A stretch of 64,000 nt of DNA from Marnyiella aurantia (GTDB taxonomy: Bacteria > Bacteroidota > Bacteroidia > Flavobacteriales > Weeksellaceae), in contig NZ_CP059472.1 of the NCBI RefSeq assembly GCF_014041915.1, positions 1,984,001 through 2,048,000 of the forward strand, written 5' to 3'. The notes beneath the pieces are model-generated. The model worked only from the letters and a program-made list of their open reading frames with translations, was not told where the DNA came from and did not search any database. Of the stretch, positions 1-64,000 are shown one piece after another. Position 1 is the stretch's first letter. Every line of letters starts with the position of its first letter. Made by a program: the position numbers and the translations under genes.

Positions 1-8
1 TTACCTAC

Positions 9-1016
9 ATGCAAAATACAGATATGAATAATACGCCTGAGTCCCCGGCAGAATTCCGTCCGAGGATAGACCTTCAGCATTTGCACCATAGTGTGAATTT
101 GGTTAAAGATGAAATTGGAAAAGTAATTGTCGGTCAGGAAAGTATGATTGAGCATCTTATAGCCGCACTTCTTGCCAATGGTCATGTACTGATTGAAGGT
201 GTGCCTGGAGTTGCCAAGACAATTACTGCCAAGCTGCTGTCCAAAACAATTGATGTAGATTTCAGCCGGATACAGTTTACACCGGATCTCATGCCTTCTG
301 ATATTTTGGGCTCGTCTGTCTTCAACGCAAAAACCACCGAGTTTGAGTTCAGGAAAGGGCCCATTTTCTCCAGTTTCATTCTGATAGATGAGATTAACCG
401 CTCACCGGCCAAGACACAGTCGGCTCTGTTTGAGGTGATGGAGGAAAGGCAGATTACGATGGACGGTATCCGTTATGAGATGGAGCAGCCTTTTTTGGTT
501 ATAGCTACGCAAAACCCAATCGAACACGAAGGTACTTACCGTTTGCCGGAAGCTCAGCTGGACCGCTTCCTTTTTAAGGTGAATGTGGGCTATCCGGATT
601 TGCAGCAGGAGATAGCAATCATTACAAATGAGCATTCCAACAGACTGGCCGACAAAACAGACGCTGTGGAACAGGTAGTGAGTGCTGCCGAGCTGAAAAG
701 TTTTCAGGAACTGGTACGGAATATCGTTGTGGAAGCTCACCTGCTGGAATACATCGCCAATATAATCGTAAATACACGTGAGAACCCATTCCTGTACCTT
801 GGTGCTTCGCCAAGGGCGGGATTAGCGTTGCTGGCCGCATCCAAGTCATTCGCAGCTATCCGCGGAAGGGACTTTGTAACGCCTGAGGATATAAAAGAAG
901 CAAGTTTTGGAGTGCTCCGTCACAGAGTGATGGTATCGCCTGAGCGTGAAATGGAGGGTCTGACAGCAGATGAGATTGTGAGGCAGATACTGGAATCCAT
1001 TGAGATCCCCAGATAA
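9..1016 (+). CDS. MoxR-family AAA+ ATPase
   Basis: A 335-residue AAA+ ATPase of the MoxR type. Walker A is GVPGVAKT (64-71), Walker B LIDEIN (125-130), and a sensor-1-like ATQNP lies at 166-170. Length and motif order are normal for the family. MoxR ATPases are chaperone-like and usually act with a VWA or DUF58 partner; the DUF58 gene 45 bases downstream on the same strand fits this pairing. The substrate cannot be told from sequence. An alternative start is Met6 (position 24). Any further operon genes upstream are outside the window. Confidence 0.93.
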   Translation: MQNTDMNNTPESPAEFRPRIDLQHLHHSVNLVKDEIGKVIVGQESMIEHLIAALLANGHVLIEGVPGVAKTITAKLLSKTIDVDFSRIQFTPDLMPSDILGSSVFNAKTTEFEFRKGPIFSSFILIDEINRSPAKTQSALFEVMEERQITMDGIRYEMEQPFLVIATQNPIEHEGTYRLPEAQLDRFLFKVNVGYPDLQQEIAIITNEHSNRLADKTDAVEQVVSAAELKSFQELVRNIVVEAHLLEYIANIIVNTRENPFLYLGASPRAGLALLAASKSFAAIRGRDFVTPEDIKEASFGVLRHRVMVSPEREMEGLTADEIVRQILESIEIPR

Positions 1017-1061
1017 ACCCGTTGAATATAATTATAAACTATATCTAGCCTGTCAGGAGAA

Positions 1062-2384
1062 ATGAAGAACCTTTATATCAATACCCGTTTTTATATGGCA
1101 CTCCTGGCTGTGGGATCACTTTATGTACTGGCGTTTTTTTTGCCTCTACTGCTCTGGTTCGCTCATGCCTTGCTTATAGCTTGTATATTGGCACTGGCCA
1201 GCGATATCTTTTTGCTTTTTGCAAAAGAAAATGCGGTGGTTGGTCACCGAACCCTTCCTGAAAAACTTTCCAATGGCGACCGGAATGAGATAAGAGTTAG
1301 TGTAAAGAATAATTATCCCGTTGCTGTGAGTGTGAATATCATTGACGAAATCCCTTTTCAGTTTCAGAAACGGGATTTCCTGCTAACTAAAAGTATGAAA
1401 GCGGGCGAAGATGTGACCTTTCAGTATCCACTAGTTCCCAAAGTCCGTGGTTCCTACCATTTCGGCAAACTTAATGTGTATGTAAAATCGGTACTGGGAC
1501 TTGTTTCCAGAAGGTTTAAGTTTCAGGACGGAGACTCGCTTCCATGTTACCCTTCATTTATCCATTTGCGGAAATATGAACTGATGGCTCTCCAGAATGA
1601 GTTCATGATGGGAGGGCTTAAAAAAATCCGTAAGCTTGGCCATACTATGGAATTTGAGCAGATTAAGGATTATGTTCCGGGTGATGATATCCGGACCATT
1701 AACTGGAAGGCTACCGGAAAGCGAAACCAGCTGATGGTAAATCAGTATCAGGACGAAAAATCACAGCGGATATTTTTGATGATTGATAAGGGAAGAACAA
1801 TGCAGATGCCTTTTAACGGGCTTAGTCCGCTGGATTATTCCGTAAATGCTGTCATGGCGCTCAGTCATATCATTCTGAAAAAAAATGACCGGGCAGGGCT
1901 TATGACTTTCAGCCGTAAAACGGAAAACAAAGTAGCAGCCGACAATAAATCCGGGCAGTTGCGTAAAATATCGGAAGCACTGTATCAAATCGAGACTGAC
2001 TTCTTTGAAAGTGATTTCAGCAGATTGTATCAGGATGTAAAGTTTACCGTAGGGCAGCGTAGTCTGATCCTGCTTTTTACCAATTTTGAAACGTTGGATG
2101 CAGTTAACCGGCAAATGAAATACCTGCGGGGGATCGCCAAAAATCATTTACTTGTAGTGGTTTTTTTCCGGAACTCCGAACTGCATGACCTTATCCAGAC
2201 AAATCCTGAAAATATGAAGGATGTTTATGACCAGATCATTGCAGAAAAACTGGAATTCGAAAAGAAACTGATTATGCAGGAACTGAGAAAATATGGTATA
2301 TATTCCGTTTATACTCTTCCTGAAAATCTTAATATAGAGGTAATTAATAAATATCTGGAGATAAAGGCCAGAGGACTTCTTTAG
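1062..2384 (+). CDS. DUF58 domain-containing membrane protein
   Basis: A 440-residue protein with two hydrophobic segments near the N-terminus (roughly 10-60) and a soluble C-terminal part. The DUF58 signature is visible around residues 200-235 (GDDIRTINWKATGK followed by NQYQDEKSQ), and the later region has VWA-like strands such as IFLMIDKGRTM. DUF58 proteins are regularly encoded next to MoxR ATPases, as here, and are thought to be envelope-associated partners of the ATPase. That role is inferred from family and neighbourhood; no catalytic residues are evident. Confidence 0.9.
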   Translation: MKNLYINTRFYMALLAVGSLYVLAFFLPLLLWFAHALLIACILALASDIFLLFAKENAVVGHRTLPEKLSNGDRNEIRVSVKNNYPVAVSVNIIDEIPFQFQKRDFLLTKSMKAGEDVTFQYPLVPKVRGSYHFGKLNVYVKSVLGLVSRRFKFQDGDSLPCYPSFIHLRKYELMALQNEFMMGGLKKIRKLGHTMEFEQIKDYVPGDDIRTINWKATGKRNQLMVNQYQDEKSQRIFLMIDKGRTMQMPFNGLSPLDYSVNAVMALSHIILKKNDRAGLMTFSRKTENKVAADNKSGQLRKISEALYQIETDFFESDFSRLYQDVKFTVGQRSLILLFTNFETLDAVNRQMKYLRGIAKNHLLVVVFFRNSELHDLIQTNPENMKDVYDQIIAEKLEFEKKLIMQELRKYGIYSVYTLPENLNIEVINKYLEIKARGLL

Positions 2385-2398
2385 CAATAGAAATTATA

Positions 2399-2818
2399 AT
2401 GAAGATAAGATTAAACAGAATTAACGAAGATTATCTATTTGAATGTACCAATGCAGCAGGAAACACGATTCTTTTGGACAATACTTCGCAACCCGATGCG
2501 AAAGGTGTTTCACCCATGGAGAGTTTGCTTATGGCCGTAGCGGCCTGCAGCGGAATAGACATGGTAAGCATTCTGAAAAAGCAAAGGCAGGAAATCACGG
2601 ACTTCTCTGCTGAGGTAGAAGGTGAACGAATTCAGGTTGATGAGGCTAAGCCCTTCAAAGACATCAAGGTGAAATTTATGCTGGAAGGTATTATAGATCC
2701 GGCCAAAGCATTGCGGGCAGCAGAACTCTCCTTTCAGAAATACTGCTCGGTTTCCAAAACCCTGGAGCCTAATGTGACTGTGACCTACGAAGTCACCGTA
2801 AACGGAGAAGCGGTTTAG
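2399..2818 (+). CDS. OsmC/Ohr-family protein
   Basis: A 139-residue OsmC-fold protein. Cys50 (in AVAACSGIDM) and Cys116 (in FQKYCSVSK) sit where the two redox cysteines of OsmC/Ohr hydroperoxide reductases are expected. Family members reduce organic hydroperoxides. The sequence looks more like the general OsmC branch common in Bacteroidota than a classical Ohr, so the substrate is uncertain. It follows the DUF58 gene by 14 bases and is probably cotranscribed. Its stop is 12 bases from the stop of the convergent glycosidase gene, with no clear terminator between them. Confidence 0.88.
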   Translation: MKIRLNRINEDYLFECTNAAGNTILLDNTSQPDAKGVSPMESLLMAVAACSGIDMVSILKKQRQEITDFSAEVEGERIQVDEAKPFKDIKVKFMLEGIIDPAKALRAAELSFQKYCSVSKTLEPNVTVTYEVTVNGEAV

Positions 2819-2830
2819 AAATTACTGGCC

Positions 2831-5462
2831 TCAGGAAAATTTTCCTTTTGGTGTGCGCGTAGGCTGCAGGAGCTTTGCTACTGTAGCGGTCCAGCCGGTT
2901 TGATGTGATGCACCGATGCCTTTACCGGTATCACCGTTAAAATATTCGTGGAAAAGCATATAATCCCGGAAATGCTCGTTGTGGTTCATTAGAGGGTCGC
3001 CACCATTGAAGGGGCGTTCACCTCTCTCATCCCTTTTGAAGATGGAGCAGAGGCGGCGGCTGAGGTCCGTGGTCACAAAGTCCAGATTGCGCATCTCGCC
3101 ACTATTTGCGGGATATTCAATCTGCAGACTCTCACCATAATAGTAAAAGAAGCGCTGCAGGCTTTCCACAATGAGGAAATTTATAGGAAACCAAATCGGT
3201 CCCCGCCAGTTGCTGTTGCCGCCAAACATGCGGCTGTCACTTTCAGCGGGCGTGTAACGCACTGTGAAATCCTGACCGTCTACAGTAAATTTAAATGGCT
3301 CTTCAGCATAAACCTTAGACATAGAACGGATTCCGAAATCGGAAAGGAATTCATTTTCATCAGCCATCCTTTTCAGGATTCGTGTAAGTCTGGTCTTACG
3401 CAGGATGCTCATTAGGTGTTTGCCGCCCTGTCCCTCTACCTCCCAATGGGACACGAGGTTTGCAAGCTGAGGTTTGTTTTTCAGGATCCAGTCCATTCTT
3501 TTTGTGAAGTTGGGCAGTTTCTCCAGAATCTCATGATCTATTATCTCTACGGCGAACATTGGTATTAAACCTACAATACTTCTTAACTGCAGAGAAATGG
3601 AGTCGCCGTCATTGAGTTGCAGTACGTCGTAGAAGAAGCCGTCCTCCTCATTCCAGAGGCCGCCTTTGGCATCGCCTATATTCTCCATAGCTTCGGCGAT
3701 GTAGAGGTAATGCTCAAAAAACTTTATGGCCATATCCTCATACACCGGATTATGCAGCGAAAGTTCCATTGAGATCCGCATCATATTGAGCGCAAACATT
3801 GCCATCCAGCTGGTACCGTCGGCCTGTTCCAGATGGTCACCGTTCTTAAAGACCATGTTTCTGTCGAAGGCTCCAATATTATCAAGACCCAGAAATCCTC
3901 CCCCAAATACATTATTGCCGTTTTTATCCTTCCTGTTTACCCACCACGTAAAATTGAGCAGCAATTTCTGAAACACACTTTCAAGAAACGGGACGTCGGG
4001 ACGGCCGTTTATTTTTTCATCGATCTTATAAACGCGGAAAGTAGACCATGCGTGTACGGGCGGATTTACATCACTGAAAATCCCACTCATAGGCAGGCAG
4101 TTGGCCGTTAGGATGGATATACCATTCCTTGGTGAGCAGGCGAAGCTGGTCTTTTGCGAACTGCGGATCAATAAGCGCAAAGGGCACACAGTGAAATGCA
4201 AGATCCCAGGTTGCGAACCACGGGTATTCCCATTTGTCCGGCATGGAGATAATGTCCTTGTTCTGCATGTGTTCCCATTCGCGGTTCCTCACATGAGCTT
4301 TAAAATCGCGGTTTGCTTCAAGCTTAGGATCTCCTTTCAGCCATTTGGAAACATTATAATGGTAGAACTGTTTGTTCCACAGAAGTCCTGCAAAAGCCTG
4401 CCGCTGTATGTTTTTTTCGTCTTCGTCGGGAATTTCGCACTGAAATATGCTGTAATACTCATCGGCCTCAAGTTTACGCTGCTGCATTAACTCATCAAAA
4501 CCGTAAAACGCATCTTCCATTTCATGCGGACTAAGCCGGAAATCAAAGGTCCTACTTTCACCCGCTTCCAATTCAGTATTTACAAGGAAACAGGCTTTCG
4601 TTCCGGTTTTGTCAGGATTTACAGCATCTTCCTTTCCATGAACCAGAAAGTCGTTGATGCCGTCTTTAAAATATTTCGCCTCTGAATTCGTTCCCGGAAT
4701 TTTACTGCCGTTGGTTTCATTACCGCAGAACAGGATATTCCAATTTGGATCGCGGGCATACAGTCTTTTAATACTTATGCTGTCATGGTTGATTTCTATA
4801 CTTCCCGGTGCGCCTGCCCTTAACTCCGGTTCATAAGTACCGTTGCCCCAGGCCCAATTATTCCGGTACCATACTGTTGGAAGGATTACAAGTGCGGCCT
4901 TTGAATTGCTGCGGTTTATGGCCGTAAGCCGGATAAGGAAGTCATTCTTATCTGTCTTTGCATATTCTATAAACAGATCAAAATAGGCGTCGTTATCAAA
5001 AATACCTGTTTCTGTCAGTTCAAATTCAGGTTCATTTTTGCTTCTACGGGCGTTTTCAGCAATGAGATGCTCATAAGGAAACGCATTTATGGGATACTTG
5101 TAAAGCATCTTCATATAGGAATGCGTGGGAGTATTATCAAGGTAAAAGTAGATTTCCTTTACATCCTCCCCATGATTGCCTTCATGATTGCTGAGACCAA
5201 AGAACCGTTCTTTTATGACTTTATCCTTTGTGTTCCAGAATGAGAAAGCAAAGCAGAGCCTTTGTTTATGATCACAGATTCCTGCAATACCGTCTTCGCT
5301 CCAGCGATAGGTGCGGCTTAGGGCATCCATGTAGGTTGTGTAGCCCCACGCATTGCCGGTGGCACTGTAATCTTCGCGTACAGTACCCCACTGTCTGTTA
5401 CTAACATAAGGTCCCCACTTTTTCCATTCCGGATTTTGTAATCTCTCCTTTTCAGCATTCAT
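2831..5462 (-). pseudogene. GH63-like (MGH1-type) glycosidase split by a one-base frameshift
   Basis: Two overlapping minus-strand reading frames (5462-4071 and 4201-2831) together encode one long MGH1-like/GH63-related glycoside hydrolase. The upstream frame ends in PAYEWDFQ-stop. The downstream frame carries on in register with FSDVNPPVHAW, which is how the family reads across this point. Removing one base from the A4 run at 4077-4080 (T4 on the coding strand) restores YEWDFSDVNPPVHAW and one 876-residue protein with no other stop, a normal length for the family. Both halves are otherwise intact and well conserved in appearance, so this is either a very recent inactivation or a homopolymer sequencing error. 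Predicted role: exo-acting hydrolysis of glucosides; substrate unknown. Confidence 0.78.
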
Positions 5463-5532
5463 TAGTCAACATTTTACCTAACGAAGATAATTTTTTTTAT
5501 AAAAGACCATTCCGTGCAGGATGCGGATTTTG

Positions 5533-6687
5533 TTACAGGATAGGATGGGTTTTAAATTGCTTTTCAGAATCAAACAGAAACCTGTAAGTAGCAAGTTTTC
5601 TTGTTACTACTGTATCCAGTGCCTCAGCTATTTTAATCATTTTTGGATTAAAGTCGCCAATCCACTGAAGTTCCGTAGTTTCAAAATCGGTATGCGTTCG
5701 CAGGTGCTGGGTGCCCTCCCATATCATATAGCCATCTATTCCTGTTCTTTGCCATTCCGGCACGACCCCGAAAACGATTCCTACCATTTTTGTGTTTTTT
5801 CTGAACCGCTTGAACCAAAGAAATTTTATTTTTTCAAATAAACCGAATTTTCCGTTCAGGTATTTAAACCATTGGTTCATATCAGGAATATTCATCCAAA
5901 CAGCGATCGGTTTTTCATTCTCATACACAAACCAGGAAATATGTTCGTTTATAACTGGCTTCATGCTTTTAAACATCTCCAGGGTTTTCTTATACTCCAA
6001 AACTTTGCCGTCCCCATGGCTGGCCCACGCACGGTTATAGACTTCTGTGAAATCTGCGGCAAATTTTTCCAGCGTATTCTTTTTAAGCGGCCGGGCGGTA
6101 ATGGCTGGATTTCTGGAATGTTTGCTGTGCAATATACGGAATACGCGGGAAACTTCGCCATGTACAGGCCTGCTGTAACAGAGCTGGTTATAGTAGATTT
6201 TGAAGCCGTAATTTTCAAAAAGTGTGGAATAATAAGGTGCATTATAATTCATGCCGTACAGTGGTTCTGTAAAGCCGTCTGTAAGCACTCCCCAGAATTT
6301 ATCCCTTTCGCCGAAATTTATTGAACCGTCCATAGCTTCCATTCCACGTTCGGTCAGCCACTTTCGGCAATGATCAAAAATAAAGTCAGCGGTCTCCTGA
6401 CTATTTATAGAGTCGAAGAATCCTAAGCCACCAGTTGGCTGTTCATTTTCATATTTTGGATTTACGAATACTGCCACACGGCCTACCGTTTCATCATTAC
6501 TGTTGCGGAAGAGAAAACGCTCACATTTGCCAGAAGCAAACAGTTTGTTTGTAAGGGGGTCAAAAACCTCTTCCACATCTTTGTCCAGAGGTCGGATGTA
6601 TTGGGGATCGTCTTTGTAAAGATGTGCAGGGAAATCAAGAAACTCCCTTTTCTCCTTTGCGCCCGTGACGGGTACAACTTTCAGCAT
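5533..6687 (-). CDS. GNAT-like protein of unknown substrate
   Basis: A 384-residue cytoplasmic protein with no signal peptide. It resembles a Bacteroidota family annotated as GNAT-like or conserved hypothetical, with features such as DGSINFGERDKFWG and VVPEWQRTGIDGYMIWEG. The second segment resembles the acetyl-CoA-binding part of the GNAT fold. The substrate is unknown. It is transcribed divergently from folE with 96 bases between the starts and ends about 70 bases from the glycosidase start. I recognise the family but not a specific function. Confidence 0.72.
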   Translation of the reverse strand: MLKVVPVTGAKEKREFLDFPAHLYKDDPQYIRPLDKDVEEVFDPLTNKLFASGKCERFLFRNSNDETVGRVAVFVNPKYENEQPTGGLGFFDSINSQETADFIFDHCRKWLTERGMEAMDGSINFGERDKFWGVLTDGFTEPLYGMNYNAPYYSTLFENYGFKIYYNQLCYSRPVHGEVSRVFRILHSKHSRNPAITARPLKKNTLEKFAADFTEVYNRAWASHGDGKVLEYKKTLEMFKSMKPVINEHISWFVYENEKPIAVWMNIPDMNQWFKYLNGKFGLFEKIKFLWFKRFRKNTKMVGIVFGVVPEWQRTGIDGYMIWEGTQHLRTHTDFETTELQWIGDFNPKMIKIAEALDTVVTRKLATYRFLFDSEKQFKTHPIL

Positions 6688-6758
6688 AAAATCTTTTTAG
6701 TTAAGCGAATGTAATATTTTTTGAGTTGATTTTAAAATAGTAAGAAAATTTAAATCCT

Positions 6759-6766
6759 TAATTTTG
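6759..6766 (+). promoter_or_regulatory. Candidate -7 box of folE (TAATTTTG)
   Basis: TAATTTTG matches the Bacteroidota -7 consensus TAnnTTTG and lies 17 bases before the folE start. No TTG element sits at the preferred 17-23 base spacing, so this is half a promoter by sequence. Confidence 0.4.
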
Positions 6767-6783
6767 CCTTATATAACTGGACT

Positions 6784-7449
6784 ATGAACGATTTGAGTGA
6801 TAATGATGATGATATTTTTTCGGGACGCGAGCATACACCGCTGCGGGACGATGCTTTTGAAAAATCTCCGGAAGAAAAGGTGGAGATAATCAAGCACCAT
6901 TTTCATCAGATTATGGAAACTTTGGGGATGGATATGACTGATGATTCGCTGAAGGATTCGCCTGGCCGTGTGGCAAAGATGTATGTAAATGAAATCTTTG
7001 GTGGCCTTTTGCCGGAAAACAGACCCGGAATCTCCACTTTCTCCAATAAATACAAATACCGCCAGATGCTGGTGGAAAAGGATATCACCGTGTATTCATT
7101 TTGCGAACACCATTTTTTGCCAATCATTGGTAAGGCTCATGTGGCTTATATCTCTAACGGTGAAGTAATTGGCCTATCCAAAATAAACAGGATAGTGGAT
7201 TATTATGCCAAGCGCCCGCAGGTTCAGGAACGTCTGACGATGCAGATTGTATCAGCTCTCAAGGAAGGGTTGGGTACAAAGGATGTGGCATGTATTATTG
7301 ATGCGAAACACCTGTGCGTGAACTGCCGCGGTATTAAGGATACCGCAAGTTCAACGATTACGGCGGAACTGAGCGGAATTTTCCGTACTAATCCAATCAC
7401 AAGACAGGAATTCCTGCATTACGTAGGAACGCACGCTAAATTCGACTAA
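6784..7449 (+). CDS. folE: GTP cyclohydrolase I
   Basis: A 221-residue GTP cyclohydrolase I, which converts GTP to 7,8-dihydroneopterin triphosphate, the first step of folate/pterin synthesis. The zinc site is visible as CEHH (Cys107, His110) together with the HLCVNCRG segment (about 176-183). The RPQVQERL segment and GKAHVAYI are typical. The N-terminal 30 residues are acidic and variable, as often seen. The cysS gene follows 32 bases later on the same strand, so the two may share a transcript ending at the hairpin near 8990. Confidence 0.96.
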   Translation: MNDLSDNDDDIFSGREHTPLRDDAFEKSPEEKVEIIKHHFHQIMETLGMDMTDDSLKDSPGRVAKMYVNEIFGGLLPENRPGISTFSNKYKYRQMLVEKDITVYSFCEHHFLPIIGKAHVAYISNGEVIGLSKINRIVDYYAKRPQVQERLTMQIVSALKEGLGTKDVACIIDAKHLCVNCRGIKDTASSTITAELSGIFRTNPITRQEFLHYVGTHAKFD

Positions 7450-7481
7450 TTGCATTTACTGAAATTCAGACACAAATTTAA

Positions 7482-8948
7482 ATGAGAGAACTTAAAGTCT
7501 ATAACTCTATTACCGGAGCAAAGGAAGTTTTTAAACCAATTCATCAAGGCAATGTCGGTATGTATGTTTGCGGTCCTACCGTTTACAGTAATGTTCATTT
7601 GGGTAACGTCCGTACCTTTATGTCCTTCGATTTTATCTACAGATCACTTACCTACTTCGGATATAAGGTGCGTTATGTGCGCAACATAACCGATGCAGGT
7701 CACCTTACCGATGACGGTGATGTGAATAATGACCGTTTTGTTAAACAGTCCAGGCTTGAAAAGCTTGAGCCTATGGAGATCGTACAGAAATATACCGTCG
7801 ACTTTCACAAGGTCCTGGAAACATTCAATCTTTTACCGCCAACCATTGAACCTACGGCAACGGGTCACATCCTGGAGCAGATTCAACTTACGCAGGATCT
7901 TATATTAAAAGGTTTCGCTTACGAAAGCAACGGTTCGGTTTATTTTGATGTTCAGGAGTACAACAGCCGGGGTTTGAACTATGGCGAACTTTCCAAACGG
8001 AATATTGAAGAGCTTTTTGCCAATACACGTGATCTTGACGGCCAGGGGGAGAAGAAGAATCCACAGGACTTTGCGCTTTGGAAAGCAGCTTCACCTGCAC
8101 ATATTATGCGCTGGAATTCGCCGTGGGGTGCGGGGTTTCCTGGTTGGCACCTGGAGTGTACAGCAATGTCAACTAAGTATTTAGGTGATCAGTTCGATAT
8201 TCACGGTGGGGGCATGGATCTGAAATTTCCACATCATGAATGTGAAATCGCTCAGGGAAAAGCCTGTAACGGGGTTGCGCCGGTTAATTACTGGATGCAC
8301 GCCAATATGCTCACAATGAATGCGCAAAGGATGAGTAAATCCACGGGAAACTACATCCTGCCTATGGAATTGGTAAACGGAGACAACGATTTTTTTGAAA
8401 AAGCTTTTCATCCAAGTATTGTCCGGTTCAATTTTATGCAGGCACATTACAGAAGCGTTCTGGATATCTCTAATGATGCAATGATTGCCAGCGAGAAGGG
8501 GTATAACCGCCTTATGGATGCGTTGTCAATTCTTGAAAATGTCACCACTACTGCGGAAATATCGTCATTTGATCTTGCTCTGTGGAAGGAGAAATGTTTG
8601 GAAGCGTTAGCCGATGATTTTAACTCGCCTATACTAATTGCTCATTTGTTTGAAGCTGTGAATTTTATTTTTAAACTGAAAGACGGCAAAGAAACATTAA
8701 CTGCTGGTCATTTAGAAGATTTGCGAACCTTTATGAATGAAATTGTTTTTGATGTGCTGGGCCTTCAGACAATTGAAGAGAGCGGGAACAGTAAACTGGA
8801 CGAAACGCTGCAGGTATTGATCGACCTAAGAACACAGGCGAAGAAAGCCAGAAACTTTGAACTGTCAGACCAGATCCGTGACCGTCTTCTCCAAAAAGGG
8901 ATTCAGTTAAAAGATGGACGGGAAGGAACCACCTATTCTATCATCTGA
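7482..8948 (+). CDS. cysS: Cysteinyl-tRNA synthetase
   Basis: A 488-residue class I aminoacyl-tRNA synthetase that charges tRNA-Cys. Cys30 in YVCGPTVY is a zinc ligand, the HIGH-type motif is HLGN (39-42), and the KMSKS-type motif is RMSKS (283-287). The WHLECTAMS and FPHHECE segments are the other zinc-binding parts. The C-terminal DALR-like tail ends in the usual small domain. Complete and normal in length. Followed by a strong hairpin-T terminator. Confidence 0.97.
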
Positions 8949-8978
8949 ATTAATATCTGCATAAGTAGTCTCAATACC

Positions 8979-9007
8979 AAAAAACACCGCGTGCAGCGGT
9001 GTTTTTT
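8979..9007 (+). terminator. Rho-independent terminator after cysS
   Basis: Twelve-base arms AAAAAACACCGC and GCGGTGTTTTTT enclose a 5-base loop, with the right arm ending in T6. It lies 30 bases after the cysS stop. Confidence 0.9.
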
Positions 9008-9140
9008 GATATAAGGATGTATAAGTTGATCATAACAAATGCGGTCAGTATAAAACTTTACGTAAAAACGTATCAGAATATTAAATAAATAGCTAATTTA
9101 GTGTGGATTAACATGCAGGTATAATATAAATTTTATTGCT

Positions 9141-10301
9141 ATGAAAAAATCTATCCTAACTTTTGCAGCCCTTTTCACAGGCACATTCGCGTTAGCGCAG
9201 AATGACATCTATGCCCTTACAGGCAAATCGCCGCAACAAATCCATTTTAACGATTTACGGTCGCTGAGTGTAGCATCGGATAACGCCGGTAACGTTTTAT
9301 TGTCTGCGGAGGCAGACGTCAGTGTTTTTTCGCAGAATATTAAATCAGTGGTTAAAGAAAGCCGTCAAACTCAGCATCATGTACAGACTCCGGCCATGGC
9401 AGCCCTTGCTTACAGTGGTGGCGAGCTGATCTTTTCGCCCATGTACTCATCTAATGTTTACGTTATGAATGAGAAGAGCGGAAAAATCACACTGGTGGAA
9501 AATACGGCTGTAAAAACCTCTGCCTGTGACCTGACGTCGCATATTACCAGAATGACCGCAGGAATTGACGGGCATATTTATGCGCTTAATAATGCGGGTA
9601 CCCAGCTAGTCAGGATATCAAAGGAAAACGGAATGTATTCCGTGACCGACCTTGGTCTGGTGAAGGATGCATCCACCCGTCCGGAAGAGTCTTTGAGAAC
9701 CGTTCAGACCGGTTTCGGAGGGGATATGATCGCAGATGCGCAGGGTAATCTCTATGTTTTGTCTGCCTCCGGAAATGTTTTTAAAATCTCAGTAAAGTCC
9801 TTATCCTCTGAGTATATCGGTAAAATAGCCGGTTTGCCACAAGGTTACTCGCTGAATGGTGCAGCAGTAAGTGCTGACGGTAATGTAATTGTGGGTAGCG
9901 CAAAATCTGAAGGTTTTTACAGAATCAATATTGATGATCTTACAGCCACTGCTGGTAAAAATGAGGTGAAATATCCTGTATACGATCTTGCCAGCGCGCA
10001 TTTCCTTAAGCAAAGCGGTAAATCAGTGCCCGAAGCGACTTCAGCAGGAATAGAAGTTTATCCTACAAGAATTATTGCCGGAGAACTGAATGTACGAATC
10101 ACCGATCCATCGGTGACCACGGCGGTTATCGGTTTATACGACAGTTTCGGAACACTGGTGATGTCAAAAACTGTAAAAAATGCACCACGTGCTAACAGTC
10201 ATCTGCTAAACGTTGGGAAACTGAAACAAGGCCTGTATATTGTTACTGTAGGCGGTGAAAAAGGGGAACAGCTTCACAGTGTCAAAATACTAATCGAGTA
10301 A
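9141..10301 (+). CDS. Secreted protein with C-terminal T9SS type A sorting domain
   Basis: A 386-residue protein with a clear signal peptide (ending near FALAQN, about residue 20). The middle resembles a beta-propeller or lectin-like fold with repeated strands such as GHIYALNNAGTQLVRI and GNLYVLSASGNVFKI. The last ~80 residues (from GIEVYPTRI to the C-terminus, including LKQGLYIVTVGGEKG) match the type A sorting domain recognised by the type IX secretion system. The protein is therefore probably exported across the outer membrane and anchored or released. The cargo function is unknown. Confidence 0.85.
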   Translation: MKKSILTFAALFTGTFALAQNDIYALTGKSPQQIHFNDLRSLSVASDNAGNVLLSAEADVSVFSQNIKSVVKESRQTQHHVQTPAMAALAYSGGELIFSPMYSSNVYVMNEKSGKITLVENTAVKTSACDLTSHITRMTAGIDGHIYALNNAGTQLVRISKENGMYSVTDLGLVKDASTRPEESLRTVQTGFGGDMIADAQGNLYVLSASGNVFKISVKSLSSEYIGKIAGLPQGYSLNGAAVSADGNVIVGSAKSEGFYRINIDDLTATAGKNEVKYPVYDLASAHFLKQSGKSVPEATSAGIEVYPTRIIAGELNVRITDPSVTTAVIGLYDSFGTLVMSKTVKNAPRANSHLLNVGKLKQGLYIVTVGGEKGEQLHSVKILIE

Positions 10302-10345
10302 CTGGTAACATTTTTTTAAAAGAAGCTTACTTTAAAAAGGCAAAT

Positions 10346-10353
10346 TATCTTTG
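10346..10353 (+). promoter_or_regulatory. Candidate -7 box (TATCTTTG) in the malQ leader region
   Basis: TATCTTTG matches TAnnTTTG exactly, 148 bases before malQ. A start about 7 bases downstream would leave a leader of roughly 140 bases that contains a terminator-like hairpin. No TTG lies at the usual spacing. Confidence 0.4.
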
Positions 10354-10384
10354 GAGTTGCCAGGTGTATTTTGCCTTCCCGATT

Positions 10385-10439
10385 CTTCCCTCATTCTTTC
10401 GATAACCAACAGTTTCGGTGAGTGTGGGAAGTTTTTTTT
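10385..10439 (+). terminator. Terminator-like hairpin plus T8 in the malQ leader
   Basis: Arms CTTCCC (10385-10390) and GGGAAG (10426-10431) are followed by eight T residues. Inside, CTCA and TGAG can extend the pairing. It sits downstream of a -7 box and 61 bases before malQ, so it could end a short RNA of about 80 nt or act as an attenuator. The rest of the 10302-10500 gap shows no reading frame or other feature I can support. Confidence 0.5.
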
Positions 10440-10500
10440 AATGTCTGTTTGGCTGGGAATCGCTGATTTAACAGCAGTTTCCTAACTTGCTGTCTGTAAA

Positions 10501-13161
10501 ATGAGTTTGGATATGAAACTGACCTTTAACCTACACTACAATACAAAATTTGGTGAGAGTCTGCGGATTCGGATTTTCCAAGAGGGTCATGCTGATCAAA
10601 TTTATCCGTTAACGTATTCCGAAGGTGGAAACTGGACTGTGGACCTGGATTATTTTTCCAGAAAGATATCTTACTGTTATCAGGTTACGTGTGACGGAAA
10701 GATTACAGATGAAGAGTTGGTGAATCACTGTTTATCATTTCCACATACAATCAAGGAGTACCGGATCTTTGATTTCTGGAACCTGAAGAATTTCCCTGAG
10801 AACTACCTTACCAATAAGGTACTCAAAAACAGACTCGGCGACTTTAAAGCTGAAAAAGTTACTATCCTCAGAAGCCATACCCACTACTTCCGCCTGGAGG
10901 CTCCGCTTTACAGTGATTTGTGGCAAGTGGTTATTTGTGGCGCTCCGGAAGAACTCGGTAATTGGGATTATGGTAAAGCTTTACCAATGCGGCAGACAAA
11001 ATCCGGATTATGGGAAGCTTCAGTGCTTATTGAAGATCATACAGATATACAGTATAAATATGGTATCCGCGATATCCGAACCGGAAATACGGAGTTGGAA
11101 TGGGGAGCAAACCGTTTTGCTGTTTCTAATGAGGAAGAAGATGTACTCTACACATTATCTGATCACAATTTCAGGTTTAAAAGTCATCAAATGTACCATG
11201 CTGCCGGGGTGGCAATTCCTGTGTTTTCCCTCCGCAGTTCCCGTGGATATGGAGTAGGTGAGTTTGCTGATTTAATTGAGTTTGGAAATTGGTCAAGTGC
11301 TGTAAATCTTTCGGTTATTCAGGTCCTGCCTATAAATGATACCACTGCGACCCATACATGGACGGACAGTTATCCTTATGCGGCTGTATCCGTTTACGCC
11401 CTACATCCTCTATATCTCTCTATTGACCGGTTGCCCTATGGATTATCCGCACCCTTATTGGAAAAGTACGGGGAAGAACGGGCGAAGCTAAACGAGTTAC
11501 CTTCGGTAGATTATGAGCGTGTAATGCAGGGAAAGTGGTTTTATCTGAAGGAGTTATTCACCGAAAATAAAGAGCAGATTGCAAAAGACCGAAGCTTTAG
11601 AAGATTTATCAGAAATAATGAAGAGTGGTTGGTGCCCTACGCTGCGTTCTGTGTACTTCGTGATAAATATGGAACTCCGAATTTCAATCTCTGGAAAACC
11701 CACAGGAAGTATATTCCTGGAAAAATTGAACTGAGTTTTACTCCAAAAAGCAAAGACTACGGTTCCTTCCTACTGCACCAATGGATACAGTATGAACTGC
11801 ACAGACAGCTTACTGAGGCGGTAGATTATCTGCACAGTCTTAGGATTTCCATAAAAGGTGATCTTCCCATTGGGATTTACAGATATTCTGTAGAGGCCTG
11901 GACAGAACCGCATCTTTTCGGAATGGATTACCAGGCGGGGGCACCGCCGGATCAGTTCTCGGATCTGGGCCAGAATTGGGAGTTCCCTACCTACAATTGG
12001 GAACAGATGAAGTTAGACGGGTACCGTTGGTGGAAAGACAGGTTTAAAGCTCTGGAGAATTACTTCGACGCCATGCGGATTGATCATATTCTGGGTTTTT
12101 TCAGGATTTGGCGTATGCCTTCTTCCGCTGTTCAGGGAATTCTGGGTTATTTTTATCCCGCTGTACCTGTTACTGAAGAAGAATTCGGGGCCAGAAATAT
12201 CCCGTTTGATGAGGTTCGGTACTGTCAGCCGTATATCAATCTGGAGATTCTTGAAGAGATCTTTGGTGAAGGTCTTGGATACATTCAGTCAAAATTTATT
12301 ACTGAGGCGGGCGGAGGCCACTACATTTTTAAGACCGAATATAATACCCAGCGGAAAATTAAGGAGTATTTTGATGTGTATCCCGACGATGCCTTGCGCG
12401 ATAAGCTGTACGGTTTATGCGCCAATGTTCTGTTTCTCAAAGAGGAGAAGGATGATGAGACCGTCTATCATCCAAGATTTAATACGGATAAAACCGACAG
12501 TTTTAAATATTTAGCTGAAAAGGAGCAAACCGCAGTTTATGAACTGTATCTGGATTACTTCTACAGCCGTCAGGAAGATCTTTGGCATAAAAGTGCCATG
12601 GAAAAACTGCCCCAGATCCTTAACTCCACAGAAATGCTTATCTGCGGCGAAGATCTTGGACTTGTGCCCGACTGTGTGCCGGTAGTATTGCAGCAGCTGG
12701 GAATTACCGCTCTAAAGGTGCAGCGAATGCCCGCCGATGATATTCCGTTTTACAATCCGAAAAATGCAGGTTATATGAATGTGGTTACTGCCAGTTCCCA
12801 CGACAGTTCTACACTGCGTCAATGGTGGCAGGAAGACCGTTCGGTGACCGAAAAATATTTCAGGGAACAGCTTATCCAGCGTGGAACCGCACCTTCGGAA
12901 CTGATGCCGCCATTGGCTGAAATTATAATGAAACAGCATCTCTTTAATGATGCTATGCTGGCCATTTTTCCTCTACAGGAATTTCTGGGTACTGATCAGG
13001 AGCTTAAAAATCCTGATCCTGATTCCGAAAGAATTAACGATCCGTCGGTTTTTCCCCACTTCTGGAACTACCGAATGCATCTTGAGATAAATAAATTACA
13101 GGAGTCCGAAAAATTTAACAAAAAAATTTCAGACTGGATTGCAGCTTCAAACAGAATATAA
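10501..13161 (+). CDS. malQ: 4-alpha-glucanotransferase with N-terminal CBM20-type domains
   Basis: An 886-residue amylomaltase that transfers alpha-1,4-glucan segments between maltodextrins. The GH77 catalytic residues are the nucleophile Asp528 (MRIDHI), acid/base Glu717 (CGEDLGL) and Asp768 (SSHDSS). The first ~230 residues form two starch-binding CBM20-like modules (the second around 120-215, with ICGAPEELGNWDYGKALPM), the architecture known from plant DPE2 and Bacteroidota enzymes. No signal peptide, so cytoplasmic. Met5 (10513) is an alternative start. It stands alone, without neighbouring glycogen or maltose genes. Confidence 0.95.
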   Translation: MSLDMKLTFNLHYNTKFGESLRIRIFQEGHADQIYPLTYSEGGNWTVDLDYFSRKISYCYQVTCDGKITDEELVNHCLSFPHTIKEYRIFDFWNLKNFPENYLTNKVLKNRLGDFKAEKVTILRSHTHYFRLEAPLYSDLWQVVICGAPEELGNWDYGKALPMRQTKSGLWEASVLIEDHTDIQYKYGIRDIRTGNTELEWGANRFAVSNEEEDVLYTLSDHNFRFKSHQMYHAAGVAIPVFSLRSSRGYGVGEFADLIEFGNWSSAVNLSVIQVLPINDTTATHTWTDSYPYAAVSVYALHPLYLSIDRLPYGLSAPLLEKYGEERAKLNELPSVDYERVMQGKWFYLKELFTENKEQIAKDRSFRRFIRNNEEWLVPYAAFCVLRDKYGTPNFNLWKTHRKYIPGKIELSFTPKSKDYGSFLLHQWIQYELHRQLTEAVDYLHSLRISIKGDLPIGIYRYSVEAWTEPHLFGMDYQAGAPPDQFSDLGQNWEFPTYNWEQMKLDGYRWWKDRFKALENYFDAMRIDHILGFFRIWRMPSSAVQGILGYFYPAVPVTEEEFGARNIPFDEVRYCQPYINLEILEEIFGEGLGYIQSKFITEAGGGHYIFKTEYNTQRKIKEYFDVYPDDALRDKLYGLCANVLFLKEEKDDETVYHPRFNTDKTDSFKYLAEKEQTAVYELYLDYFYSRQEDLWHKSAMEKLPQILNSTEMLICGEDLGLVPDCVPVVLQQLGITALKVQRMPADDIPFYNPKNAGYMNVVTASSHDSSTLRQWWQEDRSVTEKYFREQLIQRGTAPSELMPPLAEIIMKQHLFNDAMLAIFPLQEFLGTDQELKNPDPDSERINDPSVFPHFWNYRMHLEINKLQESEKFNKKISDWIAASNRI

Positions 13162-13198
13162 CGGTATCTGTTTACCAGTATGTTACAATAATTAAAGT

Positions 13199-13232
13199 GG
13201 AAGTTTTATCATATGATTTAACTTCCTTTTTT
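13199..13232 (+). terminator. Terminator after malQ
   Basis: An imperfect 28-base hairpin (GGAAGTT ... AACTTCC with an ATCATATGAT core, two mismatches) is followed by T6. It lies about 40 bases after malQ. Confidence 0.75.
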
Positions 13233-13360
13233 ATTTCCCATCCAACTACAGGTTCAAAGTGCATGAATCCCCTGATGAAAGGGGTTAGCGAAGGTTTAGC
13301 TGTAAAATGTGGCATGTTTTTTAATCACATTTAACCGAACAATTAATATATAATTTTAAG

Positions 13361-14383
13361 ATGAAAAAATTACTTTTAGGATTGGCAATGACTGTTGGGA
13401 CATTGTCTTTCGCGCAATATCAAAGCACCAGCTTCGGAAACGGTGGATACGGAAACTATGACGGATATAATAACTCATATAACAATGATAACTATTACTT
13501 CCCGGACGAGTATTATTATGATTTTCCAAAGGATTATTATGCCGAAAATTATTATCAAAGTTATTACAATGACTACAGGAACAGCATTGTGATGATTAAC
13601 TGGAACGATTTCTTCCGGAGGCACAGACTGTCCTCCTGGCAGGTGCAGCAGATTATGATGCTTAATGACATGTATTCGTCATACGCCAGCTGGAATTCTT
13701 ATTACAGATATAATCCGGACAGATGGTATTTTGACAGATTCTACTCACTGCAGCAGATTATGGGACCGCAGATTTTCATAGTGTACCAAAACAATTACTA
13801 CAATGGCTACCATCCTATATCTTATTTCCAGAATTACAGACAGGAATATTATGTGCCCAGATATAGAGTGACGCCCCGCTACAGGAATGTAAACATTAAT
13901 ATTTACAGGTTAGACCGTAACCGTTTTGTAGAAAAGCATGGAAATAAATATGGCTGGAGTGAAACCCGTAATCCCCATAACTCGGCAGGTGTGCGCCAGA
14001 CTACAGGTCGCAGGGACGGTACGGGTATACAGTCTCAACCTGTCCGTAATAACCCTGCATTGAGAAATGGAAGTCAAAGAGCAGAATCAAGTGTCGCGCC
14101 TCGAACCGCCTCGCCCGCAACAGGCGTTAGAAATACTTCTGCACAGCCGGCAGCAGCTCCGCGCGGTGCTGCAAACGGGAGCATCCAGGGACAAAGAACG
14201 CCTACACGTGCTATGTCACCAGTAACTGAGGGTACCTCCGGTGGCAGCCGTAATATACCGGCTCAGGCATCGCCATCTGTGCGCAACAGTTCCGGTAATG
14301 GACAGAGGGGTGCCAGTCCGAGTCCTTCCGCAAGTTCGGGGAGTCGCGGGCAAAACTCATCTGTTAGAGGTGGCTCCAGATAG
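13361..14383 (+). CDS. Secreted N/Y-rich low-complexity protein
   Basis: A 340-residue protein with a signal peptide (cleavage near SFAQ, about residue 19). Residues 20-75 are dominated by Asn, Tyr, Asp and Gly. A better-ordered segment (about 75-205) contains VMINWNDFFRRHRLSSWQVQQIMMLND. The last 130 residues are rich in Ser, Arg, Gly, Ala and Pro and are probably disordered. The family is unknown to me. The composition suggests a surface or periplasmic structural protein. It stands 149 bases before a second small exported protein. Confidence 0.72.
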   Translation: MKKLLLGLAMTVGTLSFAQYQSTSFGNGGYGNYDGYNNSYNNDNYYFPDEYYYDFPKDYYAENYYQSYYNDYRNSIVMINWNDFFRRHRLSSWQVQQIMMLNDMYSSYASWNSYYRYNPDRWYFDRFYSLQQIMGPQIFIVYQNNYYNGYHPISYFQNYRQEYYVPRYRVTPRYRNVNINIYRLDRNRFVEKHGNKYGWSETRNPHNSAGVRQTTGRRDGTGIQSQPVRNNPALRNGSQRAESSVAPRTASPATGVRNTSAQPAAAPRGAANGSIQGQRTPTRAMSPVTEGTSGGSRNIPAQASPSVRNSSGNGQRGASPSPSASSGSRGQNSSVRGGSR

Positions 14384-14532
14384 TGGATTAAAGTAAATGT
14401 CAGGCACAGAGTCTTTATTTTATCAAAAACACATGCGACCCTAATTTATTTTAACAAAATTTAATACAGATACTTTTTAACTTACTGTATTGTTAGGTAT
14501 CCTAAAGATATAACAGAAGATAATTAATTGAT

Positions 14533-15006
14533 ATGAAAAAAATAGTAATAGCAACCTTCCTTAGTTTAGGAACCTTCGCAATGGCGCAGCAAACACCCGC
14601 AATGCCGGAGAGCAAAGCGCAGATGGAACAGAAACGTGCAGATATGCAAAAAATCCGCGCACAGAAACAACAGCAGCATCTTGCGGAAATGCAGAAAAAC
14701 CTAAATCTTAATGTGGAGCAGATGGAAAAAATCCGTGCAATGCAGGAGCGCAGTTTTGCAGAGCATCAGAATCAGATGCAAAAAAGCCGGGAAGTTCAGA
14801 AAGACCGTATGCAGGCTATGAAGCTTAAGCAACAGCAGAAGGAAGCTGAGATGAAAGCTATACTTACACCGGAACAGTTTGCTAAGTGGCAGGAATCCAG
14901 ACAGAAGATGATGGCCGAAAGAAAAGCTAAAATGCAAACGGCAGACGGGATGAAAATGAAAAGAAACGGGATGCATAGAAAAATGGATCTTCAGAAAAAA
15001 CCATAG
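14533..15006 (+). CDS. Small exported Met/Gln/Lys-rich protein, Spy/CpxP-like
   Basis: A 157-residue protein with a signal peptide (ending AMAQQ, about residue 19), followed by an almost continuous charged helix full of Met, Gln, Lys and Glu. The segment MKAILTPEQFAKWQ resembles the LTPEQ motif of Spy/CpxP-type periplasmic proteins. Met richness may point to metal contact, but that is speculation. A hairpin terminator follows immediately. Confidence 0.7.
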   Translation: MKKIVIATFLSLGTFAMAQQTPAMPESKAQMEQKRADMQKIRAQKQQQHLAEMQKNLNLNVEQMEKIRAMQERSFAEHQNQMQKSREVQKDRMQAMKLKQQQKEAEMKAILTPEQFAKWQESRQKMMAERKAKMQTADGMKMKRNGMHRKMDLQKKP

Positions 15007-15033
15007 TAGTTCATAGTTTTGATTTTTAATGTG

Positions 15034-15072
15034 AAGAGGGCAGAGGTTATTTATAGCTTCTGCCCTTTTTTT
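15034..15072 (+). terminator. Terminator after the Spy-like gene
   Basis: GGGCAGAGG and CTTCTGCCC form the stem (one G-T pair) and are followed by T7. Confidence 0.85.
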
Positions 15073-15105
15073 ATGGCCACACTTTCCAAATCCCAAATAA
15101 ATTGC

Positions 15106-15113
15106 TACTTTTG
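15106..15113 (+). promoter_or_regulatory. Candidate -7 box of the ferritin gene (TACTTTTG)
   Basis: An exact TAnnTTTG match 27 bases before the ferritin start and after the preceding terminator. The -33 TTG element is not evident. Confidence 0.42.
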
Positions 15114-15139
15114 GAATTAACATAAAATTAAGATTCAAA

Positions 15140-15649
15140 ATGATTAGCGATAAAATAGCCCAGCTTTTAAATGAGCAAATAACCAAGGAACAGTATGCAG
15201 CTCAGTATTATCTTTCCATGTCTGCATGGTTTTTTGCGCAGGATTTGGACGGTATTGCCAACTATTTCCGTGTACAGAGTAAGGAGGAACTGATGCATGC
15301 AGATAAGATGTTCGATTTTCTGAATGATGTGGGCGCAGAGATAGTAATTGGCGAGATTGCGAAACCACCACATGAGTTTATGAGCCATATTGAAGTCTTC
15401 GAGAAGGCACTGGAGCACGAGAAAACGGTGACCCGAAGTATATTCAATATTGTGAAAAACGCAAACGACGAGGGCGATTTTGCTACGGTTTCTTTTCTGC
15501 AGTGGTTTATCAATGAACAGGTTGAAGAAGAGGCAAACGCTTCACAGCTGGTAACAAAAATAAAGATGGTACATACTAATCCTTCCGCTCTGTATCTGTT
15601 CGATCAGGAACTCAGTCAGCGGGTATTTACGGCAGATCCGGCTAACTAA
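15140..15649 (+). CDS. ftnA: Ferritin (non-haem)
   Basis: A 169-residue ferritin that oxidises Fe(II) and stores it as a mineral core in the cytoplasm. The ferroxidase residues are all present: Glu17, Glu50, His53, Glu94, Gln127 and Glu130, at the same numbering as E. coli FtnA. It has no haem-ligand Met of the bacterioferritin type. It precedes the DUF3857 pair by only 15 bases, so readthrough is possible. Confidence 0.95.
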   Translation: MISDKIAQLLNEQITKEQYAAQYYLSMSAWFFAQDLDGIANYFRVQSKEELMHADKMFDFLNDVGAEIVIGEIAKPPHEFMSHIEVFEKALEHEKTVTRSIFNIVKNANDEGDFATVSFLQWFINEQVEEEANASQLVTKIKMVHTNPSALYLFDQELSQRVFTADPAN

Positions 15650-15664
15650 ATACAGACACACAAA

Positions 15665-17554
15665 ATGATGAAAAATATTTTAGGCCTTTGTCTTTCGGCA
15701 TGGTCTGTCTTAGCGCTTTCCCAAACTTACGGCATAGCCGCTATCCCGGAGCAGTTGCTGAAGAATTCGAATGCCATACTTCGTGAAAGTAGCGAAGCGT
15801 ATACGCTGAAATCCGTAAACGATCTTGTAATTGAAAGGGATCAGGCGGTTACAATACTGAGTAATGCCGGTGACGAATTTGCGAATGTCTACATTCCGTA
15901 CAATCCTACCACTAAAATAAGCAATATAAAGGTTGAACTTTACGACGCGGCAGGAAAGCTTACCGGAACATTCAGCAAGAAAGATTTTTCCGATTATACC
16001 CACAACCCGAGTGCGGCGCTTTACGTGGATGACAGGATTATGATCCTGCGTCCAACTGCACCGAAATATCCTTTTACAGTCCGCACTACCTACACTACAA
16101 ATACATCCAATACAGTCTATCTAAGTTCTTTCCGACCTGTAAGCAGCTACGGTATTGCTGTGCAGAATGCAACGTTTACGGTGATAAACACTTCAGGTAT
16201 TAATGTACGGACAAAAGTTACGGACCGTCCTCTTGCGAAGGTTGCCGAAAACAAAACCGGAAACCGCTGGCAGTACAGTTATAAGAATATTCCTGCTGTA
16301 CGTGCCGAAGATCTGGCGCCGAGTATAAACAATCTTGTTCCTTATGTAGAATTTTCTCCGGAAAAATTTACGCTTGCAGGCCGTCAGGGTGATATGAGTG
16401 ACTGGAATGCCTTTGGTAAATGGTATTACTCCCAACTTATAAACCCTGTATCAGAGATTACACCGGAAATACGTGCAGAAGTAGCGGCTCTTAATTTAAG
16501 CGGAACGACTTCCCAGAAGGTGAAAACCATTTACCAGTATATGCAGAACAAGACAAGGTATGTACTTATTGCAATGGGAATTGGTGGTTGGCAGCCTATG
16601 CCGGCTGCGGAGGTCAGCAAGAAAGGGTATGGCGACTGTAAGGCACTCACCAATTATATGAGGACGCTGCTGGAGGCTGCAGGTATTCCGTCTTATTTCT
16701 CGGTGATCTATGATGACCGCTCGGAGATAAGTTTCGACAAAGATTTTCCTAAACTGTCCGGTAATCATGCAATCCTGATGGTGCCTGCTGAAACCGGAAC
16801 AATATGGCTGGAAAATACGTCTCAGAAACACGCTTTCAATCATCTGAGCTTCACCTCACATCACCGTAACGTACTTGCAGTAAATGAAGACGGAATTAAG
16901 ATTGTAGATACACCGCGCTACAAACCGGAGCAAAGCAAGGAGATTTTAAGGTCGGAGGTGCAACTTACAGAAAACGGCAGCATGGTTTCCAGATCTACGT
17001 TCGAATTTACCGGTGGGCAGTATGACAATAACCTGGGCCTTTTTTCATTAAGCAGCAGTGAACTGGAGCAGGCACTGAAAAGCAGGCATCACAATATCAA
17101 TACGGTTAAATTAGCGGTACAAAACCTGAAAAATGACCGCGAGTCCGGTAAGGTGATCTACGATATGAATCTGGAAGCTAATAGATTTGCGAAAAAATTG
17201 GGAGAAGACCTGTTTTTTCCCGTTATGCCTTATTATCAGGATGTGGTTTATTCTGCCAATGAAGAAAGAACCCTGCCTTTTGAAACCTCATTTCCTTATC
17301 AGGACGATTATGAGATTAGATATAAGGCACCGGCCGGTTATAAATTTTCAGATATACCGGAGTCCAAATCCTTCAGCACGGAATTCGGTTCTTACTCCCT
17401 GACCTTCACTCCTGAGGGTGAACATTTGAAAGTGAATAGAGTGATCACTGTAAATAAAGGTCAGTATCCAAAGGAAAAGTTTGCAGATTATATTGCCTTC
17501 AGAAAAAAAACAGCGAGCATTGACAATACTAAAATACTATTATCAAAATTATGA
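15665..17554 (+). CDS. DUF3857 and transglutaminase-like exported protein
   Basis: A 629-residue protein with an N-terminal signal peptide (about residues 1-20). The DUF3857 region covers roughly 40-260, followed by a transglutaminase-like core with GYGDCKALTNYMRTLL (Cys in the papain-like position), SGNHAILMVP (His) and a downstream Asp-containing strand. A DUF3858-like C-terminal beta domain closes the protein. Such proteins are common periplasmic or surface proteins in Bacteroidota with no settled function. Its stop overlaps the start of the next DUF3857 gene by 4 bases (ATGA), indicating translational coupling. Confidence 0.85.
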   Translation: MMKNILGLCLSAWSVLALSQTYGIAAIPEQLLKNSNAILRESSEAYTLKSVNDLVIERDQAVTILSNAGDEFANVYIPYNPTTKISNIKVELYDAAGKLTGTFSKKDFSDYTHNPSAALYVDDRIMILRPTAPKYPFTVRTTYTTNTSNTVYLSSFRPVSSYGIAVQNATFTVINTSGINVRTKVTDRPLAKVAENKTGNRWQYSYKNIPAVRAEDLAPSINNLVPYVEFSPEKFTLAGRQGDMSDWNAFGKWYYSQLINPVSEITPEIRAEVAALNLSGTTSQKVKTIYQYMQNKTRYVLIAMGIGGWQPMPAAEVSKKGYGDCKALTNYMRTLLEAAGIPSYFSVIYDDRSEISFDKDFPKLSGNHAILMVPAETGTIWLENTSQKHAFNHLSFTSHHRNVLAVNEDGIKIVDTPRYKPEQSKEILRSEVQLTENGSMVSRSTFEFTGGQYDNNLGLFSLSSSELEQALKSRHHNINTVKLAVQNLKNDRESGKVIYDMNLEANRFAKKLGEDLFFPVMPYYQDVVYSANEERTLPFETSFPYQDDYEIRYKAPAGYKFSDIPESKSFSTEFGSYSLTFTPEGEHLKVNRVITVNKGQYPKEKFADYIAFRKKTASIDNTKILLSKL

Positions 17555-19479
17555 AGAAAAATTTATTTGTTCTTACCCTTTTTATGTTCGTTTTCGCCAA
17601 TGCACAGAACAAATTTCGTGAGACTCCCAAGCTCACAACCGAAGATTTGAAGAGTGAAAGATCCAGCAAATTTACCGATGCACCTGCTGAAGTACTTTTC
17701 AAATCTTCCCATTTCCTGATTGATTATAATGGGCATATGTATCAGAAAGTTTCTAGGAGAGTTAAAGTTTATAATAAAGATAATGCAGCCGAATATCTTA
17801 GTCATGAAATTGCACTGTATGATAACAAGAGAGATCCTCCAGAAACTTTATCAGAGCTGAAAGCATTTACTTACAACTACGAAAATGGGGATATTGTTCC
17901 TACTAAAATACCAAGGGATGAGAGGTATAAATCTAAGGAGGACAAGAACTACACAGTAACAAAATTTACATTTCCAAATGTCAAAAACGGATCGGTTGTG
18001 GAATATTCTTACATCATTAAGACTCCATTCCTTGGTTCTACTCCCAAAATTTTGATTGAGGAGGCTATTCCCGTGCGATATAGCGAATTCGTACTGGACA
18101 CTCCTACAATTCTTGCGTATACAATTAATTATAGTGGTACTCTGTCGCCCAGTCAGAGAATTGTGGAGGAAAAACCCATGTTTGGAAAGCCATATCAGAC
18201 CTACCGTTTTGCTTTTGAAAATATTGCACCCTTCCAAAATGAGAAATATGTTCTCAACAATACAAACTACCGGACTGGCCTTATGGCAGAACTTAATTCT
18301 TCGATGATAGATAATAAGTTTACCTCCTATGCAATTTCATGGTCTGATATAAGAAAGAGACTTTATGAGCATTCTAATTTCGGGTTAGAATTAAAGAAAC
18401 TTAATTCAGTTAAGGACGTCCTTCCTTCCGAAATAAAAACAATACCTGTCGCATTGGAACGTGCGGATGCAATTCTTAAATTCGTCCAGAAAGATTTCAC
18501 ATGGAACGGGGAGAGGTCTGTTTTTACAGATAGAGGAATTAAGAATTTGCTAAGTGCAAAAGTGGGCAATTCCGCGGAGATTAATCTGTTGCTTACCCAA
18601 TTGCTACAGGATGCAGGTTTAAAGGCCGAGCCGGTAGTGTTAGCTACTGTAGATCAAGGAACTCTTTTATCCTACGCGCCATCTATTTCAAAGTTAAATT
18701 ATGTTATAGCTGCAGTTTATGTAAATGGTAAAAACCATTTGCTCGATGCAACCCAAAAGCAAAGCGAAATAGACATGATTTCTCCCGACGCATTAAATTA
18801 TTCCGGCTTTATAATGACGCCAAAAGAAGCTGTTGAAATCAATATGCGATATCCGTACAGGAGTAAAACTATTCTTTCTGTAGATGCTATAATGAATCCG
18901 GACGGAACATTCGGCGGTAACTTTAAGGACAGGGATACTAAGCTGTATGCCATGATGGTGAACAGCAGATACAATAGCGATAAAGCTGGTTTTGCCTCTT
19001 CTTACAAAGATACTTACAAGTTTCCCATTACCAATCTTAAGCAGGGTGTTCAGGGCAATAATGATTTTGAAACCAGTTTCGATTTCACTTCAGACAGTTT
19101 CGTAGATGCTATCGGAAGTAAACTGGTTTTCAATCCACTGCTTTTCCTGTATTCCCAGAATCATAATTTCGATCAGAAAGAACCGCGCAAAGCTCCACTG
19201 GAGTTCTATTCCGCTTACGACCGAACCAAAAAGGTAACCATAACGATTCCTGATAACTTTGAATTTCAGAATGTGCCGAAATCCAAGAAGTTCAGAACCG
19301 ACGACAACGCGCTTCAATATTCCTATGTGGTAACTCAGAACGGCAACAAGCTCACGGTTGAAACTACAGTAAGTATAGACGATTCCGTGTACCCAAAAGA
19401 ATACTATCCGGCTTTTGTTCAGATATTTAACAATATCACCAAACAGGAAGCACAGGTAGTGACCGTGGTAAAAAAGTAA
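17551..19479 (+). CDS. DUF3857-domain exported protein
   Basis: A 642-residue protein with a signal peptide (ending NAQN, about residue 19) and the same overall layout as the preceding gene. The transglutaminase-like region (RGIKNLLSAKVGNSAEINLLLTQLLQ) has Ser/Ala where the neighbour has GDCKA, so the catalytic Cys appears to be missing. This copy may be structural or a non-catalytic partner. It starts inside the stop of the upstream gene and ends at a bidirectional terminator. Confidence 0.83.
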   Translation: MKKNLFVLTLFMFVFANAQNKFRETPKLTTEDLKSERSSKFTDAPAEVLFKSSHFLIDYNGHMYQKVSRRVKVYNKDNAAEYLSHEIALYDNKRDPPETLSELKAFTYNYENGDIVPTKIPRDERYKSKEDKNYTVTKFTFPNVKNGSVVEYSYIIKTPFLGSTPKILIEEAIPVRYSEFVLDTPTILAYTINYSGTLSPSQRIVEEKPMFGKPYQTYRFAFENIAPFQNEKYVLNNTNYRTGLMAELNSSMIDNKFTSYAISWSDIRKRLYEHSNFGLELKKLNSVKDVLPSEIKTIPVALERADAILKFVQKDFTWNGERSVFTDRGIKNLLSAKVGNSAEINLLLTQLLQDAGLKAEPVVLATVDQGTLLSYAPSISKLNYVIAAVYVNGKNHLLDATQKQSEIDMISPDALNYSGFIMTPKEAVEINMRYPYRSKTILSVDAIMNPDGTFGGNFKDRDTKLYAMMVNSRYNSDKAGFASSYKDTYKFPITNLKQGVQGNNDFETSFDFTSDSFVDAIGSKLVFNPLLFLYSQNHNFDQKEPRKAPLEFYSAYDRTKKVTITIPDNFEFQNVPKSKKFRTDDNALQYSYVVTQNGNKLTVETTVSIDDSVYPKEYYPAFVQIFNNITKQEAQVVTVVKK

Positions 19480-19492
19480 ATACTGATAATAG

Positions 19493-19532
19493 AAAAAAGC
19501 CGGTGAAGCATAAACGCTCACCGGCTTTTTTT
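19493..19532. terminator. Bidirectional terminator between convergent genes
   Basis: GCCGGTGA (19499-19506) and TCACCGGC (19518-19525) form the stem, with A6 before and T7 after, so it works in both directions. It separates the DUF3857 operon from the addA-like gene and touches the latter's stop codon. Confidence 0.9.
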
Positions 19533-22500
19533 ATAAATATACTACTGCAGTTTCCACTACCTGCAAATTCAGTGTTTCCAGGACTTTGCGGTAAGTGTCT
19601 ATCTGGTCCTGATGTTTTTTTCTCTCAACACCTGTTTTGAAATCAACGATAACATACCCTTTTTCGGTTTGTATCAGACGGTCGGGCCGGTACACCTTTG
19701 AATCTCCGTTCACGGTAAGCATAATATCCTGCTCGTTAATGATACGCAGGTCCCGCCCGAAATAGTCAGGATATTTTTTAATGATATACAGAACGGAGTT
19801 CCTGATGTGTTCCTGTTCTGCAAGGGTTATAATGCCTTCCAGAACGTAAGTTTCCAGTACGGAATCGATATCAAATTCCGAGTTTATTTTGGCCAGAATC
19901 TCATGGGTAAATATCCCTGTTCTCACCTTTTCATCTCTGTTCTGGTAGCTTTTTGATGGTGTGGCAATCCTGATGGCAGACGGTGAAGTCGTTTTACGGG
20001 TTAGGCCCTGTACCGATTCTGTTTTATAGGCCCTGGCTTTAGCTTTTCCTTTTTTAGTGAAATCGCTGCCGGGGAAACAGTCAAACTCATCTTTATCTTC
20101 CGCATTTTTTTGCTGAACAAAATCCAGGATCTCCAGACTGTTGGTTTTCCCTGCTTTTTGGATATATAGATAAAGCTGCTCCACCGGACGCGTTGTAGCC
20201 ACGTACTGAAGACAGGTTCTGTCTATGCGGTTTTTATAAATATTTTCTTCGTTAAATTTCCTGATATCAGGATCATAAACTTCCAGTTCTTTGCTGAAAT
20301 GGCTCGTGTTCACCGAATGCAGTCCAAATTCCTTGTCTGTCTCGAACCAGTCATTGAACTTATAGTCACGCTGGCTGTTCACCATCGGATAAAACACCAC
20401 CGGAAACTCCAGACCTTTTGCTTTGTGGATGGTCATAAGCTGTATTGCATCTACATTGTCCGATGCCTGTATGCTCATATTGCGCGCTTCTTCATTCCAG
20501 AATTTTATGAAGTCTTTCAGGCTGGCACCGGAGTTCTGGGTGAAACCGTACAGTACTTCCAGGAAGTTCAGCAGGTAATCCGTTTCCCTGTTGGCAATGG
20601 CGAATTCATGCAGATAGTATTCAACAAAATTATACATGTTAAGCCTCGGGAAATCTGTATTATTGAGCTTTAGTCCGTATTTATCCTCTAAATAGGGTTC
20701 AATGAGTTCCTTTTCCTTCAGTTTGAGTATCTCTGCCATCTCCTGAGTGAAATCGTGCATTTGGATGCGACCCAGCCTTTGAAGATAAAACATCATCCTC
20801 ACAGGATTCTGCAGGTTTCGTGGATTTTCTTCCCAACTCAGGTATTCCATCAGCGCGGCCAACGTATCTGAAAGTTCAAGCGTAAGTCCACTCTCCGAAA
20901 TTGTTTTTATGTTGATTTCCGCGCCTTGATAATTGACCTTAAGTGCACCTAATCTTTCTGAAAAGCTGAATATATCCCTGTTGCCGCGGCATAGGATGGT
21001 GATGTCTGAAAAATGGAAGCCGTTATCTGCCAGTTCCTGAATATCCTTTCGCATGCGTTCGGCGGTATCTGTATAAAATTCCTCTTTACGGCCGTTCTCT
21101 ATAAGGCTGACCTTTACCCGGCCCTCCACGCCTTCCTGATATTGCTGCTGAGCAGATGCGCCGAAGATGTCTTTATGTTCCTCTGCCAGTCCGCAGGATA
21201 TATAATCATACAGGGCATTATTGAAGATCACGATGTTTTTCGCGCTGCGCCAGTTTTGCTCCAGAATGCGTACTTCGGCCTTTTTGGGTGTGACTTCGCT
21301 TTGGTTGATGATGCCCAGCATCAGTTTACTTTCGCCACCCCGAAATCTGTAAATACTTTGCTTTGGGTCTCCCACCACGGTGAATGAAGTTCCGTTTTCG
21401 GACACGCTGTGGTCCCGAAGCGGCAGGAAGTTTTGCCACTGCAGTTCCGAGGTATCCTGAAACTCATCAAAAAAATAGTGCTGAAACTGAGTCCCAATTT
21501 TCTCATAAATAAATGGCGACGGTTCGTTCTTCAGGTTTTCGTTGATCAGTATGTTGAATTTCGAAAGCAAAACCACGTCATTTTCGGTTTCAATCTTTTC
21601 CAGTTCGGTTTGGATATCCCTGTTTACCTTTAGAGGGAGGAGGGCAGCAAGTACTTTTTCTTTTTTTTGGATGATGATGTAATTCCGGATTATCTGGTTT
21701 CGCGTCTCAATCAGAAAATCAATGATTTCCTCAATCAGATGTTCCTTAGCTTTTCCCTTACCGGACGCTCCGGAAAGGTATTTGTTAATTTTCTTCTCTT
21801 CCGCTTCCGGAGATTCATACAGTTTGGGCGCATCATTGGCAAGATAGGAGTCAAAGAAATACTGAATGCTCTGGTTTCCGCCGCCGGCGAAATCCGAATT
21901 ATCAAGTCCCTTTTCTTTTATGAGCTGCATTGCGCTGTTTGCAAGCCTTCTGTTCTCTGCTTTCAGTTCGGAAATTTCCTTTCTCAGTTTCTTGGTAGCC
22001 GCCCGGTAACTCTCGTTATTGAACTGACTGTTCTGTTTCAGATTGTCGTAATGGATGTCTTTTACAAACTCTTTGGCCGAATTATAAAGGGTACTATTCA
22101 GGTTGATGCGTTTCTCATTATCCAGCCCGTAGTTCACATAATCAATCAGGGATTCGGACATTTCCTTATCCTCACCCACCTGATTAAGCAGTTGATCCAC
22201 AGCTTCTATAAGAAATGGTTCCGCTTGAATCTCCAGGTTGAAATTTTTGGCAAGTCCCAGTTCGTAGGAAAAACTGCGCACCAGTCTGGAATTAAATTTA
22301 TCAATGGTGCCTATGTTGAGGGTAGAGTAGTTATGAAGTACATAATCGAGCATTTTGCGCGACCTCGCGTGAAGTTCATCCAGTGTGACCTGCTTTCCTT
22401 CGTGGACCAATGCCTGCTGCAGCGCCTTAAGTTCGCGACAGTCCTGATAGTCGGCAGCTGCAAAATTTCCAAGCCACGAAAGGATTCTTTCCTTCATTTC

Positions 22501-22656
22501 GTTTGCGGCCTTATTGGTGAAAGTCAGCGCCAGTATATTTCTTATGGTCCTGTGCTGTTTGGGCTGTCCCAGACAAATCATCAGGAGGCGCTGCACCAGT
22601 GTGTAGGTTTTTCCCGAACCTGCTGATGCACTGATTACACTGTAAGAATTCTGCAT
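19531..22656 (-). CDS. AddA/RecB-like UvrD-family helicase with C-terminal nuclease
   Basis: A 1041-residue UvrD-type DNA helicase. Walker A is SASAGSGKT (9-17), Walker B lies in FFDEFQDTSELQW, and QLMTIHKAKGLEFPVVF is the helicase motif V region. The C-terminus carries a PD-(D/E)XK nuclease signature (RPDRLI ... VIVDFKTG), as in AddA or RecB. It probably processes double-strand DNA ends for recombination. In many flavobacteria an AddB-like nuclease gene is adjacent; here the neighbours on both sides are unrelated. Confidence 0.9.
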   Translation of the reverse strand: MQNSYSVISASAGSGKTYTLVQRLLMICLGQPKQHRTIRNILALTFTNKAANEMKERILSWLGNFAAADYQDCRELKALQQALVHEGKQVTLDELHARSRKMLDYVLHNYSTLNIGTIDKFNSRLVRSFSYELGLAKNFNLEIQAEPFLIEAVDQLLNQVGEDKEMSESLIDYVNYGLDNEKRINLNSTLYNSAKEFVKDIHYDNLKQNSQFNNESYRAATKKLRKEISELKAENRRLANSAMQLIKEKGLDNSDFAGGGNQSIQYFFDSYLANDAPKLYESPEAEEKKINKYLSGASGKGKAKEHLIEEIIDFLIETRNQIIRNYIIIQKKEKVLAALLPLKVNRDIQTELEKIETENDVVLLSKFNILINENLKNEPSPFIYEKIGTQFQHYFFDEFQDTSELQWQNFLPLRDHSVSENGTSFTVVGDPKQSIYRFRGGESKLMLGIINQSEVTPKKAEVRILEQNWRSAKNIVIFNNALYDYISCGLAEEHKDIFGASAQQQYQEGVEGRVKVSLIENGRKEEFYTDTAERMRKDIQELADNGFHFSDITILCRGNRDIFSFSERLGALKVNYQGAEINIKTISESGLTLELSDTLAALMEYLSWEENPRNLQNPVRMMFYLQRLGRIQMHDFTQEMAEILKLKEKELIEPYLEDKYGLKLNNTDFPRLNMYNFVEYYLHEFAIANRETDYLLNFLEVLYGFTQNSGASLKDFIKFWNEEARNMSIQASDNVDAIQLMTIHKAKGLEFPVVFYPMVNSQRDYKFNDWFETDKEFGLHSVNTSHFSKELEVYDPDIRKFNEENIYKNRIDRTCLQYVATTRPVEQLYLYIQKAGKTNSLEILDFVQQKNAEDKDEFDCFPGSDFTKKGKAKARAYKTESVQGLTRKTTSPSAIRIATPSKSYQNRDEKVRTGIFTHEILAKINSEFDIDSVLETYVLEGIITLAEQEHIRNSVLYIIKKYPDYFGRDLRIINEQDIMLTVNGDSKVYRPDRLIQTEKGYVIVDFKTGVERKKHQDQIDTYRKVLETLNLQVVETAVVYL

Positions 22657-22747
22657 TATCTGTGGATTATTTCCTGCAATTTAATGAAAATTTCAGTGTA
22701 GATTTTAACGCTTTTCAGCTTGATTTAACAAAAACTTTACTGTCATA

Positions 22748-22765
22748 TTTGGCAAAATTGCCAAA
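22748..22765. promoter_or_regulatory. 18-bp inverted repeat between divergent genes
   Basis: TTTGGCAA and TTGCCAAA are perfect arms around an AA spacer. The site lies in the 174-base gap between the addA-like gene and the divergent carboxypeptidase-regulatory-like gene, where an operator would be expected. No regulator gene is nearby. Confidence 0.4.
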
Positions 22766-22830
22766 AGCTGTTAAGCATTGTTAAACTTAAAACATCAAGG
22801 GTTTTTCCGTTTACATTTGAAAGAAAAACC

Positions 22831-23586
22831 GTGAAGATAAAACTACTCTTTTTTTGCCTGATCAGCGTTGTGATGCTGGATGCCCAAAGCTATGTCTTTG
22901 GTAAGGTAACGTCGGAAGACGGTATACAGCTGGCCCAGGTTTCAGTTATAAATATGAGAACTGATGAAAGGTCCGAAACGGACACTGACGGCCAGTTTAT
23001 GATTCGGGGAGAAAGAGGTGATGAGTTGCGTTTCAGCCGGGCTGGTTATGAACGGGTTACATTAACAGTTGCTGCCGCAAATTTGGAGAAACCGGTCTCA
23101 ATAGTTTTGCAGAGCATTACGCAGGAGATTGAGGCCGTAAATCTCCGATATCAGGCTACAGGTAATCTCAGGGAAGATGTCAGGCATTTCGGCGACCGAG
23201 GAAAAGTAAAGCAACTGAAGGAAGAGGTCTCAGATTATATTTCGCGTAAGTCTTCACGGGAAGTTCTGGCTCCGCGCCATGGTGAATTTGTGCAGCCTGT
23301 AGGTCCGGGAATCCCTATAGGAAAGGTAAAAGACCGCTGGGACGATGTGGACCTTATGATTTATCTAATTGAAAGCTTGGGTGAGGATTATTTTACTGAA
23401 GAACTTAAAATATCACGTACCGAAATACAGCCGTTTATTTATTACGTTTTTGCTAACTTTGATAGGAAGCAGGCGCTAAAATACGGTGCAGCAGACGGTG
23501 CCGTGGTTGCGCGGTTTGTTGATGCTGCCCATAAGCGGATAGACTCATATCATAACCGTACCGCGCCCTCGCACAATATTCCGTAG
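22831..23586 (+). CDS. Exported protein with carboxypeptidase-regulatory-like domain
   Basis: A 251-residue protein starting with GTG (no in-frame ATG fits as well), followed by a signal peptide (KIKLLFFCLISVVMLDAQS). Residues 20-95 form a CarboxypepD_reg-like beta sandwich (VFGKVTSEDGIQLAQVSVIN), also typical of the N-termini of TonB-dependent receptors. No receptor barrel follows, so it is a free-standing member. The C-terminal ~130 residues are charged and unassigned. Function unknown. Confidence 0.75.
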   Translation: MKIKLLFFCLISVVMLDAQSYVFGKVTSEDGIQLAQVSVINMRTDERSETDTDGQFMIRGERGDELRFSRAGYERVTLTVAAANLEKPVSIVLQSITQEIEAVNLRYQATGNLREDVRHFGDRGKVKQLKEEVSDYISRKSSREVLAPRHGEFVQPVGPGIPIGKVKDRWDDVDLMIYLIESLGEDYFTEELKISRTEIQPFIYYVFANFDRKQALKYGAADGAVVARFVDAAHKRIDSYHNRTAPSHNIP

Positions 23587-23618
23587 CGCAGACTTATGAA
23601 TAATTTAATTAACATCAG

Positions 23619-24350
23619 ATGAATAAAGGAGTACTTTCCGTAGCAATTGCAGCACTTGGATTCGTGCTGGGCCTGTGGTTTTTAGGCAGTGCCATCAAAA
23701 ACCGAAACAAGGCCGAGAATACAATCTCAGTAACCGGTTTGGGAACCAAGAAATTCACTTCAGATCTTATAACCTGGAGCGGTAATTTTTCCCGAAACAG
23801 TTTTGAACTGAAGGCTGCCTATGACGAACTTGCCAATGATAAGCGTGTGATTGAAAATTATCTTGTTTCCAAAGGAATCAGGAAAGAGGAGATGGTTTTT
23901 TCTGCTGTGGATATTCAGAAACAGTACAGCTATGGTACGGATGCCAATGGGCGAAGTACGCAAACTTTCGGTGGTTATCAGCTCTCACAGCGGATTTCAA
24001 TTGACAGTAAAAACGTAGCTCAAATCGAGAATCTCTCGCGAAATATTACCGAAATCATCAACCTTGGAATTGAATTTACCTCCTCCCCACCCAACTATTT
24101 TTATACAAAACTTGCAGATGTGAAGCAACAGATGATTGCTGATGCCACTAAAGATGCAAAGGCCAGGGCGGAAAAAATTGCTGAAAACGCCGGAAGTTCC
24201 TTAGGCAATCTTAAGAAAGCGACTATGGGCGTAACTCAGATTACCGAGCCCAATTCAACCGAGGAATACTCGTATGGCGGCACGTTTAATACGACATCCC
24301 GGGAAAAGGAGGCCAGTATTACAATCAAACTGGAATACGAAGTAGACTGA
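23619..24350 (+). CDS. SIMPL-domain protein
   Basis: A 243-residue protein with an N-terminal membrane anchor (about 5-27) and a SIMPL/DUF541 domain (ISVTGLGTKKFTSDLITWSG, later DATKDAKARAEKIAENAGSSLGNLKKA). The family forms periplasmic oligomers and includes E. coli YggE; its precise role is unclear, with some links to stress. It follows the previous gene by 32 bases and may be cotranscribed. Confidence 0.85.
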   Translation: MNKGVLSVAIAALGFVLGLWFLGSAIKNRNKAENTISVTGLGTKKFTSDLITWSGNFSRNSFELKAAYDELANDKRVIENYLVSKGIRKEEMVFSAVDIQKQYSYGTDANGRSTQTFGGYQLSQRISIDSKNVAQIENLSRNITEIINLGIEFTSSPPNYFYTKLADVKQQMIADATKDAKARAEKIAENAGSSLGNLKKATMGVTQITEPNSTEEYSYGGTFNTTSREKEASITIKLEYEVD

Positions 24351-24375
24351 ATTTAAAGAGTAAGATGCGACCCGA

Positions 24376-24888
24376 TCAGCAATAGACGACATCATATATC
24401 TCCTCTTTGATCCAGTCTGTCTTTTCCGGCTGCCAGTTGGCAAGCAGCAATAGCTGAAGTGAGTTTTTACCTTCTTCATAACAGGGCTGTACATAATTTT
24501 CATCTATGACACTGAACCCGTTTTTGCTGTAGAAAGCAACTCTTCTCACAGCATCATCATTCAAATGTTCCGGTTCCGCTTCCAGCACTATATGAGAATA
24601 GGTGCGGAAAAGGTGCGCCAGCATTTCGCTTCCATATTTTAAACTTCTGAATTCAGAAAATATCTCAAAATGTTCAATAAACACGAAATCGGTAAGCTCC
24701 CATAATACCAGATAACCAATATTGTCCAGTTCGTTCAGGATAGCGAGCACCTTCACTTTAGGATTTTTGAAGAGTTGCCTGAACTGATCTTCGCTGCGGC
24801 GCTCGTCCTCGGGGAAAGTACTGCAGTAGGATTTGTAGATATGTTCAGCACGAAAATCGTCTGCTGCAGAGACCTGAAGGTATTCCAT
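24376..24888 (-). CDS. GNAT-family N-acetyltransferase
   Basis: A 170-residue single-domain GNAT-like protein. The central segment IEHFEIFSEFRSLKYGSEMLAHLFRTY contains the acetyl-CoA-binding loop region, and the AFYSKNGFSVIDENYV segment is the usual GNAT C-terminal strand pair. Substrate unknown. Convergent with the SIMPL gene, 25 bases between stops, no clear terminator. A -7-like box is found upstream on its strand. Confidence 0.8.
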   Translation of the reverse strand: MEYLQVSAADDFRAEHIYKSYCSTFPEDERRSEDQFRQLFKNPKVKVLAILNELDNIGYLVLWELTDFVFIEHFEIFSEFRSLKYGSEMLAHLFRTYSHIVLEAEPEHLNDDAVRRVAFYSKNGFSVIDENYVQPCYEEGKNSLQLLLLANWQPEKTDWIKEEIYDVVYC

Positions 24889-24907
24889 AAAAAATATATG
24901 ATTTAGG

Positions 24908-24915
24908 CAAAAGTA
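24908..24915 (-). promoter_or_regulatory. Candidate -7 box (TACTTTTG) of the GNAT gene
   Basis: On the minus strand TACTTTTG matches TAnnTTTG, 19 bases before the start at 24888. The -33 element is not recognisable. Confidence 0.35.
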
Positions 24916-24972
24916 ATGCAGTGGATTTCACTTTCCATTACATTTACTCTTTCAAAATTTACAGCTTGTGCT

Positions 24973-25209
24973 TTAGAGATCAAATACGTTGGGCCGGCGC
25001 GTAATGAAGATGTCCTTTACCCAAAGAGAGAACGCCAGTATAAGATAAATCAGGAAAAAAATCCCAACAGTAGCGAACGTGGAATAGATGAAGAATACGC
25101 GTAACTTGGCGACCGGAATTCCAAGTTTAGAACCCATACGCGTAAGGACCCCAAACCATTCGCGTTCTACATTATGACGTATTTTAGTTATAAATCCCGG
25201 TTCGTGCAT
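24973..25209 (-). CDS. Small PspC-like membrane protein
   Basis: A 78-residue protein with one strong transmembrane segment (about 42-65, YSTFATVGIFFLIYLILAFSLWV) preceded by a basic region. It resembles the compact PspC-domain proteins of flavobacteria. It begins 9 bases after the DUF2851 gene on the same strand. A role in envelope stress is suggested by the family only. Confidence 0.65.
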   Translation of the reverse strand: MHEPGFITKIRHNVEREWFGVLTRMGSKLGIPVAKLRVFFIYSTFATVGIFFLIYLILAFSLWVKDIFITRRPNVFDL

Positions 25210-25218
25210 TCTGTAATT

Positions 25219-26484
25219 CTATTCCTTTTTCAACAGCTGAAGGCCGATACTGCAATTTAGGCAATTTTTGGTTTCGCAGAAATATTTATGTTGGTAAATA
25301 TAGGCCTGACTGTCTGCGGCATCTTCAATGACAACACCCAGGGTCTTCCATCCGTCCGTTATACTGTTTTTCTCAGGTGCAAGATTCCGGTACAGACTGA
25401 TTACGGCCTCCGCAGCATCCTCATCAGAGTTTTTTGTGTAGACATATTTCATTGGTAATACAGCGTTCAGAAGAACAAGGTCAGTAAAATCGCGGGAAAG
25501 GTATTTTTCGCCCGTAACCGTACTTTCTTTCCCGAAGTTAAAGCGGATGTCCCAGTACTCGCTTGCTTTTACCCTGCTGAAAATATGATAAAGTTCCGCT
25601 GTTCCGGCCGCGGAAATCAGTCGGGAAAAGAGGTTTTGGTTCAGGTGATATAGCGAAGCCAACTGCGACAGTCGTACAGTGGGGAAATTAGGCGGTCTGA
25701 GCTTGGAAAATTTAGGATAAAAACGAAGTGGAGGCAGGTTGTATTTAACTTTAATAAAGTCAAACTCACGACGCCATAAACTCATCTGTTCGTCCGCTGG
25801 TTTGACCAGCCATCCACACAGACCAAAGAAAAGCGCTTCCAGATGTAAGGGATTCTGACTTAGTTTATTAATCAGCTTGAAGTCAATACTTTCTGCCATT
25901 TGTCTGAAATGAAGAGCATTGACTTTAAGGCCAAAAGCATATGCCAGATATTGAAAAAGAACTGCCTCGTAATTGTTTTTGCTGATTTTGAGTGCTTTTT
26001 CAATCTCATGAGACTTTATATCCAGTTTCTTCAGCAGCGTTTCATCGGTAAAACCTACCGGGATCCTGCCGGGGTCAAAAATATCTTCGCAAGGTATAAA
26101 TCGGTTTTCCTTCAGCAGTGATTCATATTTCCAAAGTAAAGTAGAGTCTACATGCGCCTGAAGTTCCAGAGTAGGTACATTTCGGTCATTAAGTTCCTGT
26201 ATTTCAATATCGTGCACCAGTACAGCATGCAAAATAATATTATCAAACTCGGGATTGCCGGAATGTCGGTGGAAGATCCAATCTGATGATTTAAGATGAA
26301 GTTCAATATGGCCATGAAGTTCAAGACCTTTGAATTTTATGCCTGCGTGCAGAAAATCGGGTCCAGAGTCATTGTTCCATCTGCCAAAATCAAAGATTTC
26401 GATAGAATTTCCGGACGTATCTTTAAAGTCAAAATTTTTAAAAATCTTGAAGTTCCAAAGGTATTGCAGCAACTTTTCATTCAT
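25219..26484 (-). CDS. DUF2851 family protein
   Basis: A 421-residue soluble protein of the DUF2851 family (FDFGRWNNDSGPDFLHAGIKFKGLELHGHIELHL near the N-terminus). I place the start at Met15 of the longest frame (MNEKLLQYLWNF) because the 14 residues upstream look unrelated and family members begin this way. The C-terminus has four Cys in a short span (CETKNCLNCSIG), possibly a metal site. Function unknown; conserved across Bacteroidota. Confidence 0.85.
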   Translation of the reverse strand: MNEKLLQYLWNFKIFKNFDFKDTSGNSIEIFDFGRWNNDSGPDFLHAGIKFKGLELHGHIELHLKSSDWIFHRHSGNPEFDNIILHAVLVHDIEIQELNDRNVPTLELQAHVDSTLLWKYESLLKENRFIPCEDIFDPGRIPVGFTDETLLKKLDIKSHEIEKALKISKNNYEAVLFQYLAYAFGLKVNALHFRQMAESIDFKLINKLSQNPLHLEALFFGLCGWLVKPADEQMSLWRREFDFIKVKYNLPPLRFYPKFSKLRPPNFPTVRLSQLASLYHLNQNLFSRLISAAGTAELYHIFSRVKASEYWDIRFNFGKESTVTGEKYLSRDFTDLVLLNAVLPMKYVYTKNSDEDAAEAVISLYRNLAPEKNSITDGWKTLGVVIEDAADSQAYIYQHKYFCETKNCLNCSIGLQLLKKE

Positions 26485-26546
26485 CAGATTAAGGTTTGAT
26501 GAGGACACTCGCCAAAAACGCTGCAAGTCCGGAAGTTAAAGCTTCG

Positions 26547-27698
26547 CTATTGCAGGACCTTTTGCGTATTAAATTTTTTCAGCGTTTCAGCATACATGTC
26601 TTCGTACACAGGTAAGATATTTTTAAGGTCAAATCTGATTGCCTGCTGTTTGGCATTATCCTTCATTGTGGCCAGCAGGTTTTCGTCCGACAGCAGTTTA
26701 ATTGTATAATTGCTCATTGCCTCTACATTTCCAATTTCGGCCATAAACCCGGTCTCGCCCTGAATGTTAACTTCCGGAATGCCACCGGCATTGGAACTGA
26801 TGACAGGGGTAGAAGCGGCCATTGCTTCCAGTGCCGCCAGTCCGAAACTTTCCTGTTCCGAGGGAAGCAGGAACACATCAGACAGCTGCAGGATTCTGTA
26901 CAGGTCGTTCACTTTTCCCAGCAGCCGGATTTCTCCGATAAGTTCCGGGTGCTCTTCAAGGAACTGATTTATCTTCTCCATCTCCGGACCTTCACCAATG
27001 ATGATGAGTTTGGATTTAATGCGCGCATGTACATTTTTAAAAATCTGCAGTACTTCCATAATCCTTTTTACCGGGCGAAGGTTAGAAACATGAATGAGGA
27101 TTTTCTCCTCGTCCTTTGCAAACTGTTTTCTCTGGCAGGTTTGTACGCCTCCACCAAAATCGGAATTATCTATGAAATTGGTGATGACCTGGATTTCCTT
27201 TTTTATGTTGAAGAACTTAAGGGTATCTGCTTTCAGGCTTGCTGATACCGAAGTTACAGCATCCGACTGGTTTATAGAAAACTCAACAGCGTGTTTATAA
27301 CTTGGGTGCTGACCAACCAGTGTGATGTCTGTACCGTGAAGCGTAGTAACTAACGGGATGTCCCTGCTTTCCTCCTTCAGCATTTGCTTTGCTGTAAATG
27401 CCGCGTAGGCATAGGGAATTGCGTAATGGGCATGCAGCAAATCAAGTTTATACAGGTTCACAACCCTATAAATCATAGATGAGAGGGCAATGTCATAAGG
27501 CTGATATTCAAAAAGAGGGTAGGTCTCAACGTTTACTTTATGGAAAAATATATTTGGATTGGTAATGTCCAGCCGTGCAGGCAGAGCAGAACTGATAAAG
27601 TGCACTTCATAGCCTTTATGTGCCAGAGACATACCAAGTTCGGTAGCCACTATGCCGCTTCCACCATAGGTGGGGTAGCAGAGAATTCCTATTTTCAT
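26547..27698 (-). CDS. bshA: N-acetyl-alpha-D-glucosaminyl L-malate synthase
   Basis: A 383-residue GT4 glycosyltransferase with the N-terminal BshA signature (MKIGILCYPTYGGSGIVATELG) and the C-terminal GT4 segment PSEQESFGLAALEAMAASTPVISS. BshA joins UDP-GlcNAc to L-malate in the first step of bacillithiol synthesis, the main low-molecular-weight thiol of many Bacteroidota. The bshB and bshC genes are not in the window. It follows the GH3 gene on the same strand, 21 bases apart. Confidence 0.92.
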   Translation of the reverse strand: MKIGILCYPTYGGSGIVATELGMSLAHKGYEVHFISSALPARLDITNPNIFFHKVNVETYPLFEYQPYDIALSSMIYRVVNLYKLDLLHAHYAIPYAYAAFTAKQMLKEESRDIPLVTTLHGTDITLVGQHPSYKHAVEFSINQSDAVTSVSASLKADTLKFFNIKKEIQVITNFIDNSDFGGGVQTCQRKQFAKDEEKILIHVSNLRPVKRIMEVLQIFKNVHARIKSKLIIIGEGPEMEKINQFLEEHPELIGEIRLLGKVNDLYRILQLSDVFLLPSEQESFGLAALEAMAASTPVISSNAGGIPEVNIQGETGFMAEIGNVEAMSNYTIKLLSDENLLATMKDNAKQQAIRFDLKNILPVYEDMYAETLKKFNTQKVLQ

Positions 27699-27719
27699 AA
27701 TTTTCTTATCTAAGCGGTA

Positions 27720-29456
27720 TTACTCAATTACAGTTTTTTTGTTTGCACTGTGAGTTTTAACAGTTTTTGCAGGCAAATCTATACCCATTCCTGCCTTTAG
27801 TTTTTGGTTTACCAAAACAGGAAGTCTTCCGGAGACCTTTGTTTTTCCCATTACTGCCTTTGCAGTTGCTTTCATGGAATCTTCATTGTTTTCGTAGGCA
27901 ACCAGTACAGTTGGCACCTTCGAAATGTCAACATCCTGCAGTGAATAAGCGGATCCGAAAACGCTTAGGATTACCTGATGGTTTTTATTTATCTCACTTA
28001 GCAGCTTTTTACTTTCCGCGGAGATTTTATAGGGTTTATATGCTGTTGAATTATCCTTGTGCAATCCTATAATCACTTTTGAATTGGCAGGGATAGTTGA
28101 AGTTTCTGACGGTTTTTTTACAATAACGGTAGTATAAAGATTCAGCTGGTCCACAACAGTTTGAAATGGTGCTTCTTCCAGAGCTACATAATAGTAGGTT
28201 GCATTACAGTCCAGCGGAAGCAGTTTTTTTTCGTCCTTCAGCAGGGTAATGGCGTTCGCATACATATTTTGAACAATTTGTGTGTGTTTGCTGTTGTTCA
28301 GATCATTATTGATGTTTGCGGGATTTCGCGCTTCGTATTTGTGGAGGCCGAGATAATATTTAGTAAGCAGAATTTTCTTAACGCTTTCCTCAACGCGGTT
28401 CTGTGCAATCGCATTTTTGTCTATCGCCGCCTGAATACGCCTTTTGCCTTCTTTTACTCCTTCCGAAAAAAGCATAATGTCGTTACCGGCTTTAAAGGCC
28501 AGCGCGTCCAGTTCGCCGGGTTTATATTTTTTAGCCACGGCTCCCATATTAAGTGCATCGGTTATTATTAAACCTTTGTAGCCATATTTTTCCTTTAATA
28601 TACCGGTAATAATGCTGTGGGAAACTGATGCAGGAACACCTTTCTCTTTTTCAAGAGCCGGCACAAAAAGATGTGCCACCATTACACCGCCGATTCCTCT
28701 GTCCATAAGCGCTTTAAAAGGTGCCAGTTCAACGTCGTTAAGCCGCTGCAGATTATGAGAAACTACAGGCAGGTCCAGGTGAGAATCCGTGTTGGTATCC
28801 CCATGGCCCGGAAAATGTTTTATAGCGGCAAGTACATTATTGTCCTGCAGTCCTTTTGCATAAGCTTCAGCAGAAAGCACTACATTCTGCACTTCGGATC
28901 CAAAACTCCTGTTTCCAATAATAGGATTGTTTGGATTTGTATTCACATCCACCACCGGAGCAAAATCCCAGTTTACGCCCATTCTTTTTGCATCGGAAGC
29001 AATCTGGGCTGCCATTTCGGTTATCAGTTTTTTGTCCTGAATGGCACCCAAAGTCATAGCCCATGGAAATTTATGTGCTGCGGCAATACGCTGGTACAGC
29101 CCCCATTCCGCATCCATTCCAATCATCATTGGTATTTTGGAGCGAGATTGAAACTCATTCACCAAATTGATATGCTTTTCAGCATCATCCTGCATAAGTA
29201 TGAGACCGCCCAGTTTTTCATTGATAACCAAATTCCTGACACCATTAATATGCTCTTCGCCTTTATTGTTATATAAAGCTACAATGAAAAGTTGTCCCAG
29301 TTTCTCATCCTGTGTAAGGGAGTTGTAAGTGACATTAACCCATTCCATGGCTTTTTCCTCTTCAGCAACCGTAATATTCCCGGGAATATATTGTGCCGAA
29401 AGTGAGGAACTGAATACAGTTAGAAAGATGATAATGCTAAGGTAAATCCTGCTCAT
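27720..29456 (-). CDS. Exported GH3 glycosidase, NagZ-like
   Basis: A 578-residue glycoside hydrolase family 3 protein with a signal peptide (ending SLSAQY, about residue 21). The motif KHFPGHGDTNTDSHLDLP (around 215-232) and the nucleophile region LIITDALNMGAV are those of beta-N-acetylhexosaminidases. A C-terminal extension (about 400-578) resembles the GH3 C-terminal domain. Likely removes GlcNAc from peptidoglycan or chitin-derived fragments in the periplasm or at the surface. A -7-like box lies upstream. Confidence 0.9.
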   Translation of the reverse strand: MSRIYLSIIIFLTVFSSSLSAQYIPGNITVAEEEKAMEWVNVTYNSLTQDEKLGQLFIVALYNNKGEEHINGVRNLVINEKLGGLILMQDDAEKHINLVNEFQSRSKIPMMIGMDAEWGLYQRIAAAHKFPWAMTLGAIQDKKLITEMAAQIASDAKRMGVNWDFAPVVDVNTNPNNPIIGNRSFGSEVQNVVLSAEAYAKGLQDNNVLAAIKHFPGHGDTNTDSHLDLPVVSHNLQRLNDVELAPFKALMDRGIGGVMVAHLFVPALEKEKGVPASVSHSIITGILKEKYGYKGLIITDALNMGAVAKKYKPGELDALAFKAGNDIMLFSEGVKEGKRRIQAAIDKNAIAQNRVEESVKKILLTKYYLGLHKYEARNPANINNDLNNSKHTQIVQNMYANAITLLKDEKKLLPLDCNATYYYVALEEAPFQTVVDQLNLYTTVIVKKPSETSTIPANSKVIIGLHKDNSTAYKPYKISAESKKLLSEINKNHQVILSVFGSAYSLQDVDISKVPTVLVAYENNEDSMKATAKAVMGKTKVSGRLPVLVNQKLKAGMGIDLPAKTVKTHSANKKTVIE

Positions 29457-29474
29457 TTATAGATTTGCTTTCAA

Positions 29475-29482
29475 CAAAAATA
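29475..29482 (-). promoter_or_regulatory. Candidate -7 box (TATTTTTG) of the GH3 gene
   Basis: On the minus strand TATTTTTG matches TAnnTTTG 18 bases before the GH3 start. No -33 element found. Confidence 0.35.
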
Positions 29483-29563
29483 CAACAAATTGGCTAATGG
29501 CGGGACTATGAAACTAAATGGTATATGATTTGATTGTGCCATACCAACAATAAATAATTTAAA

Positions 29564-30073
29564 ATGAAAAAATATTTTTCTCTCCTTCTGATTGCGATTT
29601 TCGGTTTAGTTGTAGTAAGCTGCGACAATAGAAATGACGAGCCCGATTATGACACCTACTCTGTTACGTATGATATAAACAATGCCAATTTTGCTTATAA
29701 TGCGACTGATGGCTACTATATTTCGCGAACATTTGCAACGCCGCTTTTCAATAGCGATGTCGTTTTAGTGTATAGAAAGAGCGGCAGTACCAGCAACGGT
29801 TCGCCAGTTTGGCAGCAAATTCCACGAACGCTTTATATCAATGCCACTCAGGAACTGGACTATGATTTTGATTTTACCTCAAATGATGTAATGATATATG
29901 CCGGCGGAAATTATGATATTTCTACAACGCCCTCATACCTTAATAATCAGACCTTCAGAATTGTGCAGGTTCCTGCCAGTGCCGGTAAAAACGCAAATGT
30001 TGATTTCAGTGACTATAATTCGGTTATCAAGCATTACAATATCGACGATTCTAAAACAATTGAATTAAAATAG
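29564..30073 (+). CDS. Hypothetical lipoprotein
   Basis: A 169-residue protein with a lipoprotein signal peptide (lipobox VVSC, Cys near residue 20) followed by an acidic linker. The remainder looks beta-rich, with strands such as TYSVTYDINNANFAY and NSDVVLVYRKSG. I do not recognise a characterised family. It stands alone between divergent GH3 and downstream deoD and is followed by a terminator. Confidence 0.72.
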   Translation: MKKYFSLLLIAIFGLVVVSCDNRNDEPDYDTYSVTYDINNANFAYNATDGYYISRTFATPLFNSDVVLVYRKSGSTSNGSPVWQQIPRTLYINATQELDYDFDFTSNDVMIYAGGNYDISTTPSYLNNQTFRIVQVPASAGKNANVDFSDYNSVIKHYNIDDSKTIELK

Positions 30074-30093
30074 TAATTTCCCTAACTATTGCT

Positions 30094-30121
30094 AATCCCG
30101 TAACAGTGTTGCGGGATTTTT
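30094..30121 (+). terminator. Terminator after the lipoprotein gene
   Basis: Arms AATCCCGTAA and TTGCGGGATT (one G-T pair) enclose a 5-base loop; the right arm runs into T5. Confidence 0.85.
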
Positions 30122-30162
30122 GTTTTCATGTTCAACTGATTTCGCCTCTGTTCCAATCTTTG

Positions 30163-30170
30163 TATCTTTG
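30163..30170 (+). promoter_or_regulatory. Candidate -7 box of deoD (TATCTTTG)
   Basis: An exact TAnnTTTG match 11 bases before the deoD start, implying a very short leader. No TTG at the normal spacing. Confidence 0.35.
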
Positions 30171-30181
30171 AAAAAAAAATA

Positions 30182-30889
30182 ATGAGTGTACATATTGCAG
30201 CTGCCAAAGGGCAAATCGCAAAGACCGTATTGCAGCCGGGAGATCCGCTGAGAGCAAAATTCATTGCAGATAATTATCTGGATTCTGTAAAACTTGTAAG
30301 CCAAACCCGTAATATTTTCTATTATACAGGAACTTATAAAGGAAATGAAATTACCATTGGGGCCAGCGGTATGGGGATTCCCAGCATAGGTATTTATTCT
30401 TACGAGCTATATACCGAATACGGGGTAGATACAATCATAAGGATTGGGACCTGTGGTGCTTATTCCACGGACCTTAATCTGTTTGATGTAATCAATGTGG
30501 AAAATGCAGCGAGTGAGTCTACTTACGCTAAATACGCATGGGGAATAGAGGAAGAACTGATTCCGCACCAGGGAAATATATTTGAATCAATTAACCAAAC
30601 CGCTGCCGGACTTGGAAAGACTGTTATTGAGTCAAACATCCATACCAGTGACATTTTCTACAGGAAGGACGCAGCTGTGCCGGCGATCGCGCAAAAACAT
30701 AAATGTCTGGCTGTGGAAATGGAAGCTTTCGCCCTTTTTGCCAATGCGAAATATCTTGGGAAAAGTGCGGCGACCCTTCTTACAGTTTCAGATATCATCC
30801 CAACAAGGGAGCAAATCAGTTCCGATGAGCGTGAAAAAGCTTTAAGGGTTATGATTGAGCTGGCACTTGAATCTGCGGTAAAAGCATAA
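30182..30889 (+). CDS. deoD: Purine-nucleoside phosphorylase
   Basis: A 235-residue DeoD-type enzyme that phosphorolyses purine nucleosides to base and ribose-1-phosphate. The N-terminal LQPGDPLRAKFIADNYL, the GASGMGIPSIGIYSYEL segment, RIGTCGAY and AVEMEAFALF are diagnostic, and SDIIPTREQIS is the late catalytic Asp region. Complete. Its stop is one base from the stop of convergent ribA, leaving no room for a terminator. Confidence 0.95.
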   Translation: MSVHIAAAKGQIAKTVLQPGDPLRAKFIADNYLDSVKLVSQTRNIFYYTGTYKGNEITIGASGMGIPSIGIYSYELYTEYGVDTIIRIGTCGAYSTDLNLFDVINVENAASESTYAKYAWGIEEELIPHQGNIFESINQTAAGLGKTVIESNIHTSDIFYRKDAAVPAIAQKHKCLAVEMEAFALFANAKYLGKSAATLLTVSDIIPTREQISSDEREKALRVMIELALESAVKA

Positions 30890-30890
30890 G

Positions 30891-31493
30891 CTAAATGTCC
30901 GGTTCAAGGTCATCCAGCAAATGACCGAAGAAATCTTTTTTGGTTTTAAGATAGGAACGGCTCATGTCGTGTGCAAGAATTTGAAGTGGTATCCGGCTGT
31001 TCAGGCGGATATCACTTTCTTCTACAAAGCGTACCTTGATCGGGTTGTTAGTCAGGAGATTAATTTCTTTTACAGAAAGCAGCTTAAGAATTTCAATCGC
31101 TACCCCAAAATCGCGGTCGTCTGCCGGCAGTCCCAATTCCAGGTTAGCCTGCACTGTGTCCATGCCCTTTTCCTGCAGCGCGTATGCCTTCAGTTTATTG
31201 ATTATGCCTATATTTCTGCCTTCCTGGCGGAGATATATTATGATGCCTCCGTTAATTTGGATATACTGCATAGCGGCGTCCAGTTGCTGGCCACACTCGC
31301 ATTTTCGGGAATGAAATACTTCGCCGGTAATGCATTCTGAGTGAAAACGGACATTTACCGGTAGGGAAAAATCGGTGTTCTCGGCTATGATGGCCATATG
31401 TGGCATCCAGTCCTGATCGTTGTCGGAAAAAGCCATCATCCTGTATTGACCGTATTCGGTTGGGACATTGGCTTCTGCCTGCAATTTCAACAT
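30891..31493 (-). CDS. ribA: GTP cyclohydrolase II
   Basis: A 200-residue stand-alone GTP cyclohydrolase II, which opens GTP in the first step of riboflavin synthesis. The zinc cysteines are Cys54, Cys65 and Cys67 (HSECITGEVFHSRKCECGQQ), and YLRQEGRNIGIINKLKAY is the catalytic segment. It is not fused to a RibB domain. Last gene of the long minus-strand block, 14 bases after the lipoprotein gene. Confidence 0.95.
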   Translation of the reverse strand: MLKLQAEANVPTEYGQYRMMAFSDNDQDWMPHMAIIAENTDFSLPVNVRFHSECITGEVFHSRKCECGQQLDAAMQYIQINGGIIIYLRQEGRNIGIINKLKAYALQEKGMDTVQANLELGLPADDRDFGVAIEILKLLSVKEINLLTNNPIKVRFVEESDIRLNSRIPLQILAHDMSRSYLKTKKDFFGHLLDDLEPDI

Positions 31494-31507
31494 GTGTAAA
31501 TTATTTA

Positions 31508-31960
31508 TTAAGGCTGAAGTAATGTGGGAGTTTCCAAAATCGTAATATTGGTTTTGATTCTGGTTAGATAACGGTTCAGAACAACATCCTCATCTTTATT
31601 CAGATATTTTCTTAGGTTCTGAATTTTTCTGTAACACTTCTCGACATTCCGGTGTGCTTTTTTTTTAGCGGTCAGGTTATAGTCATCATAAGCATAAATA
31701 TATTCCTGAAGGTACGCTTTCAAAACAGATACTTCCCGGTTTACGGCATCATTTGTAAATCTGGGAAAGGTAGCAATAAGATTTGTGATTTCTGCAGCGT
31801 GAATATTCTGCTTTAGATTTGCGCCGAATCTTTCCTCAAGTGATCCGGCACTATTCCCCGAAAATGGTGAACCACTTACCGGTGAAGGCGTAAACTTATC
31901 TGTAGCGCAGGAAGATAACAGTGATATCGTAAAAAGAAGAACTATAGAAGGTTTAATCAT
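31508..31960 (-). CDS. Small hypothetical lipoprotein
   Basis: A 150-residue protein with a lipobox signal (LLSSC, Cys18). The mature part has a Ser/Gly/Pro-rich linker and then a helical, basic region (KKKAHRNVEKCYRKIQNLRKYL). No family recognised. Its ATG overlaps the last base of the DUF4254 stop (TAATG), so translation is probably coupled. Confidence 0.72.
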   Translation of the reverse strand: MIKPSIVLLFTISLLSSCATDKFTPSPVSGSPFSGNSAGSLEERFGANLKQNIHAAEITNLIATFPRFTNDAVNREVSVLKAYLQEYIYAYDDYNLTAKKKAHRNVEKCYRKIQNLRKYLNKDEDVVLNRYLTRIKTNITILETPTLLQP

Positions 31961-32568
31961 TATTTGGCCTTTTGATAAAGGACAGGGTTAAGACTTTCAT
32001 CATTATACATTTTCATCTGCTTATATGTTTTCATCTTTACCTTACCGTTCTCAATGTCCGCTAATAATTGATTTATAGACGTCATCAGGTCTGTTTTCTG
32101 CTCCAGCAGAACATCTAATTTAGTTGTACACTTTGCGCGGTGCTCCGGTGTTGCCGACTGTCGTTCAGCTTCCAGATTCATGTGGTAAATCTTAAGAGCC
32201 AAAATAGAAAGCCGATCCAGCGCCCATGCCGGTGTTTCTGTATTAATAGTAGCTTCCTTTGCAGGTACAATATCTATAAAATGATTTAAAAACCAGCTGT
32301 CCAGATATTCTACCAGGTCTGTCCGCTTCTGGTTAGATGCGTCAATTCTCCTCTTTATAAGCAACGCTTGATCCGGAGTAATGCTTTCGTCCCGGATAAT
32401 ATCTTCTAAATGCCATTGAACGGTGTCAATCCAGTTCTTTGAATACAATAGTTGTTCCAAACTTCCTGCTGGAAAAGGTTGCTTCTGTGGTTCATCTACA
32501 TGGTCCGTTAGGTGATAGTCTCCAATCGACTGATTGAAGATGTGCCACGCATTTAATGCGAAATCCAT
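31960..32568 (-). CDS. DUF4254 protein
   Basis: A 202-residue mostly helical cytoplasmic protein of the DUF4254 family (TPAWALDRLSILALKIYHM is typical). In flavobacteria this family is usually encoded close to tatA and envelope glycosylation genes, as here. No catalytic residues or specific role known. It starts 11 bases after tatA. Confidence 0.82.
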   Translation of the reverse strand: MDFALNAWHIFNQSIGDYHLTDHVDEPQKQPFPAGSLEQLLYSKNWIDTVQWHLEDIIRDESITPDQALLIKRRIDASNQKRTDLVEYLDSWFLNHFIDIVPAKEATINTETPAWALDRLSILALKIYHMNLEAERQSATPEHRAKCTTKLDVLLEQKTDLMTSINQLLADIENGKVKMKTYKQMKMYNDESLNPVLYQKAK

Positions 32569-32579
32569 AGTTGTGGTGC

Positions 32580-32771
32580 TTAAACGGTACGGTCTGTATT
32601 CTGTGTAGTTTGCTCTGTGGTAGGCTTTTTGTCATCCTCCTTCACAGCATCTTTGAATTCTTTGATTCCCGAGCCCATACCACGCATCAGTTCCGGTATT
32701 TTTTTTGCCCCGAACAACACTATAATAATCAGTGCAATGATCAATATCTCTCTAAATCCTAGTCCTCCCAT
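32580..32771 (-). CDS. tatA: Twin-arginine translocase subunit TatA
   Basis: A 63-residue TatA/E protein. One short transmembrane helix (about 7-21, REILIIALIIIVLF) is followed by the conserved FGAKKIPELMRGMGSGIKEF amphipathic helix and an acidic tail. It forms the pore of the Tat system for folded proteins. tatC is not in the window. A good promoter candidate lies just upstream, inside the end of the envC-like gene. Confidence 0.94.
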   Translation of the reverse strand: MGGLGFREILIIALIIIVLFGAKKIPELMRGMGSGIKEFKDAVKEDDKKPTTEQTTQNTDRTV

Positions 32772-32787
32772 GACATATATATTTTTG

Positions 32788-32817
32788 CAAAGTTACATTA
32801 TTTTTTAGTTTACCCAA
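32788..32817 (-). promoter_or_regulatory. Candidate tatA promoter, TTG-N19-TAACTTTG
   Basis: On the minus strand TTG (32817-32815) is followed after 19 bases by TAACTTTG (32795-32788), 16 bases before the tatA start. Both elements and spacing agree with the Bacteroidota consensus, giving tatA its own start in addition to readthrough. The TTG lies within the last codons of the upstream gene. Confidence 0.55.
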
Positions 32818-34355
32818 CCTGAGGGATCCACTGGAGTGGTGCCGTTCCAGATCTGGAAATCCAGTGTGTAGGACCCATCAAAATCCTCTGCGATCAGTCC
32901 TATAGATGTGCCGGCAGAAACCTGTTGGTTCTGGGATACAGAGACCGTGCTCAGGTTGGAATAAATGGTAAAGTAATTGCCATGTTTAACGATCACGGTT
33001 CTCGTACCATCTCCGGAAGCCATCACTTTTGATACAGTTCCCGGAAATATGGCTTTCGCTCCGGTTCCCTTTGAAACTGCGATTTTTATCCCGTTGTTTT
33101 CCTCTACGATGTTTTTGAATACAGGGTGAGGCTGTCTTCCGAAGCGGTGAGTTATCGTACCGTAAGCCGGCATGTTCATTCGCCCGCGGTTTTCGGCAAA
33201 GTTACTGGCTGCATTGGAGGATACACCGTAGTTGGTAAGTGCCTTGCTTTCGGCGGCTTTTTTCTCTACATCCGTTTTTCTGGTAAGTTCAGCCTCTGCA
33301 GCGCGTGCTGCTGCAAGCTTCTCATTGGCCTCACGGGATTTGATTGCGGCCTCGCGGGATTCTTTTTCTGCCGCTATTTTCCGGGCTTCGTCTTTGGCGC
33401 TGGCCTCTGCCTTCGCGGCTTCTTCTGTCCGTTTACGTTCGTCGGCAAGTTTTTTAGCCGCCAGATCTGCAGCTTTCTTTGCCTCTGCTTCTGCGATACG
33501 TCTTTCCTTTTCCAGTGCATCGGCTCTGGCCTTATTGTCAGCATCAATTCTGGCTCTTTCGCGTGCGGCCGCTTCTTTAGCCAGACGTATTTTTTCGGCT
33601 TCTGCTTTTTTTATTGCTTCTTCATTAGCTTTGGCAATTCTTATTTCTTCTGCAATAATTGCCCTGATTTGACCTTCCAGATTTTTACTTTGGGTTTGTT
33701 TCTGTTTAAGTTCCGCACTGAGGTTTACTTCATTTTTCTTGAAGTCCTGAACAAGCTTCTCTTTCTGCTGCTTTTCCGCAGAGATAGTTATAATCTCTTT
33801 TTTTTGATTGGAAAGAAGAATTTCTTTCTGCTTTGCCGATTTGGCTTTTTCGGTAATAGTGCGTTCCAAATCTTTTGATGCTTTAGCAATTTTGGCTGCC
33901 TGCTTATCCTGGTAATCCGAGTAGAAACGAAGATACTGCACCCTGCGGATAGCCTCACCCAAATTCTTTGATGAAAGTATGAAGGTCACCTTATTTTTAA
34001 GATCCCTGTTTTTATAGGCGTTAACCAGTACATTGGCGTAGTTGCGGCGCAGAACTGCCAGTTCACGGTTTTGACGGTTAATTTCCAGTTGACGCAAGTA
34101 GATGTCGTCCTCAATGAAACGTTTTTCCTTCTGTGTATTTTGAAATACCTTCTCCCTGAGTTCTATTTTTTTATTCACTCCTTCCAGATAGGCAAGGGAT
34201 AACTTAGACTCATTTCGGCTTTTTGCAAGCTGAGTATTGATTTGGGCAATCTGTTTTTTTAATTCAGCATTTTGCTTCTGAAGCTGTTCCTTATTTTGGC
34301 CAAATGACAGTGCAAAAAGAAGAATTGCGGTAAAAAAACTGATTTTCTTTATCAT
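32805..34355 (-). CDS. EnvC-like murein hydrolase activator with degenerate LytM domain
   Basis: A 516-residue exported protein: signal peptide (to about 19), a long coiled coil (20-250), a second Ala/Lys/Glu-rich helix (about 250-370), and a C-terminal LytM/M23 domain (about 395-516). The zinc residues of active LytM enzymes are changed: the HxGIDI-type position reads NNGIKI and the HxH-type end reads YSNLS in place of YAHLS. This is as in EnvC, which activates amidases and does not cut peptidoglycan itself. A role in daughter-cell separation is inferred. Start overlaps the DUF4292 stop by 4 bases. Confidence 0.9.
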   Translation of the reverse strand: MIKKISFFTAILLFALSFGQNKEQLQKQNAELKKQIAQINTQLAKSRNESKLSLAYLEGVNKKIELREKVFQNTQKEKRFIEDDIYLRQLEINRQNRELAVLRRNYANVLVNAYKNRDLKNKVTFILSSKNLGEAIRRVQYLRFYSDYQDKQAAKIAKASKDLERTITEKAKSAKQKEILLSNQKKEIITISAEKQQKEKLVQDFKKNEVNLSAELKQKQTQSKNLEGQIRAIIAEEIRIAKANEEAIKKAEAEKIRLAKEAAARERARIDADNKARADALEKERRIAEAEAKKAADLAAKKLADERKRTEEAAKAEASAKDEARKIAAEKESREAAIKSREANEKLAAARAAEAELTRKTDVEKKAAESKALTNYGVSSNAASNFAENRGRMNMPAYGTITHRFGRQPHPVFKNIVEENNGIKIAVSKGTGAKAIFPGTVSKVMASGDGTRTVIVKHGNYFTIYSNLSTVSVSQNQQVSAGTSIGLIAEDFDGSYTLDFQIWNGTTPVDPSGWVN

Positions 34356-35188
34356 TTAATTTCGATTTTGGTATAGGTTCCGGGAACGGAAAACGGAGTT
34401 TGCATTTTACTATCGTCAAATTTCGTGTTTTCAAGCAATATCTGACCTTCTTTAGAACCTTTTATAAGTATTTTAACGTTTTTTGGCAGTCTGAAATCTT
34501 TATAAGAGAGCCAGTCGCTATAGCTTACCTGAAGTTCGTCTGAATTGTTTACATCCTTCAGATAAACATTCATCAAATCGTAATTCTGTGCGTACTGAAG
34601 CTCAATTTTGTATTCGCTGGTTTTACCATCCTCAGCCTCAATGACTTGGTTTACCGTAGATGCCATTTTAAAACCCTGCGCATTCTTGGAGAGTCTGAAT
34701 TCGCGGTCGTTGATCTTCACAAAGGTGCGTCCAAGCAAAAGCCGCTGTAAAGAATTGTAATTGATGAAATTAGTGTTCAGTAAACCGTTAAGGTAGTCGA
34801 AATCAGAATCGATAAATGTTTTATCGGTTTTATTGTAGGCTTTGATGCCTTCCGGAGTCGCGACGCCGCGGGCCATACTTATAAAGAATGCGGATAAGTT
34901 CATCCATACCTTTTTATTATTTTCAATATAGATGGTAGCATCCAGAGTTGGCAGGTAGCTGGACTGCGTTTCCACATTTACCTTAGTGCTGATTTTGAGC
35001 TGATCAAATTTTGGCGGAACCAGAACTTTCTGAAAGAATTTGACATCAGCATCGATGCTTTTATTAACGTCAACAGGTTTTTTGGTTATTGCTGTACTGT
35101 CGGATCCTGATGTGTCGTCAATTGCTTTTCTGGCTTTACAGGAAAAAAGCACGATTCCGGTAACTACAAGAAGAAGAAATCTCTTCAT
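34352..35188 (-). CDS. DUF4292 lipoprotein
   Basis: I start this at Met8 of the longest frame (MKRFLLLVVTGIVLFSC), which gives a clean lipoprotein signal with Cys17 and 278 residues. DUF4292 proteins are periplasmic and resemble LolA/LolB-type half-barrels, so lipoprotein or lipid handling is a reasonable guess, not proof. Its stop overlaps the envC-like start by 4 bases (ATGA). A very strong inverted repeat lies 45 bases upstream of this start. Confidence 0.83.
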   Translation of the reverse strand: MKRFLLLVVTGIVLFSCKARKAIDDTSGSDSTAITKKPVDVNKSIDADVKFFQKVLVPPKFDQLKISTKVNVETQSSYLPTLDATIYIENNKKVWMNLSAFFISMARGVATPEGIKAYNKTDKTFIDSDFDYLNGLLNTNFINYNSLQRLLLGRTFVKINDREFRLSKNAQGFKMASTVNQVIEAEDGKTSEYKIELQYAQNYDLMNVYLKDVNNSDELQVSYSDWLSYKDFRLPKNVKILIKGSKEGQILLENTKFDDSKMQTPFSVPGTYTKIEIK

Positions 35189-35232
35189 AATTGAAAAATT
35201 AAGTGGCATAGCGTGAATAAGTTACAATATTA

Positions 35233-35269
35233 ACGCCAAACCACACAAAATATTTGTGTGGTTTGGCGT
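35233..35269. repeat. Perfect 17-bp inverted repeat with 3-base loop
   Basis: ACGCCAAACCACACAAA (35233-35249) and its exact reverse complement (35253-35269) flank the 3-base loop ATA. There is no T-run after it on either strand, which argues against a simple intrinsic terminator. It lies between the nucleotidyltransferase gene and the DUF4292 gene in the middle of a minus-strand gene block. Confidence 0.85.
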
Positions 35270-35289
35270 AGTATATTGCTGATGTTTTA

Positions 35290-36309
35290 TCAGTCCTTGG
35301 AAAGGAAATCCAGGACCGAGAAATCGCCTAACGAGATTTCACGTGATACCCCGTGATACTCTGCTGAATTGCCGATCATTGAATTACTAAGGTTACCGTG
35401 ATTTATTATCGTATTTTCCTGTATAAGGGAGTTGTCAATATTGGAATTAACAATTTTGGTATTATTGCCAATACTCACATTAGGGCCAATCTTTGAATTG
35501 GCAATAGTTACATTCTCACCAATGAAACATGGCTGGATGATAAGGCTGGTCTCTATTTTTGCTGATTGTGGATAGATCTTAAACTCCTCCTGTTCGTAGT
35601 TCAGGATCTTGCCGTTAGTTTCTACAGTAGCATTTTTGTTTCCGCAGTCCATCCAGTCGTCCACTTTACCCAGAGAGAACTTTGCGCCTTTCTGTCTCAG
35701 GTTTTCCAGTGCTGTTGTAAGTTGATATTCACCACCCTGCATAATATCATTGGACATGATATAGTTTATTTCGTCCATCAGCTTCTCGGCAGATTTGAAA
35801 TAATAAATGCCGATTATGGCAAGATCGGAGACGAACTCTTTAGGTTTTTCCACAAAGTCAGTGATGTATCCCTGATCATCAAGTTTTACCACACCAAAAG
35901 CGGATGGATCTTCAACGCTCTTCACCCAGATCACGCCATCGGAATTTTTGTCCAGGTTAAAATCTGCACGGAAAAGTGTATCTGCAAATGCCACCACAAC
36001 GTCGCCCTGCATGGATGCCTCAGCACATTTAATGGCATGGGCGGTTCCTAAGGGCTGGTCCTGCGTATATATACTTCCTTTTGCACCAAGCTTCTCCGCA
36101 ATCTTTAGAAGTGAAGCTTCTACTGCAGGTCCAAAATCTCCTATAATGAAGGCAATCTCATCAATCTCTTCACCGGCAACTTTGGCAATATCTTCTACGA
36201 GACGCTGCACGATTGGTTTTCCCCCAATTGGAATTAAAGGTTTCGGTACTGTAAGTGTGTGAGGTCTTAATCGGGAACCCCGGCCCGCCATTGGAACGAT
36301 TATTTTCAT
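35290..36309 (-). CDS. Sugar-phosphate nucleotidyltransferase with left-handed beta-helix tail
   Basis: A 339-residue NTP transferase. The N-terminal signature IIVPMAGRGSRLRPHT with downstream PKPLIPIGGKPI binds the nucleotide; the C-terminal ~90 residues contain hexapeptide-repeat strands (GENVTIANSKIGPNVSIG). Members activate glucose-1-phosphate, mannose-1-phosphate or similar sugars; the sugar here is not determinable. Next to a flippase and envelope genes, so surface glycan synthesis is likely. Confidence 0.88.
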   Translation of the reverse strand: MKIIVPMAGRGSRLRPHTLTVPKPLIPIGGKPIVQRLVEDIAKVAGEEIDEIAFIIGDFGPAVEASLLKIAEKLGAKGSIYTQDQPLGTAHAIKCAEASMQGDVVVAFADTLFRADFNLDKNSDGVIWVKSVEDPSAFGVVKLDDQGYITDFVEKPKEFVSDLAIIGIYYFKSAEKLMDEINYIMSNDIMQGGEYQLTTALENLRQKGAKFSLGKVDDWMDCGNKNATVETNGKILNYEQEEFKIYPQSAKIETSLIIQPCFIGENVTIANSKIGPNVSIGNNTKIVNSNIDNSLIQENTIINHGNLSNSMIGNSAEYHGVSREISLGDFSVLDFLSKD

Positions 36310-36361
36310 GTTTGTTATTAGTTTTTTATCATCATTTAAGGCGAAATCGCTCTTATGTTTT

Positions 36362-36796
36362 TTATTTCACTGATGTGCTTCCAAAGCCTCCGTTCCCGCG
36401 CTCGGTGTCGGCAAGCTCATTAACCTCTTCCCATTCGGCACATTCATGTTTTGCAATAACCATCTGTGCAATACGGTCACCACGTTCAATTGTAAATTCA
36501 CGGTCAGACAAATTTACTAAAATTACACCTATCTCCCCCCTGTAATCTGCATCTATGGTTCCGGGAGTGTTAAGTACTGTAATTCCGTTTTTAATTGCAA
36601 GGCCGCTCCGCGGACGGATCTGAGCCTCATAGCCCTGCGGCAATTCTATGAAAAGTCCGGTAGGAACGAGTTTTCTTTCCAGGGATTTAAATGTCACAGA
36701 TTCGGGAATATCAGCATATATATCCATTCCGGCGGCACACGGTGTCTGATATTTTGGAAGCTCCAGGCCTGATTTGTTAATGACTTTTATCTTCAT
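36362..36796 (-). CDS. dut: dUTP diphosphatase
   Basis: A 144-residue trimeric dUTPase that hydrolyses dUTP to dUMP. All five motifs are seen: [21 protein letters not shown], the Tyr/Asp-containing [23 protein letters not shown] and the C-terminal P-loop-like RGNGGFGST. Starts one base after the flippase stop, so coexpressed with it. Confidence 0.96.
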
Positions 36797-36797
36797 T

Positions 36798-38216
36798 CTA
36801 TTTACGTTTCAATTTTAAAATAAACTCTTTGTTTTGATACAGCACGATTCCTGTAAACAGGACGAATATAAGGTTCCCGATCCAGAAGTCAGCATTGAAA
36901 ACCCAATAGGAAACAAAGCTGAAAAGAGTCACCATCACAAGGTAGCCCGTGATTTTGCCTGTCCTGTAAGGAATCGGATAATATTTCTGTCCTAAATAAT
37001 AGGAAAGTACCATCATCACAAAATACGCGCCCAATGTAGTCCACGCAGAAACCATAAAGCCAAACGATTTCAAAAGAAGGAAATTGAAAAGAATGGTAAC
37101 AGCTGCACCCGCCCAGGAAATTGCGGTACCAACTTTCGTGCGGTCTGTAACCTTATACCATGTGGACAGGTTGTAATAGATACCGAAGAACAGATTGGCG
37201 ATTATAATGATGGGAACAATGTCAATGGCTGTCCAGTAGGAACTGTTCGGAATCAGAATAGTTTTCAGCCAGGAAATATTGGCAATGATTCCCATGGCAA
37301 CCACCGAAGCAAAGACAGTAAAATACTCAGTTACCTTCGCGTAGGTGATCTTTGCATTCTCATTTTGCATCTGCTTGAAGAAGAACGGTTCTATTCCCAT
37401 CCGGTAAGCAGTTACAAAAAGCGTCATTATAACAGCCAGTTTATAGCATCCACCATAGGCACCGGCATCACCTTCGTCTATCAGGAAGAACTGCATTACC
37501 TTGTCAAAATTCTCGTTCACCATAAAGGCAAATCCTGCCAGCATGATGGGCCATGAGTATTTTATCATCCGAAGAAAAAGCTCCTTTACAAATTCGAAAC
37601 GCACTTTCAGCATCACGGGCAGAAGCAACAGGCAACCGACAAGGCTTCCTATAACATTGCTGTAAAACGGATAGGAAACTTTTTCTTTCAGACCAAAACT
37701 GCGCGATAACTCAGATGGGATATACAGGAAAAGTGCAATAACAGCCACCGTTTGTATTAAAGACTGCACTACACGAACAAGTGAGTATTTAACAGGCTTG
37801 TTGTGATATCGGAGCCAGGCGAAAGGTATCACACAGAGCGTATCGAAGAAGGCAATCCATGCGAACCACCGTATGTATTCAGGATTTTTCGCAAAGCCCA
37901 GACCATTGGCAATAGGCTGACTGAACAGCAGACAACAAGTGAGGAAAAGTGTAGAGGTTCCTGCAAGAAACCAGAAAGATGTATTGAAAGTCTTGTTTTT
38001 ATTCTCGGCTTCCGACGAGAATCTGAAAAAAGCGGTTTCAAATCCAAAGGTAAGCACGATGTTCACAAAAGAAATCATCGCGTAAAGACTTGTGAACTGC
38101 GCAAATTCATCCTTATCTATAAGGGCGATGTAAAGCGGATTTAATGCAAAAATGATGACACGGGGCAAAATAGCCCCAATACCGTAAATGATAGTTTCGC
38201 CAAGCAGTTTCTTCAA
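36798..38216 (-). CDS. Polysaccharide flippase (Wzx/MATE-like)
   Basis: A 472-residue integral membrane protein with about 12-14 transmembrane helices, of the oligosaccharide flippase type common at this position in flavobacteria. Predicted to move lipid-linked oligosaccharides across the inner membrane. No soluble domain. First gene of a minus-strand series running to ribA. A -7-like box TACATTTG lies 17 bases upstream. Confidence 0.87.
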
Positions 38217-38232
38217 GAATTATTATTTTATG

Positions 38233-38240
38233 CAAATGTA
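38233..38240 (-). promoter_or_regulatory. Candidate -7 box (TACATTTG) of the flippase-dut block
   Basis: On the minus strand TACATTTG matches TAnnTTTG, 16 bases before the flippase start. No TTG at the preferred distance. Confidence 0.4.
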
Positions 38241-38337
38241 AATAAATAGTTTACAGTTCATAGATTCCGCAGGCAAATGACCACTCAGGTTGTATTAAAA
38301 AGCTAATTTTACAATTCAAATAAATTCAACTGAAAGC

Positions 38338-39672
38338 ATGAGAATCCTTATAAAGAACGCCCGTATTGTTAATGAGAACCAAATATTGGAAAGTGACCTG
38401 CTCATAGAAGATGACCTCATCCTTTCCATTGACAAAAATATCCCAACTGAAAATATTGATACGATACTAGACGCTGCCGGTAAATATCTTCTGCCCGGTG
38501 TGATCGATGATCAGGTGCATTTCCGCGAACCCGGACTTACGCATAAAGGCGATATTGAAAGTGAGTCCCGCGCGGCTGTTGCAGGTGGCGTAACCAGTTT
38601 TATCGAACAGCCCAACACGGTGCCTAATGCGGTAACTCAGGATTTATTGGAGGACAAATATCAGATTGCAGCCCAAAAATCATTTGCCAACTATTCCTTT
38701 ATGATGGGTGGTACCAACGATAATCTGGATGAAGTGCTTAAAACCAATCCGCGCAATGTTGCCGGTATCAAACTTTTTCTCGGTTCTTCAACCGGAAATA
38801 TGCTCGTTGATAATCCGGAGACCCTGGAAAATATCTTCAGCAAGACCAAAATGCTGATCGCAGTACACTGCGAAGACGAGGCTACGATCCGGGCAAATAC
38901 AGAAATGTACCGTGAACAGTACGGCGACGATATACCTATGGAATATCATCACCTGATCAGAAGCGAAGCGGCCTGCTTTATTTCGTCATCAAAAGCGGTG
39001 GAACTGGCCGAAAAGACAGGCGCCAGACTTCATGTCTTCCATGTGTCTACAGCGAAAGAAACCTCACTTTTCAGAAATGATATCCCTTTAAGCGAAAAAA
39101 AGATCACTGCGGAGGTCTGCGTTCATCACCTGACTTTCACCAATAGAGATTACGAATCCAAAGGAACACTGATTAAGTGGAATCCCGCCGTTAAAACCAA
39201 AGCCGACCGTCAGGGTTTGTGGGATGCTCTTCTGGATGACAGGATTGACGTTATTGCCACAGATCACGCGCCTCATACAATGGAGGAGAAGCAAAATGTA
39301 TATACCAACGCGCCTTCCGGAGGTCCGCTGGTGCAGCATTCTCTGCCCGTAATGCTTGAGAATTTCCGCAGCGGAAAGATTTCTATTGAAAAGATTGTTG
39401 AGAAAATGTGCCACAACCCGGCCATTATTTTCCAGATCGAGAAGCGCGGCTTTATCCGTGAGGGTTACAAAGCCGATCTGGTTTTGGTTGATGATAATTC
39501 CGAATGGACAGTTTCAAAAGACAACATCCTTTACAAATGTGGCTGGAGTCCGCTGGAAGGGATGACGTTACATTCTAAAGTAACGCATACATTCATCAAC
39601 GGGAAATTGGCCTATGAAAACGGGAAGGTAAACGAAGAAAAGTTTGGCGAAAGACTGCTTTTCAATAGATAA
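38338..39672 (+). CDS. pyrC: Dihydroorotase
   Basis: A 444-residue amidohydrolase that cyclises carbamoyl-aspartate to dihydroorotate in pyrimidine synthesis. Motifs: IDDQVHFREPGLTHKGDIESE, QPNTVPNA, HVFHVSTAKE and ATDHAPHTMEEK. The usual HxH metal motif reads QxH (Gln59, His61). As I recall, other Bacteroidota dihydroorotases share this, so it is a lineage trait and not a local defect. Single gene, flanked by intergenic gaps of about 110-120 bases. Confidence 0.93.
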   Translation: MRILIKNARIVNENQILESDLLIEDDLILSIDKNIPTENIDTILDAAGKYLLPGVIDDQVHFREPGLTHKGDIESESRAAVAGGVTSFIEQPNTVPNAVTQDLLEDKYQIAAQKSFANYSFMMGGTNDNLDEVLKTNPRNVAGIKLFLGSSTGNMLVDNPETLENIFSKTKMLIAVHCEDEATIRANTEMYREQYGDDIPMEYHHLIRSEAACFISSSKAVELAEKTGARLHVFHVSTAKETSLFRNDIPLSEKKITAEVCVHHLTFTNRDYESKGTLIKWNPAVKTKADRQGLWDALLDDRIDVIATDHAPHTMEEKQNVYTNAPSGGPLVQHSLPVMLENFRSGKISIEKIVEKMCHNPAIIFQIEKRGFIREGYKADLVLVDDNSEWTVSKDNILYKCGWSPLEGMTLHSKVTHTFINGKLAYENGKVNEEKFGERLLFNR

Positions 39673-39780
39673 GCGTTTTGATCGCCGGAATGGTTTAAAA
39701 AATATTTTCAGCAAAATCTTCAGTATTCTGCAACAAAATGATAAACCAATCGTCTAATACAGTATTAACAACAATATATT

Positions 39781-42705
39781 ATGATCAGAAAAAAGTTTTT
39801 AATGCTTTTTGCTGTTGGGATTCTCTTCACCGCTCAGGCGCAGGATTACCAGTGGAAGGAAGCTAAGAGTGGTGGTTACACGTATAAATATGTGACCAAC
39901 GATCCTACGCAGGCCAGATTCTATACCCTGCAGAACGGACTCACCGTAATTCTGAGCCCGACTAAGAAAGACCCCCGAATCCAGGCATACATTGCCACAA
40001 AAGCGGGAAGTAAAACAGATCCTGCGACCAACACAGGTCTTGCACACTACCTGGAGCATATGCTTTTCAAAGGAACCGATAAGTACGGTTCCCTGGACTG
40101 GGCTAAGGAAAAGGCTGAACTCGACAAAATTGACGCGCTTTATGAGCAGTACAACACTACTAAGGACGAAGTTAAACGTAAAGCCATCTACAAGAAAATT
40201 GACTCTGTTTCAGGTGTGGCGGCAAAGTATGCCATTGCCAATGAGTACGACAAGATGATGACCGCAATGGGCGCCCAAGGCACCAATGCGTGGACGAATT
40301 TTGAGGAAACCGTTTATACAGACGATGTTCCGTCCAGCTCGCTGGACCGTTACCTTGCTGTTCAGGCAGAAAGGTTCAGAAATCCGGTGCTTAGGATTTT
40401 CCATACAGAACTGGAAGCCGTGTATGAAGAGAAAAACAGAACTTTGGATACCGACAGCAGAAAGGTTTTCGAAACTCTGTTCGCCACATTGTTCAAAAAC
40501 CACAACTACGGTAAGCAAACCACAATCGGAACCGTTGAGCATTTAAAGAACCCATCTCTTGTGGAGATCCGCAAATACTTCAACAATTACTATGTTCCTA
40601 ATAACATGGGAGTTATCCTTTCAGGTGATTTTAATCCTGATGATGCCATTGCGAAAATAGACCGGGCTTTCTCTTACATGAAGAACAAGCCGGTTCCGAA
40701 ATATACCTTCCAGCCGGAACAGGCCATGACGGCTCCTATCATTAAGGAAATTGTAGGTCCTGATGCCGAAAACCTTACAATAGGATACCGTTTGCCAGGG
40801 AACAAGGATAAAGATGTTTTGCTTGCAGATTTGGTGGGATCTATCCTGACCAACGGAAAAGCCGGACTTTTGGATCTTAACCTGGTTAAGAAGCAGAAAC
40901 TTCTTCGTGCAAGTGCATTTACTTACACACTGCAGGATCACGGAATCCTTTATCTTTCAGCCGCGCCAACTACCGGTCAGACTTTGGAAGAAGTTCAGAC
41001 TTTAGTTCTCAGCGAAATCGAAAATCTGAAAAAAGGAAATTTCGATGCTGATCTGATTCCTTCTATTGTAAATAACATCAAGAAAGAGAAAATCCAGAGT
41101 CTGGAACGTTATGGCGACCGCGCGTCTATGCTGCAAAGCGCCTTCAACGCAGAACTGGACTGGAAAGATCAGGTAGCGTATGTAGATGATATCTCCAAAA
41201 TAAAAAAAGAAGATGTTGTAGCCTTCGCCAATAAATATTTCGGAAATAATTATGTGGCCATCTTAAAGAAAAAAGGGGAGAACAAGAACCCTCAGAAAAT
41301 TGAAAAGCCATCCATTACGCCTGTTGAAACAAACCCGGACAAACAGTCTGCGTTTGTAAAAATGGTGAATGAAATGCCGTCTACACCTTCTGAACCGGTA
41401 TTTTTAGATTTTAATAAGGACATCCAGAAATCTAAACTTGGTAAGGCGGAAGTTCTTTACGTACCGAATACTGAAAACCAGCTTTTCAGACTGAGATACC
41501 GTTACAAAGTAGGAACACTTAATGATCCTAAACAGTCACTGGCTTCTCAGTACCTTCAGTTCCTTGGGACGGATAAGAAATCTTCAGAAGAAATTTTCAA
41601 GGAGTTCTACAAAATCGCTTCAAGCTTCAATGTATCTACAGGTGAAGAATATACAATGGTAACCATCGAAGGCCTGCAGGAGAATTTTGATAAAGCCGTT
41701 AAGCTTTATGAAGATCTTGTAATGAACGCGAAACCGGACGAAACCGCTCTTGCGGCGCTAAAAGCACGTATCGCGAAGTCCAGAAAAGATGCGAAAGCCA
41801 ACAAAGGCGCCATCCTGCAGGGACTTACCAGCTACGCGATGTACGGCCCGAAGAATAAATTCAACAACACCCTTTCCGATGCGGAAATCAACGCGGTTAC
41901 TGCGCAGGAATTGGTGGACAGGATGAAGAACCTGAACAACTACGAGCAGACTGTAATCTATTATGGTCCGGAACCGATTAAAAATCTGACAGCCAAACTG
42001 GGAACCATGCACAAAGTGCCGGCAACCTTTGCCTCGGCAGGCCCGCTGAAGACTTTCAAACAGCTTCCGCAGACCAAGACTCAGGTGCTGTTCACCGATT
42101 ATGATATGGTGCAGGCCGAAACCCGTTGGATTCGCAATACAGACACCTACGATGCGGCAAAAACACCTATGGTAATGGTTTTCAATAACTATTTCGGTGG
42201 CGGTATGGGTTCTGTGGTTTTCCAGACCATTCGTGAGAGCAAGGCTTTGGCCTACAGTACTTACGGGTATTATGTGCAGCCTTCCAAGAAAGACGACCAG
42301 TATTATATGATGAGTTATGTGGGCAGCCAGGCCGATAAGTTTGGTGATGCGGTAGGAGCGATGAACGAACTTCTGACCACCATGCCTCAGCTTCCGGTAA
42401 ACCTGGATCTGGCCAAGAATTCGGTGAAAAAGGACATCCAGACTGAAAGAGTAGTGCAGGACGATATCATCTTCCGCTATCTGGCCGCACAGCAGCTCGG
42501 TTTGAAAGACGATATCCGCAAGCAGCTTTACACCAATGTGGACAGGATCACGATGAACGACCTTCAGAAATTCCATGCGACCAATATTTCAGGCAAACCT
42601 TACACGTATGCGTTGGTAGCTTCTGAAAAGAACTTGAAAATGGACGATCTTAAAAAGATTGGCGAGGTGAAGAAAATTACCCTGGAAGAACTTTTCGGGT
42701 ACTAA
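39781..42705 (+). CDS. Exported M16 (insulinase-family) zinc protease
   Basis: A 974-residue two-unit M16 protein with a signal peptide (ending TAQAQD, about residue 21). The first half has the inverted zinc motif HYLEH (His89, Glu92, His93) and a downstream Glu in LEAVYEEKNR. The second half lacks the motif, as is normal for this family. A long insert (about 105-150) after the zinc motif is common in Bacteroidota members. Likely degrades oligopeptides in the periplasm. Ends at a strong terminator. Confidence 0.92.
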   Translation: MIRKKFLMLFAVGILFTAQAQDYQWKEAKSGGYTYKYVTNDPTQARFYTLQNGLTVILSPTKKDPRIQAYIATKAGSKTDPATNTGLAHYLEHMLFKGTDKYGSLDWAKEKAELDKIDALYEQYNTTKDEVKRKAIYKKIDSVSGVAAKYAIANEYDKMMTAMGAQGTNAWTNFEETVYTDDVPSSSLDRYLAVQAERFRNPVLRIFHTELEAVYEEKNRTLDTDSRKVFETLFATLFKNHNYGKQTTIGTVEHLKNPSLVEIRKYFNNYYVPNNMGVILSGDFNPDDAIAKIDRAFSYMKNKPVPKYTFQPEQAMTAPIIKEIVGPDAENLTIGYRLPGNKDKDVLLADLVGSILTNGKAGLLDLNLVKKQKLLRASAFTYTLQDHGILYLSAAPTTGQTLEEVQTLVLSEIENLKKGNFDADLIPSIVNNIKKEKIQSLERYGDRASMLQSAFNAELDWKDQVAYVDDISKIKKEDVVAFANKYFGNNYVAILKKKGENKNPQKIEKPSITPVETNPDKQSAFVKMVNEMPSTPSEPVFLDFNKDIQKSKLGKAEVLYVPNTENQLFRLRYRYKVGTLNDPKQSLASQYLQFLGTDKKSSEEIFKEFYKIASSFNVSTGEEYTMVTIEGLQENFDKAVKLYEDLVMNAKPDETALAALKARIAKSRKDAKANKGAILQGLTSYAMYGPKNKFNNTLSDAEINAVTAQELVDRMKNLNNYEQTVIYYGPEPIKNLTAKLGTMHKVPATFASAGPLKTFKQLPQTKTQVLFTDYDMVQAETRWIRNTDTYDAAKTPMVMVFNNYFGGGMGSVVFQTIRESKALAYSTYGYYVQPSKKDDQYYMMSYVGSQADKFGDAVGAMNELLTTMPQLPVNLDLAKNSVKKDIQTERVVQDDIIFRYLAAQQLGLKDDIRKQLYTNVDRITMNDLQKFHATNISGKPYTYALVASEKNLKMDDLKKIGEVKKITLEELFGY

Positions 42706-42728
42706 ACCTTATAGAATATTGCTTATAG

Positions 42729-42757
42729 AAACTGCTCCGGATTGGAGCAGTTTTTTT
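42729..42757 (+). terminator. Terminator after the M16 gene
   Basis: AAACTGCTCC and GGAGCAGTTT are perfect 10-base arms with a 5-base loop, followed by further T residues (T7 in total). Confidence 0.92.
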
Positions 42758-42782
42758 GTGTGATTGCGGGAAACGTAAAGTT

Positions 42783-42819
42783 GTCATTGCGGGGAGGAGG
42801 TACGACGACGAAGTAATCC
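42783..42819 (+). repeat. Dispersed repeat copy, left of the accessory island
   Basis: Begins GTCATTGCGGGGAGGAGG and ends GAAGTAATCC, a type of dispersed intergenic repeat I recognise from many Bacteroidota genomes. A second copy in inverted orientation lies at 45599-45636, on the other side of the AT-rich genes. Confidence 0.6.
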
Positions 42820-42880
42820 TCAGGTTAAATTCTAAAAGACAACTCCAAAGACTGCTGAAAAAGCTACCACAGGTTCCATT

Positions 42881-42928
42881 CAACGGGCTTTCATTGTTGG
42901 CTTTTCAAGCCCAACGAAAGCTTAGTTA
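42881..42928 (-). repeat. attC-like imperfect palindrome after the HEPN-like gene
   Basis: The plus-strand arm CAACGGGCTTTCATTGTTGG pairs imperfectly with the arm ending CGAAAGCTTAGTTA around a short TTC loop. On the minus strand, the coding direction of the adjacent gene, the far end reads GTTGAAT, which fits the integron core-site consensus GTTRRRY. The near end, just after the gene's stop, carries CTGCTAATA. Position and shape are those of a cassette recombination site, though the fit to the consensus is partial. Confidence 0.45.
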
Positions 42929-42940
42929 TTAGCAGGAGTG

Positions 42941-43711
42941 CTATTTTTGGTTTATTAAGCTTTGTATTTCATCAGTTAGCTCTTTATTCTTTTTTTGAAG
43001 CTCAATTTCAGATTTGTCAATTTCCTCTAAAAATTCAGCACATAATTTTTCAGTAAAATAATACATAAGATTTATTATGTCCATAAATTTTAAAACCATC
43101 TCTTTTTCACGTTCCAAATCTAAGTTCAACATCATTTTATGTATTACGATTGGATTCTTGTCATAATGGATTGATAAATCTCTTGTTGTTTTTATATCTT
43201 CAAAATTAAAATCAAGAAAATCATTAAGTTGTTTGGTTATTTCATCATAGTTTTCTTTCAGTATAATAATATCATTGTAAACTATTGGTTTAATGTTCTT
43301 TATCCAAAATGAGTTATTTCGATGTTTTAAGATTACGTCTCCTTTTTCATTAGCTTTTGTAAAATTATATATTTTTTTAAATCCCTCATTTACAATTACA
43401 ATCAGGTTTCTAATTGCAAATTTCTCTTCATATAAGGTTTTTGCATTATTATAGACATTTAGGCTTGAGCAAATATCTGAAAGCAAAAACCCTAAAAACA
43501 ATCTATATTTTAAGGTTTCAATTAGCGAAGGTAAATATTCTGAATGAAATTTAAATTCAATAAATTTCTCATTTATAACTTCATATCTTTTAATTAAACC
43601 TACAGATTGTTCTATATCAGAAACAGTTTCAGTTAACTTATTATGAATTGATTCTTTTAAATTTATAAGATGATCCATTTCTAAAATTTGTACGGAATTC
43701 TTTTGTAGCAT
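42941..43711 (-). CDS. HEPN-like protein (putative)
   Basis: I place the start at 43711 (MLQKNSVQILEMDHL); a start at 43678 (MDHLINLKES) is equally good. The longer frame to 43804 only reads through the palindromic element. About 256 residues, almost all helical. Residues RDLSIHYD (Arg and His four residues apart between them, near residue 177-182 from this start) fit the Rx4-6H motif of HEPN ribonuclease domains, in a context often written R(N/D)xxxHY. Very AT-rich relative to chromosomal neighbours. The nearby MNT-fold gene supports a HEPN/MNT-type theme. Homology is unproven; the motif is short. Confidence 0.55.
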   Translation of the reverse strand: MLQKNSVQILEMDHLINLKESIHNKLTETVSDIEQSVGLIKRYEVINEKFIEFKFHSEYLPSLIETLKYRLFLGFLLSDICSSLNVYNNAKTLYEEKFAIRNLIVIVNEGFKKIYNFTKANEKGDVILKHRNNSFWIKNIKPIVYNDIIILKENYDEITKQLNDFLDFNFEDIKTTRDLSIHYDKNPIVIHKMMLNLDLEREKEMVLKFMDIINLMYYFTEKLCAEFLEEIDKSEIELQKKNKELTDEIQSLINQK

Positions 43712-43713
43712 TT

Positions 43714-43846
43714 CTGCTAACGGTTTCGGCTTTGCGTTCGGGCCGGTTTCGGAGCACTTCATTGTCAACCGGCACTGAACTTGAATAGATGCACAAAGCT
43801 CCAAGTTTGTACGTCAGCCCGCCTGACGCAAAACCCGTGTTAGCAG
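43714..43846 (-). repeat. 133-bp multi-hairpin palindromic element, attC/VCR-like
   Basis: The element is bounded by CTGCTAAC and GTTAGCAG, exact complements. The next bases inward are also complementary with gaps (CGGTTTCGGCTTTGCG against CGCAAAACCCG). Inside are further inverted repeats, including CGTCAG/CTGACG, GCCGGTT/AACCGGC and AACTTG/CAAGTT. It begins 4 bases after the nucleotidyltransferase stop and ends 2 bases before the next gene's ATG, like a cassette attachment site. Length is close to that of Vibrio attC repeats. The outer cores match GTTRRRY only partly. Confidence 0.6.
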
Positions 43847-43850
43847 CCGT

Positions 43851-44168
43851 TTAAATTATTTCTATCATTGGTCTGTTTAACACTCTTTCTTTGAATGCTG
43901 AATATTCTAAAAACTCCTTTTTTGTGTAAATAGTAGCATTTAATTTTAGGTTAAATTCATTTTCAAAGTCTGTCTTCAATTGGTTAATTTCATCAATGAA
44001 GTTATCCCAGTTATTCATCATGGGTGTTAGAATTGTTACAATAAATAAATCACAGTCATTTGGTGTCTTTGAGCCTTTTGCTATTGAACCGAAAATGAAA
44101 CTTATAATTACTTCAGATTTACCTTGAAGTCTATTTGCCAAGAATTTGAGTATCGTTGAACTAATCAT
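43851..44168 (-). CDS. MNT-fold nucleotidyltransferase
   Basis: A 105-residue minimal nucleotidyltransferase. The motif FGSIAKGSKTPNDCDLFIV gives Gly27-Ser28, Gly32 and the metal-binding pair Asp38/Asp40. Proteins of this size with this motif typically act as MNT antitoxins or small-molecule/protein NMP-transferases, often with HEPN partners. Its start overlaps the stop of the 111-residue gene by 8 bases, so the two are translationally coupled. A 133-bp palindromic element follows its stop. Confidence 0.8.
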   Translation of the reverse strand: MISSTILKFLANRLQGKSEVIISFIFGSIAKGSKTPNDCDLFIVTILTPMMNNWDNFIDEINQLKTDFENEFNLKLNATIYTKKEFLEYSAFKERVLNRPMIEII

Positions 44169-44496
44169 TATCTAGTCTTTCTCTTGTTTTAATGGCTTTT
44201 ATAAAGTCTGGAACGGAATATATCGGAATTTTCTCCATTGAAGAATAATCTTTGCCAGAACTAGTTGCGAAAATCCAAAAGTCAAACACAATTATGTTAC
44301 AACCTCTTTTAATAGCTTTGTCTATCACTGCCATAGATACTTCATAGTCATCTCTTGTCGGTGCATACGCTTTGTAATGCTTCGTTTTATTATCAGACGA
44401 TGTATAGTCGAAACTAAACTCTGTGTCGTCTTTAAAAGTCAGATTATTTATTCCTTTGGCTCCTTTTATTGTGCCGGCCATAAATTTTGCGCCCAT
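44161..44496 (-). CDS. Hypothetical 111-residue protein coupled to the nucleotidyltransferase
   Basis: No family recognised. A soluble alpha/beta-looking protein: N-terminal beta strands with TFKDDTEFSFDYTSSD, then a helix (DYEVSMAVIDKAIKRG) leading to the hydrophobic strand CNIIVFDFWIFA. One base separates it from the upstream membrane-protein gene, and it overlaps the nucleotidyltransferase gene by 8 bases. It may be the functional partner of the nucleotidyltransferase; that is inferred from gene arrangement only. Confidence 0.65.
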   Translation of the reverse strand: MGAKFMAGTIKGAKGINNLTFKDDTEFSFDYTSSDNKTKHYKAYAPTRDDYEVSMAVIDKAIKRGCNIIVFDFWIFATSSGKDYSSMEKIPIYSVPDFIKAIKTRERLDND

Positions 44497-44497
44497 A

Positions 44498-45220
44498 TTA
44501 AGATGTAAGTTTTAATTCAGTTGTTTTCAGCCTTTCATTTATTACATTTCTAAAATGCTCAACATTTCCAACGAAACTTGAAGGATATTTAAATGCTTTA
44601 TGCAAAGTGTTTGGGTTTATAATAAAGTGTCGATAAGATTCAGAGTGAACTAAATATTGCAGATATAACTCTAAATTATCTTCATTCTCTTTTAGATGTG
44701 AAAACTGCTGTATTACATTTTCTATTTTTTGATTATTGGGTATTATGACATTCTCTACAAGTTTTCTCCAAACCTGGGCTGCCTCTGTTTCCAATATCCC
44801 ACTATCTTGAGGGAATGTATGTGGTCCGTATGAATTGAATATTGATGAATTGCTTTTTAATGTCGTGTATATTGGATCATAGAACTTTTCTAACCGCTCT
44901 CTTTCTATCTTGATTTTAGTCGTAATTATGTCTTTTTTGATTGCTTCAGTTGTGTCTCTTCGGATTTTGTATAGGGTTACCAAATTTGAAATGAACAAGA
45001 CTATTAAAGCTGTAAAAGTGGGTAACCACATTTTCAAGTCAAGATTATTGTCTGGTGCATTTATTGTCGGTATTTGTTTAAAGTAAATAGTGTCTTTTGA
45101 ATGTATGTGACTTTCTATCGTAGCGTTGTTCTGATGTTTGACAACAGAGTCTTCTTGCCCATATATATTTACGCAATATAGAAGAGTTAGTATTGCTATA
45201 ATAAATTGTATCTGTCTCAT
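44498..45220 (-). CDS. Membrane protein of the accessory island
   Basis: A 240-residue protein with an N-terminal signal or anchor (1-22), a short periplasmic stretch, a second hydrophobic helix (about 63-88, LPTFTALIVLFISNLVTLYKI) and a cytoplasmic helical domain of about 150 residues (RERLEKFYDPIYTTLKSN, later WRKLVENVIIPNN). I have seen this domain type in mobile gene cassettes, but it has no assigned function. Upstream of its ATG the minus strand reads CTAGCAGCCATTT, close to the TTAGCAG that precedes the HEPN-like gene. Confidence 0.68.
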   Translation of the reverse strand: MRQIQFIIAILTLLYCVNIYGQEDSVVKHQNNATIESHIHSKDTIYFKQIPTINAPDNNLDLKMWLPTFTALIVLFISNLVTLYKIRRDTTEAIKKDIITTKIKIERERLEKFYDPIYTTLKSNSSIFNSYGPHTFPQDSGILETEAAQVWRKLVENVIIPNNQKIENVIQQFSHLKENEDNLELYLQYLVHSESYRHFIINPNTLHKAFKYPSSFVGNVEHFRNVINERLKTTELKLTS

Positions 45221-45598
45221 AAATGGCTGCTAGCTCTTATATTTGTACAACAAACTCATCCATATCCCACAAACTCCCGTTGGCTTTGTATAATAAGCGT
45301 CATACTTTCACCCGCTAATCTACTCAAAAAACCCACCCACGCAAACACTTCCCGCCAAATGTTTTTACGGAATCTATCATATCTGCAAAATATCATTAAT
45401 TACACTTAAAATATTCAATTAAAACTTTACCAATTCAGCAATATTTCTTTAATTTTGATAGAGCCCGAAAGCGTAGATGCGCACGCTATTCAGGTTGTTT
45501 TCAGCACACAGAGGGGGCGCGGTTGCTGGTTTTCCGGTCTTGCGGAAAACTTCCTGCATTACGGAACAAGCCCAAAGTATAAGCGAGTTTTGAAACGT

Positions 45599-45636
45599 GG
45601 GATTGCCGCGCTGCACTCCGTTCCGCTCGCAATGAC
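45599..45636 (-). repeat. Dispersed repeat copy, right of the accessory island
   Basis: Read on the minus strand it begins GTCATTGCGAGCGGAACGG and ends GGCAATCCC, matching the ends of the copy at 42783-42819 in opposite orientation. Confidence 0.6.
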
Positions 45637-45646
45637 TTTGTGCTGT

Positions 45647-45674
45647 GAGCCAAAAGCCAAAAGCCAGGAGCCAA
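45647..45674 (+). repeat. Short heptamer array (GAGCCAA)4
   Basis: Four consecutive 7-base units: GAGCCAA, AAGCCAA, AAGCCAG, GAGCCAA. Confidence 0.75.
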
Positions 45675-45740
45675 CAGCTATGCATTTTCGATTACCCTTT
45701 GCGCGCTTTGTGAAGCCTTTGTGTTCTTTGTGGTTAGATA

Positions 45741-45838
45741 GAGCCAAGAGCCAGGAACCAAGAGCCAAGAGCCAGGAGTCAAGAGCCAAGAACCAAGAGC
45801 CAAGAGCCAAGAATCAGGATTCAAGAATGAAGAACCAG
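45741..45838 (+). repeat. Heptamer tandem array, 14 units, consensus GAGCCAA
   Basis: Fourteen contiguous 7-base units in perfect phase. The first ten vary mainly at positions 3, 4 and 7 (GAGCCAA, GAGCCAG, GAACCAA, GAGTCAA); the last four are more degenerate. No spacers, so not a CRISPR. Confidence 0.85.
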
Positions 45839-45884
45839 AAAGAACAGTGCATCAATAATCCAAAATCAAAAATCCTGAATCTAA

Positions 45885-45926
45885 CCACCAGTCACTAATC
45901 ACTAACCACTAACCACTAATCACCAA
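45885..45926 (+). repeat. Heptamer tandem array, 6 units, consensus YCACTAA
   Basis: Units CCACCAG, TCACTAA, TCACTAA, CCACTAA, CCACTAA, TCACCAA, ending just past the stop of the LuxR-type regulator gene region. Confidence 0.8.
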
Positions 45927-45929
45927 GCC

Positions 45930-46694
45930 CTAAATTAATTTGTAACTCGTGGCCACCGCGATGGCCTGCGAAATATTGGGCACCTCCAGCTTTTCGAAGA
46001 GTTTCTTTCTGTGAAATTTTACAGTATCCGGAGCTATGCACATTTTGTCGCCGATCTCATTGATAGAAAGACCCTGGGATGCGTACATCAGGATTTCGGT
46101 TTCGCGGGAACTCAGGTTTACCTTTTCCCTCGTTTTCCAAACTTCGCTCACTTCATCATACCCATGGATGATATTGCTGCCCTGGCGCTGGATCTGAATA
46201 TTCCCTGCCTCGGTATTGTTGGAGAGTGAAAAGATGCAGAGCGCCTTCCAGATCTTTCCTTCATCCGTTAAAAATATTGGGGTGTACTTATGGTTAACGA
46301 GGATCTTACGCTTCTCCGCGGTGATAAGATGAAAATCGTAAGTGATTGAGTATTGTTTTCTGTCAGCTACCGGGATATCATCGTAGAATTTAAAACCAAC
46401 TTCATTGATCTTCAGCAGCAGTTCCTGATCTTGGGTGGGAGCGTGATGGATATAGAATTCATATCCCATCGCTACAATTTCCTCCGGAGTCCGTCCGCAC
46501 AAGAACAAACGGTTGTCGGATACATAGTCAAAACCCTGCTTCAGATAGTCTATGACATACATGCTTTGATAGGTTGTATTCTCAAAAGCTTTCACTACCT
46601 GCAGGAAATCCGTAGACTGTGCAGCTTCGGCATCTGTAAGTTCGTTTACTATGTTTTGGGTGAGGAAAAAATCGTCCGCGGCAGGAAATTTCAT
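45930..46694 (-). CDS. LuxR-type transcriptional regulator with PAS-like sensor part
   Basis: A 254-residue regulator. The C-terminal 65 residues form a LuxR/GerE helix-turn-helix (LSSRETEILMYASQGLSINE, IAPDTVKFHRKKLFEKL). The N-terminal ~170 residues look like a PAS-type sensor (YVSDNRLFLCGRTPEEIVAMGYEF resembles a PAS core). No receiver Asp, so not a classical response regulator. A perfect 20-bp palindrome lies 20 bases upstream of the start, and a divergent short transcription unit shares the promoter region; both suggest autoregulation. Confidence 0.85.
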   Translation of the reverse strand: MKFPAADDFFLTQNIVNELTDAEAAQSTDFLQVVKAFENTTYQSMYVIDYLKQGFDYVSDNRLFLCGRTPEEIVAMGYEFYIHHAPTQDQELLLKINEVGFKFYDDIPVADRKQYSITYDFHLITAEKRKILVNHKYTPIFLTDEGKIWKALCIFSLSNNTEAGNIQIQRQGSNIIHGYDEVSEVWKTREKVNLSSRETEILMYASQGLSINEIGDKMCIAPDTVKFHRKKLFEKLEVPNISQAIAVATSYKLI

Positions 46695-46714
46695 AAATCA
46701 GGGTTAATTAAAAG

Positions 46715-46734
46715 AACTACCCGCGCGGGTAGTT
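46715..46734. promoter_or_regulatory. Perfect 20-bp palindrome, candidate operator
   Basis: The half-site AACTACCCGC is followed directly by its reverse complement. It falls at the expected transcription start of the LuxR-type gene and over the -33 region of the divergent promoter. The inner pattern TACCC-N4-GGGTA recurs as TACCC-N4-GGGTG at 46902-46915. Confidence 0.65.
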
Positions 46735-46744
46735 TCAGGGCGGC

Positions 46745-46752
46745 CAAATCTA
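46745..46752 (-). promoter_or_regulatory. Candidate -7 box (TAGATTTG) of the LuxR-type gene
   Basis: On the minus strand TAGATTTG matches TAnnTTTG, 50 bases before the start codon. Confidence 0.42.
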
Positions 46753-46754
46753 CA

Positions 46755-46762
46755 TATTTTTG
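46755..46762 (+). promoter_or_regulatory. Candidate -7 box (TATTTTTG) of a divergent short transcript
   Basis: TATTTTTG matches TAnnTTTG, 23 bases before a 20-codon reading frame and about 160 bases before a terminator. It is 2 bases from the opposing -7 box. Confidence 0.42.
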
Positions 46763-46785
46763 CTGAGTTATTAATACCGTGTAAA

Positions 46786-46848
46786 ATGATGGTTTTTTTT
46801 CTGGAACTGCTCTTATTCATTGCCGGTATTTTGGGTGCGCTTGCATAG
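46786..46848 (+). CDS. Possible 20-residue hydrophobic peptide
   Basis: An ATG-ATG start and a TAG stop bound a 20-codon frame encoding a very hydrophobic peptide (begins MMVFFLELLLF, ends ILGALA) with one charged residue. It is framed by a promoter-like box and a strong terminator at 46925-46960, with no competing longer frame on that strand. It could be a membrane peptide; equally, the transcript could be a small RNA and the frame incidental. Confidence 0.4.
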   Translation: MMVFFLELLLFIAGILGALA

Positions 46849-46901
46849 CGTACTCCGGTCCCGGGATTACTGACGGACACTAAAAACACATTTCTATATA
46901 T

Positions 46902-46915
46902 TACCCACCTGGGTG
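46902..46915. promoter_or_regulatory. Second TACCC-N4-GGGT(G) site
   Basis: Resembles the core of the palindrome at 46715-46734 (TACCC-N4-GGGTA). It lies inside the short plus-strand transcription unit, shortly before its terminator. Confidence 0.35.
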
Positions 46916-46924
46916 TACCAAAAG

Positions 46925-46960
46925 TTTACAGGATAGCCAAGACATCCTGTAAATTTTTTT
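46925..46960 (+). terminator. Terminator of the short divergent unit
   Basis: Perfect 10-base arms TTTACAGGAT and ATCCTGTAAA around a 9-base loop, followed by T7. No annotated gene of normal size precedes it on this strand, which points to the short transcript. Confidence 0.88.
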
Positions 46961-47048
46961 ATGCCTGGACGTCTGTGAGTGTTGCTTGTAGCTGAAAACA
47001 TCAGATCAGACCGTACGCCGGGATTCTGCAGCAGGAATCCACCTTTTC

Positions 47049-47065
47049 GCTATTTGCCAAATAGC
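47049..47065. repeat. Short perfect hairpin in the SDR upstream region
   Basis: GCTATTT and AAATAGC flank GCC. No T-run. About 80 bases before the SDR start; an operator or leader hairpin is possible. A second imperfect hairpin (GGATTC/GAATCC) lies just before it, near 47020-47040. Confidence 0.4.
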
Positions 47066-47109
47066 AGTCTTAAAACCCCGCGCTCAAATTTTCATTAACT
47101 TTAAGGCTT

Positions 47110-47144
47110 AAACTCAACCTCAACCTTAACCTCAACCTTACCCT
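47110..47144 (+). repeat. Hexamer repeat (AACCTC/AACCTT) abutting the SDR start
   Basis: Five 6-base units (AAACTC, AACCTC, AACCTT, AACCTC, AACCTT) and a partial unit run up to the ATG at 47145, filling the position where a ribosome contact would lie. Confidence 0.75.
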
Positions 47145-48023
47145 ATGAAATACACAGAACCCATGCTGCGCGAAGGCGCCCTGAAAGATAAAGTAGCCAT
47201 CGTAACCGGTGGCGGCAGCGGACTTGGCAAGGCCATGACCAAATATTTCCTGGAACTCGGCGCCAAAGTGGTGATCACCTCGCGCAATCTGGAGAAGCTT
47301 CAGGCCACAGCTAAAGAACTCGAAGATCAGACGGGCGGGAAAGTCCTCTGCGTAGCCTGCGATGTGCGGAACTGGGATGAGGTGGAAGCCATGAAGGAAG
47401 CCGCCGTAAAAGAATTCGGCCAAATCGATATTTTGCTGAACAACGCGGCCGGAAATTTTATTTCACCAACTGAGCGGCTTACCCATTCCGCCTTTGATTC
47501 CATTCTGGATATTGTTTTGAAAGGAACCAAAAACTGTACGCTGTCGGTCGGGAAATACTGGATAGAAAATAAGATACCCGGCACCGTGCTGAACATCGTT
47601 ACGACCTATGCCTGGACGGGCTCTGCCTATGTAGTTCCGTCGGCCTGCGCAAAAGCGGGAGTGCTGGCAATGACCCGCAGCCTTGCGGTGGAGTGGGCCA
47701 AGTACAATATCCGTTTCAACGCCATCGCACCCGGACCTTTTCCGACAAAAGGTGCCTGGGACAGGCTGTTGCCGGGTGATCTTCAGGAGAAATTCGATAT
47801 GCGCAAAAAGGTACCGCTCAGAAGAGTGGGAGAGCATCAGGAACTGGCCAATCTGGCGGCATACCTTGTTTCGGATTATTCCGCCTACATGAACGGCGAA
47901 GTAGTTACCATAGATGGCGGAGAGTGGCTGCAGGGTGCCGGTGAATTCAATATGCTGGAAGAAATTCCACAGGAAATGTGGGATATGCTGGAAGCAATGA
48001 TTAAAGCTAAAAAGTCATCCTAA
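47145..48023 (+). CDS. SDR oxidoreductase, 2,4-dienoyl-CoA reductase type
   Basis: A 292-residue short-chain dehydrogenase. The cofactor motif is VTGGGSGLGKAM (about 20-31), with NNAAGNF. In place of the classical YxxxK it has the PSACAKAGV segment (SxxxK), as in 2,4-dienoyl-CoA reductases. It probably reduces dienoyl-CoA intermediates during oxidation of unsaturated fatty acids. Met7 (47163) is an alternative start and would place the hexamer repeat further upstream of translation. Confidence 0.85.
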   Translation: MKYTEPMLREGALKDKVAIVTGGGSGLGKAMTKYFLELGAKVVITSRNLEKLQATAKELEDQTGGKVLCVACDVRNWDEVEAMKEAAVKEFGQIDILLNNAAGNFISPTERLTHSAFDSILDIVLKGTKNCTLSVGKYWIENKIPGTVLNIVTTYAWTGSAYVVPSACAKAGVLAMTRSLAVEWAKYNIRFNAIAPGPFPTKGAWDRLLPGDLQEKFDMRKKVPLRRVGEHQELANLAAYLVSDYSAYMNGEVVTIDGGEWLQGAGEFNMLEEIPQEMWDMLEAMIKAKKSS

Positions 48024-48047
48024 AATCAGTTGTTACTGAATAAATTC

Positions 48048-48073
48048 CCGGGCCTGATAGTCCGGTTTTTTTT
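48048..48073 (+). terminator. Terminator after the SDR gene
   Basis: CCGGGC and GTCCGG pair (one G-T) around a 6-base loop, followed by T8. Confidence 0.8.
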
Positions 48074-48159
48074 GCGTAATTTTGATCTGAATCCATAAAT
48101 ATTTAAATGAATTTTTTGGCTCCCTAAATAAAATTCAATAAAAAGGTGTTTTCCCTTAA

Positions 48160-48187
48160 TTGCATTCTTTAATTGTTTCTAATTTTG
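48160..48187 (+). promoter_or_regulatory. Promoter TTG-N17-TAATTTTG of the DUF2589-protease operon
   Basis: TTG (48160-48162), exactly 17 bases, then TAATTTTG (48180-48187): a full match to the Bacteroidota consensus TTG-N17-TAnnTTTG. It lies 25 bases before the first gene and after the preceding terminator, defining the start of the five-gene unit. Confidence 0.8.
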
Positions 48188-48212
48188 ATATTCAATCCTT
48201 AAAAATATCATC

Positions 48213-49106
48213 ATGGAAACTTTAAAATCAATTCTGGAAAAAGACCAGTCCAAAAAAACGAAATCAGAGTTAATTCAGTTGCTCACAGGCATAGAAAGTA
48301 TTGTGTCACCGGCAGTTTATGAAAAGATCAGTGGCTTAAGTCCCAGCGAACTTCAGGATTTACCGAAAAGAGATATTCTGGAGATCCTTAACAATTTTAA
48401 AGATGGCTATGATGCCAAATGGGAAAATGCTGTTGCTAATGTGTCATCCAGTGTTATGAGTGCCGTATTCGGCCAGTTAAGGGCAGATGACAATGCCTTT
48501 GCCGCGGCTGCAGTTTCGGACGGTAATTTTGCAGCGGAACTGGGAAGTATTGATTTTGCCAAGATAATCGGCGGTCCGTTGGACGCCTGCGTTTCCGCAC
48601 AGACTAACGCCTCAGTAAGTACGGTAAGTTTTATAAATGAGGTAGGGTTTGAAACTACTGCTGAAGGTAAGAAGTTACGGATGGCCGAATTTAAATACAA
48701 GAAAAATGTGGCCAATCCTGATTTTGATGAAGAGGAGGCTGAAAGTGATTCCAATCCGAAAACAATAGAGCAGGATGTTGAAATCACAGTTCCATTCATT
48801 GCACTGCTTAATGTACCTTCTTTTAGAATAGAAAGCTGTGATATTGACTTTAACGTAAAACTTAATTCAACTTTTACACAAAATACACAGACGGAATTTG
48901 GAATAAATACCGGTTTCAGTTCGGAATCTTCGGGTCTGGCGAATCTTTTTGCCAAAGTAAAATTTAAAGTCAACGTTTCCATGAAAAGGACCTCCAGTAC
49001 AGGAGTGAAGATTGAGAAAGAATATTCACTCGGCATAAAAGTACGGGCAACTAATGATGAAATGCCGGCTGGACTGGAAAAAGTACTTGGATTGCTGTCT
49101 AACTAG
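48213..49106 (+). CDS. DUF2589 protein
   Basis: A 297-residue cytoplasmic protein. The N-terminal ~90 residues are helical (a SAP-like KSELIQLLTGI then EKISGLSPSELQDLPKRDILEIL). The DUF2589 core starts near residue 115 (AELGSIDFAKIIGGPLDACVSAQ) and includes the beta-rich DVEITVPFIALLNVPSFRIE followed by DFNVKLNS. An acidic insert (FDEEEAESDSNP) lies between. The family has no established role. First gene of the unit, 11 bases before the next. Confidence 0.85.
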   Translation: METLKSILEKDQSKKTKSELIQLLTGIESIVSPAVYEKISGLSPSELQDLPKRDILEILNNFKDGYDAKWENAVANVSSSVMSAVFGQLRADDNAFAAAAVSDGNFAAELGSIDFAKIIGGPLDACVSAQTNASVSTVSFINEVGFETTAEGKKLRMAEFKYKKNVANPDFDEEEAESDSNPKTIEQDVEITVPFIALLNVPSFRIESCDIDFNVKLNSTFTQNTQTEFGINTGFSSESSGLANLFAKVKFKVNVSMKRTSSTGVKIEKEYSLGIKVRATNDEMPAGLEKVLGLLSN

Positions 49107-49117
49107 ATGATTCCGGA

Positions 49118-49810
49118 ATGATTAAATTATCAGATTATCTGGATTATTTGAATCAGGAAATTATTCAGGCTCGAAAAAAGGCTGATGAAAATGCTGTCCT
49201 GGTAGCGAAGCAATATGCACAGCACCCTTATCTTAAGTTTTTTAAGGTTCCGCGTTACTCCATACCGGTTATAAAAATGGATATACCGATTAAAGTTGCG
49301 GACATTGATGCCGATTCCAAATTTAATTTCAAGATCGATCCAAAACTGTTCATGGTAGAGGTCAATGAAAAAATTGCTTTGGTGAATAAGGAGAAAAACC
49401 TCAGCATCTCACCCATTACAGAGACTCAAACTAAGAATGATGATTTCAAATTGCTCTTTAAAACACTGGAGAACAAAGACCAGCGGTATATTAAGAACCT
49501 GAGCACTGTAATCAAGAAACTTGATTTGGCGCCGCAGATTAAATCTTTAAACCTCGAAATCTTTCGTCCGCAGGCCGACGAAGATGAGAATAATGAGCTG
49601 GCGCGCATTCTTTCAGAAACCATTGCAAGCAAATACACGCTTGTAGCTTCACGGCTGAATAACCTGTATATAGATCCTGATACCACAAAAGCGGAGGACA
49701 AGGACAGGATGTTCATTAACCTCCATGTGGAAATGGAAGAGGAAGGGTTGCGAATTGTAAAGTTTACGAATAAAGAGGGACAGGAAATTGAGGAGATAAC
49801 CTTTGAGTGA
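49118..49810 (+). CDS. Hypothetical beta-rich protein of the protease operon
   Basis: A 230-residue protein with an N-terminal helix (SDYLDYLNQEIIQARKKADENAVLVAKQY), then a strand-rich segment (FKVPRYSIPVIKMDIPIKVADID). Its alternating hydrophobics and Pro placement resemble the DUF2589 strands of the preceding gene, so a distant relationship is possible. Middle part helical, C-terminus acidic (MEEEGLRIVKF ... GQEIEEITFE). No named family recognised. Stop TGA shares a base with the next gene's ATG. Confidence 0.7.
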   Translation: MIKLSDYLDYLNQEIIQARKKADENAVLVAKQYAQHPYLKFFKVPRYSIPVIKMDIPIKVADIDADSKFNFKIDPKLFMVEVNEKIALVNKEKNLSISPITETQTKNDDFKLLFKTLENKDQRYIKNLSTVIKKLDLAPQIKSLNLEIFRPQADEDENNELARILSETIASKYTLVASRLNNLYIDPDTTKAEDKDRMFINLHVEMEEEGLRIVKFTNKEGQEIEEITFE

Positions 49811-50388
49811 TGCAGGATTTTATCCATAATAAAGTAAAGCTTGCGGAAGAAATGCTGGTCCAGTTCAATCAGGTTCAGCGTCTGTATGCCCAGCGGGCTT
49901 ATGAATTTGACCAAAATTTTGATGATTTCATGAAAGTGCTGCTGCTGCATTATACTCAAAGTGGTGATACCACATCCGAATCAGAGATTCTGCGCCTTTC
50001 CAACTCTGTATCACTGGTGAAAAAAGGTTTTAACCCGCTGAAGATGGAGAAAATCACATCGGGAAGGCGTGAGTATTACTTTGGTTTCACATTTTCTGCC
50101 ATGGAAAGTATACATGCGTTGCTTACCGAGGAGTTCACTCTTCAAATGAAAAAACTGGATGATGCTGCGGAACTTATCTCCAACCTCATCCTGAGTATGC
50201 ATCAAAATGGAATACTGACTGATAAAAAAATAAAGAATCTAAACTCGGTTGCCAAAATTGAAGCATTCTGGAACAGTATGGTAAATCAGAATGAATCCGT
50301 TTCCAGCATTTACAAAAAACTTCGGTTAACCCTTATTTCAGAAGATATTTACCTGCTTACAGAAAAAATTCTTCTGAAGATAATTTAA
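49810..50388 (+). CDS. Hypothetical all-helical protein of the protease operon
   Basis: A 192-residue protein predicted to be entirely helical. I choose the ATG at 49810 over the GTG at 49807 because it forms the coupled TGATG junction with the upstream stop. Segments such as EEMLVQFNQVQRLYAQRAYEF and EEFTLQMKKLDDAAELISNL look amphipathic. No signal peptide, no catalytic motif, no recognised family. It may be a scaffold, adaptor or substrate in the same pathway as the protease. Confidence 0.68.
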   Translation: MQDFIHNKVKLAEEMLVQFNQVQRLYAQRAYEFDQNFDDFMKVLLLHYTQSGDTTSESEILRLSNSVSLVKKGFNPLKMEKITSGRREYYFGFTFSAMESIHALLTEEFTLQMKKLDDAAELISNLILSMHQNGILTDKKIKNLNSVAKIEAFWNSMVNQNESVSSIYKKLRLTLISEDIYLLTEKILLKII

Positions 50389-50396
50389 TAACTCAC

Positions 50397-51656
50397 ATGG
50401 AAAATAAAAAGTTTCTTGTGCTGCTTCAGGACCAAAACGCTTCCGCACTCAAAAAGGTGGAACGTGAATTCAAGGTCAGTTTGACCTCGTCGGAAGAGTT
50501 GTCATCTACCAACAAATCTTATAATATCATAAATGCCAATAACGGTGTAGTGTACAAGAATCTTGGTGTGGCAGTAATGGATGAAGTGGATATGGACCAA
50601 TTGAAATCTGCGGTGAACAATGACCGGAGTCCGGTGGTATATTTCGAAGAAGAGAGGGATTTTTTCGCGGTAAATGAAATGAACCTTATAAATGATCTGA
50701 AGGTTAAAGCAGCTGAACTGAGTTCTATGGTCGCGGAACTTGAGAACTTTCTAATCAAAAAGCCACTTGTTCAGGAAGCCCTAACGGAAATGGAATGGGG
50801 ACTTAAGGCAATCGGTATAGACCGTGCTCAGTTTACCGGCAAGGGAATTGACCTTTGTATTCTGGATACAGGATTTGCCCTGTCTCACCCGGACTTTGCA
50901 GACCGCGATATTGTAGGGAAATCATTTGTGCCGGATGAGGTTTGGGAAAAGGATCCCTATGGTCATGGCACACACTGTGCGGGAACGGCTGCGGGAAATG
51001 TACGAAGTGATACCGGAAAGCGATATGGAATTGCCAAAGATTGTAATTTGAAGATCGGCAAGGTGCTAAGCAATAAGGGAAAGGGTACAACTTCCGGCAT
51101 CATTGACGCTATAGATTGGGCACTTGAACATAAATTCAGGATTATTTCCATGTCATTGGCCTCACCTGTCAAGCTTAATGAAAAACCGTCAGCAATTTTT
51201 GAGGCGGTTGGCCGCAAAGCAATGGAAAATAACTGCCTCCTAATTGCCGCGGCGGGGAATGACAGTAAAAGACCTGCGGTTCCGGCACCCGTGGCGTCAC
51301 CTGCTAACTGCGGGTCTATAATGTCTGTAGCGGCAATCGACAGTCAAATGCACATTGCCAACTTTTCCAATGGCGGAATAAATTCTGCCCATGGTGGTAA
51401 TATCAATGTCTGTGCACCTGGTGTCGATATTTTGAGCGCGCGGCCTGTAAAGGAAGGAGCTAATTCCTTATATACTCTGATGAAAGGTACAAGTATGGCT
51501 GCTCCGCATGTTGCTGGCCTTGCCGCTCTTTATATGGAAAAATTCCCCGATTTAAGAGCTGACAAAATATGGGAGTTACTTGAAAGTACTGCGAAGGCAA
51601 TCCAGAATCTTAAATACCGCGATATCGGCAGCGGCTTAGTTCAGTTTGTACCTTAA
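50397..51656 (+). CDS. Cytoplasmic S8 subtilisin-like protease
   Basis: A 419-residue subtilase without a signal peptide or sorting domain. Residues 1-95 have the strand-helix-strand order of an I9-type prodomain (KKFLVLLQDQ, a helix, then VVYKNLGVAVM). The catalytic set is complete: Asp157 (LDTGF), His190 (YGHGTHCAG), Asn288 (AAAGND) and Ser366 (GTSMAAPHVAG). Since it seems to stay inside the cell, its activity must be controlled, and a possible inhibitor is encoded right after it. A protease at the end of an operon of structural-looking proteins suggests processing of an operon partner. Confidence 0.9.
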   Translation: MENKKFLVLLQDQNASALKKVEREFKVSLTSSEELSSTNKSYNIINANNGVVYKNLGVAVMDEVDMDQLKSAVNNDRSPVVYFEEERDFFAVNEMNLINDLKVKAAELSSMVAELENFLIKKPLVQEALTEMEWGLKAIGIDRAQFTGKGIDLCILDTGFALSHPDFADRDIVGKSFVPDEVWEKDPYGHGTHCAGTAAGNVRSDTGKRYGIAKDCNLKIGKVLSNKGKGTTSGIIDAIDWALEHKFRIISMSLASPVKLNEKPSAIFEAVGRKAMENNCLLIAAAGNDSKRPAVPAPVASPANCGSIMSVAAIDSQMHIANFSNGGINSAHGGNINVCAPGVDILSARPVKEGANSLYTLMKGTSMAAPHVAGLAALYMEKFPDLRADKIWELLESTAKAIQNLKYRDIGSGLVQFVP

Positions 51657-51660
51657 ATCA

Positions 51661-51870
51661 ATGAAAACCTATCTTGCCATACTCAAATCAAATTTCGACC
51701 TTCCGGATGTGAAAAAAAAGCTCATTGAGGAAGGTATGGAATTCGTGAAGTTCTATCCTAAACTAAAAATGGTTAAAATTAAAAGTGACGCAAACCCTAC
51801 GAAATCCTGCAGTGATATCTTCGACTATGTGGAAAAGGAGAAGGATGACTTCTCTGCCGGGAACCCGTAG
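51661..51870 (+). CDS. Small I9-inhibitor-like protein
   Basis: Sixty-nine residues from the ATG at 51661, four bases after the protease stop; the longer frame starting inside the protease gene is unlikely. The secondary-structure order looks like strand (TYLAILKS), helix (DLPDVKKKLIEEG), two strands (EFVKFYPKLKMVKIKSD) and helix (CSDIFDYVEKEKDDF). This is the pattern of subtilisin propeptides and stand-alone I9 inhibitors, and it resembles the first 95 residues of the neighbouring protease. Role as inhibitor or folding helper is inferred. Confidence 0.65.
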   Translation: MKTYLAILKSNFDLPDVKKKLIEEGMEFVKFYPKLKMVKIKSDANPTKSCSDIFDYVEKEKDDFSAGNP

Positions 51871-51910
51871 GTAAAAGATTTGTGGCAAAATAGTGGTGCT
51901 TTACGCATAT

Positions 51911-51939
51911 AAAAAGAGTCCGCTGAAAAATCAGCGGAC
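51911..51939 (-). terminator. Terminator after clpB
   Basis: GTCCGCTGA and TCAGCGGAC are perfect 9-base arms with an A4 loop. On the minus strand the hairpin is followed by TCTTTTT, so it suits clpB, whose stop is about 80 bases away. It may also stop the convergent protease operon. Confidence 0.82.
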
Positions 51940-52021
51940 CCCAAAAACACAAATGATGAAAAAAAATTTCCACTTAAGAACGCAGGGAATTGCTTCAAAG
52001 TATGTTAACAGAAGTTAAAGT

Positions 52022-54616
52022 TTAAATCTCTGTGGGCCGGAATACCAATCCGCTTTCTTCAAAGTAATCCAGAGTGATGCGGTCTCCGTCATTCACTTCG
52101 CCGGCAAGCAGGGATTTAGACAGTTTGTTTAATACTTCCTGCTGCAAGACCCTCTTGAGTGGCCGTGCACCAAAGCTTGGATCATAACCTTTATTCATCA
52201 GGTAATTAACCGCATCTTCGGTGGCAGTCATGATAATACCCTTTCTTTCCAACATATGGTTGAATCCACGTAACTGATACTGTACAATTTTGCCAATCTC
52301 CTTCCGTGTAAGTGGCTGGAATAATACGGTCTCGTCTATTCGGTTCAGGAATTCAGGTCTTAAAGTCTGTTTCAGAAGCGTAAATACTTCATCTTTGGTC
52401 TTTGCCACAATCTCATCAACATTATCATCCGTGATATTCTCAAAATTCTCCTGAATCAGATGAGATCCCAGATTGGAAGTCATTATGATGATTGAGTTCT
52501 TAAAGTTTACCACACGCCCTTTGTTATCAGTTAGTCTACCGTCATCCAATACCTGAAGCAGGGTGTTGAACACGTCGGGGTGTGCTTTTTCAATCTCATC
52601 CAGCAGGACAACTGAGTAAGGACGTCTGCGCACTGCTTCGGTAAGCTGTCCGCCTTCATCGTAACCAACATATCCCGGTGGCGCGCCCACAAGTCGTGAC
52701 ACAGAATGTCTTTCCTGGTATTCACTCATGTCGATACGGGTCATATTGTTTTCGTCGTCAAAAAGATATTCTGCCAGCGCTTTCGCAAGTTCAGTTTTAC
52801 CCACACCGGTGGTACCCAGGAAGAGAAATGATCCAATAGGCTTTTTCTCGTCATTCAGCCCGGCACGGTTCCTGCGTATAGCATCAGCTACGGATTCTAT
52901 CGCTTCGTTCTGGCCAACAACCCTTTTATGGAGTTCATCTTCCAGATGCAGAAGTTTTTCCCTTTCGCTTTGGAGCAGTTTGGTCACCGGGATTCCGGTC
53001 CACTTGGAAATCACTTCAGAAATATTCTCGGCGGTAACCTCCTCAGTAATAAGCTCGTTCTGGTTATTCTGCATTTCAAGTTCCAGCTTCTCCAGGTCAC
53101 TTTCCTTTTCCTTGATTTTTCCGTACTGTATCTCGGCTACCTTAGCATAGTCGCCCGCACGGCTGGCTCGCTCGGCTTCAAGTTTTAGTGCTTCAATGTC
53201 TTTTTTTATAGTGGTAAGATCTTCAGACTTCTGTTTTTCCTTCAGCCACTTCGCATTGATCTCGTTGCGCTCTTCCGAAATTCTGGATATATCCTCTTTC
53301 AGATGGTTAATCTTGATCTCATTACCTTCTCTCGTAATAGCAGCCAGTTCAATTTCCATCTGCATTAGTTTTCGGTCAAGTACGTCCAGCTCCTCCGGTT
53401 TGGAATTGATTTCCATCCTGAGCTTGGCAGATGCCTCATCAATCAGGTCAATAGCTTTATCCGGCAGAAAGCGGTCGGAGATATAGCGCTGAGACTGTTC
53501 CACGGCGGCAATTATCGCTTCGTCTTTGATTCTTACTTTGTGATGTGCCTCGTATTTGTCTTTGATGCCACGAAGTATGGAAATGGCAGATTCGGTATCC
53601 GGTTCTTCAACCATTACCTTTTGGAAACGCCTTTCCAGTGCTTTATCTTTTTCGAAATATTTTTGATACTCATTAAGTGTAGTGGCTCCCACTGCGCGCA
53701 GTTCACCTCTGGCAAGAGCCGGTTTCAGGATATTCGCGGCATCCATGGCACCTTCACCTCCACCGGCACCTACAAGAGTATGAATTTCGTCTATGAACAA
53801 AATGATTTGTCCGTCCGACTTGATGACTTCATTTACAACGGATTTCAGTCTTTCCTCAAACTCTCCTTTGTATTTCGCCCCTGCGATCAGGGCACCCATA
53901 TCAAGGGAGTAAAGGGTTTTATCTGCAAGGTTTTCCGGAATATCACCGGAAATAATCCTGTGTGCGATGCCTTCCGCGATTGCGGTTTTACCTACACCCG
54001 GCTCTCCGATAAGGATAGGGTTGTTTTTTGTACGTCTGGATAGGATTTGCAGGACCCTCCTGATTTCTTCATCACGTCCGATTACCGGATCAAGTTTGCC
54101 CTCTGCAGCGAGTTCATTGAAGTTTTTCGCATACTTGTTCAGGCTTTGGTATGTTTCCTCAGAACTTGCCGAAGTGGCTTTTGATCCTTTTCTTAACTCG
54201 TTGATTGCGGACTCCAGACCTTTCTTGGTTACGCCCATATCTTTCAGCATCTTCGCTACCTCGGACCCGCTTTCCAGCAGCGATAACCAAAGATGTTCAA
54301 TTGTCACAAACTCATCACCCATTTTTTTGGCAATGTTGGGTGCGTCCAGCAGAACTTTGTTCGCGGACTGTGAAAGGTAGATGTTACCGCCCTCCACCTT
54401 TGGGAGTTTCTCAAGGGCGACGCGGTTCCTTTCCCTCACGAGTGATAGTTCTGCTTCTGATTTCTTCATCAGGAAATCGGAGATGTTCTCATCCACCTGA
54501 AAAATTCCCTCCAGCAGATGCTGAGGTTCAATGCTCTGATTGCCAAACTCCATCGCAATTTGTTGCGCTTTCTGAATGGCTTCCTGTGATTTTACTGTAT
54601 ATTGATTTAGATTCAT
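52022..54616 (-). CDS. clpB: ClpB disaggregase
   Basis: An 864-residue ClpB. N-terminal Clp repeats (1-150), first AAA+ domain with Walker [14 protein letters not shown], the coiled-coil middle domain (about 400-530) and the second AAA+ domain with [14 protein letters not shown]. Works with DnaK to rescue aggregated proteins. Full length with a normal C-terminus. A 15-bp inverted repeat occupies its upstream region and may control heat induction. Confidence 0.97.
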
Positions 54617-54651
54617 ATTGGTGTGATTTTCAGTTTTTTTTAATTATTAAA

Positions 54652-54689
54652 GATATCAGGAATTCAGGTTGATGTGAATTCCCGGTATC
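54652..54689. promoter_or_regulatory. Inverted repeat upstream of clpB
   Basis: Arms of 15 bases (13 matching) with a perfect inner GGAATTCA/TGAATTCC and an 8-base loop. It begins 36 bases before the clpB start and overlaps a weak -7-like TATCTTTA (minus strand, 54655-54648). It does not resemble the CIRCE element. The remainder of the 54617-54937 gap shows only the paaE -7 box. Confidence 0.5.
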
Positions 54690-54896
54690 CATTATCAAGT
54701 ATTATAATCACATCGAGTAAGTCAAAAACCGTACTTATGCTTCAAACTACTGAAATAATCAGTCATAATTTCCGGATTTAACATTGTGAGACTGTGTTAT
54801 TTAGGTCATTTTTTCCGATTTGTATATCATCAGAACGAGTTACGGCAGTTGTGGAGCTGGTGATTGTTACCGTTTTTACGCCTTGTAAAAAATAAG

Positions 54897-54904
54897 TATA
54901 TTTG
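54897..54904 (+). promoter_or_regulatory. Candidate -7 box (TATATTTG) of the paa operon
   Basis: An exact TAnnTTTG match 33 bases before paaE. TTG occurs 11 bases upstream, too close for the consensus. No clear regulator site noted. Confidence 0.42.
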
Positions 54905-54937
54905 TAGAACTCACATATATAGAGTTTTTATAAAAAT

Positions 54938-56026
54938 ATGCATCATTTTCATCTGTTAAAAACGGTCCTTGTAAAAAAGGAAACCAATGATTCCATACAT
55001 ATCGCTTTTGAGGTTCCACCGCACCTGCGTCACGAATTTTCATTTAAACAGGGGCAATATATAAATGTCCGCTTTATTTTTGGTGATGACGACCTGAGGA
55101 GGTCTTATTCCATTGTAAATGCACCTACTGAGGGGAATTCTCAAATTGAAATATTAGTAAAGCACCTTACTGACGGAAAGGTTTCTACCTTCCTGAATAA
55201 TGAACTTAAGTTAGGTGACGAGGTCGAAGTTCAGGCTCCAATGGGACATTTTTATACCCATTATCACGCATCTAACGAGAAAACTTACGTGGGACTGGCG
55301 GCCGGCAGCGGAATTTCGCCCGTACTCTCTAATCTGAAAGAAGCTCTTTATCAGGAACCGAAAAGTAAAGCGTATCTTTTCTTCAGTAACAGAAGTGTAA
55401 ATGATATTATTTTCCGCCGGGAATTGGATAATCTTGTTGAGAAATTTCAGGGAAGGCTTCAGGTTATTTATCTGCTCTCCCGTGAGAAGCATTTTGAAGA
55501 CGAACTTTTTGAGGGTAGAATCTGTGCCGATAAACTGGAGCAGATTTTCAGCCGGTATACCGAGATCCCAGTTCAGGAAGCCACCTATTTTATATGTGGT
55601 CCTTCGGAAATGATCAAGGATATTTCAGGTTACCTGAAAAATTCATGTAAAGTGCCGTCGCTACAGATAATGTATGAATATTACGCTGCTCCGGATGATG
55701 ACGAGAATGCGGAAATGAGTGACGAGTTCAAGGCAATACCGAACCTGGAGAGTATGGTAACTTTAATCATTGATGATGATGAATACTCCTTCCACCTGAA
55801 TTCGAAGAAAAGAAATATTCTGGATCAGGCCCTGCATGATAATCTGCCTGTGCCCTTTGCCTGTAAAGGTGGTGTATGCTGTACGTGCAAGGCACAGGTG
55901 ATGGAAGGTGAGGTTTTTATGGAGAAGAATTTTGCCCTTACTGATGATGAGGTGGAGCGTGGGTTTGTGCTTACCTGCCAGTGTCACCCAACTACCAACG
56001 TGGTGATGCTGAACTATGATGTTTAA
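54938..56026 (+). CDS. paaE: Phenylacetyl-CoA epoxidase reductase subunit PaaE
   Basis: A 362-residue reductase that passes electrons from NAD(P)H to the PaaABC(D) monooxygenase. FAD motif RRSYSIVNAPTEGN (about 48-61), nucleotide-binding GLAAGSGISPVL (about 119-130), and a C-terminal plant-type 2Fe-2S domain with CKGGVCCTC and the fourth ligand in LTCQC. In E. coli paaE follows paaD; here it leads the operon. Confidence 0.92.
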   Translation: MHHFHLLKTVLVKKETNDSIHIAFEVPPHLRHEFSFKQGQYINVRFIFGDDDLRRSYSIVNAPTEGNSQIEILVKHLTDGKVSTFLNNELKLGDEVEVQAPMGHFYTHYHASNEKTYVGLAAGSGISPVLSNLKEALYQEPKSKAYLFFSNRSVNDIIFRRELDNLVEKFQGRLQVIYLLSREKHFEDELFEGRICADKLEQIFSRYTEIPVQEATYFICGPSEMIKDISGYLKNSCKVPSLQIMYEYYAAPDDDENAEMSDEFKAIPNLESMVTLIIDDDEYSFHLNSKKRNILDQALHDNLPVPFACKGGVCCTCKAQVMEGEVFMEKNFALTDDEVERGFVLTCQCHPTTNVVMLNYDV

Positions 56027-56071
56027 TTAGTTGGGACTTTATGTTCCTGTATTAACGATATATTTATTATT

Positions 56072-56329
56072 ATGACTCACTGGAAATTTTCTAAGGCCAT
56101 CAATGAAAACGAGGAATACAAGGTCGAAGGCCTCAATATATGGAATCATTACTGGCACTGTGTAGACAAAAAGGTGGAAGTAAAAGGGCCGGACAGCGGT
56201 AATGTATACTTCTTCAAGGAATACCAGATTGAGGGGAACGGCAAAACAGTCAATTTTGTCGCAGGAGAGTTCATCGACTCTAAAGTCGGGATCTATCTGA
56301 AAGACGATTTGCACGACGGCAAATTGTAG
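56072..56329 (+). CDS. Orphan 85-residue protein in the paa operon
   Basis: A small soluble protein rich in aromatic and charged residues (begins [20 protein letters not shown], contains [15 protein letters not shown]). It lies between paaE and paaA with gaps of 45 and 37 bases, on the same strand. No family recognised and no counterpart in the E. coli paa operon. The operon position suggests a link to the epoxidase, but nothing in the sequence proves it. Confidence 0.65.
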
Positions 56330-56366
56330 AATACCAATTACAGCGCTTACCTATTATTATAAGAAA

Positions 56367-57308
56367 ATGAATCAGGAAAAATTTTTAGAATACGTTCAGG
56401 CAGAAAACAAGGTGGAGCCTAAGGATGTGATGCCGGAAGATTACAGAAAACTTCTCGTAAGGCAGATCTCCCAGCACGCTCATTCCGAGATTGTAGGTAT
56501 GCTGCCGGAAGCTAACTGGATTACAAGAGCTCCTTCTTTACGCAGGAAGATGGCTCTTTTGGCTAAGATTCAGGATGAGGCCGGACATGGCCTGTACCTT
56601 TATGCTGCTACAGAAACATTAAATAACGGTGAAATCGCCGCAGACCGCGACAGTACTTATAATGACATGCTTTCGGGGAAAGCAAAATATTCAAGCATCT
56701 TTAACTATCCGGCTCTTTCATGGGCCGATATTGGCGCGATTGGCTGGCTGGTAGACGGTGCAGCGATCATGAACCAGGTGATGCTGATGGGTAATTCCTA
56801 CGGGCCTTATTCCAGAGCCATGGTAAGGATCTGTAAGGAAGAATCCTTCCACCAGAGACAGGGTTACGAGATCCTGATGACGCTTTGCCGTGGAACCAAA
56901 GAGCAGAAAGATCTGGCGCAGGAAGCACTGAACCGTTTCTGGTGGCCGGCCTTGATGATGTTCGGACCGAATGACGAAGCTTCGCCAAACTCTCAGAAAT
57001 CCATGAACTACCGCGTAAAGCGCGAAAGTAACGATGCTTTGAGACAGCGTTTTGTGGATGTAACCGTAGGTCAGGCGGAGTTCCTGGGTCTTAAGATTCC
57101 GGACGAAAATCTGAAGTGGAATGAAGAAACACAACATTATGATTTCGGCGAGCTTCCGTGGGATGAATTTATGGAAGTGCTGAAAGGCAACGGACCGTGC
57201 AATAAAAAACGCCTGGAAACCAAAAGAAAAGCGCAGCGCGATCATGCCTGGGTGAAGGAAGCGGCTATGGCATTTGCTGCAAATGAAGATAAGAGAAAAG
57301 TAAGCTGA
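56367..57308 (+). CDS. paaA: Phenylacetyl-CoA epoxidase catalytic subunit PaaA
   Basis: A 313-residue di-iron oxygenase subunit. Iron-ligand regions include [17 protein letters not shown] (about 70-86) and [14 protein letters not shown]. PaaA forms the epoxide on the ring of phenylacetyl-CoA together with PaaC, with PaaB and PaaE as partners. Normal length. Confidence 0.96.
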
Positions 57309-57348
57309 GGTTAAAGTCAGCAGGAATATTAAAAACTACGATTGAATA

Positions 57349-57630
57349 ATGAGCAATTTAGAAATGTGGGAGGTATTTATCCAGACCAAACCGGGACTTT
57401 CACACAAACACGCAGGTACCGTACAAGCACCTACTGCTGAGATGGCACTTCAGAATGCGAGGGATGTTTATACCCGCAGAATGGAGGGAACTTCCATCTG
57501 GGTGGTGCCGAGCAAATATCTGGTAACATCCGAAGGCGTGGACAAAGAAGCCTTCTTTGATCCGGCAGATGACAAACTTTACCGTCATCCAACCTTCTAC
57601 GCTATTCCAAACGATGTGAAAAATATGTAA
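57349..57630 (+). CDS. paaB: Phenylacetyl-CoA epoxidase subunit PaaB
   Basis: A 93-residue PaaB with the typical EVFIQTKPGLSHKHAGTVQA start and the ALQNARDVYTRRMEGTSIWVVPS core. It bridges PaaAC dimers. Followed by a 100-base gap that holds heptamer repeats. Confidence 0.95.
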   Translation: MSNLEMWEVFIQTKPGLSHKHAGTVQAPTAEMALQNARDVYTRRMEGTSIWVVPSKYLVTSEGVDKEAFFDPADDKLYRHPTFYAIPNDVKNM

Positions 57631-57641
57631 AACAGAGATGA

Positions 57642-57727
57642 GATATCAGACACCAGATATCAGATTATAGACCACTTGTTTTATATTCTGATGTCTGAAA
57701 TCTGAAATCTGCCCTCTGAAATCTATA
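57642..57727 (+). repeat. Inverted heptamer arrays between paaB and paaC
   Basis: Left side: five 7-base units, consensus GATATCA (57642-57676). Right side: six units, consensus ATCTGAA (57686-57727). The right array is roughly the reverse complement of the left (TTTCAGA-type units), so the transcript could fold into a hairpin in the middle of the paa operon. Confidence 0.75.
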
Positions 57728-57730
57728 CCA

Positions 57731-58480
57731 ATGAATCCACTTTACAATTATACCATAAAACTGGCCGATGATACCCTGATTTTTGGGCAGCGGCTGGGCG
57801 AACTTTGCGGTCAGGGACCTTATCTGGAAGAAGATATTGCACTTACAAATATCGCACTGGACTACCTGGGACAAAGCAGCAATTTTTTCAAATATGCGGC
57901 ACAGGTACAGGGTGAAAACAGCACCGAAGATGACCTGGCTTTCCTGAGGCTGGAAAAGGATTATCTGAACTGTCAGCTCTCCGAACTTCCAAACGGCGAT
58001 TATGCCAATACCATCCTGAAAGTGTATTTCTTCTCCTTATATCAGAAGTTACTTTATACGGAACTGATGAAAAGTCCGGACGCTCAATTGGCAGCAATTG
58101 CCGAAAAATCTTTGAAAGAAGTAAAATACCACTACACCCATTCTTCAACGTGGGTAAAGATGTTTGCCGGTGGAACTGAGGAAAGCAAAATGCGTTTGGC
58201 AGAAGCGGTGGGAAATCTTTGGGAATATACCCAGGGAATGTTTGCGGAAACACTGGGTGAAGACCAGCTTCTTGCCAACAATATTGTTCCCGACTCAAAA
58301 ATCCTGCATGAAATCTGGACAGGAGCAGTTATCACAGACTTTGAAAACTTCGGAATTCAGCTTCCTGAAAGCACTTTTATGCAGAAAGGCTCGCGCACCG
58401 GATACCATACCGAGTATTTCGGGTTTATCCTCTGCGAACTTCAGTATATGCAGCGCACCTATCCGAACTGTACCTGGTAA
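57731..58480 (+). CDS. paaC: Phenylacetyl-CoA epoxidase structural subunit PaaC
   Basis: A 249-residue PaaC. The fold is that of PaaA without the iron ligands; typical stretches are LADDTLIFGQRLGELCGQGPYLEEDIAL and KEVKYHYTHSSTWVKM. Stabilises PaaA in the complex. Start four bases after the heptamer repeats. Confidence 0.94.
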   Translation: MNPLYNYTIKLADDTLIFGQRLGELCGQGPYLEEDIALTNIALDYLGQSSNFFKYAAQVQGENSTEDDLAFLRLEKDYLNCQLSELPNGDYANTILKVYFFSLYQKLLYTELMKSPDAQLAAIAEKSLKEVKYHYTHSSTWVKMFAGGTEESKMRLAEAVGNLWEYTQGMFAETLGEDQLLANNIVPDSKILHEIWTGAVITDFENFGIQLPESTFMQKGSRTGYHTEYFGFILCELQYMQRTYPNCTW

Positions 58481-58517
58481 CAGTGATCTGTGAGATATTC
58501 TGCGGACCTATTTAATT

Positions 58518-58982
58518 ATGGACAATTTACTTGAAATATTAGCTGAAATCCCGGATCCTGAAATCCCGGTAATCAATATCGTGGAGCTCGGCATTGTGCG
58601 GGAGGCAAGGATGATTGCTGAAGATGAGGTGGAAGTTGTAATAACGCCCACTTATTCAGCTTGTCCGGCTATGTTTAATATTGAAGAGGATATTATTAAG
58701 CTGTTCCGTGAAAAAGGATTAAGCGCAAAAGTTATTACGAAGATTTCTCCCATCTGGACCACGGACTGGATGACCGACGAGGCACGGGAAAAACTAAGGG
58801 TATACGGTATTACCCCACCTGAAAAAGGAGCTGATAAAGATCATCTGAACGTTCCAAAGAAATGCCCGCGATGCGGATCTGCTAACAGTACTCAGATTAG
58901 CAGGTTTGGGTCTACGCTGTGCAAGGCCAGTTACCAGTGTAACGACTGTCTGGAGCCGTTTGACTATTTTAAATGTCACTAA
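58518..58982 (+). CDS. paaD: PaaD, MIP18-type maturation factor
   Basis: A 154-residue protein. The N-terminal MIP18/DUF59 domain (IPDPEIPVINIVELGIVRE) is followed by a C-terminal zinc-binding region with CPRCGSANS and CNDCLEPF. PaaD is needed for epoxidase activity, probably in iron-sulfur maturation of PaaE. A normal full-length PaaD. Confidence 0.94.
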   Translation: MDNLLEILAEIPDPEIPVINIVELGIVREARMIAEDEVEVVITPTYSACPAMFNIEEDIIKLFREKGLSAKVITKISPIWTTDWMTDEAREKLRVYGITPPEKGADKDHLNVPKKCPRCGSANSTQISRFGSTLCKASYQCNDCLEPFDYFKCH

Positions 58983-59018
58983 ATCTTAGTATCTTTAGGG
59001 AAATAAAAAAAACTGACT

Positions 59019-59825
59019 ATGTATACCTATTCACAATTTGATGTGGAATCGCATTTTGGAGGCCGGTTAAAGATCGCCTACCTGAACCAGCCTGAAACCA
59101 TGAACGCACTTACCAAACCCCTATTGGCAGAACTGCGCGATTTTGTAGAGTTTTATAATAAGGATGAAGATACACGCTGCATCGCAATTGCGGGCCGCGG
59201 GAAAGCTTTTTCATCAGGTCAGAATCTGGCCGCCATCGATTTTATGAATCCTGAGGTAAATGTACCGCGTGAAGTGGAACGCATAGTTCTGGATTATTAC
59301 AATCCTCTGGTTATGTCCATCGCTTATGCACGCAAGCCGGTTATTTCGCTCGTAAACGGTCCTGCCGTAGGGGCGGGAGCCATGCTGGCTCTAATTTGTG
59401 ACTTCTCAGTGGTTTCAGACAGGGCTTATTTTTCACAGGCATTTTCGAACATTGGACTTATCCCGGACACGGGCGGAACTTATTTCCTGCAGAAAGTTCT
59501 GGGCAGACAGATGGCACATTATATGGCGTATACAGGAAAAAAACTGAGTGCTGAAGAGGCACACAGACTTGGAATGGTAGCCGAAGTATGGCCGGAAGCA
59601 GAATTTGAGGTAAAAGCTATGGAGATGCTTGAAACCATCACTAACCAGCCAACCACTGCACTTTCATTAACAAAAAGAGCTTTGCGTAAATCCTATGATA
59701 ACAGTTTGAAGGAGCAGCTGGATATTGAAAGCAGATACCAGTCTGCAGCATCGGCTACAGAGGACTTCCGTGAAGGCATACTGGCGTTTTCGGAAAAAAG
59801 GAAGCCTGTTTACAAAGGCAAATAG
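59019..59825 (+). CDS. paaG: Enoyl-CoA hydratase/isomerase PaaG
   Basis: A 268-residue crotonase-fold enzyme. The oxyanion and substrate segments are GKAFSSGQNLAAID, VGAGAMLALICDF and SNIGLIPDTGGTYFLQKVLG; the last, with its Asp, is typical of PaaG, which isomerises the ring-epoxide to the oxepin. Assignment to PaaG over PaaF rests on position and this segment. Confidence 0.88.
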   Translation: MYTYSQFDVESHFGGRLKIAYLNQPETMNALTKPLLAELRDFVEFYNKDEDTRCIAIAGRGKAFSSGQNLAAIDFMNPEVNVPREVERIVLDYYNPLVMSIAYARKPVISLVNGPAVGAGAMLALICDFSVVSDRAYFSQAFSNIGLIPDTGGTYFLQKVLGRQMAHYMAYTGKKLSAEEAHRLGMVAEVWPEAEFEVKAMEMLETITNQPTTALSLTKRALRKSYDNSLKEQLDIESRYQSAASATEDFREGILAFSEKRKPVYKGK

Positions 59826-59891
59826 TTTAAAATTTAAAACATTTCAAGATAGTTTTGGTTATTCAAAGCTATCTTTTTACATTAAGGTCTT

Positions 59892-61025
59892 ATGAAACAA
59901 ATAGGAATAATAGGTTCCGGCACCATGGGAATTGGTATTGCACAGGTCGCCTCTGCTGCCGGCTGCACCGTTTTTCTTTTTGATGCAAATGCTGCTCAAA
60001 CTGAAAAATCACTTGGTGGTCTGCAAAAAACACTGGCAAGACTAGTTGAAAAGAACAAAATTTCAGCGAAGGATTCCGAAAACATTTTCGGGAGGATAAA
60101 TTTCTGCCGGGATATTGCTGAATTTAAAGGTTGTGACCTGGTCATTGAAGCGATCATCGAAAATAAGGAGATAAAAACCGGAGTTTTCCGTAAGGTGGAG
60201 GAAACAGTTTCCGAAAACTGCGTTATAGCAAGTAATACATCATCTATTTCAATAACATCACTTTCAGCGGAGCTTCAGAAGCCGTCCAGGTTTATCGGCA
60301 TTCATTTCTTTAATCCTGCGCCTTTAATGCCTTTGGTTGAAGTGATTCCGGGTCTCCTGACAGAAGAAAACCTTCCACAGCAGATGTATGACCTGATGAA
60401 ATCGTGGGGAAAAGAACCTATAATCGCCAAAGATGTCCCCGGATTCATCGTAAACCGTATTGCCAGGCCTTTTTACGGCGAAGCGCTGCGCATCGTTGAA
60501 GAAAATATTGCGACGCCGGAACAGGTGGATGATGCCATGAGAACCTTAGGTAATTTCCGAATGGGACCGTTTGAACTGATGGACCTGATTGGAATTGATG
60601 TTAATTTCTCAGTAACTAAAACCGTCTATGCCGATTATTTCTTCGATCCAAAATATAAACCCAGCCTGCTGCAGCAGCGAATGAGCGAAGCCAAACTGCA
60701 CGGACGCAAAACGGGCCGTGGATTTTATGATTACAGTGAAAATGCGGTAAAACCGGAACCTGTAAAAGAGGATAACCTGTATGCTGAGATCTTTATGAGA
60801 ATTATCTCAATGCTTATTAACGAAGCTGTTGAAGCCAAACGTTTAGGAATTGCCAGCGATGCCGATCTGGAACTGGCCATGCAGAAGGGCGTAAACTACC
60901 CGAAAGGTCTGCTGGCGTGGGGCAGCGAGATTGGCTACCGCTATGTGGGCGCTACATTGCAGAGGCTGTATGAAACCTATCAGGAAGAAAGGTACAGGCA
61001 AAGCCCATTGCTTACCAAACTATAA
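59892..61025 (+). CDS. paaH: 3-hydroxyacyl-CoA dehydrogenase PaaH
   Basis: A 377-residue dehydrogenase with the NAD motif IGIIGSGTMGIGIAQ at the start, the SNTSSISIT and GIHFFNPAPLMPLVEV segments and the DVPGFIVNRIARPF linker. It oxidises 3-hydroxyadipyl-CoA in the last part of the pathway. It is about 100 residues shorter than E. coli PaaH, with one and a part of the C-terminal helical domains. Confidence 0.9.
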   Translation: MKQIGIIGSGTMGIGIAQVASAAGCTVFLFDANAAQTEKSLGGLQKTLARLVEKNKISAKDSENIFGRINFCRDIAEFKGCDLVIEAIIENKEIKTGVFRKVEETVSENCVIASNTSSISITSLSAELQKPSRFIGIHFFNPAPLMPLVEVIPGLLTEENLPQQMYDLMKSWGKEPIIAKDVPGFIVNRIARPFYGEALRIVEENIATPEQVDDAMRTLGNFRMGPFELMDLIGIDVNFSVTKTVYADYFFDPKYKPSLLQQRMSEAKLHGRKTGRGFYDYSENAVKPEPVKEDNLYAEIFMRIISMLINEAVEAKRLGIASDADLELAMQKGVNYPKGLLAWGSEIGYRYVGATLQRLYETYQEERYRQSPLLTKL

Positions 61026-61029
61026 AGCT

Positions 61030-61272
61030 ATGATAACGAACATACTTCTTAAAAGCCTGCGCGGAACCATCACTTTCGGCTTGCTGTTTTTTTTGCTTCA
61101 GTTTATTTGGGACGGCTTCAGTATGGAAACGCTGAATTCGGTATTGGAAGACGCTCCGCGGCATCTGTTCATGCTGCTCTTTATTTTTATTACTTTAATA
61201 CTGCAGAATATCATCAGACAGCAAAGAAAGGTTAAACTACAAAGTGATTTGCGGAAAAAGGTTAACCGCTAG
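61030..61272 (+). CDS. Small membrane protein in the paa operon
   Basis: I start this at Met34 of the longer frame (61030), four bases after paaH; the upstream part only overlaps paaH. Eighty residues with two hydrophobic helices (about 14-30 and 46-63) and a basic C-terminus. No recognised family. Its role in phenylacetate metabolism, if any, is unknown. Confidence 0.6.
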   Translation: MITNILLKSLRGTITFGLLFFLLQFIWDGFSMETLNSVLEDAPRHLFMLLFIFITLILQNIIRQQRKVKLQSDLRKKVNR

Positions 61273-61318
61273 ACAACTTGTTACATTGTTAAACTTTTAC
61301 ACAGATAAATTAACTAAA

Positions 61319-61732
61319 ATGACTCCCTTAGAAACCGCACAGTACATGCTTAATCAGGACGAATTCTCAAAATGGATGGGTATAAAACTGGTGGAAGTAC
61401 GCGAAAAATACTGTCTTCTGGAAATGCCCGTGAAAGCCGAAATGATTAACGGCCTGAAAACCGTACACGGCGGGATTACTTTTTCCCTGGCCGATTCGGC
61501 ACTCGCATTTTCCAGCAACAACACCAACGAAGCGTCTGTGGCATTGAACTGCGTGATTAATTTTACAAAAGCCGTGCGGATGGGCGATATTCTTACCGCT
61601 GAAAGCATCCTTATTTCGGATACACGTAAAACCGGTATTTATGATATATCCATAAAGAATCAGGATCAGGTTTTGGTAGCCTCTTTCCGTGGCACGGTGT
61701 ATAAAATCGAGAAGAAAGTGACGGACCTTTAA
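61319..61732 (+). CDS. paaI: Hydroxyphenylacetyl-CoA thioesterase PaaI
   Basis: A 137-residue hotdog thioesterase, started at the ATG at 61319 because family members begin near MTPLETAQYML. The active-site segment is VHGGITFSLADSALAFSSN, with the catalytic Asp. It frees CoA from dead-end phenylacetyl-CoA derivatives. Confidence 0.92.
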   Translation: MTPLETAQYMLNQDEFSKWMGIKLVEVREKYCLLEMPVKAEMINGLKTVHGGITFSLADSALAFSSNNTNEASVALNCVINFTKAVRMGDILTAESILISDTRKTGIYDISIKNQDQVLVASFRGTVYKIEKKVTDL

Positions 61733-61745
61733 CATTAACAGAAAA

Positions 61746-62162
61746 ATGCGCGATCTTAAATTAATGTACTCTACAATTTGTGCAGAGGAAAATGAAATAA
61801 TAATTAATGACCGGCTGAAATATCAGAAGATATTCTCAATCGTTGCCGGGACAGCTCTTGTGCTGTTTGCACTGACGCATTTAATGATCGGCGGCCTGTC
61901 TTTGAGCATCAGTAATCTTTATTATTATTTCTTTTTATTTTGTGGAACTGCCTTCCTGTTGACCAGTTTAGGATTGAACGTGAAAAGCAGGTTTTCAAAA
62001 GATGAAATAAAGTCAGTGTACTTTAAAAAGGACATTTTCCGTTATGAGTGGGCTTATCTTTCGCTAAAGGATGGGAGTAAAAGGAAGACGTATTCATTTC
62101 CGGATGAAAAGGAAAAGTTGATCAACTTTTTAGATTCCAATAAAATTATTATTCAAAACTGA
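61746..62162 (+). CDS. Hypothetical two-helix membrane protein
   Basis: A 138-residue protein with two hydrophobic segments (about 29-50 and 55-78) and a C-terminal soluble domain with KDEIKSVYFKKDIFRYEW. It resembles generic PH-like membrane-anchored proteins but I do not assign a family. It begins 13 bases after paaI and precedes paaZ. Confidence 0.62.
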   Translation: MRDLKLMYSTICAEENEIIINDRLKYQKIFSIVAGTALVLFALTHLMIGGLSLSISNLYYYFFLFCGTAFLLTSLGLNVKSRFSKDEIKSVYFKKDIFRYEWAYLSLKDGSKRKTYSFPDEKEKLINFLDSNKIIIQN

Positions 62163-62225
62163 AAATATATCAAACTGTAAGTGGCAGTTATAAGTCCACC
62201 AATCAGCTACAATAAAATATCAATC

Positions 62226-64000
62226 ATGAAACTAAAAAATTATATATACGGCCAGTGGAGCGAAGGTTCCGGCGAAGAAATTCCATTATACAACGCAGTA
62301 AACGGTGAATTGGTTGCTATTTCCGATACCGGCGGTATTGATTACCAGCAGGCGCTGGACTACGGACGCACCGTTGGTTATAAAAACCTTTCGTCCATGA
62401 CCTTTTACGACCGTGGCGAAATGCTGAAGAAGGTCGCTCTTTATCTTCTGGAGAGAAAGAAGAAGTATTATGAGCTTTCTTATAAGACGGGTGCAACACA
62501 TGCTGATTCGTGGGTGGACATCGAAGGTGGTTTCGGTACGTTCTTCACCTATTCCGGTCTGGCAAAACGGATGTTGCCTAACACGCCGTTCTGGTTGGAT
62601 GGCGATACGCAGAAGATTTCAGCAAACGGAACGTTCATCGGAACTCATATCCTGACGCCAAGTGAAGGTGTTTCGGTTCAGATCAATGCCTATAATTTTC
62701 CGGTATGGGGAATGATGGAAAAACTTTCGACTTCACTTCTGGCTGGTGTTCCAAGTATTGTAAAGCCCGCCACACCGGGATCTTACCTTACCAACGCGGT
62801 TTTCACCGATATGATTGAAAGCAGAATTCTGCCTGAAGGTGCCATACAGCTGGTTTGCGGTGAGCCTGGAAATATGCTTGATTATGTTCAGGACGGCGAC
62901 TCTGTACTTTTTACAGGTTCGGCCAGAACGGGTAAAAAATTGAAATCCCTGCCTTCTGTATCAACCAATGCTGTGCGCTTCAATATGGAAGCCGATTCAC
63001 TGAACTGCTCCATTTTAGGTTTGGATGCGAAACCCGGCACACCGGAATTTGATCTCTTCATAAAGGAAGTCCGCAATGAGATTACAACCAAGGCGGGTCA
63101 GAAATGTACAGCAATCCGCCGTATTATGGTGCCGGAGAATTTGGTTGATGAAGTTCAGAATGCCCTAGGTAAAGCTTTGGACCAGACCAAAATAGGTAAT
63201 CCGCTGAACCGTGAGACCCGTATGGGTTCTTTAGTTGGCAAACAGCAGTACGAAGAAGTTCTTAAAAATGTTAATCTTCTTAAGGCCGAAACAGAACTTA
63301 TCTATGACGGGCAGCATGAACTTCTGGATGCCAGTTACGAGTCAGGATCTTTCATGAGTCCGAAAATCTTTTATAACGATAAGCCTTTCGAAAAGAATAT
63401 CTCTCACGATGTGGAAGCGTTCGGACCTGTTTCTACGCTTATGCCGTACCGCGATGCCGAAGAAGCCGCTGCATTAGCAAAACGCGGAAAAGGAAGTTTG
63501 GTGGGTTCCATCGTTTCCAATGACGAAAAATTTGTTGCAGAAACTTCCTGGAAAATGGCTTCGCAGCACGGACGTATTTTCGTCCTGAATCGCGACAGTG
63601 CCAAGGAAAGTACCGGTCACGGCTCACCGTTGCCTACACTTATGCACGGCGGACCGGGAAGAGCGGGTGGTGGCGAAGAAATGGGCGGGCTTAACGGTCT
63701 GCACTTTTTCCTTCAAAAAACGGCGGTTCAGGGTTCACCGGATATGCTTTCTGCCATTACAAAGGTGTACCAGCAGGGTGCCACGCAGAATTTCTCTGAC
63801 AGACATCCTTTCAGAAAGTTCTTTGAAGAAGTAGAAATCGGTGATTCGCTGGAAACTGCCGGCAGAACGGTTACTGAAGCCGATATTGTTAATTTTTCCA
63901 ATGTTTCGTGGGACCACTTCTACGCGCACACTGATTCCACCAGTTTGAACGGAACCATCTTCGACAAAACCGTTGCACATGGATATTTTATCCTTTCAGC
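62226..64000 (+). CDS. paaZ: PaaZ, oxepin-CoA hydrolase / semialdehyde dehydrogenase (right end cut)
   Basis: The frame is open from the ATG at 62226 to the window edge, 591 codons, with no stop. An aldehyde dehydrogenase domain (about 1-520) contains INAYNFPVWGMMEKL, FTGSARTGKKL and AGQKCTAIRR with the catalytic Cys. The start of a MaoC-like hydratase domain follows (VEIGDSLETAGRTVTEADIV, SWDHFYAHTDS). In PaaZ the hydratase opens the oxepin ring and the dehydrogenase oxidises the resulting aldehyde. The expected length is about 680-690 residues, so about 90-100 are missing. Confidence 0.94.
   Translation, partial: MKLKNYIYGQWSEGSGEEIPLYNAVNGELVAISDTGGIDYQQALDYGRTVGYKNLSSMTFYDRGEMLKKVALYLLERKKKYYELSYKTGATHADSWVDIEGGFGTFFTYSGLAKRMLPNTPFWLDGDTQKISANGTFIGTHILTPSEGVSVQINAYNFPVWGMMEKLSTSLLAGVPSIVKPATPGSYLTNAVFTDMIESRILPEGAIQLVCGEPGNMLDYVQDGDSVLFTGSARTGKKLKSLPSVSTNAVRFNMEADSLNCSILGLDAKPGTPEFDLFIKEVRNEITTKAGQKCTAIRRIMVPENLVDEVQNALGKALDQTKIGNPLNRETRMGSLVGKQQYEEVLKNVNLLKAETELIYDGQHELLDASYESGSFMSPKIFYNDKPFEKNISHDVEAFGPVSTLMPYRDAEEAAALAKRGKGSLVGSIVSNDEKFVAETSWKMASQHGRIFVLNRDSAKESTGHGSPLPTLMHGGPGRAGGGEEMGGLNGLHFFLQKTAVQGSPDMLSAITKVYQQGATQNFSDRHPFRKFFEEVEIGDSLETAGRTVTEADIVNFSNVSWDHFYAHTDSTSLNGTIFDKTVAHGYFILS

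Follow-up and report, generated by a model that had tools for sequence, protein, structure and literature searches.

The window, that is, the whole stretch of 64,000 nucleotides that was analyzed, carries five co-directional genes at positions 48213 to 51870, in the order A, B, C, S8, and E. These genes, their parts, and the flanking elements are as follows.

48048..48065, + strand: terminator-like hairpin with a T run, following the upstream gene and preceding the operon (consensus scan)
48160..48187, + strand: promoter-like element TTG-N17-TAATTTTG, 25 bases before the start codon of A (read directly from the sequence)
48213..49106, + strand: gene A, DUF2589 protein of 297 aa (PF11655 match)
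48213-48524, + strand: helical extension of A, residues 1 to ~104, present only in S8-bearing loci (confident model)
48492..48533, + strand: low-confidence linker of A, residues 94 to 107 (pLDDT; start of short A proteins)
within 48213..49106, + strand: DUF2589 core of A, residues ~105 to 297 (PF11655 match)
49118..49810, + strand: gene B, 230 aa, no named family (jackhmmer, alignment)
49810..50388, + strand: gene C, 192 aa, no named family (jackhmmer)
50397..51656, + strand: subtilase S8 gene, 419 aa (PF00082 match), with a putative propeptide-like segment (residues ~1 to 90), a catalytic domain (~137 to 417), and the triad D157/H190/S366
51661..51870, + strand: gene E, 69 aa, propeptide (I9)-type predicted fold (AF2 model, structure comparison)

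A first, sequence-only reading of this DNA had described closely packed genes with a TGATG junction, and this arrangement is present. The gaps from A to E are 11, −1, 8, and 4 bases, and the TGATG at 49808-49812 marks a one-base overlap between B and C. The same overlap occurs in 57 of the 69 loci carrying all five genes (a set that includes some places fetched twice), and gene order and tight spacing are conserved across these loci. The Bacteroidota promoter proposed for the operon was upheld in part. The element TTG-N17-TAATTTTG is present. Among 61 distinct orthologous upstream regions, 47 carry its −7 box (TAnnTTTG) no more than 150 bases upstream, compared with 6.7 expected from shuffled sequences. 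The complete form, TTG-N16-20-TAnnTTTG, however, was seen in only one of the 61 (i.e., the window; 0.6 expected) and occurs twice in the whole window. Conservation of the complete form is therefore not demonstrated. The hairpin at 48048-48065 is weak evidence for a terminator, because such matches were as frequent in shuffled sequences (4 found; shuffle mean of 4.0).

Gene A is a DUF2589 protein, as had been read from the sequence; it matches PF11655 over residues 116 to 295 with 98.5 bits (E value of 6e-28; curated cutoff of 23 bits). In agreement with the earlier statement that the gene set has no described function, we found no function in print for DUF2589 in the literature searched, which contained one passing mention of DUF2589 and none of PF11655. 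The N-terminal extension was modeled at pLDDT values of 86 to 95 per block over residues 1 to 70, residues 94 to 103 fell below 50, and the core was modeled with low confidence (mean pLDDT of 66). Short A proteins start at the equivalent of residue ~104, and a cut in the linker would leave a core like these proteins. Hydropathy alternates strongly in the core (residues 184 to 222 and 216 to 284; none of 2,000 shuffles was as high), and S, T, G, and N make up 37% of the stretch from 216 to 284. With a model of low confidence over the core, Foldseek gave no useful match for A (best E value of 1.0), and no gasdermin fold was among the rows shown; VIA reached a best Z of 5.0, to unrelated helical domains, on residues 1 to 69. 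Death-fold rows in these searches were at noise level. A short third type of DUF2589 protein is a clear relative of A (profile comparison E value of 3e-16). The IGGP motif of A was considered as a double-glycine leader for export, an idea prompted by a C39 exporter adjoining DUF2589 on a Vibrio plasmid (L170). A proline after the glycine pair is ill suited to leader cleavage, and the proline is kept more often than the glycines (149 of 159 aligned A-type stretches, with GGP in 127), so this candidate was rejected.

B and C were detected by jackhmmer in 131 and 124, respectively, of the 151 DUF2589 loci compared. B matched no Pfam or NCBIfam family, and C had two Pfam matches, both below the cutoff. 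Profile comparisons did not establish the suggestion that B might have diverged from DUF2589 (E values of 0.061, 0.022, and 0.013; probabilities of 0.9 to 3.4%), and it was set aside. Sequence searches yielded no convincing solved relatives of A, B, or E.

The protease matches PF00082 with 171.2 bits (E value of 4e-50; cutoff of 21.8), and its best solved relatives are subtilisins. Its residues 1 to 100 had two unrelated weak matches in Pfam and none to Inhibitor_I9, and the score against the T7SS mycosin model (TIGR03921) was below the cutoff (148.4 versus 278.75 bits). The description of a cytoplasmic S8 protease with an intact Asp157/His190/Ser366 set agrees with our results: the three residues do not vary across the 20 aligned rows, including that of the window, and S8 seems to stay inside the cell, judging from its sequence. 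The highest 19-residue mean hydropathies were 1.18 for A, 0.67 for B, 1.0 for C, 1.04 for S8 (residue 296), and 0.17 for E, and thus no signal peptide or membrane segment was seen in any of the five proteins by this simple scan, which is a plain mean rather than a trained predictor.

Gene E is predicted to encode an inhibitor of S8, on the basis of its structural model. The AF2 model (pLDDT of 89; E2-8, H14-23, E27-32, E37-42, H46-49, and E54-59) has a beta-alpha-beta-beta-alpha-beta fold, which matches that of subtilase propeptides. The VIA-align ranks 1 to 13 were all subtilase propeptides, POIA1, or a proprotein convertase prodomain, with 1scj_B as the best match (Z of 8.8; rmsd of 2.1; 66 aligned); the first unrelated row had a Z of 7.2, and ranks below about Z 8.2 were tied with unrelated rows. 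In Foldseek, an unrelated peptide-exporter domain took the first two places (E value of 0.03), ahead of propeptides (0.036). The fold class of E is a common one. At E values up to 10, E had no match to any Pfam family, hence none to the Inhibitor_I9 profile, and its own profile matched five PDB sequences, with no propeptide among them. E also aligns over its full length, weakly, with the N terminus of S8 (E value of 0.0016; probability of 16%). The I9-like character proposed for E is thus supported by the predicted fold but not by sequence profiles, and the accompanying idea of a possible dedicated inhibitor gains structural support from the propeptide-type fold.

The 151 DUF2589 loci of our comparison set comprised 74 with the A extension and 77 without it. 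S8 was found in 72 of the former and in none of the latter, and the two exceptions (L090 and L137) are on contigs that end at most 70 bases after the B frame. Counted as distinct A sequences, 57 had both the extension and S8, 2 were truncated, and 72 had neither. E was found by search in 69 of the 72 S8-bearing loci; among the three remaining loci, L096 ends inside S8, L132 has an E-like frame from a non-ATG start, and L128 has S8 in pieces and yielded no E. The five-gene set occurs in Weeksellaceae, Flavobacteriaceae, Bacteroidales, and Saprospiraceae. The sequence-only reading depended on the genes being kept together in other genomes and on the protease not being exported; we found the five genes kept together as one unit across several Bacteroidota orders, and the simple scan showed no export signal. 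Neither S8 nor E was present in the 10 Pseudomonadota loci compared (L140 to L144, L146, L155, L166, L168, and L170), and the pairing with S8 is not general to DUF2589.

On the tree of A, which came from a quick search with 58 sequences, the extension arises a single time. Long branches were flagged in this tree, and near-copies, A sequences without the motif, and those with fewer than 140 residues after the motif were left out of it. Since the extension and S8 arose once on this tree, their co-occurrence represents one event long kept rather than repeated gain. The five-gene set probably moved between orders. The extension clade had an SH-aLRT support of 94, and its link with the clade of L155, L159, and L161 had a support of 86 (neither was starred). 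In this sister clade, L159 has genes matching Peptidase_C1 (E value of 1e-16) and Inhibitor_I42 (3e-12) after A-B-C, so that a protease of the papain family and an inhibitor of the chagasin type take the positions of S8 and E. In L155 and L161, A starts with a different N-terminal tail, and searches there turned up no S8 and no relatives of the C1 and I42 genes of L159. Across 16 loci, sequence identities of the S8 catalytic part run parallel to those of C (r of 0.91) and of the A extension (r of 0.89), a parallel divergence that is also expected from plain linkage.

These patterns bear on an alternative in which S8 would be an ordinary subtilisin of the cell interior, with E as its inhibitor, and the pair would lie behind A-B-C by chance. 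Intracellular subtilisins with inhibitors are known (PMC3901451), but in that account the Bacillus inhibitor is encoded away from its protease, and the strict linkage of S8 with the A extension across several orders makes such general proteolysis very unlikely.

The interpretation that we tentatively favor is that the operon is a self-contained cytoplasmic protease switch, in which S8 is restrained by E, A is its client, and the core of A is the effector. S8 would be made with its own propeptide-like N-terminal segment, restraining it, while E, the last protein encoded and a separate inhibitor of the propeptide type, would add a second restraint in trans. A would be the likely dedicated client: the extension is present only with the protease, which makes A the likeliest target of a cutting switch. 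Upon a trigger that we infer, S8 would cut the flexible linker near residues 94 to 107 and free an active DUF2589 core, comparable to the short A proteins of loci without the protease; with B and C, this core may act as an effector or assemble and so exert a downstream effect. Precedents for an operon protease activating a neighbor are given in PMC12799240 and PMC9612521. Alternatively, the extension might serve in docking or assembly and not as a substrate. The low-confidence model of the core gives no fold backing to an effector role. The proteolytically triggered device of the sequence-only reading remains the best fit and is strengthened by the limitation of the extension to S8 loci and by the protease-inhibitor exchange in L159, but the roles suggested for it (defense, cell death, or assembly) are unsupported.

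One such role, which we consider somewhat unlikely, is assembly processing, in which A, B, and C would build a filament, shell, or scaffold with S8 as maturation protease; the extension would block or guide assembly, E would protect the rest of the cell, and neither death nor lysis would follow. A-B-C is a conserved set without S8 in 52 loci, and the alternating hydropathy of the A core and its poor monomer model fit strands that only a complex would complete. A 481-aa gene downstream in L147, moreover, shows matches of about 50 to 60 residues to profiles for phage tail, peptidase, and head-decoration proteins. Our searches, however, found no structural-protein homologs of A, B, or C, and the lysozyme neighbors of DUF2589 elsewhere suit a lytic or membrane role at least equally well.

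Those neighbors are an argument for a lysis or permeabilization role, which we regard as unlikely. DUF2589 would help enzymes reach the wall or membrane in a holin-like manner, with S8 gating the window variant. In 14 chosen genomes with several DUF2589 genes, a selection from all such genomes, 5 of the 14 genes for GH25 lysozymes (G527, G094, G062, G806, and G884) are no more than 1.4 kb away from DUF2589, and 1 of 4 PF11860 muramidase genes (G870) is near it. Further neighbors are a phage lysozyme, an M15 peptidase with patatin, and CHAP, which, like the C1 neighbor, are single observations or belong to one lineage; the S/T/G/N-rich stretch of A also agrees with this role. However, the two enzyme families were counted genome-wide after being seen beside DUF2589 in some of these genomes, and 6 of the 12 genomes holding either family have none nearby. 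No lysozyme was noted beside the window variant or, by eye, at A-B-C loci of Tenacibaculum and Flavobacterium, and A, B, and C lack membrane segments in the simple scan. The GH25 proteins of L039 and L044 begin with a hydrophobic stretch, a possible export signal, and thus not all DUF2589 partners are without one. In a broader and distinctly unlikely version, DUF2589 would be a new effector family that perforates membranes or opens the envelope and recruits interchangeable enzymes, with the protease here removing an N-terminal lid to gate the effector. Such a family, with lysozymes recruited in several lineages and a protease-inhibitor pair here, would be analogous to gasdermins and unrelated to them.

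Anti-phage defense by abortive infection, by analogy with bacterial gasdermin-protease pairs, seems improbable. A protease and a candidate proenzyme in one operon form a known defense layout (PMC12799240 and PMC9612521), and a set that probably moved between orders, with DUF2589 patchily distributed (37 of 197 genomes of the host's family), would suit it. However, the PADLOC 2.0.0 matches were to protease models, all on S8 (PDLC03014 subtilase, E value of 2e-27; PDLC02198 and PDLC02197 IetS, 7e-9), and A, B, C, and E had none at E values up to 1. In 16 of the 18 five-gene loci from one set, including the window, an upstream gene was named by eye as SDR-like, and three Bacteroidales loci adjoin genes that were likewise taken by eye for ribosomal S18 and L9; this speaks for fixed chromosomal places rather than a visible defense island. 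Viral matches were limited to one contig in 2.9 million and, with a short A as the query, a single record of the 50,697 in the phage collection; a short A also retrieved five plasmid-collection records.

The operon provides a concrete handle on DUF2589, which is found in several phyla: it combines a protease with a partner of inhibitor fold and with an extension on A whose presence follows that of the protease. If the switch interpretation is true, it would add another lineage of protease-gated bacterial switches and point to what DUF2589 does with lysozymes elsewhere.

Among known systems, gasdermin-protease and nuclease-protease (Hachiman, AVAST, and canu) pairs likewise combine an operon protease with a candidate proenzyme under proteolytic gating, whereas the searches, with a low-confidence model for the core of A, gave no gasdermin or nuclease match for A, B, or C, and an inhibitor-fold protein is also encoded here. 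QhpE-type subtilases remove the leader of a protein from their own operon. S8 would likewise process an own-operon protein inside the cell, but it scores 41.5 bits against NF049966 (QhpE-type subtilase; cutoff of 165), and no quinohemoprotein gene is among the five. With type 10 secretion or holin-endolysin release (PMC10847048), DUF2589 loci elsewhere share lysozyme-like enzymes and, in L066, a gene for a Tc-type B component, whereas the five-gene set has no holin-like membrane protein and no cell wall hydrolase was noted beside the window variant. POIA1 and other family I9 inhibitors have the same predicted fold and size as E, which ends soon after its last strand; the tails of subtilase propeptides, past the last strand, enter the protease active site. 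Unlike these inhibitors, E matches no Pfam model (E value up to 10) and is encoded with an apparently cytoplasmic S8. A further parallel is Isp1 with IPI of Bacillus, also a cytoplasmic S8 protease under a protein inhibitor, although inhibition here is predicted. According to PMC3901451, the fold of IPI is Ig-like, its gene lies away from that of the protease, and the Isp1 propeptide has 18 residues, whereas E is of the propeptide type in its predicted fold and is encoded beside S8.

The five genes studied here, A (DUF2589; PF11655 in Pfam), B and C (in no named family), S8 (a subtilase), and E (a small last gene of 69 residues), lie in the window as follows:

48213-51870, forward strand: A-B-C-S8-E operon, five genes in one tight unit

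A Bacteroidota-type promoter precedes A, which bears out the compact, promoter-led operon proposed in the sequence-only reading. S8 matched only below-cutoff relatives in NCBIfam, protease and unknown-function models in PHROGs (where the other four genes gave noise), and, as the sole gene with PADLOC matches, the subtilase and IetS protease models. The genome encodes one DUF2589 protein, whose nearest tree neighbor is A of Chryseobacterium sp. MFBS3-17 (81% over 182 columns); judged by such relatives, the genome would fall within Weeksellaceae.

DUF2589 was found in 37 of 197, 34 of 395, 14 of 395, and 28 of 395 genomes sampled at the family, order, class, and phylum levels, respectively, in draws that overlap. 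Scanning the species-genome collection with a profile confirmed 274 relatives, the best 80 of which were retained; matches also occurred in one viral contig, five plasmid records, and one phage record. Co-occurrence was counted over 151 loci (L031 to L180 plus the window, some places being fetched twice), with the 30 short loci L001 to L030 left out. At 74 of these, A carried an N-terminal extension (residues 1 to about 104 in the window protein) ahead of its DUF2589 core; S8 was present in 72 of the 74, and E was found by search in 69. Both extension-bearing loci lacking S8 (L090 and L137) are on contigs that end less than 70 bases past the B frame. Among the loci with S8 in which the search found no E, the contig of L096 ends inside S8, L132 has an E-like frame that begins with a codon other than ATG, and S8 of L128 is in pieces. 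The DNA retrieved around each of the 77 extension-less loci contained neither an S8 nor an E of this type. With identical A sequences merged, 57 had the extension and S8, 2 were truncated, and 72 had neither. Truncated contigs aside, the A extension is confined to protease-bearing loci, and in the extension form the adjacency of DUF2589, an S8 protease, and a small gene is conserved. Gene order and spacing are conserved as well (B and C share one base in 57 of 69 loci), and A-B-C-S8-E is a genuine conserved operon. Its carriers include Chryseobacterium, Kaistella, Tenacibaculum, Leeuwenhoekiella, Petrimonas, Paludibacter, and Saprospiraceae; in Proteiniphilum and one Cytophagales MAG, only A and B were visible before the contig end. 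S8 is split into two and four frames in L098 and L128, respectively, through either true decay or errors in sequencing.

A tree built from 58 A cores placed the extension form in a single clade (SH-aLRT, 94; not starred), within which sequences from Bacteroidales stood among those of Weeksellaceae (branch support, 80 to 92). The window and Petrimonas (L094) share 73% identity in the A core and 72% in the S8 catalytic part, versus 40% and 65% in ribosomal proteins L9 and S18. The simplest reading is that the set as a whole was transferred from one order to another; strong constraint on the set could instead account for its high identity.

A-B-C without S8 was found at 52 loci, and the short A of these loci mostly starts where the window A extension ends. 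Because B and C accompany A with or without the protease, they are likely partners of A. The model of A shows the extension as a confident helical domain (block means of 86 to 95 over residues 1 to 70), followed by a low-confidence linker (residues 94 to 103) and a core that AlphaFold2 left unsettled, with residues 216 to 284 below 50; searches with this model in Foldseek and VIA-align gave no meaningful match. Residues 216 to 284 alternate in hydropathy (0 of 2,000 shuffles were as high) and are 37% S/T/G/N, a pattern that fits strands belonging to a complex or to a barrel without deciding between the two.

The E model (pLDDT, 89) has a beta-alpha-beta-beta-alpha-beta order and a short free tail. 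VIA-align rows 1 to 13 were all propeptides of subtilisin or Tk-subtilisin, the inhibitor POIA1, or the prodomain of a proprotein convertase (best Z, 8.8; rmsd, 2.1; 66 aligned). Among unrelated rows, the first had a Z of 7.2, which only the top rows exceeded by more than 1; since the fold class is common, it is the uniform top block, and not Z alone, that is evidence for the fold. Foldseek gave nothing below an E value of 0.001, its first two rows being an unrelated peptide-exporter domain (0.03) and the next propeptides (0.036 and 0.041). E aligned over its full length with the S8 N terminus at an E value of 0.0016 but with a probability of 16%. It is the fastest-evolving part of the set, with a mean identity of 29% versus 64% for the S8 catalytic part (16 loci). 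E is predicted to have a propeptide-type fold; its earlier description as I9-like held for the modeled structure and did not extend to sequence, as none of the profiles searched recognized it.

At L159 (a Chitinophagaceae MAG), A-B-C is followed by a Peptidase_C1 gene (E value, 1.1e-16) and an Inhibitor_I42 gene (2.6e-12). A of this locus has an N-terminal tail unlike the extension, and its clade is sister to that of the extension form (support, 86). Relatives of the C1/I42 pair were found in no other locus compared, not even in L155 and L161, which share this clade. This one locus shows that the site behind A-B-C accepts another protease class with a matching inhibitor class, which makes E more likely to be the partner of S8. 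A DUF6345 protein ahead of A-B-C (L159:6040-7689) has, by eye, caspase-like His and Cys motifs.

Other DUF2589 loci have different neighbors: an M15/VanY peptidase and a patatin in Chryseobacterium and, elsewhere, GH25, CHAP, phage lysozyme, PF11860 muramidase, and a below-cutoff Tox-HDC match. The window variant had no lysozyme-type neighbor noted next to it. Across 14 chosen genomes that each encode several DUF2589 proteins, 5 of 14 GH25 genes (G527, G094, G062, G806, and G884) and 1 of 4 PF11860 genes (G870) lay within 1.4 kb of a DUF2589 cluster, GH25 or muramidase having been seen there in most of these six genomes before testing. Such closeness is rare by chance in genomes of 2.6 to 6.9 Mb; however, G094 and G062 belong to a common family, the G884 GH25 gene is on the opposite strand, and no nearby member was seen in 6 of the 12 genomes holding either enzyme family. 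Seven tandem clusters (L039, L044, L071, L084, L171, L174, and L177) contain three distinct DUF2589 types and a 65- to 75-aa protein whose two CxxC pairs resemble, by eye, a zinc ribbon; a GH25 lysozyme adjoins some of them, and a neighboring protein at L084:9165-9722 (minus strand) has a weak, below-cutoff Peptidase_C58 match (E value, 0.008). A protease-free A-B-C in L066 is followed by an intact SpvB plus TcdB-mid gene (L066:2622-6815), a relative of Tc-type toxin B components. After A-B-C in Chryseobacterium L147 (4810-10011) come a 481-aa protein with phage tail, peptidase, and head-decoration profile matches and a 1,246-aa protein that matched nothing; L046, L047, and L051 have similar large genes in this position. 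Vibrio sp. 16 plasmid pVDT1 (L170) carries a DUF2589 pair, with a C39-peptidase ABC exporter and an adaptor of the HlyD type encoded nearby.

Four Bacteroidales loci (L089, L092, L094, and L103) have a regulator-type gene of 789 to 971 aa just upstream of A, which in L094 is a hybrid of TPR, HisKA, HATPase, receiver, and AraC HTH domains; regulation of the operon by an outside signal is therefore possible there. Downstream of E, the Bacteroidales loci L089, L092, L094, and L139 have a 121- to 123-aa gene, an AraC-type HTH in L094, the locus scanned. In Tenacibaculum and Flavobacterium (L145, L148 to L151, L153, L154, L157, L158, and L160), A-B-C is divergent from a unit with a small Pfam-less family, a protein judged by eye to be a membrane protein, a HisKA_3 kinase (scanned in L145), and a response-regulator-cluster gene.

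We propose that S8 would be inactive as made, blocked by its own N-terminal segment, and that E would restrain the mature enzyme. The A extension may be a client part for removal or a docking part; we favor A as an S8 substrate cleaved in the linker, since a cut there would leave a product equivalent to the short A proteins. This protease-inhibitor-client logic is testable. In the open-licence literature searched for DUF2589 and PF11655, the five-gene combination was undescribed, and the sole paper found to name DUF2589 reports short related genes up-regulated on lactate in Archaeoglobus fulgidus (AF0414 to AF0417; PMC3949148). Operon proteases that activate a neighbor are known from gasdermin systems, in which the protease is caspase-like or of another type (PMC9612521), and from proteases paired with gated nucleases (PMC12799240). 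Intracellular subtilisin inhibitors are also known, but the Bacillus inhibitor differs from E in fold and its gene is not beside the protease (PMC3901451). Tc toxin release via holin-endolysin cassettes, likewise known (PMC10847048), is a possible parallel solely for the lysozyme-bearing DUF2589 loci.
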